Shown here: positions 1 through 64,000 of the stretch, piece by piece
Position numbering within the stretch: the stretch's first letter is position 1
Layout: every line of letters begins with the position of its first letter
Source of the DNA: Salana multivorans
Lineage (GTDB): Bacteria > Actinomycetota > Actinomycetes > Actinomycetales > Beutenbergiaceae
Direction: 5' to 3'
DNA length: 64,000 bases
NCBI RefSeq assembly: GCF_003751805.1
Contig: NZ_RKHQ01000001.1
Location: 2,604,001 to 2,668,000, forward strand
Notes under the pieces: generated by a model
What the model was told of the DNA's origin: nothing
The model's input: the letters and a program-made list of their open reading frames with translations, nothing else
Databases searched by the model: none
Made by a program: the position numbers and the translations under genes

Positions 1-207
1 GGCGCGCTCACCGACGTGCGGCTCGTGCTCGCCGAGCGGCTCGGGATCGAGGACGAGGAGGACGCGGCCCGGCTCGACCGGGTGGCCCTCGCGGGTCCGG
101 ACGAGGTGAGCCGCGCGCTGGCGACGCTCTACCTCGCGCTGTCCTGGCTCCAGGAGTCGCTCCTGGAGGCCATGCTGCGTGATCTTCCCGACACCGGGGC
201 CGAATAG
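1..207 (+). CDS. DUF2017 family protein, C-terminal fragment
   Basis: This is the last 68 codons of a gene that starts before the window; the frame is open from base 1 and ends at TAG 205-207. The residues (ALTDVRLVLAERLGIEDEED near the edge, then an LYLALSWLQESLLEAML helix) resemble the C-terminal part of DUF2017, a small helical family of unknown function. DUF2017 genes usually sit just upstream of murI in Actinobacteria, as here. Function is unknown and the assignment rests on a short fragment plus context. Confidence 0.7.
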   Translation, partial: GALTDVRLVLAERLGIEDEEDAARLDRVALAGPDEVSRALATLYLALSWLQESLLEAMLRDLPDTGAE

Positions 208-255
208 GGCCTCCGCGGACGCTCGATGTCGGTGCCCCGGCCTAGCCTGTGGGGC

Positions 256-1143
256 ATGCGTGAGCGTCCCATCGGCATCTTCGACTCCGGCGTCGGCGGC
301 CTGACCGTCGCGCGCGCGGTGCTCGACCAGCTTCCGAACGAGGAGGTGCGCTACCTCGGGGACACGGCGCGGGCGCCGTACGGGCCGCGGCCGATCGCGC
401 AGGTGCGCGCGTACTCGCTCGAGATGCTCGACCACCTCGTCGACTCCGGCGTCAAGGCCCTCGTCATCGCGTGCAACTCGGCGTCCTCGGCGATGCTGCG
501 GGACGCGCGCGAGCGCTACGAGCCGGCCGGCATCCCGGTCCTCGAGGTCATCAACCCCGCCGTGCGCCGCGCCGTCGCGGCGACGAGGTCGGGCCGGGTC
601 GGCGTCATCGGGACGCGGGCCACCATCTCCTCCCGCTCCTACGAGGACGCGTTCGCGGCTGCGCCGCACCTGGAGATCCTCACCCGGGCGTGCCCGGCGT
701 TCGTCGAGTTCGTCGAGAGCGGCGTCACCTCCGGCCGCGACGTCATCGCGGCCGCCGAGGAGTACCTGACGCCGCTGCGGGACGCCGGCGTCGACACGCT
801 CGTCCTCGGCTGCACCCACTACCCGCTGCTCACCGGCGCGCTGTCCTACGTCATGGGCGAGGGCGTCACGCTCGTCTCCTCGGCCGAGGAGACGGCGAAG
901 GACCTGTACCGCACGCTCGTGCGGGAGGACCTGCTGCGCACGGCAGCGGCGCCGCCGCGGCACGAGTTCCTCGCGACGGGGGACACCGCGTCCTTCCGGA
1001 CGCTCGCGCGGCGCTTCCTCGGCCCCGAGGTGCCGGACGTGCACGACGCCACCGGCGTCACGGGCGAGATCCCGCGCGTGCGGGCAGCCGTGGCCGCGGG
1101 CGACGACGCCGCGGGCGCCGCGCCGCGGGAGGTGCGCGCGTGA
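256..1143 (+). CDS. murI: Glutamate racemase
   Basis: Interconverts L- and D-glutamate in the cytoplasm, supplying D-Glu for peptidoglycan. The 295-aa product opens with the family signature [17 protein letters not shown] and carries both catalytic cysteine motifs, ACNSAS and LGCTHYPLL. An ATG at 226 would add ten residues. I prefer ATG 256 because a TAGCCT box at 243-248 lies 7 nt before it, a leaderless arrangement seen repeatedly in this window, and because the conserved family sequence begins there. Length is usual for MurI. The next gene starts inside the stop codon, so the two are probably co-translated. Confidence 0.95.
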
Positions 1144-1904
1144 GGCTCACGGTCCTCGGGTGCACCGGCTCGATGCCCGGCCCCGACTCGCCCGCGTCCG
1201 GCTACCTGCTCCGCAGCCGGAGCACGACCGACGCGTCCGGGACGGCCGTCGTCCTCGACCTCGGGTCGGGGACGTTCGGCCCGCTCCAGGCCCAGCTCGC
1301 CCCGCACGAGCTCGACGCCGTGATCCTGTCCCACCTCCACCCCGACCACTGCGCCGACGTGTCGGCGTTCGCCGTCTGGCTGCGCTACGGGCCGGGCACC
1401 GGCGCCGGGCGCCTGCGCGTGCTCGGCCCGGAGGGAACGGCTGACAAGCTCGCCAGGTTCGCCGACCTCACGCCGCGGGAGGTCGAGGAGACCTTCGAGG
1501 TCGAGGTGCTGCGCGACGGCGTCGCCGTCCAGGTGGGCGAGCTGCACGTCGTGCCGCACGCCGTCCTGCACCCGGTGCCGGCCTTCGGGTTCCGGGTCAC
1601 GGGCCCGACGGGCACGGTCCTCGGCTACACCGGGGACACCGACCTGTGCGAGGGCGCCGCGGCGCTGGCCCGCGGGGTCGACCTGCTGCTGGCCGAGGCC
1701 GCGTTCCCGGAGACGGAGCAGCTGCGGGGCCTGCACCTCACCGGGTCGCGGGCCGGCGGTCTCGCGCGCGACGCCGGGGTGGGGCGGCTCGTCCTGACCC
1801 ACGTCCAGCCGTGGGCGGACTCCGAGCTCACCCGCGCCGCCGCCGCCGGCCTGTTCGCGGGCCCGGTCGAGCTGGCGCGCTCGGGGGCCGGCTACACGAT
1901 CTGA
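1140..1904 (+). CDS. MBL-fold metal-dependent hydrolase, RNase Z-like
   Basis: A 254-aa metallo-beta-lactamase-fold protein. The metal-binding motif HLHPDHC follows the beta-strand AVILS, and later ligands are visible in [15 protein letters not shown] and a C-terminal LTHVQPW. The overall pattern resembles RNase Z and cyclic-nucleotide phosphodiesterase relatives, but the substrate cannot be read from sequence. GTG 1140 overlaps the murI stop (GTGA). This gene commonly follows murI in Actinobacteria, sometimes with rph and the XTP pyrophosphatase further along, as here. Confidence 0.85.
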
Positions 1905-1963
1905 GCCCCGTCCCCGGCCGGCAGCCGGGAGGGGAGTAGGGTCCGAGTGGTGAGATTCACGTC

Positions 1964-2021
1964 CGGATGATGGTCGGATGGTGATCCGGGAAACGCCGTG
2001 GTGACGCGGGGCGGCTAGCCT
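1964..2021 (+). promoter_or_regulatory. Probable ppc promoter region
   Basis: A -10-like TAGCCT lies at 2016-2021, about 35 nt before the ppc start. Upstream are two imperfect direct copies of CGGATGRTG at 1964-1985, ending in ATCCGG, which also pairs with the CCGGAT that opens the block. They could be a regulator site, but I do not recognise the regulator. Confidence 0.4.
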
Positions 2022-2056
2022 GCCCTGGGCAAGGTGCCCCGGCAGGAAGGTGACAG

Positions 2057-4708
2057 ATGAGCGACGAGACGCGCGCCAGCGCAGCTCCGGCCATGCCAGA
2101 GGAGCTCCGCTCCGACGTCCGCCAGCTCGGGCAGCTCCTGGGCATCGTGCTCACGGAGTCGGGCGGCGAGAGCCTCCTCGAGGACGTCGAGCGGCTGCGG
2201 GCCCTCACCATCGAGGCCTACCAGGGCGACGAGGCGTCGCTCGCGCGAGCCGAGGAGCTCGTCGAATCGTTCACGTTCGAGCGCGCCGCCGAGGTGGCGC
2301 GCGCGTTCACGGCGTACTTCCACCTGGCCAACCTCGCCGAGGAGCACCACCGCGTCCGCATGCTCCGGGCGCGCGACTTCTCCAGCCCGGAGGGCATCCT
2401 GCCCGCGGTCGACACGCTGCCGGGCGCGGTCTCCCAGCTGCGCGCCGAGGTGGGGGCCGAGGAGGCGATGCGTCGGCTGGCCGCGCTCGAGTTCCGCCCG
2501 GTTCTCACCGCGCACCCGACCGAGGCGCGCCGCCGCGCCGTCTCCGGTGCCATCACCCGCATCTCGCGCCTGCTCACGGAGCAGGACGACCCGCGCGCGA
2601 ACGAGGCGGAGCTGCGCGAGATCCGCCGCCAGCTCCTCGCCGAGATCGACGTGCTGTGGCGCACCGCCCCGGTCCGCCAGGACCGCCCGACGCCGCTGGA
2701 CGAGGTCCGCACGGCGATGAGCGTGTTCGACCGGACCCTGTTCGAGCAGATCCCGCTCGTCTACCGCGCGCTCGACATGGCGCTCCAGCCGGGCCGGTCC
2801 GGCACCGTCCCGCCGATCGCCCCGGCGTTCGTCCGGTTCGGGACGTGGATCGGCGGCGACCGGGACGGCAACCCCAACGTCACGGCGAAGATCACCCGGG
2901 AGGCGTCGATCATCGCCGCCGAGCACGTCCTGCTCGGCCTGTCCAAGCACGCGACGCGGATCGGCCGCGAGCTCACGCTCGACGCCGCGACCACGCCCCC
3001 GTCGCGCGCCCTGCTGGACCTGCGCGAGCGCCACCGCGACCTGTCCGAGGACCTGTCGGCCGAGGTGGAGAAGCGCTCGCCGAGCGAGCCGCACCGCCAG
3101 GTCATGCTGTTCCTCGCCGGACGCCTCGAGGCGACCCGCACGCGCGACGCCGACCTGGCCTACTCCTCGCCGGAGGAGTTCCTCGACGACCTGCGGACCG
3201 TCCAGGCCTCGCTCGCGGCCGCCGGCGACAGCCGCAGCGCCTACGGCCAGCTCCAGCACCTGATCTGGCAGGCCGAGTCGTTCGGGTTCCACCTGGCCGA
3301 GTTGGAGGTGCGCCAGCACTCGCAGGTCCACGCCGAGACGCTCGCCGAGATCGAGGAGAAGGGGCTGGACGGCGACCTGTCCGACCGCTCCCGCGAGGTG
3401 CTCGAGACGTTCCGGATCGTCGGGCGCATCCAGCGCCGGTTCGGCCCCTACGCCGCGCGCCGCTACATCGTCTCGTTCACGCAGCGTCCCGAGGACCTGG
3501 CCGCCGTCTACCGGCTCGCCGAGCTCGCGTCGAACGGGAGCCAGCCCCCCGTCATCGACGCCATCCCGCTGTTCGAGACGTTCGACGACCTCGGCAACTC
3601 CGTCGACATCCTCGACGCGATGCTCGGGGACGCCCACGTCCAGGAGCGGCTCGCGGCCACCGGCCGCAAGGTCGAGGTCATGCTCGGCTACTCCGACTCC
3701 TCCAAGGACGTCGGCCCGGTCTCGGCGATCCTCGCGCTCTACGACGCCCAGGCCCGCATCGCGAGCTGGGCGAAGGACAACGACATCGAGCTGACGCTCT
3801 TCCACGGCCGCGGCGGCGCCCTCGGGCGCGGCGGCGGCCCGGCCAACCGCGCCGTGCTCGGCCAGCCGCCGCACTCGGTCGACGGCCGGTTCAAGCTGAC
3901 CGAGCAGGGCGAGGTCATCTTCGCCCGGTACGGCAACCCGGACATCGCCTCCCGGCACATCGACCAGGTCGGCGCCGCGACGCTCATGTCGTCCGCACCG
4001 TCGATCGAGCGGCGCAACTCCGAGGCGGCCGAGCGGTTCGCCGGCGTCGCCGAGGTCATGGACCGCGTCTCCCGCGGCCGGTTCTACGAGCTCGTGCGCT
4101 CCGACGGCTTCCCCCAGTGGTTCGCCCAGGTGACCCCGCTGGAGGAGGTCGGGCTGCTCGCGCTCGGCTCCCGCCCGGCCAAGCGGGGCCTGTCGGTCGA
4201 CTCGCTCGAGGACCTGCGCGCCATCCCGTGGGTGTTCTCCTGGACGCAGGCGCGGATCAACCTCGCGGGCTGGTTCGGCCTCGGCTCGGCGCTCGCCGCC
4301 GTCGGCGATCTCGAGACGCTGCGCGACGCCTACCGCGAGTGGCCGCTGTTCTCGACCATGCTCGACAACGTCGAGATGTCGCTGGCGAAGACCGACGAGC
4401 GGATCGCGCGTCGCTACCTCGCGCTCGGCGACCGCGACGACCTGGCCCGGCTCGTGCTCGACGAGCTCGCCCTCACGCGCGAGTGGGTGCTCGCCGCGAC
4501 CGGCCACAGCCGGCCGCTGGAGAGCTCCAAGGTCCTCGGCCGCGCCGTCCAGCTCCGCTCCCCGTACGTCGACGCGCTCTCGCTCATCCAGCTGCGCGCG
4601 CTGCGCCGGCTGCGCGCTGGCGTGAGCGACGACGAGCTCGCGCAGGCGCGCCAGCTCATGCTGCTGTCCGTCAACGGGATCGCCGCCGGCCTGCAGAACA
4701 CCGGCTGA
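2057..4708 (+). CDS. ppc: Phosphoenolpyruvate carboxylase
   Basis: Carboxylates phosphoenolpyruvate with bicarbonate to oxaloacetate, refilling the TCA cycle. The 883-aa product has the expected motifs in order: LTAHPTEARRR with the catalytic His near residue 153, the glycine-rich GYSDSSKDVG near residue 550, FHGRGGALGRGGGP, then the conserved C-terminal QNTG. Length matches bacterial PEPC. ATG 2057 has a good ribosome-binding site (AGGAAGG) upstream. The gene stands alone between the MBL hydrolase and a strong hairpin terminator. Confidence 0.97.
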   Translation: MSDETRASAAPAMPEELRSDVRQLGQLLGIVLTESGGESLLEDVERLRALTIEAYQGDEASLARAEELVESFTFERAAEVARAFTAYFHLANLAEEHHRVRMLRARDFSSPEGILPAVDTLPGAVSQLRAEVGAEEAMRRLAALEFRPVLTAHPTEARRRAVSGAITRISRLLTEQDDPRANEAELREIRRQLLAEIDVLWRTAPVRQDRPTPLDEVRTAMSVFDRTLFEQIPLVYRALDMALQPGRSGTVPPIAPAFVRFGTWIGGDRDGNPNVTAKITREASIIAAEHVLLGLSKHATRIGRELTLDAATTPPSRALLDLRERHRDLSEDLSAEVEKRSPSEPHRQVMLFLAGRLEATRTRDADLAYSSPEEFLDDLRTVQASLAAAGDSRSAYGQLQHLIWQAESFGFHLAELEVRQHSQVHAETLAEIEEKGLDGDLSDRSREVLETFRIVGRIQRRFGPYAARRYIVSFTQRPEDLAAVYRLAELASNGSQPPVIDAIPLFETFDDLGNSVDILDAMLGDAHVQERLAATGRKVEVMLGYSDSSKDVGPVSAILALYDAQARIASWAKDNDIELTLFHGRGGALGRGGGPANRAVLGQPPHSVDGRFKLTEQGEVIFARYGNPDIASRHIDQVGAATLMSSAPSIERRNSEAAERFAGVAEVMDRVSRGRFYELVRSDGFPQWFAQVTPLEEVGLLALGSRPAKRGLSVDSLEDLRAIPWVFSWTQARINLAGWFGLGSALAAVGDLETLRDAYREWPLFSTMLDNVEMSLAKTDERIARRYLALGDRDDLARLVLDELALTREWVLAATGHSRPLESSKVLGRAVQLRSPYVDALSLIQLRALRRLRAGVSDDELAQARQLMLLSVNGIAAGLQNTG

Positions 4709-4723
4709 CCCGGACGCATCGCC

Positions 4724-4777
4724 GGGAACGGCCCCCGTCCCGGTGACCCGACGGTCACCGGGACGGGGGCCGTTCCC
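4724..4777 (+). terminator. Perfect 25-bp hairpin after ppc
   Basis: Bases 4724-4748 are exactly complementary to 4753-4777 around a CGAC loop, giving a 25-bp stem with no mismatch. There is no T-tract, as is common for actinobacterial terminators. It separates ppc from rph and could work in both directions. Confidence 0.85.
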
Positions 4778-4896
4778 GCACCCGGGGGCGCCCGGGGCAC
4801 CGCCGGGACGGGACGGGCGCGCGGCGGGGACGGGCCCGGCGCGCGGGCCGGTGGACGCGCAACGGGCCGGGGCCGGGGTGCCCGTAGCCTTGAGGC

Positions 4897-5673
4897 ATGA
4901 CCTCGACCCCCTCCCCGTCCTCCGGCGCGCCCGCGCGCGCCGACGGCCGCACCCCCGACCAGCTCCGCCCGATCCGGATCACCCGCGGCTGGCTCGACGC
5001 CGCCGAGGGCAGCGTCCTCGTGGAGTTCGGCGGGACCCGCGTCCTGTGCGCGGCGTCGTTCACCGCCGGCGTCCCGCGCTGGCGCAAGGGGAGTGGCGAG
5101 GGCTGGGTCACCGCCGAGTACGCCATGCTGCCGCGCTCGACGAGCACGCGCAGCGACCGGGAGTCCGTCCGCGGCAAGATCGGCGGCCGCACGCACGAGA
5201 TCTCCCGGCTGATCGGCCGCTCGCTGCGCGCGATCATCGACGTCTCGGCCCTCGGTGAGAACACGATCGTGCTCGACTGCGACGTGCTCCAGGCCGACGG
5301 CGGCACCCGCACCGCCGCGATCACCGGCGCCTACGTCGCGCTCGCCGACGCCATCGCGTGGGGCCAGCGCGAGGGGCACGTGCGGCCGGGACGCGTCCTG
5401 ACCGACTCGGTCGCGGCCGTGAGCGTCGGGATCATCGACGGCGTGCCGTGCCTCGACCTGCCCTATGTCGAGGACGTGCGGGCCGAGACGGACATGAACG
5501 TCGTCGTGACCGGCTCCGGCTCGTTCGTCGAGGTCCAGGGCACGGCCGAGGGCGCCCCGTTCGACCGCGCCGAGCTCGACGCCCTGCTCGACCTCGCCCT
5601 CGCCGGGACGGCCGAGCTGACGCGGCTCCAGGCCGAGGCGCTCGCCGCGCCGGTCGCGGGGTTCCGCGCATGA
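4897..5673 (+). CDS. rph: Ribonuclease PH
   Basis: Phosphorolytic 3'-5' exoribonuclease that trims tRNA 3' ends. The 258-aa protein has the RNase PH core: [23 protein letters not shown], the [10 protein letters not shown] segment, RIGRSLR-type helix (LIGRSLRAI) and [25 protein letters not shown] at 4885-4890 lies 6 nt before ATG 4897, so the mRNA is probably leaderless. The stop overlaps the start of the next gene, which encodes a nucleotide-pool cleaning enzyme, a common pairing. Confidence 0.96.
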
Positions 5674-6317
5674 CACCGGAGGACGCCGCCGTCGCGCCGC
5701 GACTGGTCCTGGCCACCCGGAACGCGCACAAGGTGGCGGAGCTGCGGGCGATCCTCACGGGACCCGACGGCGCGCTGCCGTGGCTCGACCCGGCGGCCGT
5801 CGTCGGCGCCGACGCCTTCCCGGAGGTGCCGGACACCGTCGAGGACGGGGTCACGTTCGCCGAGAACGCGCTGCTCAAGGCGCGCGCCCTCGCGGCGGCG
5901 ACGGGCCTGGTCGCGATCGCCGACGACTCCGGGCTGGCCGTCGACGTGCTCGGCGGCGCTCCCGGGATCTTCTCGGCCCGGTGGAGCGGGCGGCACGGCG
6001 ACGACCGGGCCAACCTCGAGCTGCTGCTGGCCCAGCTCGGCGACGTCCGGGACGAGCACCGGGCCGCCGGCTTCGTCTGCGCCGCGGCGCTCGTGACGCC
6101 GGCGGGGGAGGAGGTCGTGCGCGAGGGCCACCTGCGCGGCACGCTCCTGCGGACCCCGCGCGGCGACGGCGGCTTCGGCTACGACCCGATCCTGCTGCCG
6201 GAGGGCGAGACGCGCTCGACGGCGGAGCTGCCGGCCGAGGAGAAGAACGCGATCAGCCACCGCGGCGAGGCGTTCCGCGCGCTCGCGCCCGAGATCGCCC
6301 GCGTCCTGAGCGCCTGA
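5670..6317 (+). CDS. rdgB: XTP/dITP pyrophosphatase (RdgB/HAM1 family)
   Basis: Hydrolyses non-canonical purine triphosphates (dITP, XTP) to monophosphates so they are not built into nucleic acids. The 215-aa sequence shows the family motifs: [16 protein letters not shown] at the N-terminus, [34 protein letters not shown], and FGYDPI with the late [13 protein letters not shown] 5670 overlaps the rph stop by ATGA, showing translational coupling. Confidence 0.95.
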
Positions 6318-6334
6318 CGGCGAGGGAGGCAGCG

Positions 6335-8017
6335 ATGGCCGGTCTGCTCGCCGCGCGCGACGTGGCCTTCTCCTACCCCGGCGCGCCGCCGCAGGCACCG
6401 CCGGTGCTCGCCGACGTCGGGCTCCGGGTCCGTGCGGGCGACCGGCTCGGCGTCGTCGGCGAGAACGGCTCCGGCAAGTCGACGCTGCTCGGGCTGCTCG
6501 CGGGAACGCTCGACCCGACGGCCGGCACGGTGACGCGGCGCGGCGGCCTCGCGCTCGTCGAGCAGGAGCTCAGCCACGCGCCCGACGAGACGGTCGGGGA
6601 CCTCGCCGCGGCCTCGCTCGCCCGCGTCCGCGAGGCGACGGCCGAGCTGGAGCGCGTCCTCGCCGCCGCGGACGGGACCGACACGCGCCGGCTGGCGGAG
6701 GCGCTCGAGCGGTACGAGGCCCTCGCCGCGTGGGACGCCGACCGCCTGCTCGAGGAGGCGCTGACCCGGCTGGGCGCACCGCGCGAGGCCGACCGGCCGC
6801 TGGCGCACCTCAGCGTCGGCGAGCGCTACCGGGTCCGTCTCGCCTGCCGGCTCGCCGAGGGGACGGAGCTGCTGCTCCTCGACGAGCCGACGAACCACCT
6901 CGACTCCTCGGCGGTCGCCTACCTCACGGCCCGGCTGCGGGCGTGGCCGGGTGGCGTCGTCGTCGTGACCCACGACCGCGCGCTCCTCGACGACGTGGCG
7001 ACAGCAGTGCTCGACCTCGACCCGACGGTCGACGGCCGGGTCGCCGTCTACGGCGCACGCCGGCGCCGGTCCGGCGAGGGTCCGCGGGTCTTCTCCTACG
7101 CCGACTACCGGCACGCGAAGGACGCGGCCCTCGCGCGGTGGCGCAGCCGCTACCGCCGCGAGCAGGAGCGGCTGCGCGAGCTGTGGGAGCAGCGCGACTA
7201 CGCCTACGAGCACCTGTCGGACGAGTGGCGTCCGCCGAAGGGCTCGCAGAAGCACCGGCGCGGCACGCGCGCCCGGCAGCACGTCAAGGCCGCCGACCGC
7301 GCGCACGCCGCGCTGGAGGCGGCGGCCGTCGCGGTGCCGCCACCCCCGCCGGAGCTCCTGCTCCCCGTCCTGCCGTCCGTCGTCGGCCCGGCGGACGACC
7401 GGCCCGTCGACGACGCCGCCGACGCCACCGTCGTCGCAGCGCCGCTGCTCGCGCTGCGCGGGGCGGTCGTGCCGGGACGGCTGGACCGGCCCGACCTGGG
7501 GGTGGAGCTCGGTCCGGGCGGGCGCCTGCTCGTCGTCGGCCCGAACGGCAGCGGCAAGTCGACGCTCCTGCGGCTGCTCGCGGAGGCCGGGTCGCCGGGC
7601 GTGCGGGTCGGCGTGCTCGCCCAGGAGCCGGACTTCGGGCCGGCCGAGGGACTCACGGGGGAGGAGCTGGCGACCCGGCGGATCCTCGCCGCCGTCGAGG
7701 CGGGTGTCGTCGACCCCGACCGGCTGGTCCCGCTGACGGCGACCGGGCTCGTCGCTCCCGACCAGCTCGACCGCCCCGTCGGCGAGCTCTCGACCGGTCA
7801 GCGTCGCCGGCTCGACCTGGCGCTCGCGCTCATGCTCGCGCCGCACGTGCTCGTGCTCGACGAGCCGACGAACCACCTCGCGGTCGACCTCATGGACGCG
7901 CTGACCGAGTGGCTGACCGGCACCCCGGCCGCCGTCGTCGTCGCGACGCACGACCGTCGGATGCGCGCCGACCTCGGGCCGGACGGCGCGGCCTGGCCGA
8001 CCCTCGACCTCGCCTGA
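6335..8017 (+). CDS. ABC-F family ATP-binding protein
   Basis: A 560-aa soluble protein with two ABC ATPase domains and no membrane segments. Domain 1 has Walker A GENGSGKST, signature LSVGERYRV and Walker B LLLLDEPTNHL. A charged linker rich in Arg, Glu and Lys (about residues 245-330) matches the inter-domain linker position. Domain 2 has GPNGSGKST, LSTGQRRRL and LVLDEPTNHL. ABC-F proteins act on ribosomes, in translation control or antibiotic protection; which applies cannot be told. ATG 6335 has a GGGAGG site; it starts 17 nt after rdgB and is probably in the same operon. Confidence 0.9.
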   Translation: MAGLLAARDVAFSYPGAPPQAPPVLADVGLRVRAGDRLGVVGENGSGKSTLLGLLAGTLDPTAGTVTRRGGLALVEQELSHAPDETVGDLAAASLARVREATAELERVLAAADGTDTRRLAEALERYEALAAWDADRLLEEALTRLGAPREADRPLAHLSVGERYRVRLACRLAEGTELLLLDEPTNHLDSSAVAYLTARLRAWPGGVVVVTHDRALLDDVATAVLDLDPTVDGRVAVYGARRRRSGEGPRVFSYADYRHAKDAALARWRSRYRREQERLRELWEQRDYAYEHLSDEWRPPKGSQKHRRGTRARQHVKAADRAHAALEAAAVAVPPPPPELLLPVLPSVVGPADDRPVDDAADATVVAAPLLALRGAVVPGRLDRPDLGVELGPGGRLLVVGPNGSGKSTLLRLLAEAGSPGVRVGVLAQEPDFGPAEGLTGEELATRRILAAVEAGVVDPDRLVPLTATGLVAPDQLDRPVGELSTGQRRRLDLALALMLAPHVLVLDEPTNHLAVDLMDALTEWLTGTPAAVVVATHDRRMRADLGPDGAAWPTLDLA

Positions 8018-8029
8018 CCGGTCTCCTAG

Positions 8030-8067
8030 GACCCGGTGCGGGGCGCAGCAGCTCCCCGCACGGGGTC
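8030..8067. terminator. Bidirectional hairpin between convergent genes
   Basis: Bases 8030-8043 pair with 8054-8067 at 13 of 14 positions around a 10-nt loop. It lies between the ABC-F gene and the opposing GPP34 gene and overlaps the latter's stop codon, so it can serve both. Confidence 0.75.
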
Positions 8068-8779
8068 AGGCGGCGGCGGCGCCCATCATCGCGGCGAGCG
8101 CGCGGTGCGTCGCCAGCGCGAGCGGCTCGGCCTCGAGGACCCGCGCCGCGCGCCGGCGCACGACGCGCGGGCTGGTCGAGCAGGTCGCCGGCGCGTGCGT
8201 CCGGACGATGCGGTGGACGAGCTGCGTCGAGACGGCGGCCGCCGCCACGAGCGCCGCCGTGCCGGGATCGACGGTCTCGTCGACCACGTCCCCGCACAGC
8301 GCGGTGAGGACGGGCGCGACGACGAGGCGCTGGACCTCCGGGTCCGGGAACCAGCGCTCGCGGGCGAGGCCGCCCCGGGGCTCGCGGCGCAGCACGCCGT
8401 CGGCGGCGAGCAGCTCGAGGAGGGGTCGGCGCAGGTCGACCGCCCCGCCGGACCAGGTCGACAGCGCGAGCCGGTTGACCGCGGACTGGACCGTGCGGCC
8501 GTCGCAGCCGTCGACGACGGCCGCGAGCAGCCCGTCCGACGCGGTCTCCGGCGTGCGGCGCAGGACGGTGTGGCGACCGTCGAAGGCGGTGACGAGGAGG
8601 CCGGCCCGCTCGGCGTCGATCATCGTGGCGGCGACGAGGGCCGGACGCAGCTGCTGGTGGACGACGAGGGTGCGCCCCCTGGAGTCGATGCTCGCGACCA
8701 GGAGGCGGGCCGCCGTGAGGCTCGCGAGCGTCCCGTCGGTCGTGCGGTCCGTCGTCTCGGGGGTCGCCGTCGTCGTCAT
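8066..8779 (-). CDS. GPP34 (GOLPH3/VPS74-like) family protein
   Basis: A 237-aa protein related to the GPP34 domain, known in eukaryotes as the Golgi PI4P-binding protein GOLPH3/VPS74 and widespread in Actinobacteria with unknown role. Visible features are the N-terminal LTAARLLVASIDSRGR, an ALVAATMIDAERAGLL helix, LLELLAADGVLRRE, and a late helical region. No signal peptide or membrane helix is seen. ATG 8779 is chosen because AAGGGA lies at suitable spacing upstream; an in-frame ATG 11 codons earlier is possible. I infer the family from pattern memory, not from an alignment. Confidence 0.7.
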   Translation of the reverse strand: MTTTATPETTDRTTDGTLASLTAARLLVASIDSRGRTLVVHQQLRPALVAATMIDAERAGLLVTAFDGRHTVLRRTPETASDGLLAAVVDGCDGRTVQSAVNRLALSTWSGGAVDLRRPLLELLAADGVLRREPRGGLARERWFPDPEVQRLVVAPVLTALCGDVVDETVDPGTAALVAAAAVSTQLVHRIVRTHAPATCSTSPRVVRRRAARVLEAEPLALATHRALAAMMGAAAA

Positions 8780-8928
8780 CGTGCCCGTCCCTTCGCTGTC
8801 CGGTGTCTCCATGACACCAGCGCGCGAGGTCGAGCGGATCCCCCGGCGGGGTGGGATGTCGCGCCGCCGGGTCCCCCGCAGGGAGGAGCCGGCCTTCCGC
8901 CGGGTCGGGGACCGGGAGGGGAGAGGCC

Positions 8929-9468
8929 CTAGGGGAGCGCCCCGAGGTGCGCGATCGCCGCGACGACGAGCTGCCCGTGTCCCGACACGCACTCGCTCTG
9001 CACGACGGGGTCCATCGCCTCGGCCGGGGTGAGCCAGGCGAGCTGGAGGGCGTCGGCCTGGGGCGCGACGTCGCCGTCGACCGGGACCACGTACGCGAGC
9101 GACACCGCGTGCTGCCGCGGGTCGTGGTGGGCGCCGGGGACCACCGTCGGGAAGTACTCCGTCACCGTGAACGGGACCGGCGAGCCGGGGACGCGCGGCA
9201 GCGACATCGGGCCGAGGTCCTTCTCGACGTGGCGCGTGATGGCGTGCCGGATCGACTCGTGCAGGAGCACGCGGCCGGAGATGACGGTGCGCCACAGACC
9301 GCCCTCGCGCGGGCTGCGCAGCAGCAGCCCGACGCGTTCGAGCCGGCCGTCGGCGTCGAGCCGCACGGGCACGACGTCGACGTAGACCATCGGCACCTTG
9401 CGGCGCACGAAGTCGAGGTTCTCGGGGGAGAGCCAGGGGCCCAGGTCATCGGTGCGGACGTCGCTCAC
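8929..9468 (-). CDS. NUDIX-like hydrolase (DUF4916 type)
   Basis: A 179-aa protein with an actinobacterial N-terminus (LSPENLDFVRRKVPMVYVDVVPV), characteristic of a NUDIX-related group annotated DUF4916. The classical Nudix box is not intact, so hydrolase activity is uncertain. GTG 9468 overlaps the stop of the upstream DUF6328 gene (GTGA), so it can be read from that mRNA. A CAGGAT box at 9475-9480 is also placed 6 nt before it, which would allow a separate leaderless transcript. Confidence 0.7.
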   Translation of the reverse strand: MSDVRTDDLGPWLSPENLDFVRRKVPMVYVDVVPVRLDADGRLERVGLLLRSPREGGLWRTVISGRVLLHESIRHAITRHVEKDLGPMSLPRVPGSPVPFTVTEYFPTVVPGAHHDPRQHAVSLAYVVPVDGDVAPQADALQLAWLTPAEAMDPVVQSECVSGHGQLVVAAIAHLGALP

Positions 9469-10025
9469 GGGCCAATCCTGCCAGCCGCGTCGCCGGGGTG
9501 CTGGGCCGACGGCTCGGGGTCGTCCGGGCGGTGACGCAGGTGGATGCGGTGCGCGATGCTCCACGGCACGACGAGCCAGAGCCCGAGCAGGGCGGCGGCG
9601 GCCACGACGCCGATCGCGATGCCGGCGGCGCGGGAGACGACGACGTCGAACGCGAGCATCGCCGTTCCCGTGACGACGAGGGCGAGGAGCACCAGCGCGA
9701 GCCGGGCCAGCCGGTCGCTCACGAGGACGAGCGGTCGCTTGTAGCCGCGGCGGAACAGCGCGCGGTGGATGCTCACCGGCGCGATGAGGATGCCGGTCGT
9801 GAGCACGGCGAGCGCCACGAGCACGAGGTAGAGCACGCGCTGGTAGGCGTCGAGGTCGGCGAACCTCGCCTGGAACGGCAGCGTGAGCAGGAACCCGGTG
9901 AGGAGCTGCACACCGGTCTGCATGACGCGCAGCTCCTGGAGCAGCTCGTCGAAGTTGCGGTTGGTGCGCTCCGCCTCGTTCTCGGGTGGCGGCGGGGAGT
10001 CACCGGGTGGGATCACGGTCGGCAT
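9465..10025 (-). CDS. DUF6328 family membrane protein
   Basis: A 186-aa protein of unknown function. The N-terminal cytoplasmic stretch contains the conserved NRNFDELLQELRVMQTGVQ, followed by about four hydrophobic segments (LLTGFLLTLPF, VLYLVLVALAVLTTGILIA, LALVLLALVVTGTAMLAF, GIAIGVVAAAALLGLWLVV). The C-terminus is polar. It starts at ATG 10025 with an AGGAGG-type site and diverges from the VIT-family gene, sharing a 35-nt intergenic space. Confidence 0.75.
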   Translation of the reverse strand: MPTVIPPGDSPPPPENEAERTNRNFDELLQELRVMQTGVQLLTGFLLTLPFQARFADLDAYQRVLYLVLVALAVLTTGILIAPVSIHRALFRRGYKRPLVLVSDRLARLALVLLALVVTGTAMLAFDVVVSRAAGIAIGVVAAAALLGLWLVVPWSIAHRIHLRHRPDDPEPSAQHPGDAAGRIGP

Positions 10026-10060
10026 GCGGGACCTCCTTCGTTACCCCTAGCCTGGCCCCT

Positions 10061-10774
10061 GTGTGGTGGATCCTGCGAGCCCCGGCGGCTCGTGTCACGG
10101 GTGAGTGGGACGTCGACGCCGATGCGCGGCGTCGCGAGCTCACCTCCGTCGCCAACGACGGGATCATCTCCTCCGCCGCGATCGTCCAGGGCCTCGCGTC
10201 CGCCGGCGCGACCGGGGTCGAGGCCATGGTCGGTGTCGTCGCCCTCATGGCCGTCGGCATGCTCACGACGGCCGGCACCGCGCTGAGCGAGGCGACGGCC
10301 GAGCGCAACAGCCAGCTCGCGATCGTCGAGTCGGAGCGGGCGCTGCTGGAGCTCTCGCCCGAGGAGGAGTTCGAGGAGCTGGTGACGCTCTACGAGCGCA
10401 AGGGGCTCAGCGGCCCGACCGCGCGGCGGGTGGCACGGGAGCTGACCGACCGCGACGCGCTCGCGGCCCAGCTCGACGCCGAGTTCGACCTCGACGACGT
10501 GGCCCCGGCGCGCTGGCCGTGGGTGTTCGCCGGTCGGAGCGCGCTCGCGTTCCTCCTCGGCAGCCTCGGACCGCTGCTCGTCCTGCTCGTGACGCCGGGC
10601 TGGGCGCGCGGGGAGGTGACGGTCGCGGCCGTCGCGCTCTCGCTCGTCATCTCGGGGTTCATCGGGTCGCGCAGCGAGCACACGAGCGCGTGGGTCTCCA
10701 TCGCGCGGACGGTGGTGATCGGGTTCGTCGTGCTCGGCATCTCGACGCTGGCGGGCACGCTCGTCATGTTCTAG
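10061..10774 (+). CDS. VIT1/CCC1-family metal transporter
   Basis: A 237-aa membrane protein of the vacuolar iron transporter family, which moves Fe2+ or Mn2+ out of the cytosol. It shows the family start RRELTSVANDGIISSAAIVQG, the second helix ALMAVGMLTTAGTALSEATAERN, the acidic cytoplasmic metal-binding region (SPEEEFEELVTLYERKGLS) and three C-terminal helices. GTG 10061 is chosen because TAGCCT at 10048-10053 sits 7 nt before it; the frame is open further upstream but without conserved sequence. Substrate metal is inferred from family only. Confidence 0.85.
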   Translation: MWWILRAPAARVTGEWDVDADARRRELTSVANDGIISSAAIVQGLASAGATGVEAMVGVVALMAVGMLTTAGTALSEATAERNSQLAIVESERALLELSPEEEFEELVTLYERKGLSGPTARRVARELTDRDALAAQLDAEFDLDDVAPARWPWVFAGRSALAFLLGSLGPLLVLLVTPGWARGEVTVAAVALSLVISGFIGSRSEHTSAWVSIARTVVIGFVVLGISTLAGTLVMF

Positions 10775-10785
10775 CCGCGCGGCTA
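10772..10785. other. 14-bp palindrome carrying both convergent stop codons
   Basis: TAGCCGCGCGGCTA is a perfect palindrome. Its left end is the TAG of the VIT-family gene and its right end, read on the other strand, is the TAG of the cardiolipin synthase gene. The two coding regions are 8 nt apart, so this short GC-rich element is the only space for termination. Confidence 0.7.
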
Positions 10786-12255
10786 CTGCAGCGACGAGGT
10801 GAGACGGAAGACGCCGTCGAGGAACGTCCGCGACCGTGGCTCGCGCCGCCACTCCTCGAGGGTCAGCTCGCGCGAGAGCTCCCGGTAGCTCGCCTCGACC
10901 TCGCGCATGCCCGCGACGAAGGACGCGCCGCGCACGAGCATCGTGATCTCGAAGTTGAGGACGAACGAGCGGATGTCGAGGTTGCTCGAGCCGATGACGG
11001 CCACGTCGTCGTCGATCGACAGGTGTTTCGCGTGCAGGATGTACGGGCTCGGGTAGAGGAAGATCCGCACGCCGGCGCGCAGCAGGGCGTCGTAGTAGGA
11101 GCGCTGCGCGTGCCAGACCGGCCCCTGGTCGCCCACCTCGGACACGAACAGCTCGACGTCGAGCCCGCGCAGCCGCGCGGAGGTGATGGCGAGCATCATC
11201 GCCTCGTCCGGCACGAAGTACGGGCTCGTGATGATGACCCGCTCCTGCGCCGACGCGACGAGCCCGAGGAACAGCCGCAGGTTGTTCTCGTGCTCGTAGG
11301 ACGGCCCGCTCGGGATGATCTGGCAGACGAGCGCGTCGGCCCCCGGCGCCTCGTCGAGGAGCTCGGCCGCCGGGACGTGCCGGTCGGCGTCGAGTCCCTC
11401 GCCCGTCTCGGCGTACCAGTCGGAGAGGAACACGGCGTTGACCGCCGCGACGACCGGGCCGGTGACGCGGGTCGTGAGCTCCTGCCACTGCAGCCCGCGG
11501 CGCTCGTTCGACCGCTTGTTGTAGGCGCGGTCGACGAGGTTCTGCGAGCCGGTGTGCGCGACCCGGCCGTCGACGACGACAAGCTTGCGGTGGTTGCGCA
11601 GGTCGGGCCGCTGGTAGCGGCGCTTGAGCGGTTGGACGGGCAGCATGTAGCGCCAGTCGACGCCGATCCGGTCCAGCTCGGCGATGGTCGCGCGGTGGAC
11701 CGACTGGCTGCGCGAGGGGATGTGGTCCATGAGGAGGCGGACGGGGACGCCGCGCTGCACGGCCCGCTCCATCGCGGCGAAGAAGCCGCGGGTGGTCCGG
11801 TCGAACCCGACGACGAAGTACTCGACGTGCACGAACCGCTCGGCCGCGTCGATGTCGTGCGCCGCGCGGTCGATGGAGGCCTGGTAGTCGTCGATCAGCT
11901 CCGCGTGGTTCCCGCCGGACACGGGCATCGCCCCGAGCGCCTGGTTCTGCTCGGTGAGGCCGCGGAACCACCGCGGCCAGGTGCCGGGATCGACGCCCAG
12001 ACCCTCGGGGACGTTCTCGCGGATCACCCGGTTGATCGCGACCTGCCGCTCGCGCCGCCTGCGCGGCAGCTTCTCGTTGCCGATGACGAGGAACAGGATG
12101 CCCCCGACGACGGGGACGAGGAAGATCGTCAGCAGCCAGGCCATCGCGGCCGACGGCGTCCGGTTGCGGGGGATGAGCACGAGCGCGGTGATCCGGATCG
12201 CGAGGTCGAGGAGGATGACGGCGACGCCGACGTTGACGCCGGTCTCGAGGCTCAT
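10783..12255 (-). CDS. cls: Cardiolipin synthase
   Basis: Condenses phosphatidylglycerol into cardiolipin at the membrane. The 490-aa protein has two N-terminal membrane segments (VGVAVILLDLAIRITALVLI and WLLTIFLVPVVGGILFLVI) and two phospholipase-D HKD motifs, HRKLVVVDGRVAHTGSQN and HAKHLSIDDDVAVIGSSN. Length and order fit bacterial ClsA-type enzymes. ATG 12255 follows a TACAAC box at 12264-12269, about 8 nt upstream. It converges with the VIT-family gene. Confidence 0.93.
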   Translation of the reverse strand: MSLETGVNVGVAVILLDLAIRITALVLIPRNRTPSAAMAWLLTIFLVPVVGGILFLVIGNEKLPRRRRERQVAINRVIRENVPEGLGVDPGTWPRWFRGLTEQNQALGAMPVSGGNHAELIDDYQASIDRAAHDIDAAERFVHVEYFVVGFDRTTRGFFAAMERAVQRGVPVRLLMDHIPSRSQSVHRATIAELDRIGVDWRYMLPVQPLKRRYQRPDLRNHRKLVVVDGRVAHTGSQNLVDRAYNKRSNERRGLQWQELTTRVTGPVVAAVNAVFLSDWYAETGEGLDADRHVPAAELLDEAPGADALVCQIIPSGPSYEHENNLRLFLGLVASAQERVIITSPYFVPDEAMMLAITSARLRGLDVELFVSEVGDQGPVWHAQRSYYDALLRAGVRIFLYPSPYILHAKHLSIDDDVAVIGSSNLDIRSFVLNFEITMLVRGASFVAGMREVEASYRELSRELTLEEWRREPRSRTFLDGVFRLTSSLQ

Positions 12256-12368
12256 GGGGTCGAGTTGTACCAGTCCGGCACGGAGCGAGCCACCGCCGTC
12301 CGCTGGTCAGGCGGACGACGGTGGCTCGGTCGGCGGTGGGAGGCTGCGGACGGTGGGGGAGCCGCGAC

Positions 12369-12935
12369 CTAGGCGTCCGCGTCCCGCTCGGTGTCGGCGG
12401 CGTCCGTCGCGGCGGCGCTCTGCTCGGCGGCCCAGGCCGCGACGCGCGCCGCGCTCTCGGTCTCGGAGAGGTCCTCGACGCGGGTCATGATCGACCACCG
12501 CACGCCGAACGGGTCGCGGATCGAGGCGAACCGGTCGCCCGAGACGAACGTGCCCGCGGGCTCGCGGACCGTCGCGCCCGCGGCGACCGCGCGCTCGACG
12601 ACGGCGTCGACGTCGGGGCAGTAGAGGCCGATCGAGTAGCAGTCGTCGTCGCCGTCCGGCGGCGGGACGAGGCCGAAGGCGGGGTTCGGCTCGCCGAGCT
12701 GGAGGTGGCCGGAGCCGAGGTCGAGGTCGGCGTGGGCCACGACGCCGCCCATCTCGGTGACGTCGACGACCCGGGCGCCGAACACGTCGCGGTAGAACGC
12801 GATCGCGCCGGCGGCGTCGACGACGGAGATGAACGGGGTCAGGCTGGTGAGGCCGTGCGGGATCCCGTCGGTCGTGTGCTCGCCGGTCACGCCGCTGGTC
12901 GGGGTGCTGGGCTCGGGGCTGGTCGTCTCGCTCAT
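12369..12935 (-). CDS. VOC-superfamily (glyoxalase/PhnB-like) protein
   Basis: A 188-aa protein of the vicinal oxygen chelate fold. It shows the HGLTSLTPFISVVDAAGAIAFYRDVFGA start and, late, FASIRDPFGVRWSIMT. The mid-part DVDAVVERAVAAGATVREP is typical of PhnB-like proteins, often annotated as uncharacterised or resistance-like. Substrate is unknown. TAGCGT at 12942-12947 is 6 nt from the ATG, indicating a leaderless message. It diverges from the AraC regulator, which may control it. Confidence 0.8.
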   Translation of the reverse strand: MSETTSPEPSTPTSGVTGEHTTDGIPHGLTSLTPFISVVDAAGAIAFYRDVFGARVVDVTEMGGVVAHADLDLGSGHLQLGEPNPAFGLVPPPDGDDDCYSIGLYCPDVDAVVERAVAAGATVREPAGTFVSGDRFASIRDPFGVRWSIMTRVEDLSETESAARVAAWAAEQSAAATDAADTERDADA

Positions 12936-12941
12936 GCCCCG

Positions 12942-12978
12942 ACGCTAGGACCGGGGGAGCCGGGGTGGCTTGTAGATT
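12942..12978. promoter_or_regulatory. Divergent promoters between VOC and AraC genes
   Basis: TAGCGT (minus strand, 12942-12947) serves the VOC gene and TAGATT (plus strand, 12973-12978) serves the AraC-type gene. The -10 boxes are only 25 nt apart, so one bound regulator could affect both. Confidence 0.5.
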
Positions 12979-13022
12979 CGCGACGGAGCCGTCGAGGCGG
13001 CCAGCGAGCGAGGAGGTACCGC

Positions 13023-13859
13023 GTGGTCGATCCGGTCCAGCCGCACGACCCGCGCGGCATCCTCTACCCGACGCGGCTGCCGACCTTCCACCGGGTGCCG
13101 GCGCCGCCGGGGCTCGGCGACCTCGTGCGGTGGTTCTGGATCCCCGAGTGGCGCCTCGCCCCCGGGCGGACCTCGCGGCAGAGCGTCCTGCCGTTCCCCG
13201 CCTCGAACCTCGTCGTCGAGCCCGACGGGGTCACGCTGGCCGGGCCGACGACGCGGGTCTCGCACCGGGACCTCACGGGCGCGGGGTGGGCGGTCGGCGC
13301 CCTGCTGCGCCCGGCGGCGGTGGCGTCGCTGTGCCCGGACGGTCCGCGCGCCGTCCGGGACGCCGAGGTCGCCGTCGCGGCCCCCGAGCTGCGCGCGGCG
13401 GTCGCGGCCGTCATGGCGGGCGGTCGATCGGACGAGGACGAGGACGCCGGCGCCGGCGCTGCGCGGCGGCGGGCGGCCGTCGCGGCGTTCGCCGGCTGGC
13501 TCGCCGACCACGTCGAGCCGCCCGGCGCGCGGGCGCTCCTCGCCAACCGGCTCGAGGACCTGGTCGCCGCCGACCGCTCGGTCACGCAGGTCGAGCAGGC
13601 GGCGGCCGGGCTCGGGGTCTCCGTCCGCGCGGTGCAGCGGCTCGCCGAGCGCTACGTCGGACTGCCGCCGCTCGCGGTCATCCGCCGCTACCGGCTCCAG
13701 GAGGCGGCCCAGCGCCTGCGGGACGAGCCGGGGGTGACGATCGCCGACGTGGCCGCCGAGCTCGGGTACGCCGACCAGGCCCACCTCAGCCACGACTTCC
13801 GCAGCGTCCTCGGTCTCCCGCCGAGCGCCTACCGCGGGGATGCCGGCCGCACGGACTGA
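13023..13859 (+). CDS. AraC-family transcriptional regulator
   Basis: A 278-aa regulator. The N-terminal half (about 1-170) includes LVRWFWIPEW, typical of the DUF6597 sensor domain, and the C-terminal about 95 residues hold the two helix-turn-helix units of AraC proteins, ending with ADVAAELGYADQAHLSHDFRSVLGLPPSAYR. GTG 13023 is chosen because AGGAGG at 13011-13016 is well spaced; the frame is open far upstream without conserved content. It diverges from the VOC gene, its likeliest target. Confidence 0.85.
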   Translation: MVDPVQPHDPRGILYPTRLPTFHRVPAPPGLGDLVRWFWIPEWRLAPGRTSRQSVLPFPASNLVVEPDGVTLAGPTTRVSHRDLTGAGWAVGALLRPAAVASLCPDGPRAVRDAEVAVAAPELRAAVAAVMAGGRSDEDEDAGAGAARRRAAVAAFAGWLADHVEPPGARALLANRLEDLVAADRSVTQVEQAAAGLGVSVRAVQRLAERYVGLPPLAVIRRYRLQEAAQRLRDEPGVTIADVAAELGYADQAHLSHDFRSVLGLPPSAYRGDAGRTD

Positions 13860-14053
13860 CGCGTCCTCCCGCGCAGGAGCGCTCGGCCGGGGGCCGGACC
13901 CGGGTCGGCCGGACGGCCCGCCCGCGTCCGCTCGCGACGTGCGCCCAGCGACCCGCGCGGTCCGGCCGACCCGACGCGCCCTGTCCGACGCGCCCCCGGC
14001 CTCCCTCCGGACCGTCGTCCCGCGTTCTCCGCCCGACCATCGCGACGCACGAA
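13860..14053. other. Intergenic, no gene seen
   Basis: GC-rich space after the AraC gene with a near-palindrome around GACCCGGGTC (13897-13906), which could terminate transcription. Nothing else is recognisable until the Zur-like promoter that follows. Confidence 0.5.
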
Positions 14054-14082
14054 TTGAGAATGGTTCTCGTTATGGTTAAGGT
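14054..14082 (+). promoter_or_regulatory. Zur-like operator and promoter of the anchored-repeat zinc locus
   Basis: The dyad GAGAA-TGG-TTCTC (14056-14068, inside TGAGAATGGTTCTCG) closely resembles Zur boxes of Actinobacteria, whose consensus is about TGAAAATCATTTTCA. TTGAGA (14054-14059) and TAAGGT (14077-14082) are spaced by exactly 17 nt, so the dyad overlaps the -35 and spacer where repressor binding would block polymerase. The local sequence is strikingly AT-richer than its surroundings. It precedes the surface protein gene by about 150 nt. Fur-family (iron) control cannot be excluded by sequence alone. Confidence 0.8.
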
Positions 14083-14232
14083 GGGCGTGAGACCGACCCG
14101 AGGAGTCGGCCGGGTCCCGTCCGTCGGCTGACGGACGTCGACCACACCCGCCTGACCCACCTCCGGCCCGCGCGTCGTCGACGCTCGGCCGAACCCTGCT
14201 GCGCCGTCGGCGCTGGAAAGTAGAGATCACCC

Positions 14233-17200
14233 GTGACGAACTCACCCCTCGAACGCCGGGGGGCGCGGCGACGGTTCGGACCCGTCGTGGCGCTCGCCGG
14301 CATCGTGAGCCTGCTGGGCTCGGCGGTCCTGACGGCCGTCCCCGCCCTCGCCGACGAGCGTCCGCTCACCCTCGACCATGGACACGTCGACGCCTTCAAC
14401 CTGGCCCTCGAGAACGGCCAGCCCGTCCTCAACCTCAAGGAGGACGTGACGGGAAGCCACGTCACCCACCCGCCCGAGGAGGTCAACCTCGTCGTCAAGG
14501 ACGCGGCTCTCACGCAGTTCCCGGGCGACGCCTCCTACGCGGCGTACTTCCCGGAGGAGCTGCTCGGCACGTCGGCCTACTACCTGCCGCTCACCCAGGA
14601 CCCCAACCTCCTCTGGCCCGGCTGGGACAGCCTCCCCCTCGGCTCGCCGTGGAACGACGTCGACATCCACGTCACGGACATCGACGGTCCGGGCGACGTC
14701 TTCCTGTGGTCGCAGGGCTCGTTCGGCGGTAAGCAGCCCCTGCTCACCGGCGGCGGCTACCAGCTGCCCGGCACGATCCACCAGAGCGCGCTGGCCCACG
14801 TCCACGCCAACTGGGCCTTCACCCAGCCCGGCGAGTACCTCGTGACGGCCCACGCGGTGGTGTCCGCCACCTCGACGGGCGCCTCGGCGACGACGAACGA
14901 GGCGACCTACCTCTTCACGGTCGGCACCCAGGCACCGCCGACCGCCGTCACGGTCGAGGGCCTGGCGAACCCCTACCTCCCCGGCGCCACCGTGCAGCTC
15001 GTCGCCCGGCCCGACGTCCCCCTGAAGAACGCGACCTACCGCTGGGAGGCGTCGTTCGACGGGGTGACCTGGGCCGAGGTCCCCGGCCAGAGCGCCGAGG
15101 CCTACGCCGCCATGGTGCAGGACGGGCAGCAGCTGCGCTCCGTGGTCACCGCGCGCGGTGCGACGGTGGTGTCCGAGCCGGTGACGACGACCGAGCTGGC
15201 GGCCGGCAGCGTCACCATCCAGGGGCTGAGCAACCCGTACCTGCCCGGCGCGCCGGTCGAGCTCACCGCCGTCACGGACGCGCAGGTGCCCGGGGCGACC
15301 TACCGGTGGGAGACGTCGAGCGACGGCGCCACCTGGACGACGCTCCAGGACGGCGCCTCGGCCTCGGTCGAGCTGCCGGCGGTGGACGGCGAGCTGGTCC
15401 GCGTCTCCCACGTCTCCGGGGAGCGCACCGTCACCTCCGAGCCGGTGGTCGTCGAGCTGGTCGACCTGCCGACGACGCTGACGCTCACCGGCCTGGCCGA
15501 CTCCTACGCGCCCGGCGAGGACGTCGTCATCGAGGCCAAGCCCGACGTCCTGGTGGACGGCGGCGTCTTCGCCTGGGAGACCTCGGTCGACGGCGCGACG
15601 TGGGAGGTCGTCGCCGGTGCGGCCGGTTCCGTCCTCACCCTCCCCGCCGTCGCCGACCAGCAGGTTCGCGCCACCTACACCGGCTACGGCCAGACCGTCG
15701 TCTCCGACCCGGTCACCGTCACGGTCGCGGCTCCGATCCCGACGTCCGTGTCGATCGCGGGCCTGAAGACCTCTTACGCGGCCGATGAGACCGTCGAGCT
15801 CACCGCGACGCTCGACATGGCTGCCGAGGGGGCGACGTACGCGTGGGAGACCTCGGCCGACGGCGTCGCCTGGCGGGGCGTCGCGGACCGGACCGGTCCG
15901 TCGCTCGCGGTGCCGGCCGTTGACGGTCAGCGCATCCGGGTGACGGCGAGCGGCGCCGGGTGGAGCCTCACGTCGCCCCCGGTCGTCGTGTCCGTCGCCC
16001 CGAGCGCGCCCGAGCAGCCCACCACCGTCTCGATCACGGGCCTGGAGTCCTCCTACGCACCGGGCGACACGGTGCGCCTCACCGCGACGACCGACCGTCC
16101 CGCCGAGGACGCGCGCTACGCCTGGCAGGAGTGGACCGAGCTGGTCGGCTCCTCCGCCTGGGTCGACGTCCCGGGTCGGACCGGGGCGACCTACTCCGGA
16201 GCGGCGACGGACGGCCAGCGGCTCCGCGTCGTCGTCACCGTCGGCGACGCGACCCTGACCTCCGAGCCCGTCACCGTCGTGGTCACCCGGACCCCGCCGG
16301 GACAGTGCTGGGCGCTGGACCTCGACCACGGCCACGTCGACGCGTTCAACGTCCGGCTCGGCGGCACCGACGGCGTCCCGACGCTGACGCTCAAGGAGGA
16401 CGTGACCGGGCAGCACGTCCAGCACGCCCCCGAGGACGTCAACCTCGTCGTCAAGGAGTCGGCGCGCACGACGCTGCCCGCCGTCGCCGGCGTCCCGGAG
16501 CAGCTGCACGGCGCCACCGCCTACTACCTGCCGCTGACGCAGGACCCCGATCTCCTCTGGCCCGGCTGGGACAGCCTCGAGCTGGCCCCGGGCGGCTGGG
16601 AGACGGTTGACATCGACGTCTCGGCGATCGAGGGGCCCGGCCAGGTGTACCTGTGGTCGAGCGGCGGCTTCGGCGGCGCCACCTCGCTGCTGGACGGCGG
16701 CGGCTACCAGCTGCCCGGCACGATCCACCAGAGCGCGCTGGCCCACGTGCACGCGAGCTGGGCGTTCACCGAGCCGGGGGCCTACTACCTCACGGTGACC
16801 GCCACGGCGCACAGGGCGGGCGGGGTGAGCCACACGACCAACACCGGGACCTACCTGTTCACGGTCGGGGACGCCGACCTGCCCGACGACTACCGCGACT
16901 GCACGGCCCCGCCGGCCGTCGACCCGCAGGCTCCGGCCGAGGACGAGCTGACCGAGGCGACGCGCGGCGACGTCACGATCGACCCGTCCCGTGTCCGGGC
17001 CGGCGAGCAGGCGACGGTGTCGCTCGGCTCCGACGGTGGCGGCGCGACGGTGGCGGCCTTCCTGCACTCGGACCCGCTGGCGCTGACCGACGGGTGGACG
17101 ACGGCGGACTCCGACGGCCGGTTCCTCGTCACGGTCCCGCGCTCCGCGGAGCCGGGCGAGCACCGGGTCTCGGTGGTGGACGCGGACAACGAGCTCGTGG

Positions 17201-18231
17201 GCTGGACCGAGCTCACCGTCCTGCCGGCCCGCGACGAGGACCCGTCGCCGACCGACCCGTCGCCGACCGACCCGCCGACGACCGACCCGCCGACGACCGA
17301 CCCCGACCCGAGCCCGTCCGGCAGCGGCGGCACGGGCGGCGGTGGCTCCGGCACGACGGGCAAGGAGATCTGCCTCCCGGTCCCCGCGACCGCGGCGACG
17401 ACCGGCACCACGGGCACCACGCCGTCGGCCACGGGCTCGGTCGTGGTCGGGACGGAGGGCCACTTCGACTTCGGCCCGGTCGTCCAGGACGGCGCGTTCC
17501 AGATCCAGGTGAAGGACGACCGGACCGCGCCGCCCGTGTGGCGCGACCCCGACACCGTGGTGTTCGACCTGGGGACGGCGGCGCTGCGCAAGGCCGCGGA
17601 CATCCCGGCCGAGCTGCAGTTCGTCGCGCCCGCCGGGAAGGACGTCTACATGATCCAGCAGATCCAGGAGGCGGGGGTTCCGTGGCTCGGGTGGAACACC
17701 CAGCACGAGACGATCGTCAACGGGCCGGGCTCGAACGGCGTCACGATGCGGCTGGACAAGGTCGAGGGACCCGGTGAGCTCGCCATCTTCCTCAACGGCA
17801 ACTTCGGCCAGCTCGTGGGCCAGCGGGTCGTGGACACGGTCGGTGGGCCGACCAGCTACACCATCCCGGCCAACACCCACCAGCACGGGAACTGGGTCTT
17901 CACCGAGCCCGGGGTCTACGCCGTGACCTTCACCATGTCGGCCGACGGGCAGTCGGACACGGCGACGCTGCGCTTCGCCGTGGGTCAGGCCGACCCAGCG
18001 GCGGCCGCCGCCCCCGGTGCGGCGACCGGGACCGGCGCGACGCCGGCGGCGGCGTCGGGCACCCAGGGCCGGACGGCCTCCGGCCAGCCGTGCACGCTGC
18101 CCACGACCGGCGTCGACGGTGATCCCGGCGCGCTCGCCGTCATCGGGGTGCTCGCCGTGGTCACCGGGCTCGGTCTCCAGCTCCTCGCTCGCCGGCGGCG
18201 CGCGTCGCTCGGACGCGGGCCGGCGGCCTAG
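14233..18231 (+). CDS. LPTTG-anchored surface protein with three choice-of-anchor M domains
   Basis: A 1332-aa secreted protein. A signal peptide (RRGARRRF, a hydrophobic core, then PALA near residue 41) is followed by an M-type domain at about 45-230. Next are five Ig-like repeats of about 90 residues (235-690), each opening like TVEGLANPYLPG and containing YRWETS-DG-TW. A second M domain spans 695-880, then come a beta-rich segment, a Pro/Thr-rich linker (DPSPTDP repeats, about 1005-1040) and a third M domain (1070-1260). The C-terminus has LPTTG at 1289-1293, a hydrophobic helix and RRRR, a sortase sorting signal. Each M domain has a GH motif (H51, H701, H1077) and an HxH motif before W (189/191, 838/840, 1216/1218). 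It resembles the family I recall as TIGR03773, wall proteins associated with this transporter type. I infer surface zinc capture. GTG 14233 has only a weak upstream site. Confidence 0.85.
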   Translation: MTNSPLERRGARRRFGPVVALAGIVSLLGSAVLTAVPALADERPLTLDHGHVDAFNLALENGQPVLNLKEDVTGSHVTHPPEEVNLVVKDAALTQFPGDASYAAYFPEELLGTSAYYLPLTQDPNLLWPGWDSLPLGSPWNDVDIHVTDIDGPGDVFLWSQGSFGGKQPLLTGGGYQLPGTIHQSALAHVHANWAFTQPGEYLVTAHAVVSATSTGASATTNEATYLFTVGTQAPPTAVTVEGLANPYLPGATVQLVARPDVPLKNATYRWEASFDGVTWAEVPGQSAEAYAAMVQDGQQLRSVVTARGATVVSEPVTTTELAAGSVTIQGLSNPYLPGAPVELTAVTDAQVPGATYRWETSSDGATWTTLQDGASASVELPAVDGELVRVSHVSGERTVTSEPVVVELVDLPTTLTLTGLADSYAPGEDVVIEAKPDVLVDGGVFAWETSVDGATWEVVAGAAGSVLTLPAVADQQVRATYTGYGQTVVSDPVTVTVAAPIPTSVSIAGLKTSYAADETVELTATLDMAAEGATYAWETSADGVAWRGVADRTGPSLAVPAVDGQRIRVTASGAGWSLTSPPVVVSVAPSAPEQPTTVSITGLESSYAPGDTVRLTATTDRPAEDARYAWQEWTELVGSSAWVDVPGRTGATYSGAATDGQRLRVVVTVGDATLTSEPVTVVVTRTPPGQCWALDLDHGHVDAFNVRLGGTDGVPTLTLKEDVTGQHVQHAPEDVNLVVKESARTTLPAVAGVPEQLHGATAYYLPLTQDPDLLWPGWDSLELAPGGWETVDIDVSAIEGPGQVYLWSSGGFGGATSLLDGGGYQLPGTIHQSALAHVHASWAFTEPGAYYLTVTATAHRAGGVSHTTNTGTYLFTVGDADLPDDYRDCTAPPAVDPQAPAEDELTEATRGDVTIDPSRVRAGEQATVSLGSDGGGATVAAFLHSDPLALTDGWTTADSDGRFLVTVPRSAEPGEHRVSVVDADNELVGWTELTVLPARDEDPSPTDPSPTDPPTTDPPTTDPDPSPSGSGGTGGGGSGTTGKEICLPVPATAATTGTTGTTPSATGSVVVGTEGHFDFGPVVQDGAFQIQVKDDRTAPPVWRDPDTVVFDLGTAALRKAADIPAELQFVAPAGKDVYMIQQIQEAGVPWLGWNTQHETIVNGPGSNGVTMRLDKVEGPGELAIFLNGNFGQLVGQRVVDTVGGPTSYTIPANTHQHGNWVFTEPGVYAVTFTMSADGQSDTATLRFAVGQADPAAAAAPGAATGTGATPAAASGTQGRTASGQPCTLPTTGVDGDPGALAVIGVLAVVTGLGLQLLARRRRASLGRGPAA

Positions 18232-18240
18232 CTCAACGGT

Positions 18241-18270
18241 CGCGGGGGTCGCGCACGCGCGGCCCCCGCG
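18241..18270 (+). terminator. Strong intercistronic hairpin after the first zinc-locus gene
   Basis: Arms CGCGGGGG (18241-18248) and CCCCCGCG (18263-18270) are perfectly complementary and enclose a smaller CGCG pair. It sits between the surface-protein stop and the ribosome-binding site of the lipoprotein gene. It could be a partial terminator or mRNA stabiliser giving the surface protein a different expression level from the transporter genes. Confidence 0.6.
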
Positions 18271-18284
18271 GCGGGAGGCTTCTC

Positions 18285-19856
18285 ATGACAGCACGTTCCA
18301 CTGCGCCATCCGGGCGCGTGCGGCGGGGGGTCGCCGCCGCGGTGGCGACGTTCGCCGCCGTCTCGATCGCCGGGTGCGCGAGCCCCCGGACCGACGACGG
18401 CGGCGAGCGCCCGAGCATCGTGACGACGACCGGGATCCTCGCCGACCTGGCCCAGCACGTCGTCGGCGACCGGATGGACGTCCACTCGCTGGTGCCGCCC
18501 GGCGCCGACCCGCACAGCTACGAGCCGTCGCTGCGCGACGTCCGCGACGTGGTCTACGCCGACGCCGCGTTCTCCAACTACCTGCTCCTCGAGGGCCGGG
18601 CGATCATCCGGACGCTGGACGCCAACGTCCAGCCCGACGTCCCCAACGTCTCCCTCGCCGAGGAGGCGGTCAAGTACGCCGCCGAGATCATCCCGCTGGT
18701 GGAGAACGTCTCGCTCGACACCATCTGGCTCGGCATGCGGGTCAGGGGCACCGGCGAGGACCGCGGCGCCGACCGGACCTCGCAGGTCCGGCTGCGAGCG
18801 ACCGCCGTCGAGGGCCCGGGCGAGCTCGTCGCCTACCTCACCGAGACCTTCGGGACGCCGTCGTTCTACATCGACAGCTCCGACGGCATCGGCGACACGG
18901 ACGCGACCTCGCTGCCGCCGGACGCGCACACCCACATGAGCTGGGCCTTCACCGAGCCCGGCGTCTACCGGCTGACGCTGGAGGCCGACCTGCTGCTGGA
19001 GGGCCGGGACCCCGTCGCGCTGGCTCCGGCGGCGACGGTGACCTTCGCGGTCGGCGTCGACCCGTACGCGGAGCTGGGCGAGGACGTCACGGTCCTCGGC
19101 TCCGGGCACGCCGACGTCACGGTCGACCTGGACGAGGGCGAGATCTACCTCTACTCCGACCCGCACGGCGGGGGCGACGCGACCCAGCGGGTCCTGCCGG
19201 CCGACGAGGTCGTCGTCGAGGTGCCGACGAAGGCGCTGCACGAGCTCCCCGCCGGCAGCCAGTACCGCTTCCTCGGTCCGCCGGGCGAGCAGGTCTACCA
19301 GCTCCCGCAGGCGGTCCTCGGCGCGCACGTCCACGGCGAGATCGACCCGCACCTGTGGCAGGACGTCGGCAACGCGCAGGCCTACGTCGAGATCATCCGG
19401 GACACCGTCATCGGGATCGACCCCGAGGGCGCCGACCACTACCGGAGCAACGCGGCCGCGTACCTGCTGGAGCTGGCCGACCTCGACGCCTACGTCCAGG
19501 CGAGGATCGACGACATCCCGCCCTCCCGGCGCCACCTCGTGACCACCCACGACGCCTTCGGGTACCTCGGGTCGGCCTACGGCATCGACATCGCGGGGTT
19601 CGTCACCCCGAACCCGTCGACCGAGCCGAGCATCCAGGAGCGGCGGCGGCTGGTCGAGACGATCCAGAACCTCCACGTCCCCGCCGTCTTCCTCGAGCCC
19701 AACCTGATCGCCAGGTCCAGCACGCTGACCGAGATCGCCGGCGAGCTGGGCGTGCGCGTCTGCCGGATCTACGGCGACGCCTTCGACGACGAGATCACGA
19801 CCTACACGGCGATGATGCGTTTCAACGCGGACTCGCTCCACGACTGCCTTTCCTAG
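18285..19856 (+). CDS. Zinc-type ABC transporter substrate-binding lipoprotein with inserted M-like domain
   Basis: A 523-aa lipoprotein (lipobox SIAGC, Cys31). The flanks are a cluster-9 (ZnuA/TroA) binding protein: TTTGILADLAQHVVGD then DPHSYEP with His77; GEIDPHLWQD with His356; TTHDAFGYLG with His422, the expected zinc ligands. Family members are about 300 aa; the extra about 205 residues (142-350) lie just before GEIDPHLW, where ZnuA proteins carry a His-rich loop. The insert resembles the M domains of the neighbouring surface proteins: VEGPGELVAYL and HTHMSWAFTEPGVY (His215/217) come first, then GSGHADV (His275) and a VYQLPQ segment, i.e. the two halves in reversed order. It fits the family I recall as TIGR03772. 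Good GGGAGG site before ATG 18285. Confidence 0.88.
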   Translation: MTARSTAPSGRVRRGVAAAVATFAAVSIAGCASPRTDDGGERPSIVTTTGILADLAQHVVGDRMDVHSLVPPGADPHSYEPSLRDVRDVVYADAAFSNYLLLEGRAIIRTLDANVQPDVPNVSLAEEAVKYAAEIIPLVENVSLDTIWLGMRVRGTGEDRGADRTSQVRLRATAVEGPGELVAYLTETFGTPSFYIDSSDGIGDTDATSLPPDAHTHMSWAFTEPGVYRLTLEADLLLEGRDPVALAPAATVTFAVGVDPYAELGEDVTVLGSGHADVTVDLDEGEIYLYSDPHGGGDATQRVLPADEVVVEVPTKALHELPAGSQYRFLGPPGEQVYQLPQAVLGAHVHGEIDPHLWQDVGNAQAYVEIIRDTVIGIDPEGADHYRSNAAAYLLELADLDAYVQARIDDIPPSRRHLVTTHDAFGYLGSAYGIDIAGFVTPNPSTEPSIQERRRLVETIQNLHVPAVFLEPNLIARSSTLTEIAGELGVRVCRIYGDAFDDEITTYTAMMRFNADSLHDCLS

Positions 19857-19863
19857 GAGAACC

Positions 19864-20946
19864 GTGCCCCCCGCCACTCGCTCCATCGGCGCGCCCGCCG
19901 CGCTGCTCATCGCGTCCGTCGCCCTGCTCGCGGTCCCGGCCGCCCTGCTCACCGCCCCGGCGAGCGCCGCGCCGGCCGACCCGCTCGTCCAGACCGTCGC
20001 GCCCGACGAGGCGACGGGGGAGGGACGGGTGGTCATCAGCAGCGGCCACGTCGACCTCGGCCCCCGGATGATCGACGGCCGGTGGACGTTGCAGCTGCGC
20101 GACGACACGCTCGCCCCGCCCGTGTGGCGCTCGCTCGACGACGTCGTCCTCCAGCTGCCCGACTCCTCGATCCTGCCCGCGCCCGACGACGTCCAGTTCG
20201 ACTTCATCGACGCCGCCCCGGGCAGCGACGTCTGGGTGATCCCGCAGACGCAGAACACCGCGGTGGTCTGGGCCGGCTGGAACAGCCAGCACCCGTCGGC
20301 GGTCGAGGTGATGGGCGGCGGCATGACGCTGCGCCTGCTCGACGTCGAGGGGCCCGGCCAGTTCACGCTGTTCCTGCAGAGCGGCAACTTCGACCCGGCC
20401 CAGCTCCTGTGGGACTCGGGCGTCGACGGGCCGCAGGACATCTGGGCGCTGACCAACACGCACGTCCACGGCAACTGGGTCTTCACCGAGCCCGGCGTCT
20501 ACCTCCTGGACGTCGAGGTGCTGGCCGACCTGGCCGACGGGACGGTGGCGAGCGACCGGGAGACGCTGCGGATCGCGGTCAGCGACGCGACGGACCCCGA
20601 GGACGCCTTCGGGGCCGGTCTCCCCGGGGCGGACGAGGCCGGGTCGGGGTCGCCCGGCCGGCCGACCGACGGCGCGTCGGGGGCCTCGGGGTCGACGGAC
20701 GCGGGCGACGCCACCGGGTCCGGAACGGACGACCCGGCATCGGCGTCCTCCGCGTCGGCGCCCTCCGCCGAGGACGTGTCCGATGGGAGGTCCGACGGTG
20801 CCTCCGGTGTGCCGACGGCCGCGGTCATCGCGGGCGGTGCCGTCGTGCTCGTCGGCGCGGCCGTCGCGGCGAGCGCGGCGCGCGCCCGCGGGGCGCGGCG
20901 TCAGGTCGAGGGTGACGTCGAGCCGGACGGGGACCCGCGTGAGTGA
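19864..20946 (+). CDS. Second surface protein of the zinc locus, single M domain, C-terminal membrane anchor
   Basis: A 360-aa exported protein. A signal peptide ends near residue 35 (APASA). One M-type domain (about 50-240) has GHVDLGP (His62) and THVHGNWVFTEPGVY (His200/202), most like the third domain of the large anchored protein. A Ser/Gly/Asp-rich, low-complexity stalk (about 250-315) leads to a single transmembrane helix (AAVIAGGAVVLVGAAVAASAA) and a basic/acidic tail. There is no LPXTG, so it is membrane- rather than wall-anchored. I infer a relay between the wall protein and the lipoprotein. GTG 19864 follows AGGAGA. The ATPase gene starts inside its 3' end. Confidence 0.82.
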   Translation: MPPATRSIGAPAALLIASVALLAVPAALLTAPASAAPADPLVQTVAPDEATGEGRVVISSGHVDLGPRMIDGRWTLQLRDDTLAPPVWRSLDDVVLQLPDSSILPAPDDVQFDFIDAAPGSDVWVIPQTQNTAVVWAGWNSQHPSAVEVMGGGMTLRLLDVEGPGQFTLFLQSGNFDPAQLLWDSGVDGPQDIWALTNTHVHGNWVFTEPGVYLLDVEVLADLADGTVASDRETLRIAVSDATDPEDAFGAGLPGADEAGSGSPGRPTDGASGASGSTDAGDATGSGTDDPASASSASAPSAEDVSDGRSDGASGVPTAAVIAGGAVVLVGAAVAASAARARGARRQVEGDVEPDGDPRE

Positions 20947-21703
20947 GCCGGAGCTGCGCGTCGAGGACCTGGCCGTCGAGCTCGGCGGGCGCGAGGTCCT
21001 GCGTGAGGTCACGCTCGAGGTCTCGGGCGGCGAGCTGGTCGGCCTCATCGGCCCCAACGGCGCAGGCAAGACGACCCTGCTGCGCTCGACCCTCGGGCTC
21101 GTCCGGGTGCGCTCGGGCACGATCCGCGTGTCCGGCCGGACCCCGAACCTCGGGCGCCGCAGCGTCGGCTACGTCCCGCAGCGGCACGAGTTCGCGTGGG
21201 ACTTCCCGATCAGCGTCGAGGACGTGGTGCTCTCCGGGCGGGTCGGCGTCATCGGCTGGGGTCGTCGCCCCGGCGTCGAGGACTTCCGCGCGGCCCGCGA
21301 CGCCCTGGAGCGCGTCCAGATGCACCACCTGCGCGCGCGGCCGGTCGGCCAGCTCTCGGGCGGTCAGCGTCAGCGCGTCCTCGTCGCGCGGGCGCTGGCC
21401 CTGCGGCCGCGGCTCCTCCTGCTCGACGAGCCGTTCACGGGGCTGGACATCCCGACCCAGGAGCTGCTCATGGACCTGTTCACCTCGCTGGCGGGCGAGG
21501 GTCGGGCCCTCCTCATGACCACCCACGACCTCGCCGGAGCGCTCGTGAGCTGCGACCGCCTCTACCTCGTCAACCGGAGCGTCGTCGCCGCCGGTCGGCC
21601 CGAGGACCTCACCGACCCCCGGATCTGGATCGACGCCTTCGGCTTCCGGCCCGGGTCCCCGCTGCTGACCACGATCGGGGTGACCGGTGCTGACGTTCGG
21701 TGA
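20939..21703 (+). CDS. Zinc-type ABC transporter ATP-binding protein (anchored-repeat type)
   Basis: The 254-aa ATPase powers import through the adjacent permease. It has Walker A GPNGAGKTT, the Q-loop region GYVPQRHEFAWDFPI, signature LSGGQRQRV, Walker B LLLLDEPFTGLD and switch TTHDLAG. This matches ZnuC/MntB-like cluster-9 ATPases. GTG 20939 overlaps the previous gene's stop (GTGAGTGA). It matches the subgroup I recall as TIGR03771, defined by association with anchored repeat proteins. Confidence 0.93.
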   Translation: MSEPELRVEDLAVELGGREVLREVTLEVSGGELVGLIGPNGAGKTTLLRSTLGLVRVRSGTIRVSGRTPNLGRRSVGYVPQRHEFAWDFPISVEDVVLSGRVGVIGWGRRPGVEDFRAARDALERVQMHHLRARPVGQLSGGQRQRVLVARALALRPRLLLLDEPFTGLDIPTQELLMDLFTSLAGEGRALLMTTHDLAGALVSCDRLYLVNRSVVAAGRPEDLTDPRIWIDAFGFRPGSPLLTTIGVTGADVR

Positions 21704-22577
21704 GTTCCTCCAGGACCTGGCCAACCCGATGCTGTCCTTCCTACCGAAGGCGCTGCTCATCGCCGTGATGTCGAGCGTGATCTGCGGCGTCATCGGCTGC
21801 CACGTCGTGCTGCGCGGGATGGCCTTCATCGGGGACGCGGTGGCCCACGCCGTCTTCCCCGGTCTCGCGGTCGCGTTCGTCCTGCAGGGCTCGCTCGTGC
21901 TGGGCGGCATGGTCGCGGGCGTCGTCACGGCGATCCTGGTCGCGGTGTTCTCGCAGAACCGGCGGCTCAAGGAGGACTCCGTCATCGGGATCTTCTTCGC
22001 CGCGGCGTTCGCGCTCGGCATCGTCGTGATCTCCCGCTCGCCCGGCTACTCGGGATCGCTGCAGAGCTTCCTGTTCGGCTCGATCACGGGCATCCCGGAC
22101 TCCGACCTCTACGTCGTGGCGATCGCGGGCGCCGTGCTGCTCCTGCTCTGCTTCCTCCTGCACTCCCAGCTCGTCGCCGTCAGCCTCGACCGCGAGATGG
22201 CCCGGGCGACGGGGCTGCCCGTGTTCGGCCTCGACCTCGTGCTCTACGTCATGGTCACGGTCGCCGTCGTCGTCTCCGTCCAGACGATCGGGAACATCCT
22301 GGTGCTCGCGCTGCTGGTGACGCCGGCGGCGACGGCGCGGCTGCTCACCGACCGCCTCGGCGTCATGATGGCGCTGGCGCCGGCCATCGGCGCGGTCTGC
22401 GCCGTCGTCGGGCTCTACCTGTCCTGGTCCGTCGACCTGCCGACGGGCGGCACCATCGTGCTGACCGCGACGGCGGTGTTCCTCCTCGTCTGGCTGCTCG
22501 CGCCGCGGCACGGGCTGCTCGGTCGGTACCTCGCGCGGCGGGCCGCACCGCGGGAGGCACTCCGTCGGGCGGCCTGA
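21687..22577 (+). CDS. Zinc-type ABC transporter permease (anchored-repeat type)
   Basis: A 296-aa ABC-3 family integral membrane permease with about eight hydrophobic helices (first LPKALLIAVMSSVICGVIGC, last LTATAVFLLVWLLA). It contains family segments VVLRGMAFIGDAVAHAVFPGLA and TIGNILVLALLVTPAATARLL, characteristic of ZnuB/TroC proteins. GTG 21687 overlaps the ATPase gene by 17 nt, so the two are tightly coupled. It ends the locus. The subgroup would be TIGR03770 from memory. Confidence 0.93.
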   Translation: MLTFGEFLQDLANPMLSFLPKALLIAVMSSVICGVIGCHVVLRGMAFIGDAVAHAVFPGLAVAFVLQGSLVLGGMVAGVVTAILVAVFSQNRRLKEDSVIGIFFAAAFALGIVVISRSPGYSGSLQSFLFGSITGIPDSDLYVVAIAGAVLLLLCFLLHSQLVAVSLDREMARATGLPVFGLDLVLYVMVTVAVVVSVQTIGNILVLALLVTPAATARLLTDRLGVMMALAPAIGAVCAVVGLYLSWSVDLPTGGTIVLTATAVFLLVWLLAPRHGLLGRYLARRAAPREALRRAA

Positions 22578-22725
22578 TCGGCCCGAGGTGGCCGGTCGCG
22601 GGCGGCGGCACCGCGGCTAGGATCGACGCCGGCCCGCACGCGGCCGGCCGGCTGCCGCTCGCGGCGGCGGCCACGTCCGCGGCCCGTCGGGTCGGAGGCG
22701 GATCCATCACGAACTGGAGGAGCAC

Positions 22726-23283
22726 GTGCCCAAGCTGATGATCGTGGTCGGCAGCGTCCGCGAGGGCCGGATCGGTCTGCCGATCGCCGAGTGGGTGCGG
22801 CGCGCGGCGCAGGCCGACGGCCGCTTCGAGGTCGACTTCGCCGACCTCGCCGAGATCGCGCTCCCGCTGATGGACGAGCCGAACCACCCGCGACTGCGGC
22901 AGTACACGAAGCGGCACACGATCGAGTGGAGCGAGCGCGTCGACGCCGCCGACGCGTTCCTGTTCGCCTTCCCGGAGTACAACTACAGCTTCGGCCCCGC
23001 GATCAAGAACGCGCTCGACTACCTGCACGAGGAGTGGAACCGCAAGCCGGTCGGCTTCGTCAACTGGGGCGGCAACTCCGGCGGGACGCGGGCGCAGACG
23101 GCGCTGCGCCCCGTCGTCGGCGCGCTCGGCATGGTGATGACGAAGGGGAACGTCGAGATCAACGTCCCCCAGCGCCAGCTCACGGACGGCGTGTTCGAGC
23201 CGAACGAGCAGCAGGCGCAGGTGCTCGGGCTCCAGCTCGACGACCTGCTGGCGCTGCACCGGGCGCTCCAGCCGCTGCGCTGA
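22726..23283 (+). CDS. NADPH-dependent FMN reductase
   Basis: A 185-aa flavodoxin-fold protein reducing FMN or quinones with NAD(P)H. It starts with KLMIVVGSVREGRIG (phosphate-binding loop) and contains FPEYNYSFGPAIKNALDYL, the family's flavin-binding signature, and WGGNSGGTRA. GTG 22726 follows a GGAGGAG site, and a TAGGAT box lies about 110 nt upstream. The physiological acceptor is unknown. It converges with the PfpI-like gene. Confidence 0.88.
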   Translation: MPKLMIVVGSVREGRIGLPIAEWVRRAAQADGRFEVDFADLAEIALPLMDEPNHPRLRQYTKRHTIEWSERVDAADAFLFAFPEYNYSFGPAIKNALDYLHEEWNRKPVGFVNWGGNSGGTRAQTALRPVVGALGMVMTKGNVEINVPQRQLTDGVFEPNEQQAQVLGLQLDDLLALHRALQPLR

Positions 23284-23313
23284 GGGGCGCGGCTCGGCTC
23301 TCGGTCGGCGCGG

Positions 23314-24006
23314 CTACAGCAGCTCGGCGACCTTCCGCGCCGTCGCCTTGGCCGACCCGGGGTTCTGCCCCGTGACCAGCCGGCCGTCGACGACCGCGTG
23401 CGGGACGAACGGGAGCAGCGCCTTCTCGTAGAGCGCGCCGCGCTCCTTCGCCGCCTCCTCCGCGTTGTAGGGGACGAGCCCGTCGACGCGCGCGAGCTCC
23501 TCCTCGCGCCAGGAGAAGCCCGTCATCCGGCGTCCGGCGATGAGCAGCGAGCCGTCCGACAGCCGGGTGTTGAGCAGACCGCAGTAGCCGTGGCAGACGG
23601 AGGAGACGACGCCGCCGCGCTCGAAGACCTCCCGGGTGATCCGCTGAAGGCCAGCGCAGTCCGGGAAGTCGTACATGACGGCGTGGCCGCCCGTGAAGTA
23701 GATGGCGTCGACGTCGGCCGCGTCGACGTCGTCCGGGCCCGCGGTGTGCTCGAGCAGGGCCATCCTCTCGGGGTCGGCGCGCCAGGCCCTGGCCGTCCGG
23801 TCGTAGCTCGGGAACCTCAGCGAGCGCGGCTCGAGCGGGGCAGGCCCGCCGGCTGGGCTGACGATCCGCTGCTCGAACCCGTGCTCGGCGAACACCTCCC
23901 AGGCGTGGGTGAGCTCCGACAGCCACAGCCCGGTCGGGTGGTCGGGCTCGTCGTAGTGGCCGACGTTGGTGACGACGTGCAGGATGCGCCGGGTCGTGCG
24001 GGTCAT
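23314..24006 (-). CDS. DJ-1/PfpI family protein
   Basis: A 230-aa class-I glutamine-amidotransferase-like protein. The nucleophile elbow SVCHGYCGLL supplies the catalytic Cys, with YFTGGHAVMYDFP upstream and the Hsp31-like start ILHVVTNVGHY. Relatives act as glyoxalases, deglycases or chaperones. ATG 24006 overlaps the stop of the tetR gene (ATGA), so it is the second gene of that operon and probably under TetR control. Confidence 0.85.
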   Translation of the reverse strand: MTRTTRRILHVVTNVGHYDEPDHPTGLWLSELTHAWEVFAEHGFEQRIVSPAGGPAPLEPRSLRFPSYDRTARAWRADPERMALLEHTAGPDDVDAADVDAIYFTGGHAVMYDFPDCAGLQRITREVFERGGVVSSVCHGYCGLLNTRLSDGSLLIAGRRMTGFSWREEELARVDGLVPYNAEEAAKERGALYEKALLPFVPHAVVDGRLVTGQNPGSAKATARKVAELL

Positions 24007-24653
24007 GCGCTGCTCTCCTCCGGGACGCGGCTCGGTGTCCGCGCGGCCGCGTCGTCGGTCGACGACGCCGTTGCGGGGGTTGAGAAGACCGTGCGCAGCG
24101 CGGCGATCGAGCCGCGCACCCGCTCGGCGACCTCCCGCGTCGAGCCGGACGGCAGCTTCCCGTCGAGGTGGAGGAACGCGAGCCCGTGCGTCACGGACCA
24201 CAGCGCGGTCGCGAGCGCATCGTGGTCGGCGTCGGGGAACAGCCCGCGCAGCGAGCCGGCCAGCAGCTCGCGCAGCTCGGCGGCGGCGAGGACGCGCTCG
24301 TCGTTGCCGTCGTCGCACTCGCGGCCGAACATCAGCGTGAACAGCGCCGGGCGCTCGAGCGCGAAGAGGACGTAGGCGACGGCGAACTCCACCAGCTCGT
24401 CCTCGGACGCGGCGGGGGAGCCGTCGAGCGAGAGTCGCAGCCGCAGGTCGCGGAAGCCCTGGACCGCCAGTGCCGACTCCAGCGCCTCGCGGTCGGCGAA
24501 GTGCCGGTAGGGGGCGGTCTGGGACACCTCGGCCCGCCGGGCGACCGCGCGCAGCGAGAACGGCTCGCCGGCCTCGAGCATCGCCATGGCCGCCCGGAGC
24601 AGGGCCGACCGGAGGTCGCCGTGGTGGTAGGCCTCACGCGTTGTCGTCGGCAC
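24003..24653 (-). CDS. TetR/AcrR-family transcriptional regulator
   Basis: A 216-aa repressor. The N-terminal helix-turn-helix (HGDLRSALLRAAMAMLEAGEP then SLRAVARRAEVSQTAPYRHFADREALESAL) is typical of TetR proteins with a WHG-type C-terminal ligand domain. It is cotranscribed with the downstream PfpI-like gene, which suggests response to a reactive aldehyde or similar ligand; that is inference. A TACGCT box and the motif ATGT-N11-ACAT at about 24678-24696 lie upstream and could be promoter and operator. Confidence 0.87.
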   Translation of the reverse strand: MPTTTREAYHHGDLRSALLRAAMAMLEAGEPFSLRAVARRAEVSQTAPYRHFADREALESALAVQGFRDLRLRLSLDGSPAASEDELVEFAVAYVLFALERPALFTLMFGRECDDGNDERVLAAAELRELLAGSLRGLFPDADHDALATALWSVTHGLAFLHLDGKLPSGSTREVAERVRGSIAALRTVFSTPATASSTDDAAARTPSRVPEESSA

Positions 24654-24752
24654 GGATCACGTCCCTCGCTCGGTCGAATGTGAGCAGCGTAAACATCTCC
24701 GGATCACGGGGCAAGGCCGTGAGATCGCGCCGGGCGTCCGCCACGCCGACGC

Positions 24753-25751
24753 TCATCCGCGCCCGGGCGACCCCGTGAGGCGCGTGACGACCGAGGCGCC
24801 CCCGTCGTCGGGCTCCGCGAGCCGGTCGGCGACGCCGTGGATCAGCTCCTGCAGCGCGGCGTTGGCCGGGGCCGGCACCATGTCGCAGCGTCGAGCGATG
24901 CTGACCGTCCGCCGGAGCGCCGGGTCGGCCAGGGGCGCGGCGCGCAGGCGCGGGTGCAGGGCCGCGACCATCGCCGGCACCACCGCCACGCCGATCCCGC
25001 GCTCGGCGAAGCGCAGCGCGGCATCCATCTCGGCTCCCTCGACGGCGACGAGTGGTGCGAGCCCCTCGGCGCGGAACGCCGCGTCCATCGCGACGCGCAG
25101 GTCGTAGCTCTCGGGGAAGGCCACCTGTGGCACCCGGGCCAGGTCGCGCAGCTCGACCGCGGCGTGCGCCGCGTCACCCGTGGCGCTCGCGTCACCAGTG
25201 GCGTCCGCGAACGGATCGTCGGCCGTCGCCGCCCACACCACCACCAGGCCCTCGCTGAGGATCGGCTCGAGCTCGAGCACGGCGCGGGCCGCGCCCGAGG
25301 AGACGCTCGTCACGATCAGCGCGAGGTCGAGCGTGCCCTCCATGAGCGAGGCGACCAGGGTGTGCGATCCCCGCTCCAGGATCTCGATGTCGATCCCGGG
25401 GTAGCGCCCGTGGAACTCGGCGAGCACGTCGGCGACGAGACTGAGGCACAGCGTCGGCGTCGCGCCGATGCGGATCCTGCCGCGACGCAGTCCCGCGAGC
25501 TCGGCCATCTCCTTGCGCGCCGTCTCGGCGTCGGCAAGCATCCGGCGGGCGAGGGGGAGCAGGCGCTCGCCGGCGGCCGTCAGCGCGACGTTGCCGCGGG
25601 TCCGGTGGAGGAGCTCGACGCCGAGCTCGGCCTCGAGGGTGGAGATCTGCCGGCTCAGCGTCGGCTGCGCGACGTGCAGCAGCTCGGCCGCGCGGGTGAA
25701 GTGCCTGGTCGCGGCGACCTCGACGAAGCCGCGCAGCTGATCGAGATTCAT
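24753..25751 (-). CDS. LysR-family transcriptional regulator
   Basis: A 332-aa regulator. The winged helix is at the N-terminus (MNLDQLRGFVEVAATRHFTRAAELLHVAQPTLSRQISTLE read in two parts), then a periplasmic-binding-like sensor domain. The long frame upstream in the same phase is not coding. ATG 25751 follows TACGCT (25759-25764) at 7 nt, so the message is probably leaderless. It diverges from the flavoprotein gene across 78 nt containing a dyad, the classical LysR layout. Confidence 0.9.
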   Translation of the reverse strand: MNLDQLRGFVEVAATRHFTRAAELLHVAQPTLSRQISTLEAELGVELLHRTRGNVALTAAGERLLPLARRMLADAETARKEMAELAGLRRGRIRIGATPTLCLSLVADVLAEFHGRYPGIDIEILERGSHTLVASLMEGTLDLALIVTSVSSGAARAVLELEPILSEGLVVVWAATADDPFADATGDASATGDAAHAAVELRDLARVPQVAFPESYDLRVAMDAAFRAEGLAPLVAVEGAEMDAALRFAERGIGVAVVPAMVAALHPRLRAAPLADPALRRTVSIARRCDMVPAPANAALQELIHGVADRLAEPDDGGASVVTRLTGSPGRG

Positions 25752-25758
25752 GATCCAT

Positions 25759-25822
25759 AGCGTATCCGTATCGTCACGCTCCAAACTATGCATTGGAGTA
25801 ATCGAGCGAGGATACCTAGCGT
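25759..25822. promoter_or_regulatory. LysR/flavoprotein divergent control region
   Basis: TACGCT (minus, 25759-25764) and TAGCGT (plus, 25817-25822) are leaderless -10 boxes for the two divergent genes. Between them CTCCAA-N8-TTGGAG (25779-25798) is a perfect inverted repeat. The right arm TTGGAG lies 18 nt before TAGCGT and could double as the -35. I infer it is the LysR operator. Confidence 0.6.
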
Positions 25823-25829
25823 GGGCCGG

Positions 25830-27590
25830 GTGACTACCTCTGCCCCGTCCTCCGCCCGCCCCGAACGCCTGCTGGCGACCTCCGTCCTCGTCATCGGGAC
25901 CGGGGGCGCGGGGCTGCGGGCCTCGATCGAGCTCGCCGAGCGCGGCGTCCAGGTGCTCACCGTCGGCAAGCGTCGCCGGCACGACGCGCACACGACCCTC
26001 GCCGCCGGCGGCATCAACGCCGCGCTCGGCACCATGGACCCGCAGGACAGCTGGCAGCAGCACGCGGCCGACACCCTCCGCGAGTCCTACTTCCTCGCCG
26101 ACCCCGCGATCGTCGAGGTCGTCGCGAGGAACGCCGCGCGCGGCATCGAGGACCTCGAACGCTGGGGCATGCCGTTCGCCCGCGAGGCCGACGGCCGGAT
26201 CAGCCAGCGCTTCTTCGGCGCGCACCGGTACCGGCGCACCTGCTACGCCGGCGACTACACGGGGCTGGAGATCCAGCGCACGCTGCTGCGACGCGCCCGC
26301 GAGCTCGAGGTGCCGATCGTCGACACGATCTACATCACCCGACTGCTCGCCGCCGACGGACGGATCTTCGGCGCCTACGGCTTCGACATCGTCGACGGCA
26401 CGCCGGTCGTCATCCACGCCGACGCGGTGATCCTCGCGGCCGGCGGCCACACCCGCATCTGGCGCACCACCTCCTCGCGTCGCGACGAGAACACGGGCGA
26501 CTCGTTCCGCCTCGCCGCGCTGGTCGGCGGCCGGATCCGTGACGCCGAGCTCGTGCAGTTCCACCCCTCCGGCATCCTGGAGCCGGCGGACGCCGCGGGC
26601 ACGCTCGTCTCGGAGGCCGCGCGCGGCGAGGGCGGCATCCTGCGCAACGCGCTCGGCGAGCGCTTCATGGAGCGGTACGACCCCGAGCGTCTGGAGCTGT
26701 CCACGCGGGACCGCGTCGCGCTCGCGAGCTACACCGAGATCGCCGAGGGGCGCGGCACCGAGAAGGGCGGCGTCTACCTCGACGTCTCGCACCTGCCGCG
26801 CGAGACGATCTTCGCCAGGCTTCCGCGGGTCTACCGCACGCTGATCGACCTGCAGATGCTGGACATCACCGAGCAGCCGATCGAGATCGCGCCCACCGCG
26901 CACTACTCGATGGGCGGCGTGTGGGTGCGGCCGGAGGACCACGGCACCGGGGTCGATGGGCTCTACGCGATCGGCGAGGCATCGAGCGGGCTGCACGGGG
27001 CGAACCGGCTCGGCGGGAACTCGCTCGTCGAGCTGCTCGTCTACGGCCGGATCACGGGCGCCGAGGCCGCGTCGTACGTCTCGGGGCTGACCGAGGTGAC
27101 TCGCTCGCCCGAGGCGGTCGCGCAGGCGCGGGCGGAGATGCGGCACCTGCTCTCGGGCCGAGGGACGGAGACCCCGCGCAAGCTGCAGCGAGCCCTGCGC
27201 GACGTCATGACCGAGCACGCCGGTGTCGTGCGCAGCGAGGAGGGTCTGCGTGCCGGCCTGGGCGAGCTGGCCGAGATCGAGGCGCGGGCCGCGGACCTGG
27301 GAGTCCACCCCGACATCGCGGGCTTCGACGACCTGGCTCACGCCTACGACCTCTACGGCTCGCTGCTCGCCGCGCGGGCGACGCTCGAGTGCGCGATCGA
27401 GCGCCGCGAGACGCGCGGGTGCCACAACCGCTCCGACTTCCCGGCCCAGGACGACGCGCTGCGCGGCAGCTTCGTGTGGACGCCCGACGGCGGGGTCACC
27501 TTCGAGCCCGTCGCGCAGGCGCCCGACTCCTTCCGCGGCCTCGCCGAGGCCGCGATCGACACCTCGGTCGAGGGCAGGCTCGTCGAGTAG
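25830..27590 (+). CDS. FAD-dependent oxidoreductase, L-aspartate oxidase/fumarate reductase flavoprotein family
   Basis: A 586-aa flavoprotein. The FAD-binding start VLVIGTGGAGLRASIELAERG, AAGGINAALG, the substrate-site TAHYSMGGVWV and NRLGGNSLVELLVYGR are hallmarks of the SdhA/FrdA/NadB family, and a helical C-terminal domain follows from about residue 430. No iron-sulfur or membrane subunit gene and no nadA or nadC lies beside it, so it may be a soluble oxidase or dehydrogenase rather than a respiratory subunit. GTG 25830 is chosen because TAGCGT is 7 nt upstream. Expression is likely controlled by the divergent LysR protein. Confidence 0.85.
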   Translation: MTTSAPSSARPERLLATSVLVIGTGGAGLRASIELAERGVQVLTVGKRRRHDAHTTLAAGGINAALGTMDPQDSWQQHAADTLRESYFLADPAIVEVVARNAARGIEDLERWGMPFAREADGRISQRFFGAHRYRRTCYAGDYTGLEIQRTLLRRARELEVPIVDTIYITRLLAADGRIFGAYGFDIVDGTPVVIHADAVILAAGGHTRIWRTTSSRRDENTGDSFRLAALVGGRIRDAELVQFHPSGILEPADAAGTLVSEAARGEGGILRNALGERFMERYDPERLELSTRDRVALASYTEIAEGRGTEKGGVYLDVSHLPRETIFARLPRVYRTLIDLQMLDITEQPIEIAPTAHYSMGGVWVRPEDHGTGVDGLYAIGEASSGLHGANRLGGNSLVELLVYGRITGAEAASYVSGLTEVTRSPEAVAQARAEMRHLLSGRGTETPRKLQRALRDVMTEHAGVVRSEEGLRAGLGELAEIEARAADLGVHPDIAGFDDLAHAYDLYGSLLAARATLECAIERRETRGCHNRSDFPAQDDALRGSFVWTPDGGVTFEPVAQAPDSFRGLAEAAIDTSVEGRLVE

Positions 27591-27663
27591 GACGGGCGAC
27601 GCCGACTCGTGAGCCGATGACAGGGCGGCGGGTGCCGAGCCTTCCGCCGTCGGGTCGAGAGAG

Positions 27664-27764
27664 CTAGGGCGTGTCCGCGTCGTTGGTACCGCCCGCGTCG
27701 CTGGCGCGGGCGGCGTCGAGGACGTCGAGGAAGGCCCGCACGGCGGGCGAGGCGTTGAAGTCGC
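27664..27764 (-). pseudogene. LysR-type regulator C-terminal remnant
   Basis: The last about 33 codons of this frame read DFNASPAVRAFLDVLDAARA followed by a short tail and TAG. SPAVRAFLDVL is typical of the extreme C-terminus of LysR sensor domains. Upstream the frame becomes meaningless exactly where an opposing membrane-protein fragment begins, so the rest of the gene has been lost. Confidence 0.5.
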
Positions 27765-27941
27765 TCGTGGCGGCCGTGCTCGACGCGGGTGGGGCGCTGC
27801 TCGGGCTGCTCCCGCCGCTCGTGGCGGCCGTCGTCGGCACGGTCGTGGCGGGGGAGGCGCTGACGCCGGTGCAGCTCGTCGGGTTCGCGGTGGCACTCGC
27901 GGCGATGACCGGACAGCTCGTGCCGACGCGGGGGCGGGTCG
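27762..27941 (+). pseudogene. EamA/DMT-transporter C-terminal remnant
   Basis: The frame reads ALLGLLPPLVAAVVGTVVAG then EALTPVQLVGFAVALAAMTG, the last two helices and the E-x-LTP-x-Q loop of EamA drug/metabolite transporters. No start, no earlier helices and no proper stop are present (the frame runs on into low-content sequence towards the tRNA). It abuts the LysR remnant, suggesting one deletion removed the divergent halves of a lysR-eamA pair. The rest of 27591-28121 holds nothing else I can support. Confidence 0.5.
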
Positions 27942-28121
27942 GGGGTTGCCGGTCGGGCGCTCCGTGGCGCCGTGGCCACACCAGCGCCGGATCGCCGCAA
28001 CGACCCGGTCAGACGGTGACCGCGGGCCTCGCCGCGTCCACCTCCGAGCCGGGTCGCTCCCGACACACGGTCCTGCGGTGGCCACGGTGCCGACGCGCCG
28101 GGCCGGTCACCGTCCAGCGGG

Positions 28122-28206
<85 letters not shown>

Positions 28207-28254
28207 GAGTGCCAGCCCAGCGTAGTCGGCGGAGCGTCGGGCGCGGCTGCGGCG

Positions 28255-28731
28255 TCAGGCCAGCCCGAGGTCCCGCTTCAGCTTCGCGACGTGGCCGGTC
28301 GCGCGGACGTTGTACTGCGCGAGACCGATCGTCCCGTCGGGCTCGACGACGAACGTCGAGCGGATGACGCCGACGACGAGCTTGCCGTAGAGCTTCTTCT
28401 CGCCCCACGCGCCGTAGGCCTCGAGGACCTTCTTGTCGGGGTCGGACGCGACGATGAACGGCAGCCCCTCGCGCTCGACGAACGAGTCGAGCTTCTCGAT
28501 CGTGTCCGGCGAGATGCCGACGACCGTGTAGCCGGCCCGCTCGAGCGAGGCGTAGGAGTCCTTGAAGTCGCAGGCCTGGGTGGTGCAGCCCGGCGTGCCG
28601 GCGGCGGGGTAGAAGTAGACGATGACGCCCTTGGGCGCCCGCGTGCGCAGCTCGGCGAGGCTCACCTCGTCCCCGCCTGCGGTCGGAAGGGTGAACTCGG
28701 GGGCGACGTCGCCCACCGTGAGCGTGGCCAT
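28255..28731 (-). CDS. bcp: Thioredoxin-dependent thiol peroxidase (BCP-type peroxiredoxin)
   Basis: Reduces hydrogen peroxide and organic hydroperoxides with thioredoxin in the cytoplasm. The 158-aa protein shows the peroxiredoxin core VGDVAPEFTLPTAGG, FYPAAGTPGCTTQACDF with the peroxidatic Cys and a second Cys five residues later (BCP/PrxQ type), and STFVVEPDGTI. Length is standard. It lies alone between tRNA-Leu and tRNA-His genes. Confidence 0.94.
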   Translation of the reverse strand: MATLTVGDVAPEFTLPTAGGDEVSLAELRTRAPKGVIVYFYPAAGTPGCTTQACDFKDSYASLERAGYTVVGISPDTIEKLDSFVEREGLPFIVASDPDKKVLEAYGAWGEKKLYGKLVVGVIRSTFVVEPDGTIGLAQYNVRATGHVAKLKRDLGLA

Positions 28732-28933
28732 CGGGATGCTCCTCGGTCATGGGGTCGGCGCACTGCCGTGTCGTGCGCGAGGCGCGCCGTGCGTGCCCCG
28801 GTCGATCTTGCCCTACCGGGCACGAGCGGTCACGTCGGTCTCACGAATGGGTCCGTCCGGGGCGTCCGCCGGCGGCCTCTCCGCCGCGTCCCGCCGCGGC
28901 TGCGGGGAGGCGGAGGCACGGGTCCGGATCGGC

Positions 28934-28939
28934 TATGCT
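28934..28939 (+). promoter_or_regulatory. -10 box of the tRNA-His promoter
   Basis: TATGCT lies about 55 nt before the mature tRNA 5' end, in an otherwise featureless stretch after bcp. The -35 is not clear. Confidence 0.45.
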
Positions 28940-28993
28940 AGATCGGCACTACAGCGCCGCCGCCTCCGGGAGGACGGTGCGACGTGGTGCGAT

Positions 28994-29070
28994 GGTGGGT
29001 ATAGCTCAGCTGGTAGAGCACCTGGTTGTGGTCCAGGGGGTCGCGGGTTCAAGTCCCGTTACTCACCCCA
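28994..29070 (+). tRNA. tRNA-His (anticodon GUG)
   Basis: Acceptor GTGGGTA/TACTCAC, D-arm AGCTCAGCTGGTAGAGC, anticodon loop TTGTGGT within CCTGG/CCAGG, T-arm CGGGTTCAAGTCCCG, and encoded CCA. Base 28994 is the G(-1) special to tRNA-His, facing C73. Confidence 0.97.
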
Positions 29071-29082
29071 ATAAAGTAGGCC

Positions 29083-29110
29083 CCTGACCTGGGCAAACGC
29101 CCAGGTCAGG
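29083..29110 (+). terminator. 12-bp hairpin just after tRNA-His
   Basis: CCTGACCTGGGC (29083-29094) and GCCCAGGTCAGG (29099-29110) are perfectly complementary around AAAC. It is a probable terminator for the tRNA transcript. Confidence 0.75.
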
Positions 29111-29177
29111 GTAGATGTCGGAGCCGACAGTTACGGTCCCCGGTAATACGGGATGGCACGGAACGGACTCGGACGAC

Positions 29178-29441
29178 ATGGCAAGCATCGCAACGCGCAC
29201 CCGAAGCGACGGCTCGAAGAGCTGGCGGGTCCGGTTCTCGCGATGATCCGTGATCTGAGCCTCAGCGAGGCTCGCCACACCCTCCGCACCGGTCTCCTTG
29301 GCGCTCCAAATCTGGTGCACCGACCACTACGCGACCCTTCACCCCGACCACCTCTCTCCCGACGGGCTCATTCCCGCCCGCGAGAGCGAGGACATCTTCT
29401 GGGACCTCAGCAGCCGGTACGCCGGGCCTGGACCCGCATGA
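29178..29441 (+). pseudogene. Tyrosine-integrase N-terminal relic
   Basis: ATG 29178 opens ASIATRTRSDGSKSWRVRF and stops at 29244-29246. This matches the extreme N-terminus of phage/ICE integrases (arm-binding domain, pattern MASI-x-R-x-R-x-DGS-x-W-x-VRF). After another stop, the same frame is open again to 29441 and ends HPDHLSPDGLIPARESEDIF plus a short tail, a plausible but unrecognised coding remnant. Its position 100 nt after a tRNA gene fits an integrated element. The catalytic domain is gone. Confidence 0.5.
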
Positions 29442-29603
29442 GTAAGGCATGCCCGGGCGCCTCGTAAGTACGAGGAAGTGCCAGGTAGGGCGAGGCGTCT
29501 ATCACCTGCGGTGTCCCTCGAACGAGGCGCTGCGTGTGTGATCGTGGTCCATGATGGGCGGAACCACCATCGTGCGCGACAACCGAGGAGTCCGGCAGCG
29601 AGG

Positions 29604-30812
29604 ATGAGCACAGCAAGCGAGCGGTACCGGGGGCATCCCGTGTGGGAGACGTTGAAACTAAAGAAGGAGGCGCTGGCCGCCGCAAGGTTTGACAGTGCCG
29701 AGTCGGAGCAATGGCGCAAGGACGTTGTCGAGTGGCTCACTGAAGCTGCGAAGACTCGAGAAACGAGAGTACCAGCGCTCTACCTTGGCATACTGGACCA
29801 GGTAAGTGCGGAGCTGAACGCGTTGCCGGTCACTACGAGTGAGTTCGCCGCCCACGTCGGTGTAGTTCGTATGTACAACCCTCCGAGAATCCAGGGCCTC
29901 GAGCAGGCGCTTCGGCTGCTGCCGCTGCCACCGCCGAAGGACCTCGCTGCCAGCTATATACTCCTGCTGGATCAGGAAGTGGATGCCCGTAACACTCTGC
30001 TCAGAGAGTTCCGCGAATCGATCAGAAAGACAGAGGACGCTCTGACCAAGCGTCAAGCTGAGGTGGCTCGTCTCAATGCAGAGATCGAGTCTCTTCGGAA
30101 CCAAGTGGCCAACGAGCGAGCCGCGATCGAGACTGTGCGAGCCGAAGCCGCCTCGAAGATCGCTACTGAGTGGACTGTGACTCTGGCGGAGTGGAAGGCG
30201 AAGGCCGACGAGGCATACGCTGGGCACAATGAGGAAGCCGTGGAACACGTCGCGGGCCTCGCCGCGACCGCTAAGGCGGGAAGATCGCTTGCAGAGCACG
30301 CGGCGGGATCCCTGAGCGCTGCCGACTGGATGGGGCGTGCGAAGCGTGAGCGTCGAGCAGCGCAGTGGATGCGGGCGGGGGCCGTGGGAGCCTTCCTGGT
30401 AGCCGTGGCGGTTGGGTGGTTCATCGTGTCTGAGGCAATTCGCAACGAGTTCGACTTGACGATCGGGGACGGCATCCTCCGTGCCAGTATCGCCGTCGTG
30501 GTCGGTGCGTTCGGTGGGCTACTCTTGCGCGAGTCCAGTCGACACTTCCGAGAGTCTGACACCTCGGAGGACGTCGCTCTCTCGTTGCAGGCCCTCGCCC
30601 CGTTCTACGCAGACGCTGACGACGACGTTCGAAAGGCGGCCCGGGTTCAAGTCGGTGACGCCGTTCTCGTCAAGAACGTGCTCTCGCGCTTCGCCAACCG
30701 CGACGCGGCAAAGCACGCCGCGGACGTGACGTCGCTGGACCTGTCCAAGGTGGTCGAGGAGTCAGCGAAGGCCCTCGGGAAGGCGTCCGGGGTCGAACGG
30801 TCGGGTAGCTAG
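29604..30812 (+). CDS. Orphan coiled-coil membrane protein of unknown function
   Basis: A 402-aa protein I do not recognise with confidence; its layout recalls DUF6161-like proteins. An N-terminal helical domain (1-140) is followed by a coiled coil (about 140-215, rich in E/R/A/L) and a linker. Two close hydrophobic segments come next (AGAVGAFLVAVAVGWFIV and ASIAVVVGAFGGLLL), then a basic LLRESSRHF and a helical cytoplasmic tail. GC content and codon use are clearly lower than the surroundings (codons such as AGA, ATA, TTG, TCA appear), indicating recent transfer. It lies between the integrase relic at tRNA-His and an unrelated lipoprotein gene. Start ATG 29604 has an AGGAG at long spacing. 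Confidence 0.7.
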   Translation: MSTASERYRGHPVWETLKLKKEALAAARFDSAESEQWRKDVVEWLTEAAKTRETRVPALYLGILDQVSAELNALPVTTSEFAAHVGVVRMYNPPRIQGLEQALRLLPLPPPKDLAASYILLLDQEVDARNTLLREFRESIRKTEDALTKRQAEVARLNAEIESLRNQVANERAAIETVRAEAASKIATEWTVTLAEWKAKADEAYAGHNEEAVEHVAGLAATAKAGRSLAEHAAGSLSAADWMGRAKRERRAAQWMRAGAVGAFLVAVAVGWFIVSEAIRNEFDLTIGDGILRASIAVVVGAFGGLLLRESSRHFRESDTSEDVALSLQALAPFYADADDDVRKAARVQVGDAVLVKNVLSRFANRDAAKHAADVTSLDLSKVVEESAKALGKASGVERSGS

Positions 30813-31021
30813 TCAGCCCAGGATGCGCAGCCGCGGTCCATCTTGCAGCGTGGCGTGCGTCCCCACGTCGCATGAGTAATGGGTTCGGGTTCCGCCGCTT
30901 GCTGGAGACTCTGTCCGTGGTGACGCGGCCCCGGATCGGCCTCTTTTCCCCGCCGTACTCGCCCTTTGTCTTGCCGGCGTGGCAGGAGGGCCGTCGCCGC
31001 CCCCGGATGCGCGGGCCGGGT

Positions 31022-32287
31022 TCAGCCGTCCTGGGCCTCCAGCAGCGCGGCGATCTCGGTGTAGCCGCGCTCGCGTGCGTGCTCCAGGGCCGTGACGCCG
31101 TCGCGGTCGGCGATCGACGGGTCGGCACCCGCGTCGAGCAGGATCCGGACGATCTCCTGGTGGTCCGGCCCGCCGTCGCCGAGGATGACGGCCTCCAGCA
31201 GCGCGGTCCAGCCCAGGTCGTTGACGTGGTCCACATCGATCCCGGTCGCCACGACGCGTCGCACGTAGTCGACGTGGCCGCGCTCGCTGGCGGGGATCAC
31301 CGCGATGCCGCCGAAGCGGTTGCGGATCGACATGTCGGGGTCGGCCGGGAGCAGCGTCTCCAGCATCTCCACGCTGCCGGTGACGCCGGTGACGAGCCAC
31401 GGGGTGTCGTGCCGATCGTCCAGCGCGTCGGGCGACGCGCCCATCGCGACGAGCAGCCGCGCCGTCGCGACGTGATCCTCAGCGGCCGCGAGCAGCAGGG
31501 CGGTGCGGCCCTGCGCGTCGCGCGCCTCCGGGTCCGCACCAGCCCGCAGTGCGAGTGCCACGCCGTCGGCGTCGCCGCTCGCCGCCGCGGCGAGGAGCTC
31601 GGCGTCCGGTCGCGCGATCTCGCCGGCGTCGGCCGCGCGTAGCAGGACTCGCTCCAGCCCGTCGTAGCCCCGCTCGCCGGCCATCTGGAGCGGGGTGAGC
31701 CGCTCGCTCCCCGACGGCCGGTCGAGCTCCACCCCACCCGCGATGAGGACGCGCAGGGTCGCGGCGTAGTCGTCCGTGTCCTGGCCGAGCCAGACCGCCT
31801 CGTGGATCGCCTGGTAGCCGATGCGGTTCACGTGGTCGCGATCGATGTCCGCGCGGAGCAGCTCGCCGACGACGAGGTCGTGGCCCCGCTCGGCCGCGCG
31901 GATCAGTCCGGTGCCGTTCCAGCTGTCCCTGTCGTCGACCTGGGCGCCGTTCGCCAGCGTGAGCCGGAGCAGCTCGAGGTACCCCTCGCTCGTGGCGATC
32001 AGGTAGGCGGACTGCTGCGTCGAGTCCGTGGCGTTGACGTCGGCTCCCAGCTCGACGAGCTCGCGGGCGCGCGGGACGTCGTTCGCCCAGGCGGCCTCGC
32101 GCAGCCGCTGGTCGAGCAGGTCCTGCGTCGCGGCGGCCTCGGCGCTGGGGCCGGACTCGTGGGGTGCTGGCATGACGCTCCTCGGGGCGCTGGGAGACGG
32201 TGAGTCGTCCGGTCCACCCACGCACGAGGCGAGACTCGACGCCGCGGCGACGGCGACGAGGGCGACGAGCATGCGGGGGCGCTTCAC
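31022..32287 (-). CDS. Ankyrin-repeat lipoprotein
   Basis: A 421-aa exported lipoprotein: GTG 32287 starts a short signal peptide with lipobox SLASC (Cys22), then a Ser/Pro spacer and about nine ankyrin repeats from residue 60 to the end (for example ELVELGADVNATD, LRAGADPEARDAQGRTALLLAA, LLDAGADPSIADRDGVTALEHA). Ankyrin repeats bind proteins; no enzymatic domain is seen. The start is supported by GGAG 6 nt upstream; a TTG at 32320 would add 11 residues but lies inside a palindrome. Confidence 0.85.
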   Translation of the reverse strand: MKRPRMLVALVAVAAASSLASCVGGPDDSPSPSAPRSVMPAPHESGPSAEAAATQDLLDQRLREAAWANDVPRARELVELGADVNATDSTQQSAYLIATSEGYLELLRLTLANGAQVDDRDSWNGTGLIRAAERGHDLVVGELLRADIDRDHVNRIGYQAIHEAVWLGQDTDDYAATLRVLIAGGVELDRPSGSERLTPLQMAGERGYDGLERVLLRAADAGEIARPDAELLAAAASGDADGVALALRAGADPEARDAQGRTALLLAAAEDHVATARLLVAMGASPDALDDRHDTPWLVTGVTGSVEMLETLLPADPDMSIRNRFGGIAVIPASERGHVDYVRRVVATGIDVDHVNDLGWTALLEAVILGDGGPDHQEIVRILLDAGADPSIADRDGVTALEHARERGYTEIAALLEAQDG

Positions 32288-32308
32288 GGCTGGCTCCGTT
32301 CCGACGGT

Positions 32309-32320
32309 TTGGTATACCAA
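32309..32320. promoter_or_regulatory. Perfect 12-bp palindrome upstream of the ankyrin lipoprotein
   Basis: TTGGTATACCAA is self-complementary, lies 22 nt upstream of the start and directly beside a minus-strand TATGGT (32321-32326). It is an operator candidate; the regulator is unknown. Confidence 0.5.
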
Positions 32321-32326
32321 CCATAG

Positions 32327-32650
32327 TCGCGCGGGTCGGAGCCGCTCCCGCCTCGGTCGGTCGCCGGGGCTCGATGGCGGCTCGACGGCGGCTCGACAGG
32401 GCGGACGAGGAGAGGCGGACCGGCCGCCCTCGCCGCGTCGGGCTCGCGAGGGCGAGCGCGGGCGGGGCCGTCACCCTCACGGACACGTGGGCGCGCTACG
32501 GCGACTGGTCCGCGCCGTGAGCGCCGGCCGGTCGTCGTCGGTGCGGCACGGCGCGTTCGACACGTCCGGCCGGGCTCGCGGAGCAGGTTGGACGTGAGCG
32601 GCGGGTCGTGCACGGGCTGAGCGTCTCGACCCGCACGACGGGGTCGTCCG
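32327..32650. other. Intergenic, no convincing gene
   Basis: About 320 nt of GC-rich sequence between the ankyrin lipoprotein promoter and the end of the SRPBCC gene. Open frames exist on both strands but have arginine-rich, unconserved composition. I see no RNA gene or clear hairpin. Confidence 0.5.
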
Positions 32651-33160
32651 CTACCGGTTCCCGGTCGCCGATGGCCCTCGTCCCCCGGTGCGGGACCCGG
32701 ACCGAGGCCCCTCGACGAGGCGGGCGAGGTTGTCGAGGGCCATCCGGGTGCCGGCCTCGTTGTCTGCCGCGGGGATGACGTCGGGGATGCCCTCGTGCCG
32801 GATCGTGACGTCCGTCCCGCCGTCCGCGTCGGTGAGGGTCGTCGTCATGGTCATCGTGCCCCGGAGGCTCGCGTCGTCGGACTCGAACTCCGCGGTCTCG
32901 ACCACCATCTTGTCGGGCACGAGCCTGACGAAGGTCCCGTGGTAGGTGTCGGTCCCGGCGTCCGTCTTGCCGGCGCCGTCCGCCGCGTCGTAGCTGAGCG
33001 AGATGCGGAACCGGCCACCCTCGCGGGCGTCGAGCTCGTGCACCCGTCCGGTCATGCCGTCCGGGACCCGCCAGGTCGCGATCGCGACCGGATCGATCAG
33101 CGCCCGGTAGACCGCGGTGCGTGGTGCCCGCAGGTGCCGGGTGACGGTCGTGGCGTACAT
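32651..33160 (-). CDS. SRPBCC (AHSA1-like) domain protein
   Basis: A 169-aa START/Bet v1-fold protein. The N-terminus RHLRAPRTAVYRALIDPVAIATWRVP and the middle DTYHGTFVRLVPDKMVVETAEFES are typical of activator-of-Hsp90-like ligand-binding proteins. The ligand is unknown. A poorly conserved tail of about 20 residues follows the fold. It lies 10 nt downstream of the oligoribonuclease gene on the same strand. Confidence 0.85.
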   Translation of the reverse strand: MYATTVTRHLRAPRTAVYRALIDPVAIATWRVPDGMTGRVHELDAREGGRFRISLSYDAADGAGKTDAGTDTYHGTFVRLVPDKMVVETAEFESDDASLRGTMTMTTTLTDADGGTDVTIRHEGIPDVIPAADNEAGTRMALDNLARLVEGPRSGSRTGGRGPSATGNR

Positions 33161-33170
33161 CGGCGTGCGG

Positions 33171-33839
33171 TCAGCTCTCCTCGACCGCCACCACCTCGGC
33201 GCTCCCGACGACGGCCGACGTCGGCGCCGCGGCGACGAGGGCCGCCTTCTTGCGCAGGTCGAGCGTGGTCGGCCCGTCACCGTCGGGGAAGAGGGCGGCG
33301 CGGTAGTAGCGCAGCTCGTCGATCGACTCCGCGATGTCGGCGAGCGCCCGGTGGCCCCCGTTCTTGCGCGGCGAGGCGAAGTAGGCGCGCGGGTACCAGC
33401 GGCGCGCGAGCTCCTTGATCGACGACACGTCGATGACCCGGTAGTGCAGGTGCGCGATGAGCTCGGGCATCTCGCGCTCGAGGAAGACCTTGTCGGTCCC
33501 GATCGAGTTGCCGGCGAGCGGCGCCTTGCGCGCCTCGGGCACGTACTGCTTGACGTAGGTCATGACGCGCTCGCGCGCCTCCTCCATCGAGATGCCGTCG
33601 GCCAGCTCGTCGATGAGGCCGGACGTCGTGTGCATCTCCCGGACGACGTCGTTCATCCGCTCGACCACACCGGGCGGGGGAGCGATGACGAGGTCGATCC
33701 CGTCGCCGAGCGGCGTGAGGTCGGAGTCGGTCACGATGACCGCGACCTCGACGAGCGCGTCGTTCTTCGAGTCCAGGCCCGTCATCTCGCAGTCGATCCA
33801 GACGATGGGGTCGACGTCGGTCGCGTGGTGCGTTGTCAC
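33171..33839 (-). CDS. orn: Oligoribonuclease
   Basis: DEDDh 3'-5' exonuclease that degrades di- to penta-nucleotides, including pGpG. The 222-aa protein has Exo I VWIDCEMTGLD, Exo II GNSIGTDKVFLEREMPEL, and Exo III with the catalytic His in HRALADIAESIDEL. A C-terminal extension of about 25 residues is longer than in E. coli Orn. GTG 33839 is 6 nt after TAGGGT (33846-33851), a leaderless arrangement. Confidence 0.95.
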   Translation of the reverse strand: MTTHHATDVDPIVWIDCEMTGLDSKNDALVEVAVIVTDSDLTPLGDGIDLVIAPPPGVVERMNDVVREMHTTSGLIDELADGISMEEARERVMTYVKQYVPEARKAPLAGNSIGTDKVFLEREMPELIAHLHYRVIDVSSIKELARRWYPRAYFASPRKNGGHRALADIAESIDELRYYRAALFPDGDGPTTLDLRKKAALVAAAPTSAVVGSAEVVAVEES

Positions 33840-33912
33840 CCCGCCACCCTAGTCAGGCCGTCGGACGGGCGCGTCCGGCCCGGGTCGCCGACGGCCGCGG
33901 GCGCCGACCGGC

Positions 33913-34875
33913 TCAGACCGCGTTGCTGTCGTTCTTCGGGTCGGCGCCGAACGCGACCTCGCGCAGGATCGCGGACGCGAACCGGTCCAGCGACCCCGGC
34001 CCGAGGGGCGTGTACAGCGCCGGCTCGATGAGCTCGAGCTCCATGAGCAGCGGCTCCTGGTCGCCGCGCACCACGAGGTCGATCCGGGCGTAGAGCAACG
34101 GCCGGGACTGCAGCGACCGACCCGGGATGAGCTTGCGCACGGTCGTGAGGATCTCGCTGGCCGTCCGGATCTCGAGCTCCGACGGCTGCCACGGCTGCAT
34201 CGTCTCCCGCGTGTAGACGCTCTCGTCGGCCGACTCCTCGCCCACGAGCATCGCGCCCTTGTGGATCGCGTGGGAGTACTCGCCGTGGAGGAACACGAGC
34301 GAGCTCTCGCCGAACGTGTCGATCTCGGGCATGTAGCGCTGGACGAGGACGGTGCGGTGCTCGTTCAGCAGCCGGTGCGCGTGGGCGATCGCCATCCGCC
34401 GCGAGTCGGCGTCGGTCGACGTGTATCGCCCGGTGTCAGCCGACCCGGCCGAGATGGCCGGCTTGACCACGAAGTCCTCGCGGGCGGGGAACCGGTTGTG
34501 CAGGTCGCGCTTGGCGTAGGTGCGGGTCGGCTCCAGCCAGAGCGTCTCGACGACCGGCAGCCCGGCCTCGGCCAGCGCCGCGAGGTAGTGCTTGTCGCTG
34601 TTCCACCGCACGACGTTGAGCGGGTTGCGCAGCGTCGGCACCGTCGCGGCCCAGGCGAGGAAGGCGTCGCGGCGCTCGGAGTAGTCCCAGACCGAGCGCA
34701 GCACGACGAGGTCGAACGACGACCAGTCGACACCGTCGTCCTCCCACACCTCGATCGAGGCGGTCGCGCCGCGCTCGGCGAGCGCGACGAGAAGGGCGCG
34801 GTCCTCGGGCTCGCCCTCGGGCAGGTCGGCGCTCGTGACGAGTGCGATGCGGGGCGTGGGTGCGACGGTGCTCAC
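33913..34875 (-). CDS. ATP-grasp domain protein
   Basis: A 320-aa protein of the glutathione-synthetase/RimK-like ATP-grasp group. Visible segments are DLVVLRSVWDYSERRDAFLAWA, the nucleotide-binding DFVVKPAISAGSADTGRY, VLVQRYMPEID and the metal-binding end LLMELELIEPALY. It would ligate a carboxylate to an amine or thiol with ATP, but substrates are unknown. GTG 34875 lies 6 nt after TACGGT (34882-34887). It stands alone between orn and tRNA-Lys. Confidence 0.8.
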   Translation of the reverse strand: MSTVAPTPRIALVTSADLPEGEPEDRALLVALAERGATASIEVWEDDGVDWSSFDLVVLRSVWDYSERRDAFLAWAATVPTLRNPLNVVRWNSDKHYLAALAEAGLPVVETLWLEPTRTYAKRDLHNRFPAREDFVVKPAISAGSADTGRYTSTDADSRRMAIAHAHRLLNEHRTVLVQRYMPEIDTFGESSLVFLHGEYSHAIHKGAMLVGEESADESVYTRETMQPWQPSELEIRTASEILTTVRKLIPGRSLQSRPLLYARIDLVVRGDQEPLLMELELIEPALYTPLGPGSLDRFASAILREVAFGADPKNDSNAV

Positions 34876-34986
34876 CGGCCCACCGTAACGGCTCCGCGTC
34901 GCCTCGCGCGTCCGGCCCGGTCGCCGCCGCGACCGGGAACACGACAAGGGCCCCGGTTCGCGTCTCCGCGAGCCGGGGCCCTGCTG

Positions 34987-35059
<73 letters not shown>

Positions 35060-35125
35060 TCGTGAACTTCCGGGTGACCGGCGCGCTCAACGGAGAATTA
35101 CTCTAGCACGAGAGAGGCTGTGAGT

Positions 35126-35926
35126 GTGAATCGAGAGCGTCCCGGCGGCCGTGCCGTCTATGAGATCGGCCACCCCGTCGTCCTGGCCCACCGTGGTGGG
35201 CTCGCCGAGCTCCCCGAGAACTCGCGGGAGGCCTTCGACCGGATGGTCGACCTCGGCGTCGGCGTCCTCGAGACGGACGTGCGGCACACCCTCGACGGCT
35301 ACCCCGTCCTCGCCCACGACGAGACGCTGTCGCGGCTCTACGGCGACCCGCGCAACGTCTCCTCCGTCCCGTGGGACGAGCTGTCCGAGATGCGCGACAC
35401 CGACGGCGCCGCGCCCATGCTGCTGCGCGACCTGCTCGAGAGCTACCCGCGGCTCGTCGTCAACATCGACGCCAAGACGGACGAGGTCGTGGCGCCCCTG
35501 CTGCGCGACGTCCGCGAGGCCGGAGCGACGCGCCGCGTCTGCCTCACCGCGTTCTCCGCGCGTCGCGTCGCCACGATGGCCCGGGTGACCCAGGAGAAGG
35601 CGATGATCGGCGTCGGGATGGCGGACGTCGCCCGCCTGCTCGCCTGGACCCACCTGCCCGGACGGGCGGCGGTGCTCGCGTCCGTCGGGCGCTACGCCGG
35701 CTCGCCGCGCGCCATCCAGGTCCCGCTGACCTTCCGCGGGATCCCGGTCGTGACGGCGAAGTTCGTCGACGCCGCCCACTCCGCCGGGCACGTCGTCCAC
35801 GTCTGGACGGTCAACGACCCCGCCGAGATGCACCGGCTGCTCGACCTGGGGATCGACGGCATCGTGACCGACGTGCCGACGCTCGCGACGCGGGTCTGGG
35901 CCGAGCGCGGGCTGGCGCCGGCGTAG
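35126..35926 (+). CDS. Glycerophosphodiester phosphodiesterase
   Basis: Hydrolyses glycerophosphodiesters to glycerol-3-phosphate and an alcohol. The 266-aa TIM-barrel protein has AHRGGLAELPENSREAF, the acid pair ETDVRHTLDGYPVLAHD and the late HVWTVNDPAEMHRLLDLGID. There is no signal peptide, so it is cytoplasmic. GTG 35126 is preferred over GTG 35120 because GAGAGAGG lies 8 nt before it. The next gene converges 12 nt downstream. Confidence 0.92.
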   Translation: MNRERPGGRAVYEIGHPVVLAHRGGLAELPENSREAFDRMVDLGVGVLETDVRHTLDGYPVLAHDETLSRLYGDPRNVSSVPWDELSEMRDTDGAAPMLLRDLLESYPRLVVNIDAKTDEVVAPLLRDVREAGATRRVCLTAFSARRVATMARVTQEKAMIGVGMADVARLLAWTHLPGRAAVLASVGRYAGSPRAIQVPLTFRGIPVVTAKFVDAAHSAGHVVHVWTVNDPAEMHRLLDLGIDGIVTDVPTLATRVWAERGLAPA

Positions 35927-35938
35927 CCGGTTCGGCGC

Positions 35939-37642
35939 TCACCCCTCGGCGTCGGCGTGCGCCCCGCTCACGTGCTCGCGCGCGTGGGCGACGGCGTCCT
36001 CCAGCGTGTCGAACCGGTGCGCCGCGTACCGCAGCGACCCGATCATCCCGGACCGGTCCGCGACGACGACGTGCTCGGGCCGCAGGCCCTTGATGAGCAC
36101 CGTGACGCCGCGCGCCTCGAGCTGCGTCACCACCTCGCCGAGGCGTCTCGCGCCCGTCGGGTCCATCAGACCCAGCGCCGAGAGCCGGAGCACGACGACG
36201 ACCGCGCGGGAGTCGGCGATGTCGTCCATGATCCGGTCGGCGGCGCCGAAGAACAGCGAGCCCGACACGGTGAGCAGCGCGATCTGCTCGTCGCCCGGCC
36301 GCGCCGGTCCCGGAAGCTGCTCGCGCCGGACGCTCGTCGTCCGCGACAGCGTGCGCAGCGCGAAGAACGCCGCCAGCGCCACGCCGACCTCGACGGCCGT
36401 GATGAGGTCGAGGAACACCGTGCACGCGATGGTGACGACGAACGTCGCGGCCGCGCTCCGGCTCACTCGCAGCAGCGCCCGGACCTCGGCCGGCCGGACC
36501 ATGTGGAGCGTGGTCGAGATGAGCACCCCGGCCAGTGCCGAGAGCGGGATCGCGCCCGCGAGCCCCGCGCCGACGGCGATGACGGCGGCGAGCAGCACGG
36601 CGTGCGTGACGGAGGCGAGCCGGGACCGTGCCCCGGCCCGGACGTTGACGGCGGTGCGCGCGATCGCGCCGGTCGCCGGCATCCCGCCGAACAGCCCGGA
36701 CGCGATGGACGCGAGCCCCTGGCCGACGACCTCGCGGTCCGGCAGCACGCGCCCGGTGCGCGGGTCCATCCCGGCCGCGACCCGCGCCGAGAGCAGCGAC
36801 TCGATCGCCGCCAGCGCCGCGACCGCGAGCGCCGGGCCGACGAGCGGCTGCAGTGCGCCGAGGTCGACGGCCGGTAGCTGCGGTGCGGGCAGCGTCGAGG
36901 GCAGGGCGCCGATCCGCGCGATGTCGAGGCCGGCGAGCTGGGCGACCGCGGTCGCGAGCACGACGGCGACGAGCGCCCCGGGCACGCGGGGGAGCCAGCG
37001 GCGCAGCGCCTCGACGAGCGCGACGACGGCCACGGTCACGGCGAGCGGCTGCCACGCCCGCGACCAGTCGGCCCCCCGCGCGACGTCGACGGCGGCGGCC
37101 AGGGGACGAGCCCCGTGGTCGGCGTGCCCGTCGAGCGCGAGGGGCACCTGCTGCAGGGCGATGATGATCGCGATCCCCGCCGTGAACCCCTCGATCACCG
37201 GCCACGGGATGTAGACGACGACCCGGCCGAGCCGCAGGAGGCCGGCGGCCACGAGCACGAGGCCCGCCATGATGGAGATGACGACGACGGCGCCGGCGCC
37301 GTGGCTCGCGACGATGGGCGCGAGGATGACCGCCATGGCACCGGTCGGCCCCGACACCTGGACGTTGGAGCCGCCGAACACGGCCGCGACGAGGCCGGCG
37401 ACGATCGCCGTGACGATCCCGGCGGAGGCGTCGAGCCCGGAGGAGATGCCGAACGCGAGCGCGAGCGGCAGCGCGACGACGCCGACCGTGACGCCGGCGA
37501 GCAGGTCGCCGCGCCAGTGGCGGCGGACGGGGCGCAGGTCGGCCGGCCCGGGCAGGAGGCCCGCGAGGTGCCGGGTGACCCGGCGCGCCCGCGCGGGGGT
37601 GGTGGGCGACGCCGGTCGCGTCTGGGTCGGGGCGGACATCAC
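35939..37642 (-). CDS. SulP-family anion permease with STAS domain
   Basis: A 567-aa inner-membrane transporter of the SLC26/SulP family (sulfate, bicarbonate or other anions). It has about 10-12 helices, with the family start DLLAGVTVGVVALPLALAFG and the VQVSGPTGAMAVIL loop, and a C-terminal cytoplasmic STAS domain (about 445-550). GTG 37642 overlaps the arsR stop (GTGATGA), with an in-frame ATG next. It is the second gene of an ArsR-controlled operon. Confidence 0.92.
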   Translation of the reverse strand: MMSAPTQTRPASPTTPARARRVTRHLAGLLPGPADLRPVRRHWRGDLLAGVTVGVVALPLALAFGISSGLDASAGIVTAIVAGLVAAVFGGSNVQVSGPTGAMAVILAPIVASHGAGAVVVISIMAGLVLVAAGLLRLGRVVVYIPWPVIEGFTAGIAIIIALQQVPLALDGHADHGARPLAAAVDVARGADWSRAWQPLAVTVAVVALVEALRRWLPRVPGALVAVVLATAVAQLAGLDIARIGALPSTLPAPQLPAVDLGALQPLVGPALAVAALAAIESLLSARVAAGMDPRTGRVLPDREVVGQGLASIASGLFGGMPATGAIARTAVNVRAGARSRLASVTHAVLLAAVIAVGAGLAGAIPLSALAGVLISTTLHMVRPAEVRALLRVSRSAAATFVVTIACTVFLDLITAVEVGVALAAFFALRTLSRTTSVRREQLPGPARPGDEQIALLTVSGSLFFGAADRIMDDIADSRAVVVVLRLSALGLMDPTGARRLGEVVTQLEARGVTVLIKGLRPEHVVVADRSGMIGSLRYAAHRFDTLEDAVAHAREHVSGAHADAEG

Positions 37643-38001
37643 GACGCGGGCGCGATGCGCGGCAGGGCCTCGGCGGCGGCGAGCTGGTCGGAGCCGCGGG
37701 CGAGGGAGTCGAGGAGGAAGGTGCGCGCCGCCGTGAGGAGGTCGACCACCGCCGGGTGCGCCGTGCGGTAGTAGACGTGCGATCCGGCGCGCCGGGACTC
37801 GACGACACCGTGGCGCTTGAGCACGGCGAGGTGGCCGGACAGGTGCGAGGGGCTGACGGCGAGGTCGGCGAGCAGGTCGGCGACGCTGACCTCACCGGTC
37901 GAGGCGACGAGCAGCTCCAGCACCCGGATCCGGACGGGGTGGGCGAGCGCGCGGAACAGGTTGGCCTTGATCTCGTAGAGCGGGGCCTGCGTGGGGTTCA
38001 C
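37639..38001 (-). CDS. ArsR-family transcriptional regulator
   Basis: A 120-aa winged-helix repressor: LFRALAHPVRIRVLELLVAS, the recognition helix SPSHLSGHLAVLKRHGVVESRR and VYYRTAHPAV. No arsenic-type Cys motif (ELCVCDL) is present, so it may sense something other than metals. GTG 38001 follows TATTGT (38008-38013) at 6 nt, a leaderless start. The operator dyad overlaps that box, implying autorepression and control of the sulP gene. Confidence 0.9.
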   Translation of the reverse strand: MNPTQAPLYEIKANLFRALAHPVRIRVLELLVASTGEVSVADLLADLAVSPSHLSGHLAVLKRHGVVESRRAGSHVYYRTAHPAVVDLLTAARTFLLDSLARGSDQLAAAEALPRIAPAS

Positions 38002-38003
38002 GG

Positions 38004-38021
38004 TTTCACAATATCGTGAAA
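38004..38021 (-). promoter_or_regulatory. Inverted-repeat operator over the arsR -10 box
   Basis: TTTCAC-AATATC-GTGAAA is a perfect 6-6-6 dyad. The minus-strand -10 TATTGT lies within it, so bound ArsR would occlude the promoter. Confidence 0.75.
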
Positions 38022-38115
38022 TCGAGGCGGGTCCGGCCTCGGCCCCCGGGTCGTGACGCCGCGTCACCGGGCACGGCCCGGACGGCGTGACCCGGGTCGA
38101 AGGTCCCGGTTTCAG

Positions 38116-38131
38116 TGTGGGATAGATCACA
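38116..38131 (+). promoter_or_regulatory. CRP/GlxR-type site upstream of nrdD
   Basis: TGTGGGATAGATCACA matches the CRP/GlxR consensus TGTGANNTANNTCACA at all but one specified base. It lies about 75 nt upstream of the nrdD -10 box, a location suited to activation by a CRP/FNR-family regulator. Confidence 0.65.
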
Positions 38132-38135
38132 GGAC

Positions 38136-38195
38136 CTACTAGATCTAGTGTCGGCGCGTCGTTGTCACCACATCATCTTGTGGTCGGCGTAGATT
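38136..38195 (+). promoter_or_regulatory. Tandem NrdR-like boxes and -10 of nrdDG
   Basis: Box 1 (38136-38151) contains the palindrome ACTAGATCTAGT and matches the NrdR consensus ACACTATATATAGTGT at 12 of 16 bases. Box 2 (38168-38183, within dyad ACCACA-TCATCT-TGTGGT) matches 9 of 16. Their centres are 32 bp apart, about three helical turns, as is typical of NrdR box pairs. TAGATT at 38190-38195 is the likely -10, with a leader of about 80 nt to nrdD. Confidence 0.75.
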
Positions 38196-38281
38196 TGTTG
38201 GCGAGACGTTCGCGTCCCGGGACGCCGGGGCGCCCACCCGATCACCAGCACCGACCCGACCCGAACCCAGGAGTGAGAGAC

Positions 38282-40078
38282 ATGCCCACCGTCGACGCAG
38301 CCGCCACCATCGAGGAGTACCTGGAGCGCTCGGACTGGCGCGTCAACGCCAACGCCAACCAGGGGTTCTCGCTCGGCGGGATGATCCTCAACTCCTCCGG
38401 CAAGGTCGTCGCGAACTACTGGCTCGAGCGGGTCTACGCCCCCGAGGCCGGCCTCGCCCACCGCGAGGGAGCCATCCACATCCACGACCTCGACATGCTC
38501 TCGGGCTACTGCGCCGGCTGGAGCCTGCGCACGCTGGTGGAGGAGGGGTTCGGCGGTGTCGCCGGGGCCATCGCCTCGCGCCCGCCGAAGCACCTGTCGA
38601 GCGCGTGCGGCCAGATCGTCAACTTCCTCGGCACGCTGCAGAACGAGTGGGCGGGCGCGCAGGCGTTCAGCTCGTTCGACACCTACCTCGCGCCCTTCGT
38701 CCGCCTGGACGACATGGCCTACGAGGACGTCCTGCAGTGCCTCCAGGAGATGATCCACAACCTCAACGTCCCGTCCCGGTGGGGGACGCAGACCCCGTTC
38801 ACCAACCTCACGTTCGACTGGAACCCGCCCGCCGACCTCGCCGACCAGCGTCCGCTCATCGGCGGCGAGGTCATGGACTTCACCTACGGCGAGCTGCAGG
38901 CGGAGATGGACCTCATCAACCGCGCCTACATCGAGGTGATGACGGAGGGCGACGCCGACGGCCGCGTCTTCACCTTCCCGATCCCCACCTACAACATCAC
39001 CCGCGACTTCGACTGGGACGGCGAGAACGCCGCTCGGCTGTGGGCCATGACGGCGAAGTACGGGCTGCCGTACTTCCAGAACTTCATCAACTCGGAGCTC
39101 GACCCCGGCATGATCCGCTCGATGTGCTGCCGCCTCCAGCTCGACCTGCGCGAGCTCCTCAAGCGGGGCAACGGCCTGTTCGGCTCGGCCGAGCAGACGG
39201 GCTCGATCGGCGTCGTGACGGTCAACACCGCGCGGCTGGGCTACCTGTTCGCCTCCGACGAGGCCGGGCTCCTCGCCGAGCTGGACCGCCTGCTGGAGAT
39301 CGGCCGGGACAGCCTCGAGGTCAAGCGGGTGTTCGTCCAGGGCCTCATCGACGGCGGCCTCTACCCGTGGACCCGCCGCTACCTCGGCACGCTCGAGAAC
39401 CACTTCTCGACGCTCGGCGTGAACGGCATGAACGAGATGGTGCGCAACTTCTACCTCGGCGAGAAGGACCTGACCGACCCCGAGGGCCGGGAGCTCGTCC
39501 TGCGCGTCCTCGACCACGTCCGCGCGCGGCTCGTGGAGTTCCAGGAGCAGACCGGGCACCTGTACAACCTCGAGGCGACGCCGGCCGAGGGCGCGACGTA
39601 CCGGTTCGCGAAGGAGGACCGCAAGCGGTTCCCCGGCATCCTCCAGGCCGGCACCGACGCCAACCCGTACTACACGAACTCCTCCCAGCTCCCCGTCGAC
39701 CACACGACCGACCCGTTCCACGCGCTCGAGCTCCAGGACGAGCTGCAGCGCAAGTACACGGGCGGCACGGTCCTGCACCTCTACCTCGGCGAGCAGGTCA
39801 GCTCCGCCGATGCGTGCAAGGAGCTGGTGCGCCGGTCGCTCACGCGGTTCGCGCTGCCCTACCTCACGGTGACGCCGACGTTCTCCATCTGCCCGACGCA
39901 CGGCTACCTCGCCGGCGAGCAGCTCGTCTGCCCGACCTGCCAGGCGCACGGCAAGGAGGTCCAGTGCGAGGTCTGGACGCGCGTCATGGGCTACCACCGG
40001 CCGGTGCAGTCGTTCAACATCGGCAAGAAGGGCGAGTACGAGGAGCGCACGCCCTTCCGCGAGCCCGCCTTCGCGTGA
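38282..40078 (+). CDS. nrdD: Anaerobic ribonucleoside-triphosphate reductase
   Basis: Oxygen-sensitive class III reductase making dNTPs. The 598-aa protein has the NrdD/PFL barrel with IHIHDLDMLSGYCAGWSL and the active-site Cys in SSACGQIVNFLGTLQNEWAG. A zinc site is formed by cysteines near 537, 550, 553 and 562. The glycyl-radical motif RVMGYHRP places the radical at about Gly570. It lacks the N-terminal ATP-cone of most NrdD proteins: the conserved core begins within 15 residues of ATG 38282, which has a GGAG site. Allosteric activity control by dATP through a cone is therefore absent here. nrdG follows after 10 nt. Confidence 0.95.
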   Translation: MPTVDAAATIEEYLERSDWRVNANANQGFSLGGMILNSSGKVVANYWLERVYAPEAGLAHREGAIHIHDLDMLSGYCAGWSLRTLVEEGFGGVAGAIASRPPKHLSSACGQIVNFLGTLQNEWAGAQAFSSFDTYLAPFVRLDDMAYEDVLQCLQEMIHNLNVPSRWGTQTPFTNLTFDWNPPADLADQRPLIGGEVMDFTYGELQAEMDLINRAYIEVMTEGDADGRVFTFPIPTYNITRDFDWDGENAARLWAMTAKYGLPYFQNFINSELDPGMIRSMCCRLQLDLRELLKRGNGLFGSAEQTGSIGVVTVNTARLGYLFASDEAGLLAELDRLLEIGRDSLEVKRVFVQGLIDGGLYPWTRRYLGTLENHFSTLGVNGMNEMVRNFYLGEKDLTDPEGRELVLRVLDHVRARLVEFQEQTGHLYNLEATPAEGATYRFAKEDRKRFPGILQAGTDANPYYTNSSQLPVDHTTDPFHALELQDELQRKYTGGTVLHLYLGEQVSSADACKELVRRSLTRFALPYLTVTPTFSICPTHGYLAGEQLVCPTCQAHGKEVQCEVWTRVMGYHRPVQSFNIGKKGEYEERTPFREPAFA

Positions 40079-40088
40079 GGTCCGCGCG

Positions 40089-40910
40089 ATGACCGTCCCC
40101 GTCGACGCCTCCGTTGGCCCGGCTCCCGGTGCGCGTCCCGCGACGCGCGCCGGGCGGCCGGACGCGCGCGCGTCGCGACCGGTCGGGCGCGCGATGCCGG
40201 ACGACGTGCTGCTCGACTCGCTCCAGATCGCCGGGCTCGTGCCGTTCTCGACGGTCGACTGGCCCGGCCGGCTCGTCGCGACCGCGTTCCTGCAGGGGTG
40301 CCCCTGGCAGTGCACGTACTGCCACAACCCGGACCTCCAGTCCTGCCTGGAGCCCGGGTCGGTGACCTGGGCCGAGGTCGCCGACCTGCTCGCGTCGCGC
40401 CGCGGGCTGCTCGACGCGCTCGTGCTCACCGGGGGCGAGCCGACACGTCAGCCCGGGGCGCTCGCGGCCGCGCGCTGGGCCAGGAGGAACGGGTTCGAGG
40501 TCGGGCTGCACACGGCCGGGCCCTACCCCTCTCGCCTGGCCGCGCTGCTGGACAACGTCGACTGGGTCGGGCTGGACGTCAAGGCGTCGGCCGCGCGGTA
40601 CGACGGCGTCGTGGCCGCCCCGAACGCCGGTCGCAAGGCCGGCGAGTCGCTGCGGCTCGTCCTCGCGGCGGCCGAGCGCGGGCTCGGATACGAGGTGCGC
40701 ACGACGGTCGCGCCGGGGATGGCCGTCGACACGCTGCGGCTCGCGCGCGAGCTGCGCGACGCCGGGGTCGCGACCTACGCGCTCCAGCAGGCGCGCGCCG
40801 AGGGCACGCTGCACCTGCGCGACGCGCACCCGCCGGGCTGGGACGAGGAGTTCGCCGGCCTGGTGGAGGACGTGCGCGCGCTGGGGTTCCCGGCGCTGCA
40901 CGTCCGCTGA
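40089..40910 (+). CDS. nrdG: Anaerobic ribonucleotide reductase-activating protein
   Basis: Radical-SAM enzyme that installs the glycyl radical in NrdD. The 273-aa protein has the cluster motif CPWQCTYCHNP (CX3CX2C), TGGEPTRQPG and later VDWVGLDVKA. The first about 35 residues are Ala/Pro/Arg-rich and unconserved, so an in-frame ATG at 40194 (MPDDVLLDS) is an alternative start. ATG 40089 is kept because GAGG lies about 9 nt upstream. Confidence 0.93.
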   Translation: MTVPVDASVGPAPGARPATRAGRPDARASRPVGRAMPDDVLLDSLQIAGLVPFSTVDWPGRLVATAFLQGCPWQCTYCHNPDLQSCLEPGSVTWAEVADLLASRRGLLDALVLTGGEPTRQPGALAAARWARRNGFEVGLHTAGPYPSRLAALLDNVDWVGLDVKASAARYDGVVAAPNAGRKAGESLRLVLAAAERGLGYEVRTTVAPGMAVDTLRLARELRDAGVATYALQQARAEGTLHLRDAHPPGWDEEFAGLVEDVRALGFPALHVR

Positions 40911-41066
40911 CCGGCGCCGGCCGTCCGCTCCCCGCGGAACGGTCCGCCGCTCACCGCCGGAGCCCGGCGGAGACGTGCCGCTGACCTGCGGTGATGCGCG
41001 CGGGTCGGTCGGCGGACCCTCGGGCGCGGTGCTCGATCCGCGGGGAGCGGACCCCCGCGGCCGGTC
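40909..41066. repeat. Nested inverted-repeat element between nrdG and a methyltransferase
   Basis: Outer arms GACCGGC/GCCGGTC (40909-40915, 41060-41066) flank symmetrical 7-nt gaps. A perfect 16-bp inverted repeat follows (40923-40938 with 41037-41052), then a perfect 9-bp pair (40941-40949 with 41010-41018). A 7-bp pair (40951-40957 with 40988-40994) and an alternative inner hairpin (40954-40960 with 40964-40970) complete the nest. The whole unit is 158 nt and fills the space between convergent genes. It could be a structured RNA, an unusual terminator or a MITE-like element. Confidence 0.65.
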
Positions 41067-41084
41067 GCCCGCTCGGGCCTCGTG

Positions 41085-41882
41085 TCAGGGGACGACCGCC
41101 ACGGCCAGCAGGTGGGCGCTGAGCTCGAGGATCCCCGGGGTCGTCGCCGCGGCCTCGGCGAGCGTCGCGGCGGCGTCGGCGAGCCGCGGGTCGGCGTCCG
41201 CGATCGTCTCCAGGAACAGTCCGGCCGGACCCTCGACGCCGACGACCTCACGCACGGCGAGCCCCGCGTCCTCGACCTCCAGCCGCAGGTCGGCCTCGGT
41301 GTGGAAGTGGCCGGCCGGGAACCGGAGGTCCTCGGGCGGCGTCCCGTCCGCGAGGAGCCGGACCCACGCCTCCGGGAAGGGGACCGGCGTCGGGCGACCG
41401 AGCGAGACCGCCGCGAAGGCGACGAGCCGGGACAGGGCGGCCGCGACGACGACGCCGCCGGGGCGTGTCACCCGCCGCGCCTCGCGCAGCGCGCGCAGCC
41501 GGTCCTCGCGCCGGGCCAGGTGGTAGAGCGGCCCGAGCAGCAGCACCGCGTCGACGGCGCCGTCGGGACGGGCGAGGTCGCGCGCGTCGCCGAGGGACGC
41601 GGCGATGCCCGCCCGCCGGGCCGCGTCGACGTGACGGGGCACGGGATCGACGAGCTCGACGTCGTACCCGGCGGCGACGAGGGCCGCCGCGTGCCTCCCG
41701 GTCCCGCCACCGACGTCGAGGATGCGCCCGCCGGCCACATGGCGACGGATGAGGTCCTGGGTTCGGTCACGCTCCAACGGACCCTGCGCGGACCGCGTGG
41801 TGAGGCGGGCGTCCTCGTCGAACTGCTCGCCGTAGTAGGCCAAGATCCGGGCGTCGATCGCCGCCTGCTCCGGTGGTCCCAA
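41085..41882 (-). CDS. Class I SAM-dependent methyltransferase
   Basis: A 265-aa Rossmann methyltransferase. The SAM-binding motif I is ILDVGGGTGRHAAAL, motif II YDVELVDPVPRHVDAAR, and AVDAVLLLGPLYHL marks motif IV. Substrate is unknown. No ATG or GTG is well placed; TTG 41882 gives the conserved YYGEQFDEDARL-type start and is preferred. Confidence 0.82.
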   Translation of the reverse strand: MGPPEQAAIDARILAYYGEQFDEDARLTTRSAQGPLERDRTQDLIRRHVAGGRILDVGGGTGRHAAALVAAGYDVELVDPVPRHVDAARRAGIAASLGDARDLARPDGAVDAVLLLGPLYHLARREDRLRALREARRVTRPGGVVVAAALSRLVAFAAVSLGRPTPVPFPEAWVRLLADGTPPEDLRFPAGHFHTEADLRLEVEDAGLAVREVVGVEGPAGLFLETIADADPRLADAAATLAEAAATTPGILELSAHLLAVAVVP

Positions 41883-42006
41883 GGCTCAGGGTCGGACCGC
41901 GGGCGCCGCGATGTCAAACGGTCGCGCGCGCGTGCCGGGGCGCCCCGGTCACCCGGGACGCCCCGCACGCGGCACGGCGGATCGCCGCCGACCCTCCCGC
42001 CGAGCC

Positions 42007-43650
42007 CTACCCGGCGGTGGTCCGGCGACGCGCGGTGAGCACGCCGCCCCCGCCGGCCACCAGCAGGAAGAGGGCGGCGGCGAGGACGCCGGTCGTCCCG
42101 GCTCCGGTCGACGCGAGGTCACCCGCGGCGGCCGCGCTCTCCCGGCCGGTCGCACGGGGCGACCCGGTCGACCCGCTCGACGTCGGCTCGCCCGAGGGCG
42201 TGGGCTCGCCCGACGGGGTCGGGTCCGTGGACGGCGTGGGCTCGACGGACGGCGTCGGGTCCGTCGACGGCGTCGGCTGGGGGTCGACCTCGTCGAGCAC
42301 GACGACCGAGGCCGCCGCCTGACCGGGCTCGACCGAGACCACCTCGCCCTCGGAGCTGACCGTGACCCGCGAGCTCAGCGCGGCGGCGAGGTCGATCCGC
42401 TGCCAGCCGTCGGAGGTGGAGTCGAGCGGGTAGCCGGAGTCGATCTCGGTCGCCGCGAGCACCGCTCGGCGCTGGTCGTCGGAGAGCTCGGGGAACGCGG
42501 TCACCAGGAGCGCCTCGGCACCCGCGGGGACGACCGGTGCCTGACCCGCGGCACCCACCTGGTCGAAGCCGTAGGTCATCCGGGCGCGGTACGCCGCGAG
42601 CGCGGAGCCGCGGTCCGTGACGGGAGCCGTCGAGACGACGTCGGTGAAGGCGTTCGTGTAGCCGCGGTCGGCGGTGGCGCCGACGTCGTCGAGGCACTCG
42701 GCGAGCGTGGTGCCGTGGCCGTCGGCGGCGCACTCGGCCTCGAGGAACTGCGTCAGCTCCTCCCGCGCGGGCAGGACGGTGTTCGTGACGTACGCGGCGT
42801 CGCCGAGCCGCGCGGCGGCGTTGACGTGACCCGAGATGCGCCCGCCGATGACGTCGAGGGGGTAGTGCACGCCGAGCACGTTGCGGGCAAGGCCGGCCTC
42901 GGACGCGCGCGTCATGATCTCCGGACCGAGCTCGGGCAGCAGGGCGGCGAGCACGATGCCGTCGCCGTAGGCGTAGGCCGTGTGGCCGGACGGGAACGCC
43001 TGGGAGAACGAGGCAAGGACGAGGTCGTAGGTGCCGTCGTGGGTGAGCCCGGTCTCGGGGTCGGTCCACGGCGCGACCTGGACGATGCCGAGGTTCGTGG
43101 CGAGTCCGCCGAGGGCGGCGGGCCGGCCGAACGAGCGGTCCTCGAGGAACGGGCGCGGGTAGTTGTAGACGTTCTTCGCGTCGCCGGTGCTCGCCATCGC
43201 GTAGCCGAGCGCGTCGTACAGGGCCTGGGTCCGGGGCAGGGCCCCCGCGGCGAGCCCGTCGGCGAGGTAGCCGCCGATGACCGGCCCGAGGGCGTCGGGG
43301 AAGGTCTGCGTCCAGTCCAGGTCCGCGTCGATCAGCGCGCGCTTGGACTGGACGGGGTCGACGGCGCCGGCAGCGTTGATCGCCTGGAGCGTCCGGTCGT
43401 TCTCGCCCAGGATGTCGACGCCCGCGTCCGTGACCTGTCCGCGGAACGCGGTGGCCGCCTTGGTCTCGGGGCTCGTCTGGTCGTAGGGCGAGGCCTCCCA
43501 GTAGGTGGCGAACTCGCCGAGCAGCGTCGTGTGGCGGTCGGGGGCGGCGAGGGCGGGCGACGCCAGCCCGACCCCCAGGCCGAGGACGAGGCCGGAGGCC
43601 AGGATCGTGGGAACCGGGCGCGGGGCCCGCGGGCGCACGACGAGTGACAT
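42007..43650 (-). CDS. Sortase-anchored PAP2-family phosphatase
   Basis: A 547-aa exported acid phosphatase. The signal peptide ends near residue 35 (SPALA). The PAP2 catalytic motifs are complete: KNVYNYPRP (KX6RP), FPSGHT (PSGH) and RNVLGVHYPLD (RX5HX3D). A second domain of unknown role follows, then a repeat stalk (PTPSTDPTPSVEPTPSTDP type) and the signal LASTG at 512-516, a hydrophobic helix and RRR. LAXTG is the motif usually handled by class E sortases. Substrate is likely an extracellular phosphoester. ATG 43650 follows AAGGAA. Confidence 0.88.
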   Translation of the reverse strand: MSLVVRPRAPRPVPTILASGLVLGLGVGLASPALAAPDRHTTLLGEFATYWEASPYDQTSPETKAATAFRGQVTDAGVDILGENDRTLQAINAAGAVDPVQSKRALIDADLDWTQTFPDALGPVIGGYLADGLAAGALPRTQALYDALGYAMASTGDAKNVYNYPRPFLEDRSFGRPAALGGLATNLGIVQVAPWTDPETGLTHDGTYDLVLASFSQAFPSGHTAYAYGDGIVLAALLPELGPEIMTRASEAGLARNVLGVHYPLDVIGGRISGHVNAAARLGDAAYVTNTVLPAREELTQFLEAECAADGHGTTLAECLDDVGATADRGYTNAFTDVVSTAPVTDRGSALAAYRARMTYGFDQVGAAGQAPVVPAGAEALLVTAFPELSDDQRRAVLAATEIDSGYPLDSTSDGWQRIDLAAALSSRVTVSSEGEVVSVEPGQAAASVVVLDEVDPQPTPSTDPTPSVEPTPSTDPTPSGEPTPSGEPTSSGSTGSPRATGRESAAAAGDLASTGAGTTGVLAAALFLLVAGGGGVLTARRRTTAG

Positions 43651-43912
43651 GGAGGTGTTCCTTCGCGATCATCCGCGGGTGGGTGGCAGGTGGGGCGGCG
43701 CGTCGGCCGCTGGGACGCGGATGCGGTCGCCACGGTAGGGACGCGGCGTGACGGCGGGCCCGATGCCGGGGAAACCGGGGATGAACAGCCCGCGCGCGGT
43801 GCGACCGGGTCTCGCATGACGGACGGCGGCGGTGCCCCTGTCGGTGGACGTCGAGCGCGACCTAGGCTGGCGGACTGTTGCCCGCGACCCGAGCGGGCCC
43901 GTGGAGGTCCCG

Positions 43913-44860
43913 ATGCCCGTCAGCGCCGATGACACCAGCGACAAGCTCGCGCAGTACGCCCACCCCGAGCGGCTCGTGAGCACGCAGTGGCTCGCCGACC
44001 GGCTCGACCTCGTCGGGACGCGCGACCTCGCCGTCGTGGAGTCCGACGAGGACGTCCTGCTCTACGAGACGGGGCACATCCCCGGCGCGGTCAAGATCGA
44101 CTGGCACCTCGACCTGAACGACCCCGTCGTGCGCGACTACGTCGACGGCGAGGCCTTCGCCCGTCTCCTGGAGCGCAAGGGCATCTCGCGCGACACGACG
44201 GTCGTCGTCTACGGCGACCGGTCGAACTGGTGGGCGGCCTACGCGCTGTGGGTGTTCACGCTGTTCGGCCACCCCGACGTGCGCCTGCTCGACGGTGGCC
44301 GGGACGCCTGGATCGCCGAGGGGCGCGAGCTGACGATCGCCCCGAGCGCGCCGGAGCCCGGCGGCTATCCGGTCGTGGAGCGCGACGACGCCGTGGTCCG
44401 CGCGTTCCGCGAGGACGTGACCGCCGCGCTCCGGGGCGACGGCGGGCCGACCGCGCTGGTCGACATCCGCTCGCCGCAGGAGTACACGGGCGAGCGCCTC
44501 CACATGCCCGACTACCCCGAGGAGGGTGCGCTGCGCGGCGGTCACATCCCCACGGCGGTCAACGCGCCGTGGGCGCTCGCGGTCGACGTCGACGGCACGT
44601 TCAAGCCGCGCGCCGAGCTGGCGGCGATCTACGGCTCCCCGGCCGGTGCCGACGCCCAGGCCGGCTCGGGCCTCGGACTCGCGCCCGACCAGCCGGTCAT
44701 CACGTACTGCCGGATCGGCGAGCGGTCCAGCCACACGTGGTTCGTGCTCACGCACCTGCTCGGGTTCGCGGACGTGCGCAACTACGACGGGTCGTGGACC
44801 GAGTGGGGCAACGCGGTGCGCGTGCCGATCGCGACGGGCGGGGAGCCCGGGTCCGCCTGA
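43913..44860 (+). CDS. sseA: Thiosulfate sulfurtransferase (rhodanese)
   Basis: Transfers sulfane sulfur from thiosulfate to an acceptor. The 315-aa protein has two rhodanese domains; the second carries the active-site loop [11 protein letters not shown], the actinobacterial SseA form, and the linker [23 protein letters not shown] 43913 follows GGAGG; TAGGCT (43863-43868) is a likely -10. The sufE-like gene follows after 25 nt, the usual actinobacterial pairing, suggesting sulfur is passed to that protein. Confidence 0.93.
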
Positions 44861-44885
44861 CGCGCCCCGGTGCGAGGATGGTGGC

Positions 44886-45371
44886 GTGAGCACGGCGCCC
44901 GTCCCCGACCTTCCCCCGACGCTCGCGGCCATCCGCGAGGACTTCCTCGCGCTGTCGGTCGCGGACCGGCTCCAGCTCCTGCTCGAGTTCGCCGGTGGCC
45001 TCCCGCCGATGCCGGAGCGGCTCGCGAACCGTCCCGAGCTGCTGGAGCCGGTGCCCGAGTGCCAGTCGCCGATCGCGTTCGTGACGGAGCTGGAGACCGA
45101 CGAGACGGACGACGGGGCCGCCGTGCGCGTGCGCTTCTACGCCTCGGCCCCGCCGGGGGCGCCGACCTCGCGCGGCTTCGCCGGCATCCTCGCCGAGGGG
45201 ATCGACGGGCTGAGCGTGGAGCAGGTCGAGGCGGTCCCGGGCGACTACCCGCTCACCCTCGGTCTGGCCGAGGCCGTCTCGCCCCTGCGCCTGCGCGGCA
45301 TGACGGCGCTCCTCGCGCGCACCAAGCGCCAGGTCGCCGAGCGCGCGGCGGCCCGGACGCGCGCGACGTAG
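44886..45371 (+). CDS. SufE-family sulfur acceptor
   Basis: A 161-aa SufE protein that accepts persulfide sulfur. It contains the acceptor Cys in VPECQSPIAF and the helical LRLRGMTALLARTKRQV end. It probably works with the upstream rhodanese rather than a SufS, since no cysteine desulfurase lies nearby. GTG 44886 is preceded by GAGGAT at 6 nt, so an internal leaderless promoter is possible. Confidence 0.92.
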   Translation: MSTAPVPDLPPTLAAIREDFLALSVADRLQLLLEFAGGLPPMPERLANRPELLEPVPECQSPIAFVTELETDETDDGAAVRVRFYASAPPGAPTSRGFAGILAEGIDGLSVEQVEAVPGDYPLTLGLAEAVSPLRLRGMTALLARTKRQVAERAAARTRAT

Positions 45372-45468
45372 CCGGGCCCGGACGCGTCGGCCCGTCTGGC
45401 CCGGCCGCCACCGCGTGCGTGCCCCGTCCGTGCGCGGGCCGGCGCGTCGGCAGTGCTTGACTGTGGCC

Positions 45469-46098
45469 ATGGCCTCCTCCCGCCGGCCCGGCGACCTCCC
45501 GGCGATCGTCCGGCTCGCCGTCGCGCTCGGGATCGGGCTCGTGGTCGGCCTGCTGCCGCGGTGGGACGGCGGCGCGGCGGCCGCACTGAGCGGCTGGGCG
45601 GCGACGGCCTTCGTCTACTGCTGCTGGACGCTCGCCGCGCTGATGCCGATGGACCCCGACCGGACGGCGGGTCACGCCACCCGCGAGGAGCCGACGCGGC
45701 TCGGCGCGCACCTCGTCGTCGCGTTCGCCGGGCTCGCGAGCCTCGTCGGGGTCGTCCTGGTCCTCATGGACCGCACGCACGTCCAGACGGTCGCGAGCGC
45801 GCTCGTCGCCGTCGTCGCGTCGTGGCTCACCGTCCACACGCTGGCGACGACGCGCTACGCGCGGCTCTACTACACCCAGCCGGTCGGCGGGGTCGACTTC
45901 CACCAGAGCGAGCCGCCGCGCTACAGCGACTTCGCCTACATGGCGTTCACCGTCGGCATGAGCTTCGCCATCTCGGACACCGATCTCGCCTCGTCGCGGA
46001 TGCGGCGGACCGCGCTGGTGCACGCGCTGCAGGCGTACCTGTTCGGGACGGTCATCGTCGCCCTCCTCGTCAACCTGGTCGCCAGTCTCGGCCCCTGA
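45469..46098 (+). CDS. DUF1345 family membrane protein
   Basis: A 209-aa integral membrane protein of unknown function with about five helices (for example IVRLAVALGIGLVVGLLP, LVVAFAGLASLVGVVLVL, YLFGTVIVALLVNLVASL). The conserved DUF1345 segment VDFHQSEPPRYSDFAYMAF and the following ISDTDL are present. It precedes metH with 43 nt between; a functional link is not evident. Confidence 0.88.
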   Translation: MASSRRPGDLPAIVRLAVALGIGLVVGLLPRWDGGAAAALSGWAATAFVYCCWTLAALMPMDPDRTAGHATREEPTRLGAHLVVAFAGLASLVGVVLVLMDRTHVQTVASALVAVVASWLTVHTLATTRYARLYYTQPVGGVDFHQSEPPRYSDFAYMAFTVGMSFAISDTDLASSRMRRTALVHALQAYLFGTVIVALLVNLVASLGP

Positions 46099-46141
46099 CG
46101 GGGCACGGGGCGGGACCGGGCGGGAACCTAGACTCGGGGCC

Positions 46142-49100
46142 GTGACCTCCGCCGCCCCCGCGCCCGCAGCACCCCGGCACCCGCTCGACGTCGAGGCCGT
46201 CCCGCGCCCCGCGCGCAGCCAGGGCCTCCTGGACGAGATGGCCCGGCGGGTCGTCGTCGCGGACGGCGCCATGGGCACGATGCTCCAGCGGTTCGACCCG
46301 ACCCTCGAGGACTACCAGAACCTCGAGGGCTGCAACGAGATCCTCAACGTCTCGCGACCGGACATCGTCGGCGCCATCCACCGCGCGTACCTCGACGTCG
46401 GGGTCGACGCGGTCGAGACGAACACGTTCGGCGCCAACTGGTCCAACCTCGCCGACTACGGCATCGACGACCGGATCACCGAGCTGGCCCGCGAGGGAGC
46501 CCGGATCGCGCGGGCCGAGGCCGAGTCCTGCGAGCTGCGCGACGGCCGCGTCCGCTGGGTGCTCGGCTCGATGGGCCCGGGGACGAAGCTGCCGAGCCTC
46601 GGCCACACCACCTACGCCCACCTCAAGGAGACCTTCGCCCAGGCCGCCCGCGGCCTCATCGAGGGAGGCGCCGACGCGTTCCTCGTCGAGACCAGCCAGG
46701 ACCTGCTCCAGACCAAGGCGACCGTCAACGCCTGCCGTCAGGCCATCGTCGAGACGGGTGTCCGGCTGCCGATCTTCGTCGAGGTCACGGTCGAGACGAC
46801 GGGCACGATGCTCGTCGGATCCGAGATCGGCGCGGCCCTCACGGCCCTCGAACCGCTGCAGATCGACGCGATCGGGCTGAACTGCGCGACCGGCCCGGCC
46901 GAGATGAGCGAGCACCTGCGCCAGCTCGCGGCCCGCTCCGAGGTCCCCGTCATGTGCATGCCGAACGCCGGCCTGCCCGTCCTCGGCAGGAACGGCGCCG
47001 AGTACCCCCTCACCCCGGCCGAGCTGGGCGTGGCGCACGAGCAGTTCGTGCGGGAGTTCGGGCTGCGGCTGGTCGGAGGCTGCTGCGGCACCACCCCGGA
47101 GCACCTCGCGGCCGTCGTCGAGCGGGTCGGCCGGGACTCGGGCGTGCTCGTCCGCGACCGTCGGCCGGAGGCCGAGCCGGGCGTCGCGAGCCTCTACCAG
47201 CACGTCCCGCTCGATCAGGACGCGAGCTACCTCGCGATCGGCGAGCGGACCAACGCCAACGGCTCGAAGGCGTTCCGCGAGGCCATGCTCGCCGAGAACT
47301 GGGACGAGTGCGTCGAGATCGCGCGCGCCCAGGTCCGCGGCGGGGCGCACCTGCTCGACGTGTGCGTCGACTACGTCGGGCGCGACGGGGTGGCGGACGC
47401 CCGCGAGGTCGTCTCGCGCCTCGCCTCCGCCTCGACGCTGCCGCTCGTCATCGACTCGACCGAGCCGGCCGTGCTCCGGGCGGGGCTCGAGCTGGTCGGC
47501 GGCCGGCCCGTCATCAACTCGGTCAACTTCGAGGACGGCGAGGGCCCGACCACCCGGTTCGGCCGGATCATGCCGCTGGTGATGGAGCACGGCGCCGCGG
47601 TCGTCGCGCTCACGATCGACGAGCAGGGCCAGGCGCGCACGCGCGAGGACAAGGTGCGCATCGCCTCCCGCCTCGTCGACACGCTCGTCGGCGAGTGGGG
47701 GATGAGCGTCGGCGACATCGTCGTCGACTGCCTCACCTTCCCGATCGCGACCGGGCAGGAGGAGACGCGGCGCGACGCGATCGAGACCATCGCGGCGATC
47801 CAGGAGATCACCGCGCGCTACCCCGGGATCCACACGACGCTCGGTGTCTCCAACGTCTCGTTCGGCCTCAACCCGGCCGCGCGGATCGTGCTCAACTCGG
47901 TGTTCCTCCACGAGGCGGCGCAGGCGGGGCTGTCGTCGGCGATCGTCGACGCGGCCAAGATCGTGCCCGTCGCGTCGCTGCCCGAGGAGCAGCGGACGGT
48001 CGCGCTCGACCTCGTGTGGGACCGCCGCGAGCACGACCCGGACGGCACCGTCACCTACGACCCGCTCGCCCGGATGCTCGAGCTGTTCGAGGGCGTCGAC
48101 ACGAGGGCGATGCGGGACCAGCGGGCCGCCGAGCTTGCGGCCCTGCCCGTCGGCGAGCGGCTCGCGCGGCGGATCGTCGACGGGGAGGGCAAGGGGCTCG
48201 AGGCCGACCTCGATCTCGCGATGGCCGAGGGCATGGCGCCGCTGACCATCATCAACGAGCACCTCCTCGAGGGCATGAAGGTCGTCGGCGAGCGCTTCGG
48301 CGCGGGGGAGATGCAGCTCCCGTTCGTGCTGCAGTCGGCCGAGGTGATGAAGGCGGCGGTCGCGCTGCTGGAGCCGCACATGGAGAAGTCGGGGTCGAGC
48401 GCGAGCAAGGGGACGATGGTGCTCGGCACCGTGCGCGGCGACGTCCACGACATCGGCAAGAACCTCGTCGACATCATCCTCACCAACAACGGCTACACCG
48501 TCGTGAACATCGGGATCAAGCAGCCGATCGCCGACTTCATCGCGGCCGCCGAGGAGCACGACGCCGACGTCATCGGCATGTCAGGCCTCCTCGTGAAGTC
48601 GACCGTCGTGATGAAGGAGAACCTGCTCGAGCTCAACGCGCGCGGGCTCGCCACGCGGTGGCCGGTGATCCTCGGCGGCGCGGCGCTCACCCGCCCCTAC
48701 GTCGAGGACGACCTGCACGAGCTGTTCGACGGCGAGGTCCGCTACGCCCGGGACGCGTTCGAGGGGCTCGCGCTCATGGAGCCGCTGGTCGCGGTCGCGC
48801 GCGGGGCGGACCCCGAGGCCGTCGGCCTGCCGCCGTTGAAGAAGCGGCGCCACACGCGGGGCGCGACGGTCACGCTGACCGAGCCCGAGGTCATGCCGGG
48901 GCGCTCCGACGTCGCGGCCGACAACCCCGTGCCGACGCCGCCGTTCTGGGGGACGAGGATCGTGCGCGGCATCCAGCTCGCCGACTTCGCGGCGTTCCTC
49001 GACGAGCGCGCGACGTTCCTCGGGCAGTGGGGCCTCAAGCCGGGACGCGGCGAGGGCGGGGCGTCCTACGAGGAGCTGGTGGCGACGGAGGGCCGGCCCC

Positions 49101-49801
49101 GGCTGCGCGCCTGGCTGGACCGGATCCTGGCCGAGGGCATGCTCGACGCCTCGGTGGCCTACGGGTACTTCCCGGTGGTCTCCGACGGCCAGGACGTCGT
49201 GGTGCTGCACCACGGCGACGACCCGAGCGGCGTGCTCGGCGTGCCGGGGCTGCTCGCGCCCGACGGCGGGTCGGGCGGCCAGCTCGGCGAGGAGCGGCTG
49301 CGGTTCACGTTCCCGCGCCAGCGCCGGGACCGGCACCTGTGCCTGGCCGACTTCGTCCGGTCACGCGAGGCTGCGGCCGCCGAGGGCCGCGTCGACGTGC
49401 TGCCCGTTCAGCTCGTGACGGCCGGGTCCAAGGTTGACGACGTCACCGCGCGGATGTTCGCCGAGAGCTCCTACCGGGACTACCTGGAGCTGCACGGGCT
49501 CGTCATGCAGCTCACCGAGGCGCTCGCGGAGTTCTGGCACTCCCGGATCCGCGCGGAGCTCGGGTTCGCGGGGGAGGAGCCGACCGAGGTCGAGGGACTG
49601 TTCAAGCTGGACTACCGCGGCGCGCGGTTCTCGCTCGGCTACCCGGCGTGCCCGGAGATGGAGGACCGGACCAAGGTGGTCGAGCTGCTGCGGCCGGAGC
49701 GGATGGGGGTCGAGCTGTCGGAGGAGCTGCAGCTCCACCCCGAGCAGTCGACGGACGCGTTCGTGTTCCACCACCCGGAGGCGAAGTACTTCTCCGTGTG
49801 A
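46142..49801 (+). CDS. metH: Cobalamin-dependent methionine synthase
   Basis: Methylates homocysteine using methyltetrahydrofolate and B12. The 1219-aa protein is full length with all four modules: homocysteine domain with zinc cysteines at 248 (GLNCATGP), 314 and 315 (GGCCGTTPEH); pterin domain (AIGERTNANGSKAF, INSVNFEDGEG); B12 cap and B12-binding domain with DVHDIGKNLV (His769 binding cobalt); and the SAM-dependent activation domain to residue about 1215. GTG 46142 is 7 nt after TAGACT (46129-46134), so the mRNA is leaderless and no B12 riboswitch can precede it here. Confidence 0.97.
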   Translation: MTSAAPAPAAPRHPLDVEAVPRPARSQGLLDEMARRVVVADGAMGTMLQRFDPTLEDYQNLEGCNEILNVSRPDIVGAIHRAYLDVGVDAVETNTFGANWSNLADYGIDDRITELAREGARIARAEAESCELRDGRVRWVLGSMGPGTKLPSLGHTTYAHLKETFAQAARGLIEGGADAFLVETSQDLLQTKATVNACRQAIVETGVRLPIFVEVTVETTGTMLVGSEIGAALTALEPLQIDAIGLNCATGPAEMSEHLRQLAARSEVPVMCMPNAGLPVLGRNGAEYPLTPAELGVAHEQFVREFGLRLVGGCCGTTPEHLAAVVERVGRDSGVLVRDRRPEAEPGVASLYQHVPLDQDASYLAIGERTNANGSKAFREAMLAENWDECVEIARAQVRGGAHLLDVCVDYVGRDGVADAREVVSRLASASTLPLVIDSTEPAVLRAGLELVGGRPVINSVNFEDGEGPTTRFGRIMPLVMEHGAAVVALTIDEQGQARTREDKVRIASRLVDTLVGEWGMSVGDIVVDCLTFPIATGQEETRRDAIETIAAIQEITARYPGIHTTLGVSNVSFGLNPAARIVLNSVFLHEAAQAGLSSAIVDAAKIVPVASLPEEQRTVALDLVWDRREHDPDGTVTYDPLARMLELFEGVDTRAMRDQRAAELAALPVGERLARRIVDGEGKGLEADLDLAMAEGMAPLTIINEHLLEGMKVVGERFGAGEMQLPFVLQSAEVMKAAVALLEPHMEKSGSSASKGTMVLGTVRGDVHDIGKNLVDIILTNNGYTVVNIGIKQPIADFIAAAEEHDADVIGMSGLLVKSTVVMKENLLELNARGLATRWPVILGGAALTRPYVEDDLHELFDGEVRYARDAFEGLALMEPLVAVARGADPEAVGLPPLKKRRHTRGATVTLTEPEVMPGRSDVAADNPVPTPPFWGTRIVRGIQLADFAAFLDERATFLGQWGLKPGRGEGGASYEELVATEGRPRLRAWLDRILAEGMLDASVAYGYFPVVSDGQDVVVLHHGDDPSGVLGVPGLLAPDGGSGGQLGEERLRFTFPRQRRDRHLCLADFVRSREAAAAEGRVDVLPVQLVTAGSKVDDVTARMFAESSYRDYLELHGLVMQLTEALAEFWHSRIRAELGFAGEEPTEVEGLFKLDYRGARFSLGYPACPEMEDRTKVVELLRPERMGVELSEELQLHPEQSTDAFVFHHPEAKYFSV

Positions 49802-49808
49802 CGGGGAC

Positions 49809-50420
49809 TCAGGCGGTGGGGACCGGCCGCGTCGCGAGCGCGCGGGTCCGCTCCCAGCGCTCGACCAGCGTGACGACGCCGGCCGCCGCCGGGACCAGCA
49901 CGAGGTTGCCCAGCAGCATCGTCCGCAGGAACGGCAGCCCGGCGACGTAGCTCGCCATCAGCCCGTCCACCCCGTCGGCGTACCAGCGCCCGCGGCCCAG
50001 GAACCAGACGCCCGCGTTGGTCGTCAGGTAGAAGAACAGCGAGCCGCCGACGCCGAACCCGAGCGCGGCGACGTAGCGCCGTCCACCCGTCCACCGCGGC
50101 AGCAGGACGGACGCCAGGCCGATGACCGCCCACGTCCCCCAGACGAACCAGAGCACGGAGGTGTTGCCGAGGACGAGGTCGCTCGCGATCGCGACGACCA
50201 GCGGGACGAACGCCGCGACGCGGTTGCGCAGCAGGAGCGCCCCGGCGAACGTCGCCGCCGTGACGAGCTCGAGGTTGGGCGGCGCGCCGAGGTCGGAGCG
50301 CACGAGGCGCCAGCCGATCGCGAACGCCATGAGCAGCGCGACGACCGCGGGCCGCCACCAGCGCCGGGCGAGCTCGCCGAGCGTGAGGGGCCCGAGCCGT
50401 TCGCTCCCGCCGCCGGTCAC
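49809..50420 (-). CDS. DUF6580 family putative transport protein
   Basis: A 203-aa integral membrane protein with about six helices. NLELVTAATFAGALLLRNRVAAFVPLVVAIASDLVLG and SLFFYLTTNAGVWF, read as separate segments, match DUF6580, a family resembling S-components of ECF vitamin transporters. GTG 50420 overlaps the stop of the DUF4430 lipoprotein (GTGA). It converges with metH, 8 nt away. I infer a vitamin-uptake membrane subunit; the ECF energising module is not in this window. Confidence 0.78.
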   Translation of the reverse strand: MTGGGSERLGPLTLGELARRWWRPAVVALLMAFAIGWRLVRSDLGAPPNLELVTAATFAGALLLRNRVAAFVPLVVAIASDLVLGNTSVLWFVWGTWAVIGLASVLLPRWTGGRRYVAALGFGVGGSLFFYLTTNAGVWFLGRGRWYADGVDGLMASYVAGLPFLRTMLLGNLVLVPAAAGVVTLVERWERTRALATRPVPTA

Positions 50421-50863
50421 TCGAAGGCCGTGAGCGTCCACGTGATCGTCTCCCCGTCCTTGGTCTCCAGCGACCCGGCGCCCACCTCGGCGAACTGGCC
50501 GTCGACGTCGAGCGACCAGAACTCGCTGGTCGGGTCGGCGGCGCGGCCGCCGATGCCGGTGACGAACGCCATCTCGCCCTCGCCCTCGACGGTGGCGCTC
50601 GGGTCGTGCTCCAGCAGCAGCTCGAGCGCCGTCCTCCCGTCCTCGCCGGGGTAGCTCATCGAGAGGAGCTGGTCCTCGTCGTCGTAGGTGAGGACGGCGT
50701 CGCCGTCCGCGGCTCCCGCGGTGGCCGACGCCGACGACGACGCCGACGCCGTCGTCCCGTCCGTCGTGGCCGGAGCCGAGCAGGCGGTCGCGGCGGCGCC
50801 GATCCCGGCGACGAGACCGAGGGCGGCGAGGGCGCGGACGAGCGAGGAGCGCGTGCTGATCAT
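50417..50863 (-). CDS. DUF4430 (transcobalamin C-terminal-like) lipoprotein
   Basis: A 148-aa lipoprotein: signal peptide with lipobox ATAC (Cys28), a Ser/Ala spacer, then a DUF4430 domain ending SLDVDGQFAEVGAGSLETKD and ITWTLTAFE. DUF4430 resembles the C-terminal domain of transcobalamin-type binders. It is translationally coupled to the DUF6580 membrane protein. ATG 50863 lies 6 nt from TACCCT (50870-50875). Cobalamin binding is inference from family and from the neighbouring B12-dependent metH. Confidence 0.8.
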   Translation of the reverse strand: MISTRSSLVRALAALGLVAGIGAAATACSAPATTDGTTASASSSASATAGAADGDAVLTYDDEDQLLSMSYPGEDGRTALELLLEHDPSATVEGEGEMAFVTGIGGRAADPTSEFWSLDVDGQFAEVGAGSLETKDGETITWTLTAFE

Positions 50864-50989
50864 GTGCCAAGGGTAGGTGGGCCGCCGACGTGTCACCACG
50901 TCGTCTCACGGCGCCCGGGTGAGTCGCGCCACAGCGACCGGGGACCTTCGCCCCGCACCGCGGCTCCGGCGTGGCGGCACAGTAGAGAG

Positions 50990-51853
50990 GTGCTCGACCT
51001 GCCCACCACGCTGTCCGTCCACCTCGACCAGGCGGACCACAAGGTCACCGCGGCCACCCGACCCCTGCCCTACCTCGTCTCGTCCATGCTCGCCGGCATG
51101 TACATCGGGATCGCGGTGGTCCTCATGGTGTCGACCGCCGGCCCGTTCCTCGCGGCGGGGGAGCCCGCTGTCAAGCTCATCTCCGGTGCCGTCTTCGGGA
51201 TCGGGCTCACCCTCGTGGTGTTCGCCGGCTCCGAGCTGGTCACCAGCGCCATGATGATCCTCACCCAGGGCGCCGTGACGGGGCGCGTGCCGTGGGCGCG
51301 GGCGCTCGGGACGATGCTGTTCTGCTTCGCCGGCAACCTGCTCGGCTCCATGGTGTTCGCGTGGCTCGTCGTGCGCTCCGGCATCCTGCACTCGAACGCG
51401 CCGGCCGGCCAGATGGTCGCCGGCATGCTCGAGGCGAAGGCCCACGAGTCGAACGGCGAGCTGTTCTTCCGCGGCATCCTGTGCAACGTGCTCGTCTGCC
51501 TCGCCATCTGGTCCGCCAACCGGCTGCGCAGCGAGTCCGGCAAGGCGATCATCATCTTCTGGTGCCTCCTGGCGTTCATCTCCTCCGGGTTCGAGCACGT
51601 GGTCGCCAACATGACGACGTTCTCGATCGGCCTGTTCGAGGCCGAGCAGCTCACGACGTGGGGTGACTTCGGGCGCAACCTCGTCGCCGTCGGCCTCGGC
51701 AACCTGGTCGGCGGTGCCGTCGTCGTCGGCCTCGGCTACCTCGTCGCGTCCGGCTGGTTCACGACGCGGCGGGAGACGGCCGCGGCCGAGCACGCCGGTG
51801 GCGAGGGCGCCGAGCGCGTCGGGAACGGCGACGCGCTGCGGGACGTGGCCTAG
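50990..51853 (+). CDS. Formate/nitrite transporter family protein
   Basis: A 287-aa FNT channel, related to FocA and NirC, six helices. Family segments are LVSSMLAGMYIGIAVVLM, the AGSELVTSAMM hinge, GNLLGSMVFAWLV, and SGFEHVVANMTTFSIGLF. It moves formate, nitrite or hydrosulfide; the substrate is not decided by context. GTG 50990 gives the expected length. The next gene starts 10 nt downstream, its -10 box overlapping this stop codon. Confidence 0.9.
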   Translation: MLDLPTTLSVHLDQADHKVTAATRPLPYLVSSMLAGMYIGIAVVLMVSTAGPFLAAGEPAVKLISGAVFGIGLTLVVFAGSELVTSAMMILTQGAVTGRVPWARALGTMLFCFAGNLLGSMVFAWLVVRSGILHSNAPAGQMVAGMLEAKAHESNGELFFRGILCNVLVCLAIWSANRLRSESGKAIIIFWCLLAFISSGFEHVVANMTTFSIGLFEAEQLTTWGDFGRNLVAVGLGNLVGGAVVVGLGYLVASGWFTTRRETAAAEHAGGEGAERVGNGDALRDVA

Positions 51854-51862
51854 CCTTCCCGG

Positions 51863-52303
51863 ATGAGCGCATCCGCCGAACCGGGGCCGGCCGGCACCCG
51901 CGTCCGCCGCTGGACGGCCGCCGCCGTCGTCGTCCTGCTCGTCCCGCTGGGACTCGCGGTGCGGCTGCTGCCGGGCCTGGTCGGGGACCTCGCCGGCGGT
52001 GTCGCGTACGCCGCGATGGTCTACGCGCTGCTCGTGGCGATCCTGCCCCGGGTGCGCCGCGCGAGCATCGCGTGCGCCGCGCTCGCGCTCGTCCTGGGGA
52101 TCGAGCTGCTCCAGCTCACGGGGGTGCCGACGGCGGTCGTCGGCGCGTTCCCGCCCGCGCGCTACGTGCTGGGCTCGACGTTCGCCTGGCTCGACCTCGT
52201 CTCGGCCGCCGCCGGGGTCGCAGTCGCGTCGGGCGTCGACGCCCTGGCGGCGCGGCGCGCCGCGGCTGCGCCGACTACTCGAACCCGACCAGGACGAGGC
52301 TGA
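51863..52303 (+). CDS. DUF2809 family membrane protein
   Basis: A 146-aa protein with four hydrophobic helices, matching DUF2809 (ELLQLTGVP, STFAWLDLVSAAAGV). Function is unknown. TAGCCT at 51851-51856 lies 6 nt before ATG 51863, giving a leaderless start whose -10 box contains the previous gene's TAG. Its last 29 nt overlap the convergent DUF1905 gene. Confidence 0.82.
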   Translation: MSASAEPGPAGTRVRRWTAAAVVVLLVPLGLAVRLLPGLVGDLAGGVAYAAMVYALLVAILPRVRRASIACAALALVLGIELLQLTGVPTAVVGAFPPARYVLGSTFAWLDLVSAAAGVAVASGVDALAARRAAAAPTTRTRPGRG

Positions 52304-52574
52304 CGACGACGTCCGTCCCCGCCTCGCAGTCCTCCGCGCGCCGCACCGCCTGCTTCACCGGGAGGATGAAGGACGCGGCCTCCTTGCTCGGGAAGATCGA
52401 CGTCGACCACGTCGTGGCGCCGATCGTCACCTCGACCTTGACGGAGCCGAAGCCGCCCTGCAGACCGGTGGTGCGCTCGTCGATCTCGTCGGCGAGGTCC
52501 GGCGGGACGGTGAGGAAGTGCCACACGCCCGGGGGAGGGGTCTTCCACACGCGGGCGGTGAACTCGTACGGCAT
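52275..52574 (-). CDS. DUF1905 domain protein
   Basis: A 99-aa protein comprising one DUF1905 domain (EFTARVWKTPPPGVWHFLTVP, GFGSVKVEVTIGATTWSTSIFP), a small beta-barrel of unknown function. No membrane segment. It stands alone, 50 nt downstream of merR on the same strand. Confidence 0.88.
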   Translation of the reverse strand: MPYEFTARVWKTPPPGVWHFLTVPPDLADEIDERTTGLQGGFGSVKVEVTIGATTWSTSIFPSKEAASFILPVKQAVRRAEDCEAGTDVVVSLVLVGFE

Positions 52575-52624
52575 GGGGCTCAGGGTACGGCGGCCGCGGG
52601 TCGCGACCGATCGGGTGCCGCGGC

Positions 52625-53062
52625 TCAGGCCCGGGCCGACTGCCGCGCTCGCTGGTCATCCGGGACGGGCGCTCCGGTGCAATCGAGACCGGCGGCGATG
52701 AGCAGCTCGTAGTGTGCGATCTTGCGCTCCAGGGCCGCCTCGGCCGCGTCGAGCCGTCGACGCTGCTCGCGCAGGAGGTCGCGCCCCTCCTCCAGCAGCG
52801 AGATCCGGCGCCCGTGGCTCGCGGCACCCTCCCCCAGCAGCTCGACGAAGCTCCTGGCGCCGGCGACGCTCATCCCGGCGCCGCGCAGCGCGAGCAGGAG
52901 CGCGACGAGCCCCTGCTCGGCCGGGCCGTAGCGACGGTGCCCCGAGGCGTCGCGCGGGACCCGGGGCAGCACGCCCTCCCGCTCGTACCAGCGCAGCGCG
53001 TCCGTCGTGATCCCGGCGGTCGCGGCCATCTCCGCGATCGCGAGTCGGCTCTCGTCCTCCAC
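52625..53062 (-). CDS. MerR-family transcriptional regulator
   Basis: A 145-aa regulator: N-terminal MerR helix-turn-helix (AIAEMAATAGITTDALRWYEREGVLP), wing, then a dimerisation coiled coil (LLREQRRRLDAAEAALERKIAHYELL). It resembles the SoxR/YyaN-like subgroup; only one Cys near the C-terminus is seen, so no iron-sulfur cluster or metal loop is evident. GTG 53062 is chosen over 53065 because it lies 6 nt from TAGGTT (53069-53074). Confidence 0.9.
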   Translation of the reverse strand: MEDESRLAIAEMAATAGITTDALRWYEREGVLPRVPRDASGHRRYGPAEQGLVALLLALRGAGMSVAGARSFVELLGEGAASHGRRISLLEEGRDLLREQRRRLDAAEAALERKIAHYELLIAAGLDCTGAPVPDDQRARQSARA

Positions 53063-53068
53063 CACTCG

Positions 53069-53140
53069 AACCTAGGCCGTGGAGCGCACTCCAGGGCAAG
53101 CGGCCCGGTTTGCCCTGGAGCGGACTCCAGCTCCTAGCGT
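53069..53140. promoter_or_regulatory. Mirror-image MerR-type promoters with 19-bp spacers
   Basis: Minus strand: -35 TTGCCC (53094-53099), 19-bp spacer, -10 TAGGTT (53069-53074). Plus strand: -35 TTGCCC (53110-53115), 19-bp spacer, -10 TAGCGT (53135-53140). Each spacer holds a dyad of the form TGGAG-N4-CTCCA (CTGGAGCGGACTCCAG on the plus side). Overlong 19-bp spacers are the hallmark of MerR-activated promoters, so the regulator should activate both its own gene and the oxidoreductase. Confidence 0.85.
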
Positions 53141-53176
53141 CGCCGGCGTCCGTTCCTGCAATCCCGAGGAGGCGCC

Positions 53177-54154
53177 GTGCGCGCACTCACCGTCACCGAC
53201 ACACCGACGACCGAGGGCACCGTCCGCGGTCTCGCCCTGACCGAGCGGCCGACCCCGCGTCCCGCGGCCGGGGAGGTCACCATCGACGTCGAGGCCGCGG
53301 GCATCGGCCTCATCGACGCCCTCTGGGCATCGGGTGCGATGCCGCAGCACGAGGGGTTCGTCCCCGGGCTCGAGGTGGCCGGGACCGTTCGCGAGGTCGG
53401 CGCCGGCGTCGTCGGCCTCCACGTCGGCCAGCCGGTGGCCGCGCTCCTGCCCGGCGCCGGCGGCTTCGCCGAGGTGGCGACGGCCGTCGCCGCTCTCGTG
53501 ACGCCGGTGCCCGACGGCATGGCGACGGCGCAGGCCGCCGTGGTCCCGATCAACACCGTGACGGCGCACCTCGCGCTCACGACCGTCGCTCGCCTGGCGG
53601 CCGGCGAGAGCGTGCTCGTGCACGCGGGCGTCGGCGGCCTCGGCTCGCAGTTCGGGCAGGTCGCCCGGGCGCTCGGCGCCGCCCGCGTGGACGCCGTCGT
53701 CGGGACGCCGGAGAAGCTGCTGGTCGCGCGCGACCTCGGCTACGACCACGCCCACCTGCGCGCCGAGCCGGCGACCGTGCCGGACGGCGCGTACGACGTC
53801 GTCGTCGACCCGGTCGGCGGCGACGCGACGGCCCGCGCCTTCCAGGCCCTGCGCGGCGGTGGCCGGCTGGTCCGCGTCGGCAACGCGTCCCGGGCGGGTG
53901 ACGTCGGTCTCAGCTCCCTCGCGCACTGGCTCGAGAACAAGACGACGGCCGGGTTCAACGTCGGCGCGTGGCTGGGCGACCATCCCGAGCAGGGGGCGGA
54001 GTCGCTGCGCTGGTCGCTGGGCGCGGTCGCCGGCGGGACGGTCCGGGTCGACCTCACGGGCACCGGTGAGCTCGCCGACCACGCGGCCATGCTGGCCGAC
54101 CTCCTGTCGGGCGCGACCACCGGGAAGCTCGCGTTCCTCGTCGGGAGGGAATGA
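53177..54154 (+). CDS. Quinone oxidoreductase-like MDR protein
   Basis: A 325-aa medium-chain dehydrogenase/reductase without the structural zinc cysteines, hence quinone-reductase/enoyl-reductase type. NADPH fold: SVLVHAGVGGLGSQFGQVARALGA; substrate part: EVTIDVEAAGIGLIDALWASGAMP. GTG 53177 has GAGGAGG upstream. It is the target of the divergent MerR regulator and likely deals with quinones or electrophiles. Confidence 0.9.
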   Translation: MRALTVTDTPTTEGTVRGLALTERPTPRPAAGEVTIDVEAAGIGLIDALWASGAMPQHEGFVPGLEVAGTVREVGAGVVGLHVGQPVAALLPGAGGFAEVATAVAALVTPVPDGMATAQAAVVPINTVTAHLALTTVARLAAGESVLVHAGVGGLGSQFGQVARALGAARVDAVVGTPEKLLVARDLGYDHAHLRAEPATVPDGAYDVVVDPVGGDATARAFQALRGGGRLVRVGNASRAGDVGLSSLAHWLENKTTAGFNVGAWLGDHPEQGAESLRWSLGAVAGGTVRVDLTGTGELADHAAMLADLLSGATTGKLAFLVGRE

Positions 54155-54195
54155 CGCGGGGGACCGCCGAGCCGCGGGCGGTCGGGCCGCGGCGC

Positions 54196-55389
54196 TCAGG
54201 GGGTGAGGCGCAGGACGCGGTCGTCGTCCCCGGTCGGCTCCCCGCGCCCGTCGGTGTTGTTGGTGAGCACCCACAGCGTGCCGTCGGGCGCCAGCGCGAC
54301 GTCGCGGAGCCGCCCGTGCTCGCCGACCAGGCGTTCGGTCGACGACGCGAGGTCGTCCAGGGGGATCACGCGCAGGCGCTGGCCGCGGAGGTTGGCGACG
54401 TAGATCGCGCCGTCCGCGATCGCCAGCCCGCTCGGGCTCGCGTCGGCCGGTGCCCACTGCTGCACGGGGTCGACGTAGCCGTCCCGGCCCGCGATGCCCT
54501 CGACCTCGGGCCAGCCGTAGTTGCCGCCGGGCCGGATGACGTTGAGCTCGTCCCACGTGTCCTGGCCGAACTCCGATGCGTACAGCGTGCCGTCGCCGTC
54601 CCAGCCGAGGCCCTGCGGGTTGCGGTGGCCGTAGCTGTAGACGGGGGAGCCGGGGAACGGGTTGTCGTCCGGGACGGCGCCGTCGGGCGTCAGCCGGAGG
54701 ATCTTCCCGGCGAGGCTCGCGACGTCCTGCGCGGCCGGCCGGTCCCCGGCGTCCCCGACGGTCGCGTAGAGCATCCCGTCGGGCCCGAACGCGATCCGGC
54801 CGCCGTTGTGGTTGGCCGCCGACGGCAGTCCGGCCAGGATCGTCTCCGCGTCGCCCAGCGCGAGGGACCCCGGGCGGCCGGTGAGGTCGTAGCGGACGAT
54901 CCGGTTGTCGTCGGCGGTCGTGAGATAGGCGTAGAGGGAGCCGTCGTCGACGGCGATGCCGAGGAGCCCGCCCTCGCCGCGGTGGACGACGCCGTCGATG
55001 ACACCGACCTCGCGCGCGGTGCCGTCCTCGGCCAGCTCGAGGACGCGCCCGGAGTCGCGCTCGCTGACGAGGGCGATGTGCTGGGCGGGCGCGTCGGGCG
55101 CGTCGGGCGCGGCGGGCGCGGCGAGGAACGCGATCGACCACGGGGCGTCGAGGCCCGTCGCGTGCACCTCGACGGCCGCGGGCGGTGCTGCTGGCGTCGC
55201 CGGTGCGGACGGTGACGGCGTGGATGGTGTGGACGGTGACGGCGTGGACGCGGACGACGTCGACGTCGCGCCCGGCGGCGGGGCGGACGTCGGCTCGTCG
55301 GGCACCGTCGTGCAGGAGGTCAGCGCCGCGGCCACGGCGATGGCGGCGAGACCGGCGATGGGGGCGCGCCGTGGCGTCGGGGTCGGCAT
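54196..55389 (-). CDS. PQQ-dependent sugar dehydrogenase-like lipoprotein
   Basis: A 397-aa exported lipoprotein (lipobox LTSC, Cys about 26) with a Ser/Thr/Pro spacer and a GSDH six-bladed propeller: GGLLGIAVDDGS, HNGGRIAFGPDGMLYATVGDAGD (in part), GHRNPQGLGWDGDGTLYASE and NYGWPEVEG. Such enzymes oxidise aldoses with PQQ outside the membrane; no PQQ synthesis genes are in the window. CACACT precedes ATG 55389 by 5 nt. Confidence 0.88.
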   Translation of the reverse strand: MPTPTPRRAPIAGLAAIAVAAALTSCTTVPDEPTSAPPPGATSTSSASTPSPSTPSTPSPSAPATPAAPPAAVEVHATGLDAPWSIAFLAAPAAPDAPDAPAQHIALVSERDSGRVLELAEDGTAREVGVIDGVVHRGEGGLLGIAVDDGSLYAYLTTADDNRIVRYDLTGRPGSLALGDAETILAGLPSAANHNGGRIAFGPDGMLYATVGDAGDRPAAQDVASLAGKILRLTPDGAVPDDNPFPGSPVYSYGHRNPQGLGWDGDGTLYASEFGQDTWDELNVIRPGGNYGWPEVEGIAGRDGYVDPVQQWAPADASPSGLAIADGAIYVANLRGQRLRVIPLDDLASSTERLVGEHGRLRDVALAPDGTLWVLTNNTDGRGEPTGDDDRVLRLTP

Positions 55390-55461
55390 GGTCCAGTGTG
55401 CCCCGCGTCGTCCGGCACGACCAGGGTGCCGGGCGACGCGGGGCCGGGGGCCCGCGCGGGG

Positions 55462-56106
55462 TCAGTACGCGACGGTGAAGCGGCGCCGGTGGTGCGCCGG
55501 CGTCTCGATCTCCGTCACGACGGCGTCCGCGAGGTCCGCGCCCGAGATGGCCGAGGTGCCGTCGGCGTCGGCGAGCAGCACGTCGTCGCCGAGACGGTAG
55601 GTGCCCGTCGCCTCGCCCGGCGCGTAGGAGCCGAACCCGGCGGCCGGGCTGACGTAGAACCAGTCGAGGTCGTCCTCGCGGGCGCGCAGGTCGTCGAGGA
55701 CGGCGCTCATCTCGGCCGCCTCCTCCTTGAACGCCTCGGGGAAGGACGCGGTGTCGGCGAGCCGCGGCCCGCCCGGGGCGACCAGGAGGGAGCCGGCCCC
55801 GCCGATGACGCCGAGGCGGACGCCCGCGTCACCGGCCAGGCCGGCGAGGGTGGCGAGGACGGGGCGCACCCGTCCCACCAGCTCCCCGCGCGGGGCGAGG
55901 GCGGAGATGACGACCTCCGCGTCGGCGACGGCCGAGGCGAGGACGGCGTCGTCGAGCACGCTGCCGGTCACGTACCGGACGCCCGCCACCTGGTCGGCGG
56001 GCAGGGCGCGGCTGATGGACGTGACGTCGTGTCCCCGCGCGGCGGCGGCCCGGACGATGTGACCCCCGGCGTAGCCGGTTCCCCCGAGGACGGTGATGCG
56101 AGACAT
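55462..56106 (-). CDS. NAD(P)-binding SDR/NmrA-like reductase
   Basis: A 214-aa atypical short-chain dehydrogenase: ITVLGGTGYAGGHIVRAAAARGHDV is the dinucleotide-binding loop and FYVSPAAGFGSYAPGEATGTYRLG lies near the end. It lacks the classical YxxxK, as in NmrA-type sensors and NAD(P)H-binding proteins. ATG 56106 follows GAAGGGA. It diverges from an hxlR gene, a common pairing in which HxlR represses the reductase. Confidence 0.85.
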   Translation of the reverse strand: MSRITVLGGTGYAGGHIVRAAAARGHDVTSISRALPADQVAGVRYVTGSVLDDAVLASAVADAEVVISALAPRGELVGRVRPVLATLAGLAGDAGVRLGVIGGAGSLLVAPGGPRLADTASFPEAFKEEAAEMSAVLDDLRAREDDLDWFYVSPAAGFGSYAPGEATGTYRLGDDVLLADADGTSAISGADLADAVVTEIETPAHHRRRFTVAY

Positions 56107-56143
56107 GAGTATCCCTTCGATAGTGGATTACGACTGGGTAGTT

Positions 56144-56160
56144 AGTTACTGTAGGTGACT
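56144..56160. promoter_or_regulatory. Candidate HxlR operator
   Basis: AGTTAC-N5-GTGACT (5 of 6 bases symmetrical) lies mid-way between the divergent reductase and hxlR genes in an AT-richer patch that also contains overlapping TAGTTA repeats. Confidence 0.45.
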
Positions 56161-56231
56161 CAAGGAGACTCGGGAAGAGGGCACCGCCAGGTGCCCTGCC
56201 GACCGACTGGTGACTCGGTGGAGGAGGCGTC

Positions 56232-56621
56232 GTGACGCAGCCCGTGTGGGACCCGCTCGTCCGGGACTGTCCGTCGAGACGGCTGCTCGACCGGATCGGC
56301 GACCGATGGACGGTGCTCGTCGTCGGCGTCCTGGCCGACGGCCGGCTCCGGTTCTCCGAGATCCAGCACGCCGTCGACGGGGTGTCGCAGAAGATGCTGA
56401 CGCAGACGCTCCGGGCGCTCGAGCGCGACGGGCTCGTCGCGCGGACGGTGTTCCCCCAGGTGCCGCCGCGGGTGGAGTACGAGCTCACCGACGTCGGGCG
56501 CAGCCTCCTCGGGCCGCTGCGGGCGCTCACCGACTGGGCGACTGAGCACATGTCCGGCGTCCTCGACGCGCGCGGCAGCTACGACGAGGCCCAGGCTCGG
56601 GACGAGCTCGCGGCGCACTGA
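56232..56621 (+). CDS. HxlR-family transcriptional regulator
   Basis: A 129-aa winged-helix protein: CPSRRLLDRIGDRWTVLVVGVLADG, FSEIQHAVDGVSQKMLTQTLRALERDGLV and the wing YELTDVGRSL define the HxlR family. The single N-terminal Cys (about residue 13) is the usual redox- or aldehyde-sensing position. GTG 56232 follows GGAGGAGG. The likely target is the divergent reductase gene. Confidence 0.9.
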   Translation: MTQPVWDPLVRDCPSRRLLDRIGDRWTVLVVGVLADGRLRFSEIQHAVDGVSQKMLTQTLRALERDGLVARTVFPQVPPRVEYELTDVGRSLLGPLRALTDWATEHMSGVLDARGSYDEAQARDELAAH

Positions 56622-56659
56622 CGTCGCGCGCCGACGTCCCGCCGGCGCCCGGCCGGGCG

Positions 56660-57037
56660 TCAGACGAGCGAGCCGAGCCAGAGCCCGAGCCCGGCCAGCG
56701 CCGTCGTGACGACGAGCGTCCCGAGCCCGGTCAGGACGGCGGCGAGGTGCTTGCGCTCCTGGACGAGGCGGACCGTCTCGAAGCTGGCGGTCGAGAAGGT
56801 CGTGTAGCCGCCGAGGAAGCCGGTGCCGACGACGAGCTGCCAGGTCTCCGGCAGGACGGTCGCGGTGGCGAGGCCGGTCACCAGACCGAGCAGGAACGAT
56901 CCCGTGACGTTGATGACGATGGTGCCCCACGGCAGGGCACCGCGACGGCGGGAGCTGATGACCCCGTCGAGCAGGAGCCGGCAGGCGGCGCCGATCCCTC
57001 CGGCGAGGGCGAGCGCGACGAACGACAGCGCGGTCAC
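56660..57037 (-). CDS. crcB2: Fluoride channel subunit CrcB/Fluc
   Basis: A 125-aa four-helix fluoride exporter: GGIGAACRLLLDG, GTIVINVTGSFLLGL, and GFLGGYTTFSTASFE hold the conserved Asn, Phe and TTFST elements. ATG 57037 overlaps the upstream crcB1 stop (ATGA). Paired crcB genes typically form heterodimers in Gram-positives. Confidence 0.94.
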   Translation of the reverse strand: MTALSFVALALAGGIGAACRLLLDGVISSRRRGALPWGTIVINVTGSFLLGLVTGLATATVLPETWQLVVGTGFLGGYTTFSTASFETVRLVQERKHLAAVLTGLGTLVVTTALAGLGLWLGSLV

Positions 57038-57549
57038 CGGACCGCCCGCCGGCTCCGGCGGTGCGTCGCCGCGGCGACCGCGATGCCGGCCCAGGTCGCG
57101 ACCGCACCGACGAGGACGGTCGTGAGCCCGTAGCCGATCCCGGCGGCGACGGCGCCGTTGCCCAGCAGCGTCGCGGTGCCGACCGCCAGGGCGCTGTAGG
57201 TGGTGAACCCGCCCATGACGCCGGTCCCGAGCAGGAGCCGGGCCGAGCGCCGCCGGCCGCGATCGGGACCGCCCCGCGCGAGGGCGTCGAGCAGGACACC
57301 GAGCAGGAAGGCGCCGGTGAGGTTGATCCCGAGGATCGCGTAGGGGATGCCGTCCGCCGACGGTGCCGCCAGGCTGATCGCCTCGCGGGCGCCCGTGCCG
57401 AGCGTGCCGCCGAGCAGCACCAGGAGCAGGGAGCCGGCTCGCAGGTGCACCGGTCGGGGACCGCCGGTCGAGGCGGCGGCGCCCGCGGGGTCGGGATCGA
57501 CGGCCGCGCCGATGTCGGGATCGGTCGGTGTGTGGGCCGGCGCGGTCAT
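57034..57549 (-). CDS. crcB1: Fluoride channel subunit CrcB/Fluc, N-terminally extended
   Basis: A 171-aa CrcB with the core GGTLGTGAREAISL, GINLTGAFLLGVL and GVMGGFTTYSALAVG. It carries an extra Pro/Ala-rich cytoplasmic extension of about 40 residues. It is paired with the next gene for a heterodimeric channel. ATG 57549 overlaps the uspA stop by ATGA, so the three genes are coupled. Confidence 0.93.
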   Translation of the reverse strand: MTAPAHTPTDPDIGAAVDPDPAGAAASTGGPRPVHLRAGSLLLVLLGGTLGTGAREAISLAAPSADGIPYAILGINLTGAFLLGVLLDALARGGPDRGRRRSARLLLGTGVMGGFTTYSALAVGTATLLGNGAVAAGIGYGLTTVLVGAVATWAGIAVAAATHRRSRRAVR

Positions 57550-58058
57550 CGCTCCTCCTCCGCCCAGGGCAGCGGGGCGTCGAGGCCGACGGGACTCAGC
57601 GGGACGACCACGACCGGGCGGTGCTGGCGGTGGGCGAGCTGCGCGGCGACCGAGCCGTTGAAGAACTCGTGCAGCGCCCCGCGGAACCCGGGCTCGCGCG
57701 TCCCGATCACGATCATGGCCGCGTCGACGTCGTCGGCGAGCCGCGCCAGCTCGCGCGCCGGGCTGCCGGCCAGCGCACGCGTCGACCACGGGACCTGCCG
57801 TCCGGTGAGGGCCGCGGCGATCGCGGAGCGCAGGTCGGGGTCGAACACCTCGACGGCGTCGTCGGCGAGGTCGGGATCGATCGACGTCGCGATGACCGTC
57901 CCGGCCGGTCCCGTGTCGATCGGGTAGCGCGCGACGTCGACGGACGCGCACACCAGCTCCGCGCCGAAGCGCTCGGCGAACGTCGCGGCGGTGACGACGA
58001 CGGCGTCGGGCTGCCCGAGGGCGACACCGACGACGACGTGGGTCCGCGGGGTGGGCAT
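57546..58058 (-). CDS. Universal stress protein (UspA fold)
   Basis: A 170-aa single UspA domain: HVVVGVALGQPDAVVVTAA at the start and the nucleotide-loop region AAMIVIGTREPGFRGALHEFFNGSVAAQL (in part), matching the G-x2-G-x9-G-S ATP-binding pattern in modified form, then HRPVVVVPL. It is the first gene of the operon with two fluoride channels and sits behind a fluoride riboswitch, so it is presumably fluoride-induced. AAGGAG lies 8 nt before ATG 58058. Confidence 0.9.
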   Translation of the reverse strand: MPTPRTHVVVGVALGQPDAVVVTAATFAERFGAELVCASVDVARYPIDTGPAGTVIATSIDPDLADDAVEVFDPDLRSAIAAALTGRQVPWSTRALAGSPARELARLADDVDAAMIVIGTREPGFRGALHEFFNGSVAAQLAHRQHRPVVVVPLSPVGLDAPLPWAEEER

Positions 58059-58330
58059 GGGGATCTCCTTCGTTCGACGTGGTTCGACGGGCACGCGGGC
58101 GCGCTCGTGCGGCACCGAGGGCGGGGTGGAGGGCCGTGCGGAGGGCATGGCGGGAGCCGGCGCGGAGGTCGCGGCGGGCTCGGTGGCGGAACGGCCCGGG
58201 GTGGCGCGCGGGTCGGACGCGGTAAAGGGGTCGCTCGTCGTGCGCGAGCATCGGGTGCCCGATGCGGGGGAGCCCTCGCCGTTGGTGCGCGTCGGGACGC
58301 TCTCGGACCGGTGCGTCGGCGCAGCAGACA
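58059..58330 (-). other. Long leader of the uspA-crcB operon
   Basis: About 270 nt between the riboswitch hairpin and uspA. The uspA frame stays open upstream through it but with unconserved Ser/Pro/Arg-rich codons, so I do not extend the gene. No separate small gene is convincing. Confidence 0.5.
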
Positions 58331-58410
58331 CCCGTGACTCCTCTCGTCACAGGTGCTATCAGCCGAGAACGGCGGTTCGGGCTGTCTGCCCCGGCGAGCG
58401 CCATCGCCGT
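58331..58410 (-). ncRNA. Fluoride riboswitch (crcB motif) and expression-platform hairpin
   Basis: Read on the minus strand from 58408: GGCGATGGCGCTCGCC, then AACCGCC, then GGCTGATAGCACC, the conserved elements and order of the crcB-motif aptamer (GGCGATG...CGCC, AAC-GCC pseudoknot strand, GGCTGAT). P1 forms between GGCGCT (58402-58397) and AGCACC (58357-58352) with one mismatch. The 3' strand of P1 overlaps CCTGTGAC, which pairs with GTCACGGG (58353-58331 region) in an 8-bp hairpin, so ligand-bound P1 and this hairpin exclude each other. It precedes uspA-crcB1-crcB2. Confidence 0.85.
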
Positions 58411-58416
58411 GTCGTC

Positions 58417-58445
58417 ATCCTGGCACGGAACCCGCGACGGGACAA
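58417..58445 (-). promoter_or_regulatory. Promoter of the fluoride operon
   Basis: On the minus strand -35 TTGTCC (58440-58445) and -10 CAGGAT (58417-58422) are separated by exactly 17 nt. Initiation would fall at about 58410, right at the aptamer's 5' end. Confidence 0.7.
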
Positions 58446-58471
58446 CGGTGGGCGTCGCGTGCCCACCTGGG

Positions 58472-58544
<73 letters not shown>

Positions 58545-58710
58545 ACACGACCCGTGTGGGCGGACGGTCACGACGCACACGGCCCACGAGGTCGACGCCA
58601 ATCCTACGGACTCGCGGCGCCGCGGCGGTCGGGTCGCCGCCCGGTTCTCCGCGGCCGCGGTCGCGGTCGGGCGCCGACCGGCTGCGGCCCCGGCGCCGCC
58701 GCGCGGCCCG

Positions 58711-59985
58711 TCAGGGGTACTGCCCGCGCAGGCGGTGCGCCTCCCAGACCCGGTGCACCGCGAGGCACGTCGCCGCCTCGCGCAGCGAGAGGTCCTGCTG
58801 CTTGCCGTAGGTGAGCACGGAGTGCCACGCCATCGTCATGCGGTCGCGCAGGCGCTCGTTGACCTCGTCCTCGGTCCACCAGTACGCCTGGTTCGCCTGC
58901 ACCCACTCGAAGTAGGAGACGACGACGCCACCCGCGTTGGCGAGGATGTCCGGCACGACCAGCACGCCCTTCGCCCGCAGGATCGCGTCGGCCGCCTTGG
59001 TGGTCGGGCCGTTCGCCCCCTCGACGACGAGGCCGGCGCGCACCCGGTCGGCGTTCTCCTCCGTCAGCACGCCCTCCACCGCGGCGGGGACGAGGGCGTC
59101 GCACTCGAGCTCGAGCATCGCGCCGCCGTCGATGGCCTCGGCCCCCGCGAACCCGGTGACCGTCCCCGTCTCGTCGACGTGGCGCGCGAGGCGGTGGACG
59201 TCAAGTCCCTCGGGGTCGTGGACCGCGCCGTCGATGTCGCTCACCGCGATGACCCGGACGCCGGCCTCGGCGAGCAGGCGGGCCGTGTCGCGCCCGACCT
59301 TGCCGAAGCCCTGGACGACGGCGGTCGAGCGCGTGGGCTCCAGGCCGCGGTGCGCCAGCGCGAGGAGCGTGATGTGGGCGACGCCGCGCGACGTCGCCGA
59401 CGCCCGCCCCAGCGAGCCGCCGACGCTCACCGGCTTGCCGGTGACGACGCCCAGCACCGTGCGACCCTGGTTGACGGAGTAGGTGTCCATCATCCAGGCC
59501 ATGGTCTGCTCGCTCGTGCCGACGTCGGGCGCCGGGATGTCCTGGTCGGGGCCGATGAGCGGCATGATCTCGCTGGTGTAGCGGCGCGTGATGCGCTCGA
59601 GCTCGCCCTCGGAGAAGTGCCGCGGATCGATGTTGATCCCGCCCTTCGCGCCGCCGTACGGGACGTCGACCAGCGCGCACTTCCACGTCATCCACATCGC
59701 GAGCGCGCGCACCTCGTCGAGGTCGACGCCGGGCGCGTACCGCACGCCGCCCTTCGCCGGGCCGCGGGTGAAGTTGTGCTGCACGCGGTGGCCGGTGAAG
59801 ACCTGGGTGCTCCCGTCGTCCATCCGCACCGGGACGCTCACCGTCAGCTCGCGGCGTGGCGTCGCGAGCACGGCGTGCGGACCGGGTCCAAGTCCGAGGT
59901 GGTCGATCGCGAAGGCGAGCTGCGCCTGCGCGTCGTCGAGGGGGCCGCCCGGGTGCCCCGCACCCCCTGCCGTCGTCGTGCTCAC
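58711..59985 (-). CDS. Glutamate/leucine/phenylalanine/valine-type dehydrogenase
   Basis: A 424-aa hexameric GDH-family enzyme converting an amino acid to its 2-oxo acid with NAD(P). It has HNFTRGPAKGGVRYAP, the catalytic Lys region DVPYGGAKGGI, PAPDVGTSEQTMAWMMD and the Rossmann VVQGFGKVGRDTARLL; the C-terminus SYFEWVQANQAYWWTEDEV favours glutamate dehydrogenase. GTG 59985 is preferred because GGGGAG lies 8 nt upstream; GTG 59994 and ATG 60018 are in frame. Confidence 0.9.
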   Translation of the reverse strand: MSTTTAGGAGHPGGPLDDAQAQLAFAIDHLGLGPGPHAVLATPRRELTVSVPVRMDDGSTQVFTGHRVQHNFTRGPAKGGVRYAPGVDLDEVRALAMWMTWKCALVDVPYGGAKGGINIDPRHFSEGELERITRRYTSEIMPLIGPDQDIPAPDVGTSEQTMAWMMDTYSVNQGRTVLGVVTGKPVSVGGSLGRASATSRGVAHITLLALAHRGLEPTRSTAVVQGFGKVGRDTARLLAEAGVRVIAVSDIDGAVHDPEGLDVHRLARHVDETGTVTGFAGAEAIDGGAMLELECDALVPAAVEGVLTEENADRVRAGLVVEGANGPTTKAADAILRAKGVLVVPDILANAGGVVVSYFEWVQANQAYWWTEDEVNERLRDRMTMAWHSVLTYGKQQDLSLREAATCLAVHRVWEAHRLRGQYP

Positions 59986-60047
59986 GGTGCTCACTCCCCA
60001 ACTCTCATGGTCGCGCATCGCGACCCGCCGGTGGTTCCCGCAGCCCC

Positions 60048-60113
60048 ACGTTAGGCGATCGTGCCGCGCACGGTCACGACGTCCCCGGCGCGGCTGTTTG
60101 GTGCCGTGGCACC
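60048..60113. promoter_or_regulatory. Dehydrogenase promoter and 14-bp palindrome
   Basis: Minus-strand TAACGT (60048-60053) is the likely dehydrogenase -10. The perfect dyad GGTGCC-GT-GGCACC (60100-60113) lies between the divergent dehydrogenase and GTPase genes and could be an operator for either. Confidence 0.5.
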
Positions 60114-60132
60114 GCTCGGGCACGCTGAGGGC

Positions 60133-61728
60133 GTGACGACGCCTTCTTCCGCGCCCGGGTCAGCCGCCGGGCCAGCGCTCGACGTCGCCGTCGCGCTCCG
60201 CGCCCAGCTCGGCGCCCTCGACTTCCCGCTCGAGCTGCCCGGCGTCGAGGAGATCCGGACCCTGCGCGACCGGATCACGACGCAGCTCGACTCCCACCTC
60301 GTCCCGCGGCTGCGGACGGCGAGCCTGCCGACCATCGTCGTCGTCGGCGGTCCCACCGGAGCCGGCAAGTCGACGCTGGTCAACGCGGTCTCGGGCACCG
60401 AGGTCTCCCCGGCGGGCGTCGTCCGGCCGACGACGAAGAAGCCGGTCCTCGTCGTCAACCCCGCCGACCGCGAGCTCATCGCCGATCACCCCGTGTCCGG
60501 GCGCGCCGCCGTCGTCGAGGCGGACCTGCCGCGCGGGCTGGCCCTGCTCGACGCGCCCGACCTCGACTCGGTCGAGGTGACGAACCGCGAGCGGGCGCTC
60601 GAGCTCGTCGAGGTGGCCGACGTCTGGCTGTTCGTCACGACCGCCAACCGCTACGGCGACGCCGTGCCGTGGGCCGTGCTGGAGCAGGTGAAGCGCCGCG
60701 GCGTCACGGTCGGCGTCGTCCTCGACCGGATCGGTCCCGAGGCGCTCGACACCGTGCGCCGCGACCTCCTCGCCCGCCTCGCCGACGCGGGTTTCGGCTC
60801 CGTCCCGCTGTTCGTCGTGCCCGACGCCGGCCCCCTCGACGGCCCGCTGCCCAAGGACCAGGTGGTCGACGTCGAGCGCTGGCTCACGCTGGTCGCGGGG
60901 CGGCACGGCTCGCACGAGGTGGTGGCGCGCACGATCCGAGGCGTGTGGAGCCCGCTGCGCGAGGAGACGCGTCGCCTGCTGGACGCCTCCGTCGCCCAGG
61001 CCGAGGCCGCCGCCGATCTCAGCTCCGCCGCGCGCACGGTCGTCGAGCCGGTCGAGGCCGAGCTCGCCGAGCGTCTCCGCTCCGGCATCCTCACCGACGG
61101 CGCCCCCACCTCGCGCTGGCTCGCGGACGCGTCCGGCAAGGGCGCGCTGGCCGCCGTCGCCCACCCCGCCGACGGCTTCTTCGCCCGGCGCCGCGCCCAG
61201 CGGCAGGCGCCGGAGCGCGCCCGCGCGCTCGCCGCGCTGCGCGGCGACCTGCACCGGGCGTTCACCGATGTCGCGGGAGCCGCGAGCCGCACGGTCGCCG
61301 ACGTGGTCGAGCTGGCGTGGACGAAGCACTCGACGGCGGGCGCGGCGCTCGCGGCCGAGCGCCGGGCCGGCGGGGTCGACGAGGCGCGACGCGCGCGCGT
61401 CGAGGAGACGTGGCAGGCGTGGCTCGCCTCGATCCCCGTCCCCGAGAACCCCGCCGAGGCGACGCCCGGCCTCCTCGGCCAGGAGAGCGCCCGGACCGTG
61501 GTGGCCCTCGCGGCGGCCGGGCTGGCCGGGGCGCGGGCCGCGGCCGAGCGGCTCGGCCTCCCGTCCTGGCGGGACGCGCTGGAGGACCTGGTGCGTGCGT
61601 GCCGCGAGTGCCTGGAGTCCGAGGCGCTCGACCACGTGGACGAGGTGGCTCGCCGGCTTCCCGGCGAGTCCGTGACGGCACTGCGGCTCCGCATCGCCGA
61701 GCTGCGACGACTGGCAGGGGAGGACTGA
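60133..61728 (+). CDS. Dynamin-like GTPase, first of a pair
   Basis: A 531-aa GTPase of the bacterial dynamin-like group. The P-loop is VVVGGPTGAGKSTLVNAV, a G2-like VVRPTTKKPV follows, and G3 is LLDAPDLDSVE. The usual G4 (N/T)KxD is replaced by VVLDRIG, so nucleotide specificity or activity may be altered. The rest is helical with no clear membrane segment. GTG 60133 gives the best start; an upstream in-frame ATG adds unconserved residues. The second GTPase gene starts within its stop codon. Confidence 0.82.
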   Translation: MTTPSSAPGSAAGPALDVAVALRAQLGALDFPLELPGVEEIRTLRDRITTQLDSHLVPRLRTASLPTIVVVGGPTGAGKSTLVNAVSGTEVSPAGVVRPTTKKPVLVVNPADRELIADHPVSGRAAVVEADLPRGLALLDAPDLDSVEVTNRERALELVEVADVWLFVTTANRYGDAVPWAVLEQVKRRGVTVGVVLDRIGPEALDTVRRDLLARLADAGFGSVPLFVVPDAGPLDGPLPKDQVVDVERWLTLVAGRHGSHEVVARTIRGVWSPLREETRRLLDASVAQAEAAADLSSAARTVVEPVEAELAERLRSGILTDGAPTSRWLADASGKGALAAVAHPADGFFARRRAQRQAPERARALAALRGDLHRAFTDVAGAASRTVADVVELAWTKHSTAGAALAAERRAGGVDEARRARVEETWQAWLASIPVPENPAEATPGLLGQESARTVVALAAAGLAGARAAAERLGLPSWRDALEDLVRACRECLESEALDHVDEVARRLPGESVTALRLRIAELRRLAGED

Positions 61729-63059
61729 TGGCGGATCACGCCCAGCACGACGAACGAGAGGTCGCGCGCCGCGCGGAGCTGCTCGAGATCGTCGACACGA
61801 TGACGCCGTGGCTGCCCGCCGCGACGGTGACCAGAGCGCGACGTGACCTCGACTCGGTCGCGCGCCGGCTCGACCTCGGGATCGGGCACCGGGTCGTCGC
61901 GCTCGTCGGCGGGACCGGGTCGGGCAAGTCCTCCCTGTTCAACGCCATCACGGGTCTCGACGTCGCCGACGTCGGCACGGTCCGCCCGACCACCTCGGAG
62001 CCGACCGCGTGCGCGTGGGGATCGGACGCCACGGCCCTGCTGGACCACCTCGGCGTCTCCGAGCAGCGACGCCACCGCGGCGAGGCGGCGCTCGCCGGCC
62101 CCGAGCCGGGGCAGCTCGACGGCGTCGTCCTCCTCGACGTCCCCGACCACGACTCGGTGGCCGAGGGACACCGCGCCCAGGTCGACGCGCTGCTGCCGGT
62201 GGTCGATCTGCTCGTGTGGGTCCTCGACCCGCAGAAGTACGCCGACAACCGCCTGCACACCGAGTACCTCGCGGCGCTCGCGGGGCGGCAGGAGGCGATG
62301 ATCGCGCTGGTCAACCAGGTCGACCGGCTGACCACCGACGGCCTCGCCGAGCTCCGGCTCGACATCGCGCGGCTCCTCGTGGAGGAGCAGCTCGGCAAGG
62401 TGGAGATCCTCGCCAGCTCCGCCCGCACGGGGGAGGGGATCGATGCCGTGCGGGACACGCTGCGCCGCGTCTCGCTGCGCTCGTCCGTCAACCGGGTCGC
62501 GGTGTGGGACCAGCTCGACACCGTCGCGCGCGAGCTTGCGGCCGGGCTCGGGTCGGCGCCCGCGGCCGGGGTCGACGACGAGGCCGCCGTCACACGGCTC
62601 GCCGAGGCCGTCGGCGTCGGCGCGGTCGCGGACTCGATCGTCGCGGCCGTGAGGAACGGCGGGACCGTCACCGAGGTGCGCGAGGCGCCGCCGGCGCGCT
62701 GGGAGGCCATCCGGGCCGAGTGGCTCGACGCCCAGGCGGCCGGGCTGTCGCCGGCGTGGCGCGCCTCGGTCGATCGTGCGCTCCCGTCCGCCCGCGAGCT
62801 GGGCGAGGCCGCGACGGCGGCCGTCCGTCAGGTGCCGCTCGGGGTCGTGCCGCGGGCCGGGCTGCTCACGCGGCTGCGCCCCGGCGCGCTGGAGCGCGCG
62901 GCTGACGAGGCCCGCCGCGGGTACGAAGACGCGGCCCAGGAGGCGCTGCGCGCGTGCGTCGCGCGGCTGCTCGCCCCGTCGCGGGAGGTCCGCGCCCTGC
63001 TCGCCCAGGCGCTCGACGCGTTGCGGATCCGCCACCGCGAGCTGTCAACAGCCGACTGA
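61728..63059 (+). CDS. Dynamin-like GTPase, second of a pair
   Basis: A 443-aa GTPase: P-loop ALVGGTGSGKSSLFNAI, G2 TVRPTTSEPTA, G3 LLDVPDHDSV and a recognisable G4 LVNQVDRL, followed by a mostly helical domain (TARCVARLL-type end). ATG 61728 overlaps the first gene's TGA (TGATG). Bacterial dynamin-like proteins often act as such unequal pairs on membranes in division or envelope stress; the specific role here is unknown. Confidence 0.82.
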   Translation: MADHAQHDEREVARRAELLEIVDTMTPWLPAATVTRARRDLDSVARRLDLGIGHRVVALVGGTGSGKSSLFNAITGLDVADVGTVRPTTSEPTACAWGSDATALLDHLGVSEQRRHRGEAALAGPEPGQLDGVVLLDVPDHDSVAEGHRAQVDALLPVVDLLVWVLDPQKYADNRLHTEYLAALAGRQEAMIALVNQVDRLTTDGLAELRLDIARLLVEEQLGKVEILASSARTGEGIDAVRDTLRRVSLRSSVNRVAVWDQLDTVARELAAGLGSAPAAGVDDEAAVTRLAEAVGVGAVADSIVAAVRNGGTVTEVREAPPARWEAIRAEWLDAQAAGLSPAWRASVDRALPSARELGEAATAAVRQVPLGVVPRAGLLTRLRPGALERAADEARRGYEDAAQEALRACVARLLAPSREVRALLAQALDALRIRHRELSTAD

Positions 63060-63169
63060 CACGTCATCGGTTCGGCGGTCGCGCACACCCCCGTCGCGGC
63101 GCGGCCCGGTCCTTGCCACGGTGCTTCCATGCGCCGGGAACCGCCCGGCACCGGACCGGGAGGTCACCG

Positions 63170-63766
63170 ATGGCGAACGACACGACGATCATGGTGCGAG
63201 GGCGGGCCGGCACGACGCCGCGGCTCATGGACGGGAAGAAGGGCGACTGGACGACCTTCCGCCTGGCCACCTCGAGCCGCTACCGGCTGCCGGGCGGCCA
63301 GTGGCGGGACGGGCGGACGACCTGGTACACCGTGCACGCCAACGGCGACCTCGCCGGCCGCGCGGCGGACAGCGTGCGCAGCGGCGCCCCGCTGGTGGTC
63401 CGCGGTCGCGTGGAGCTGGACACCTACGCCGACCGCGACGGCGTCCCGCGCTCGGACCTCGTGCTGCAAGCCGACGCCATCGGGCTCGACATCGTCACGA
63501 GCGGCCGGATCATCTGGCGTCCCCCCGCCCGCCGGGACGCGACCGACGTCTCCGACCTGGCCGAGCTCGACGAGAGTGCGAACGAGGACGCGGACGTCGA
63601 CGCGGTGGCGTGCGGGCACGGCGAGCCGGGGCGCGAGACCGGGCGCGGGGGCGCGGACGCGCTCGGGGACGAGGACCGGGACGGCGAGGACGAGGGCGGT
63701 GCGCACGGGCGCGGCGAGGACGACGCGGACGCGATGGTCGCCGTGGGGATCCAGCCGCCGTTCTGA
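63170..63766 (+). CDS. Single-stranded DNA-binding protein paralogue
   Basis: A 198-aa OB-fold SSB: MVRGRAGTTPRL, WTTFRLATSSRYR, TWYTVHANGDLAGRAADSV and GAPLVVRGRVELDTY. The C-terminus is a long acidic, low-complexity tail ending GIQPPF, which keeps the PF end but lacks the classic DDDIPF tip. Because it is not with rpsF/rpsR it is probably the accessory SSB (SsbB-like) rather than the replicative one. ATG 63170 follows GGGAGG. Confidence 0.88.
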   Translation: MANDTTIMVRGRAGTTPRLMDGKKGDWTTFRLATSSRYRLPGGQWRDGRTTWYTVHANGDLAGRAADSVRSGAPLVVRGRVELDTYADRDGVPRSDLVLQADAIGLDIVTSGRIIWRPPARRDATDVSDLAELDESANEDADVDAVACGHGEPGRETGRGGADALGDEDRDGEDEGGAHGRGEDDADAMVAVGIQPPF

Positions 63767-63805
63767 ACGGGCCTCCGCGCCGCGGCTGCCTCTCGACGGG
63801 GGAAG

Positions 63806-63811
63806 TAGGCT
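63806..63811 (+). promoter_or_regulatory. -10 box of ettA
   Basis: TAGGCT, preceded by GT, lies 36 nt before the ettA start. Confidence 0.5.
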
Positions 63812-63847
63812 GGACCCCGGAAATCCAAGACTCTCACTAGGAGAACT

Positions 63848-64000
63848 GTGGCCGAGTACATCTACTCGATGGTGCGCGCCCGCAAGGCGCACGGTGACAA
63901 GGTCATCCTCGACGACGTCACCATGGCGTTCCTGCCCGGGGCGAAGATCGGCATGGTCGGTCCGAACGGCGCGGGGAAGTCCACGATCCTCAAGATCATG
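63848..64000 (+). CDS. ettA: Energy-dependent translational throttle protein EttA, N-terminal fragment
   Basis: The first 51 codons of an ABC-F ATPase: AEYIYSMVRARKAHGDKVIL, then AFLPGAKIGMVGPNGAGKST (Walker A). YIYSM at the N-terminus is the EttA signature. EttA binds the ribosomal E-site and gates the first elongation step according to ATP level. GTG 63848 follows AGGAG. The gene runs off the window. Confidence 0.93.
   Translation, partial: MAEYIYSMVRARKAHGDKVILDDVTMAFLPGAKIGMVGPNGAGKSTILKIM

Follow-up and report, generated by a model that had tools for sequence, protein, structure and literature searches.

The histidines that recur in every choice-of-anchor M domain of the Salana multivorans window (the whole stretch of DNA analysed, 64,000 nucleotides) very probably form, on the evidence of their conservation and gene context, the zinc-gripping site of a module shared by surface, membrane and receptor proteins. 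One copy of this module is circularly permuted and lies inside the substrate-binding lipoprotein, where by alignment it takes the position of the His-rich loop of zinc ZnuA proteins. The M module has been linked to zinc since 2025 (PMC12445094); the Zur-type operator, the permuted receptor copy and its position at the His-rich loop, all read from sequence, are new here. We consider it probable, though by no means certain, that the M domain is a zinc module (HxD + HxH) of a Zur-regulated importer that would transfer zinc from wall to membrane to receptor.

Operon layout and the HxD/HxH motif

The operon at 14233-22577 is, by its profile matches, the NCBI 'anchored repeat' ABC system, with all four models, TIGR03770-TIGR03773, scoring over cut-off:

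14233..18231, + strand: wall protein, 1332 aa (TIGR03773 473.4 bits, cut-off 190.3; NF038134 409.5 bits in three stretches)
14353..14928, + strand: M domain 1 of the wall protein (His51, Asp53, His189, His191)
16303..16875, + strand: M domain 2 of the wall protein (His701, Asp703, His838, His840)
17434..17997, + strand: M domain 3 of the wall protein (His1077, Asp1079, His1216, His1218)
18285..19856, + strand: ZnuA-class substrate-binding lipoprotein with an inserted M domain (TIGR03772 732.4 bits, cut-off 350.45; PF01297 218.6 bits, cut-off 29)
19864..20946, + strand: membrane-tailed surface protein (second surface protein) in the position of ZnuE, bearing a single M domain (NF038134 183.4 bits; tail recognized by eye)
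20014..20589, + strand: M domain of the membrane-tailed protein (His62, Asp64, His200, His202)
20783..21703 (ORF as listed), + strand: ABC ATPase (TIGR03771 354.2 bits, cut-off 268.8)
21687..22577, + strand: ABC-3 permease (TIGR03770 460.5 bits, cut-off 296.8; PF00950)

The true start of the ATPase probably lies near 20939, as judged by eye. The wall protein carries Ig-like spacer repeats between the first and second of its three M domains and ends in LPTTG, a hydrophobic stretch and RRRR, recognized by eye as a sortase signal. All four unpermuted M domains exceed the 55-bit cut-off of NF038134 (choice-of-anchor M domain), scoring 185.6, 152.7, 144.5 and 142.7 bits.

Inspection of the translations revealed two motifs in all five M-type domains: a GH (His51, 701 and 1077 of the large wall protein, His62 of the second surface protein, His275 of the lipoprotein) and an HxH within HxH-x2-W-x-F-T-x-P-G (His189/191, 838/840 and 1216/1218, His200/202 and His215/217, respectively). 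The residue numbers agree with those of the first-pass annotation, which had described a GH and an HxH as present in all copies. Its histidines stand, but the N-terminal motif is HxD (GH-x-D, with Asp64 in the second surface protein) rather than GH alone, and both motifs do occur in every copy, but in reversed order in the lipoprotein.

The conservation goes beyond chance: 117 of 121 distinct full-length M domains keep all four motif residues, a count that may miss motif-less domains because the collecting profile derives from the four domains of the window. This set comprises those four, 84 from 19 related loci (L001-L019) and 33 from loci of other genomes; its median pairwise identity is 32%, and H62 is retained in 117, D64 in 118, H200 in 117 and H202 in 118 (numbering of the second surface protein). 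To obtain this set, 242 profile matches in L001-L066 were filtered: those spanning fewer than 170 of 191 positions were dropped, as were duplicates arising where loci overlap and copies of the window domains from their own genome. A recount found no duplicates among the 121 domains. The search behind the 19 related loci relied on peptide patterns drawn from the second surface protein, including NTHVHGNW, which contains HxH; without the 20 domains of that type (window plus 19 loci), all four residues are kept in 97 of 101. Each of the four exceptions lacks residues from both HxD and HxH; two are gapped at HxD rather than substituted, and two retain one of the four residues. Direct-coupling analysis (140 rows, effective number 84) gave a weak signal, with H62-H202 ranking 9th and H62-H200 11th; the high ranks stem from the four domains in which the residues are lost together and add little beyond that joint loss.

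The AlphaFold model of residues 40-250 of the membrane-tailed protein has a pLDDT of 93.8. Foldseek found no match of the M domain in the PDB at E <= 0.001, which does not show a new fold. The best VIA-align matches were FmlH (Z 6.2), laccase (6.0) and nitrite reductase (5.8), all below the trust level advised for the tool, and we did not accept kinship to any of these folds. The structure alignment (A1) has 73 rows, four of them from the window, with 15 of the 84 L001-L019 domains omitted.

The permuted M domain of the receptor

The M domain inserted in the lipoprotein is a circular permutant whose halves are swapped, with the break between profile positions 75 and 79:

18693..19067, + strand: C-terminal half of the M domain, first in order (profile positions 79-185; HxH = His215/217)
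19068..19325, + strand: N-terminal half of the M domain, second in order (profile positions 2-75; HxD = His275, Asp277)
19326..19355, + strand: HVHGEIDPHL directly after the insert (His348/350 and presumed receptor ligand His356)

NF038134 scores 61.2 bits on the first piece and 33.5 on the second, the latter below the cut-off of 55. The permutation was present in all 19 lipoproteins tested; their permuted domains form one group in the tree, and HxH and HxD are invariant in 19/19. The receptor alignment (A2) contains the window and 18 of the 19 loci L001-L019, the L016 receptor having been omitted because its reading frame continues into the next gene. His348, His350 and His356 are invariant in all 19 rows, as are His77 and His422, and by analogy the metal ligands of the receptor are presumed to be His77, His356, His422 and Asp498. 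Foldseek matches of the lipoprotein include MntA, AztC and their kin. Behind the insert, HVHGEIDPHLW aligns to HHHGDFNMHLW, where the His-rich loop of E. coli ZnuA ends, and it is this alignment that places the permuted domain at the loop position.

The His-rich loop of zinc receptors is disordered in crystals. Its role is called enigmatic in PMC8900738, and the permuted, loop-replacing copy offers a structural clue to it: with the place of the loop held by a domain expected to be folded, a role of the loop in metal hand-over could become visible. Our literature search of open-licence PubMed Central papers found no apparent treatment of the M-domain permutation, and the main text of PMC12445094 has no words beginning with permut, loop, insert or relay.

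Two known receptors invite comparison. AdcA, as described in PMC7858048, resembles the window receptor in being aided by an accessory domain and also uses a His-rich loop, under zinc restriction; its extra domain is C-terminal, whereas the beta-rich domain of the window occupies the loop position as a circularly permuted insert. According to PMC6689063, AztD passes zinc to the receptor AztC, whose loop and its three histidines are required for the transfer. AztD belongs to a different family from the M domain (the Salana genome encodes an AztD-like protein elsewhere), whereas the partner in the window would be homologous to the domain built into the receptor.

Zur-type operator, zinc-gene context and occurrence

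Upstream of the operon lies a single strong candidate for a regulatory site:

14052..14072, no strand assigned: Zur-type operator (AATTGAGAATGGTTCTCGTTA), 160 bp upstream of the GTG of the first gene

The site scored 18.0 bits in a 21-mer matrix built from four published C. glutamicum Zur sites, the next best score in 64 kb being 6.95. The pattern TGANAATNNTTNTCA, with one mismatch allowed, matched once in the window and in 0 of 100 shuffles. It occurs at nine places in the genome, while the reversed-pattern control gave none on the forward and one on the reverse strand. Five of the nine boxes adjoin zinc genes or the M-domain operon: one lies at the operon itself, two at ZnuA-class receptors, one at L28 with a CobW_C protein and one at an AztD-like protein. 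The other four, at an ArsR/SmtB regulator, two methyltransferase-like genes and a MelR-like/alpha-galactosidase pair, have no evident zinc gene. Of 20 strong boxes in the 19 related loci, 15 fall at M-domain gene starts, a zone of 12.4% of the sequence that includes receptor genes with the permuted domain and is unadjusted for the higher A+T content of intergenic than of coding DNA. Twelve of the 19 loci have a strong box in this zone and seven have none; for L008, L012 and L018 the promoter may be missing because the first gene lies near the contig start. With a 15-mer matrix the window box scored 12.83, which is within the reach of chance: the best scores in 57 Markov copies of L001-L019 averaged 8.22 (sd 1.96) and went up to 13.56. 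The case for the operator, which would place the operon under Zur control, is built on the 21-mer matrix, the one-mismatch pattern and the genome-wide pattern scan, not on the 15-mer score.

M domains and TIGR03772 matches over cut-off occur in the same 9 of 59 genomes. TIGR03772 over cut-off was absent from the 20 genomes tested, a non-random sample of the 392 without an M match, and genome G279 has an M domain but no permuted receptor over cut-off. Proteins that end with the M domain and have no anchor are encoded in 13 of the 19 loci.

Peng, Lyman and Schmitt described the HxD/HxH motif in 2025 for the znu cluster of C. diphtheriae (ZnuA, ZnuE, ZnuC, ZnuB, ZnuF and ZnuG, with CmrA and CmrA2; PMC12445094; cluster also in PMC6711530), and the statement in the first-pass annotation that the M domain has no assigned function is out of date. 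The window proteins share this motif, its spacing of about 150 aa and its reversal in the receptor. The ABC subunit families also agree by name, the Zur-repressed dip0438, dip0440 and dip0441 bearing the annotated names of TIGR03772, 03771 and 03770 (PMC6711530), and the gene order receptor, membrane M protein, ATPase, permease is the same. Zur control is shown in C. diphtheriae, whereas in the window it is indicated by the operator sequence only; furthermore, the window operon starts with a wall protein bearing three M domains and Ig-like spacers, whereas C. diphtheriae has a second operon, znuF-445.

A probable zinc module and its alternatives

The three-histidine zinc site first proposed for these domains remains the best reading, given the co-conserved residues, the losses affecting both motifs, the Zur-type operator, the zinc-type ABC partners and PMC12445094, with the amendment that the aspartate belongs to the motif. 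The metal site would be built from the HxD near the start and the HxH near the end of the domain, and the operon would encode a Zur-regulated zinc importer in which every extracytoplasmic part bears the module: three copies in the sortase-anchored wall protein, one in the membrane-tailed protein and one, permuted, in the receptor lipoprotein. In zinc-starved cells, zinc would be caught by the copies at the wall and in the membrane and passed inwards, the permuted copy would load the adjoining high-affinity site, and the ABC permease would import zinc from there. We infer both zinc binding by these window domains and the hand-over steps between the M-domain proteins and the receptor. A family named by NCBI only for its anchor would thus become open to testing as a zinc module outside the single pathogen in which we found it studied.

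We more tentatively suggest, with the balance tilting slightly against it, an actinobacterial zinc relay that employs the same domain at every station (secreted M-only proteins, multi-M wall proteins, a membrane-tailed protein and the permuted receptor copy). A single permutation event would have converted a free zinc-catching domain into the receptor's loading arm, and zinc would pass from one homologous HxD/HxH site to the next and end up in the site of the receptor proper. The NEAT-domain haem relay (Isd) similarly uses one domain type at wall, membrane and receptor stations; it carries haem, not zinc, and its domain is not known as an insert of ZnuA-class receptors. Streptococcal polyhistidine triad proteins with AdcAII, as recounted in PMC12445094, are likewise zinc proteins of the cell surface with a proposed role in supplying a zinc receptor, but their motif is HxxHxH and, according to that paper, distinct in sequence.

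Alternatively, the wall and membrane M domains may store or buffer zinc, or sequester it from competitors, with only the receptor copy helping import, a reading we consider rather unlikely but worth weighing. The wall proteins ZnuF and ZnuG are dispensable for growth when the transporter is present and reduce growth without it, an outcome equally compatible with sequestration and with hand-over; the discussion of that study suggests that they sequester zinc, store it or facilitate its transport (PMC12445094). Against the importer reading, deletion of znuA had only a modest effect in the same study. The anchorless M-end proteins could also simply be shed. However, the membrane copy ZnuE and its three histidines are needed for growth in low zinc (PMC12445094), and a copy of this domain adjoins the metal site within the receptor itself.

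Less probable than storage, and in our view unlikely, is a structural role, with hydrogen bonds of the conserved His and Asp pinning the ends of the beta-rich domain and zinc bound elsewhere or weakly. Zinc-dependent melting shifts were seen for ZnuE, ZnuF and ZnuG, and still for ZnuE(3xA); the triple mutants are less stable, leaving the in vitro test of the histidines inconclusive and therefore allowing a structural role or a second site (PMC12445094). The motif residues are also conserved about as well as W205, F207, G211 and Y213, and the four motif-deficient domains have lost W136 too. A ligand role is favoured, by contrast, by the retention of four potential ligands in normal and permuted domains, by the zinc-gene context and by the triple-His mutants of ZnuE and ZnuG, which lose their in vivo effect; in AlphaFold DB models of these two proteins the motif residues lie close together (PMC12445094).

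A site for manganese, iron or copper is quite improbable. Among proteins of solved structure, the best sequence match of the receptor bears the name manganese-binding MntA, and VIA-align matched the M domain to laccases and copper nitrite reductases (Z 5.3-6.0), perhaps reflecting a common arrangement only. PsaA-type manganese receptors, however, have Glu where the window receptor has the His of THDAFGY, and the Zur-type operator, the zinc genes beside other copies of the box and the zinc phenotypes of the C. diphtheriae system also argue against another metal. The idea that the surface proteins are adhesins whose histidines bind a host or mineral surface draws on wall anchoring, the Ig-like spacers and a weak resemblance of the fold to FmlH/FimH lectin domains (Z at most 6.2), but is made highly improbable by the same domain inside the receptor lipoprotein and by a permuted receptor in all nine M-positive genomes of the 59 searched.

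Organization of the M-domain operon

A search with the choice-of-anchor M profile (NF038134; hereafter M domain) gave six matches in the S. multivorans genome, all inside the operon 14233–22577, a five-gene set named by NCBIfam as the 'anchored repeat' ABC system.

Genes of the operon
14233–18231, forward strand: wall protein (TIGR03773, 473 bits; NF038134 in three stretches)
18285–19856, forward strand: receptor (TIGR03772, 732 bits; NF038134 in two stretches; Pfam ZnuA, PF01297)
19864–20946, forward strand: second surface protein (NF038134 in one stretch)
20783–21703, forward strand: ATPase (TIGR03771), following the three M-domain protein genes
21687–22577, forward strand: permease (TIGR03770; Pfam ABC-3)

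The second surface protein falls below the TIGR03773 cut-off (170.4 vs 190.3). Read by eye, the C-terminus of the wall protein consists of LPTTG followed by a hydrophobic stretch and RRRR, whereas that of the second surface protein has a hydrophobic stretch with basic residues and lacks an LPTTG-type motif; the genome contains two sortase-domain matches. In the wall protein, M domain 1 is separated from M domain 2 by five Ig-like repeats close to SITGLxSSYAPGDTV (14930–16300), also counted by eye, which likely form a stalk.

Among 19 related loci, 16 have an L[AP]xTG tail on an M-domain protein (L005, L008 and L018 do not), and all 19 encode a membrane-tailed M protein according to hydropathy; in L015 and L018, LATTG lies within the hydrophobic stretch of the latter. 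Anchorless M proteins ending with the domain occur in 13 loci, as two genes in 11 of these. Many M-protein frames in the 19 loci were delimited by stop codons on both sides, and their starts lie too far upstream. The short anchorless proteins (L006, L007, L009–L019; for example, L011:10406–10960 and L011:11041–11595) combine a signal-like start with one C-terminal M domain, mostly two per locus, and are possible secreted zinc carriers.

HxD and HxH motifs

The first-pass annotation had proposed that GH and HxH histidines recurring in every M domain form a candidate metal site. Reading the three protein sequences confirmed each of its residue numbers; both motifs are present as numbered, the first being better written GHxD. 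In the family-wide alignment that it suggested, the three histidines are kept: across 121 distinct, full-length domains, whose median pairwise identity is 32%, H62 is retained in 117, D64 in 118, H200 in 117 and H202 in 118 (numbering of the second surface protein), with all four together in 117. The second surface protein has a fourth histidine, H143, which is unconserved, in contrast to the motif histidines.

The four exceptional domains read SEDR, --RH, EDRV and --ES at these places; two are in L009 (3431–3979 and 4733–5251), one in L003 (13754–14290) and one in L058, and they are perhaps spacers. All four show damage to HxD as well as to HxH: two have a gap at HxD, and two retain one of the four residues. 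Such double damage is expected of a joint site, although W136 is also lost in these domains.

The metal-site reading appears largely right, and it is largely published already. In Corynebacterium diphtheriae, HxD/HxH is common to ZnuE, ZnuF, ZnuG, CmrA and CmrA2, and AlphaFold DB models place the motif residues close together in ZnuE and ZnuG (PMC12445094). The same source reports that zinc alters the melting of ZnuE, ZnuF and ZnuG, that cells require znuE when zinc is low, that its triple-His mutant fails to complement, and that the growth-limiting effect of ZnuG is gone in its triple-His variant. A zinc-dependent shift persists in ZnuE(3xA), however, and the in vitro role of the histidines is regarded there as unsettled. 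Two analogies, AdcA and AztC/AztD, were taken from PMC7858048 and PMC6689063, respectively. The metal is most likely zinc, and we infer that it may be relayed between the M-domain proteins and the receptor; the growth data of PMC12445094 also fit sequestration.

A permuted M domain in the receptor

The profile search matched NF038134 to the receptor in swapped order, positions 77–184 first and 2–73 second. Receptors of the M-positive genomes in the two surveys described below show the same order with varying ends (first piece 42–77 to 168–184, second 1–2 to 73–75), except that G279 has no such receptor. All 19 receptor inserts tested gave two matches in native order, 79–185 then 2–75 (3–75 in two); moving the second piece to the front yielded, in all 19, a single match spanning the whole profile, 5 to 9 bits over the native total. 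Every one of these inserts retains both HxH and HxD. In a tree of 107 M domains, with the receptor copies reordered before comparison, all 19 copies from receptors cluster together (100/100 support), making a single permutation event the simplest account of what may have given rise to them all. Membrane-slot domains fall just short of a single group in this tree (2 changes); 30% of bootstrap trees unite them.

Directly after the insert, the receptor reads AVLGAHVHGEIDPHLW. In the receptor-core profile, HVHGEIDPHLW aligns with HHHGDFNMHLW of Escherichia coli ZnuA, the end of its His-rich stretch. The loop of Citrobacter koseri ZnuA comprises residues 124–143, four residues ahead of the ligand His147; its function has been termed enigmatic, and a zinc-chaperone role proposed (PMC8900738). 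Taken together, the alignment to the loop end and the adjacency of the loop to His147 indicate that the M domain occupies the place of the His-rich loop; the N-terminal border of the insert is less exact, and the receptor-core profile gave no alignment to ZnuA across that side. An AlphaFold model of the whole receptor was middling (pLDDT 77.5, pTM 0.71, from 19 rows), and its best Foldseek matches were the expected metal receptors.

C. diphtheriae ZnuA is described as carrying the motifs 'in reverse order'; terms starting with permut, loop, insert or relay are absent from the main text of that paper (PMC12445094). Literature word searches did not meet the permutation and its place in the receptor in print; these two features are the part of our reading without a match in the literature searched.

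Zur-type boxes and distribution among genomes

Using Zur sites from PMC2823685, we found one strong Zur-type site in the window (14052–14072). With one mismatch allowed, the genome has 9 matches to the pattern, and a control with the pattern reversed gave 0 forward matches and 1 reverse match. Zinc-linked neighbors of the 9 boxes are the operon 14233–22577, two receptors of the ZnuA class, an AztD-like protein that scores 313.9 bits against a cut-off of 400, and the gene for ribosomal protein L28, beside which a CobW_C protein is encoded divergently. Neighbors without an evident zinc link are an ArsR/SmtB regulator, a methyltransferase, a MelR-like regulator paired with an alpha-galactosidase, and a second methyltransferase-like frame (by eye only); the methyltransferase-like genes lie at C1:471262 and C1:1217526 (L072 and L074) of this genome (G000). 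The AztD-like protein (C1:1157119, L073:1543–2919) has a start very rich in His and Asp, and its position behind a Zur-type box suggests that the genome owns several zinc uptake routes. The genome has a single FUR-family match, a candidate Zur, which lies ~2 kb from one of the ZnuA-class receptors named above.

In the 19 loci, 15 of 20 boxes of at least 12.5 bits fall at M-domain gene starts, a zone covering 12.4% of the sequence (binomial 2e-10, base composition uncorrected), and 12 loci carry such a box. The C. diphtheriae genes dip0438, dip0440 and dip0441, which share family names with the receptor, ATPase and permease, respectively, are Zur-repressed (PMC6711530).

M domains occur in 9 of 59 genomes (S. 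multivorans and relatives), and TIGR03772 scores over cut-off in exactly the same 9. In a sample of 396 genomes drawn evenly from the phylum, 4 have M domains, S. multivorans included; of the other three, G268 and G299 exceed the TIGR03772 cut-off and G279 does not, nor did any of 20 M-negative genomes tested. G279, from another class of the phylum, is M-positive without a permuted receptor over cut-off; its M domain, with intact HxD/HxH, lies in a 697-aa protein (L078:4769–6862) whose N-terminal part is long and seems repetitive.
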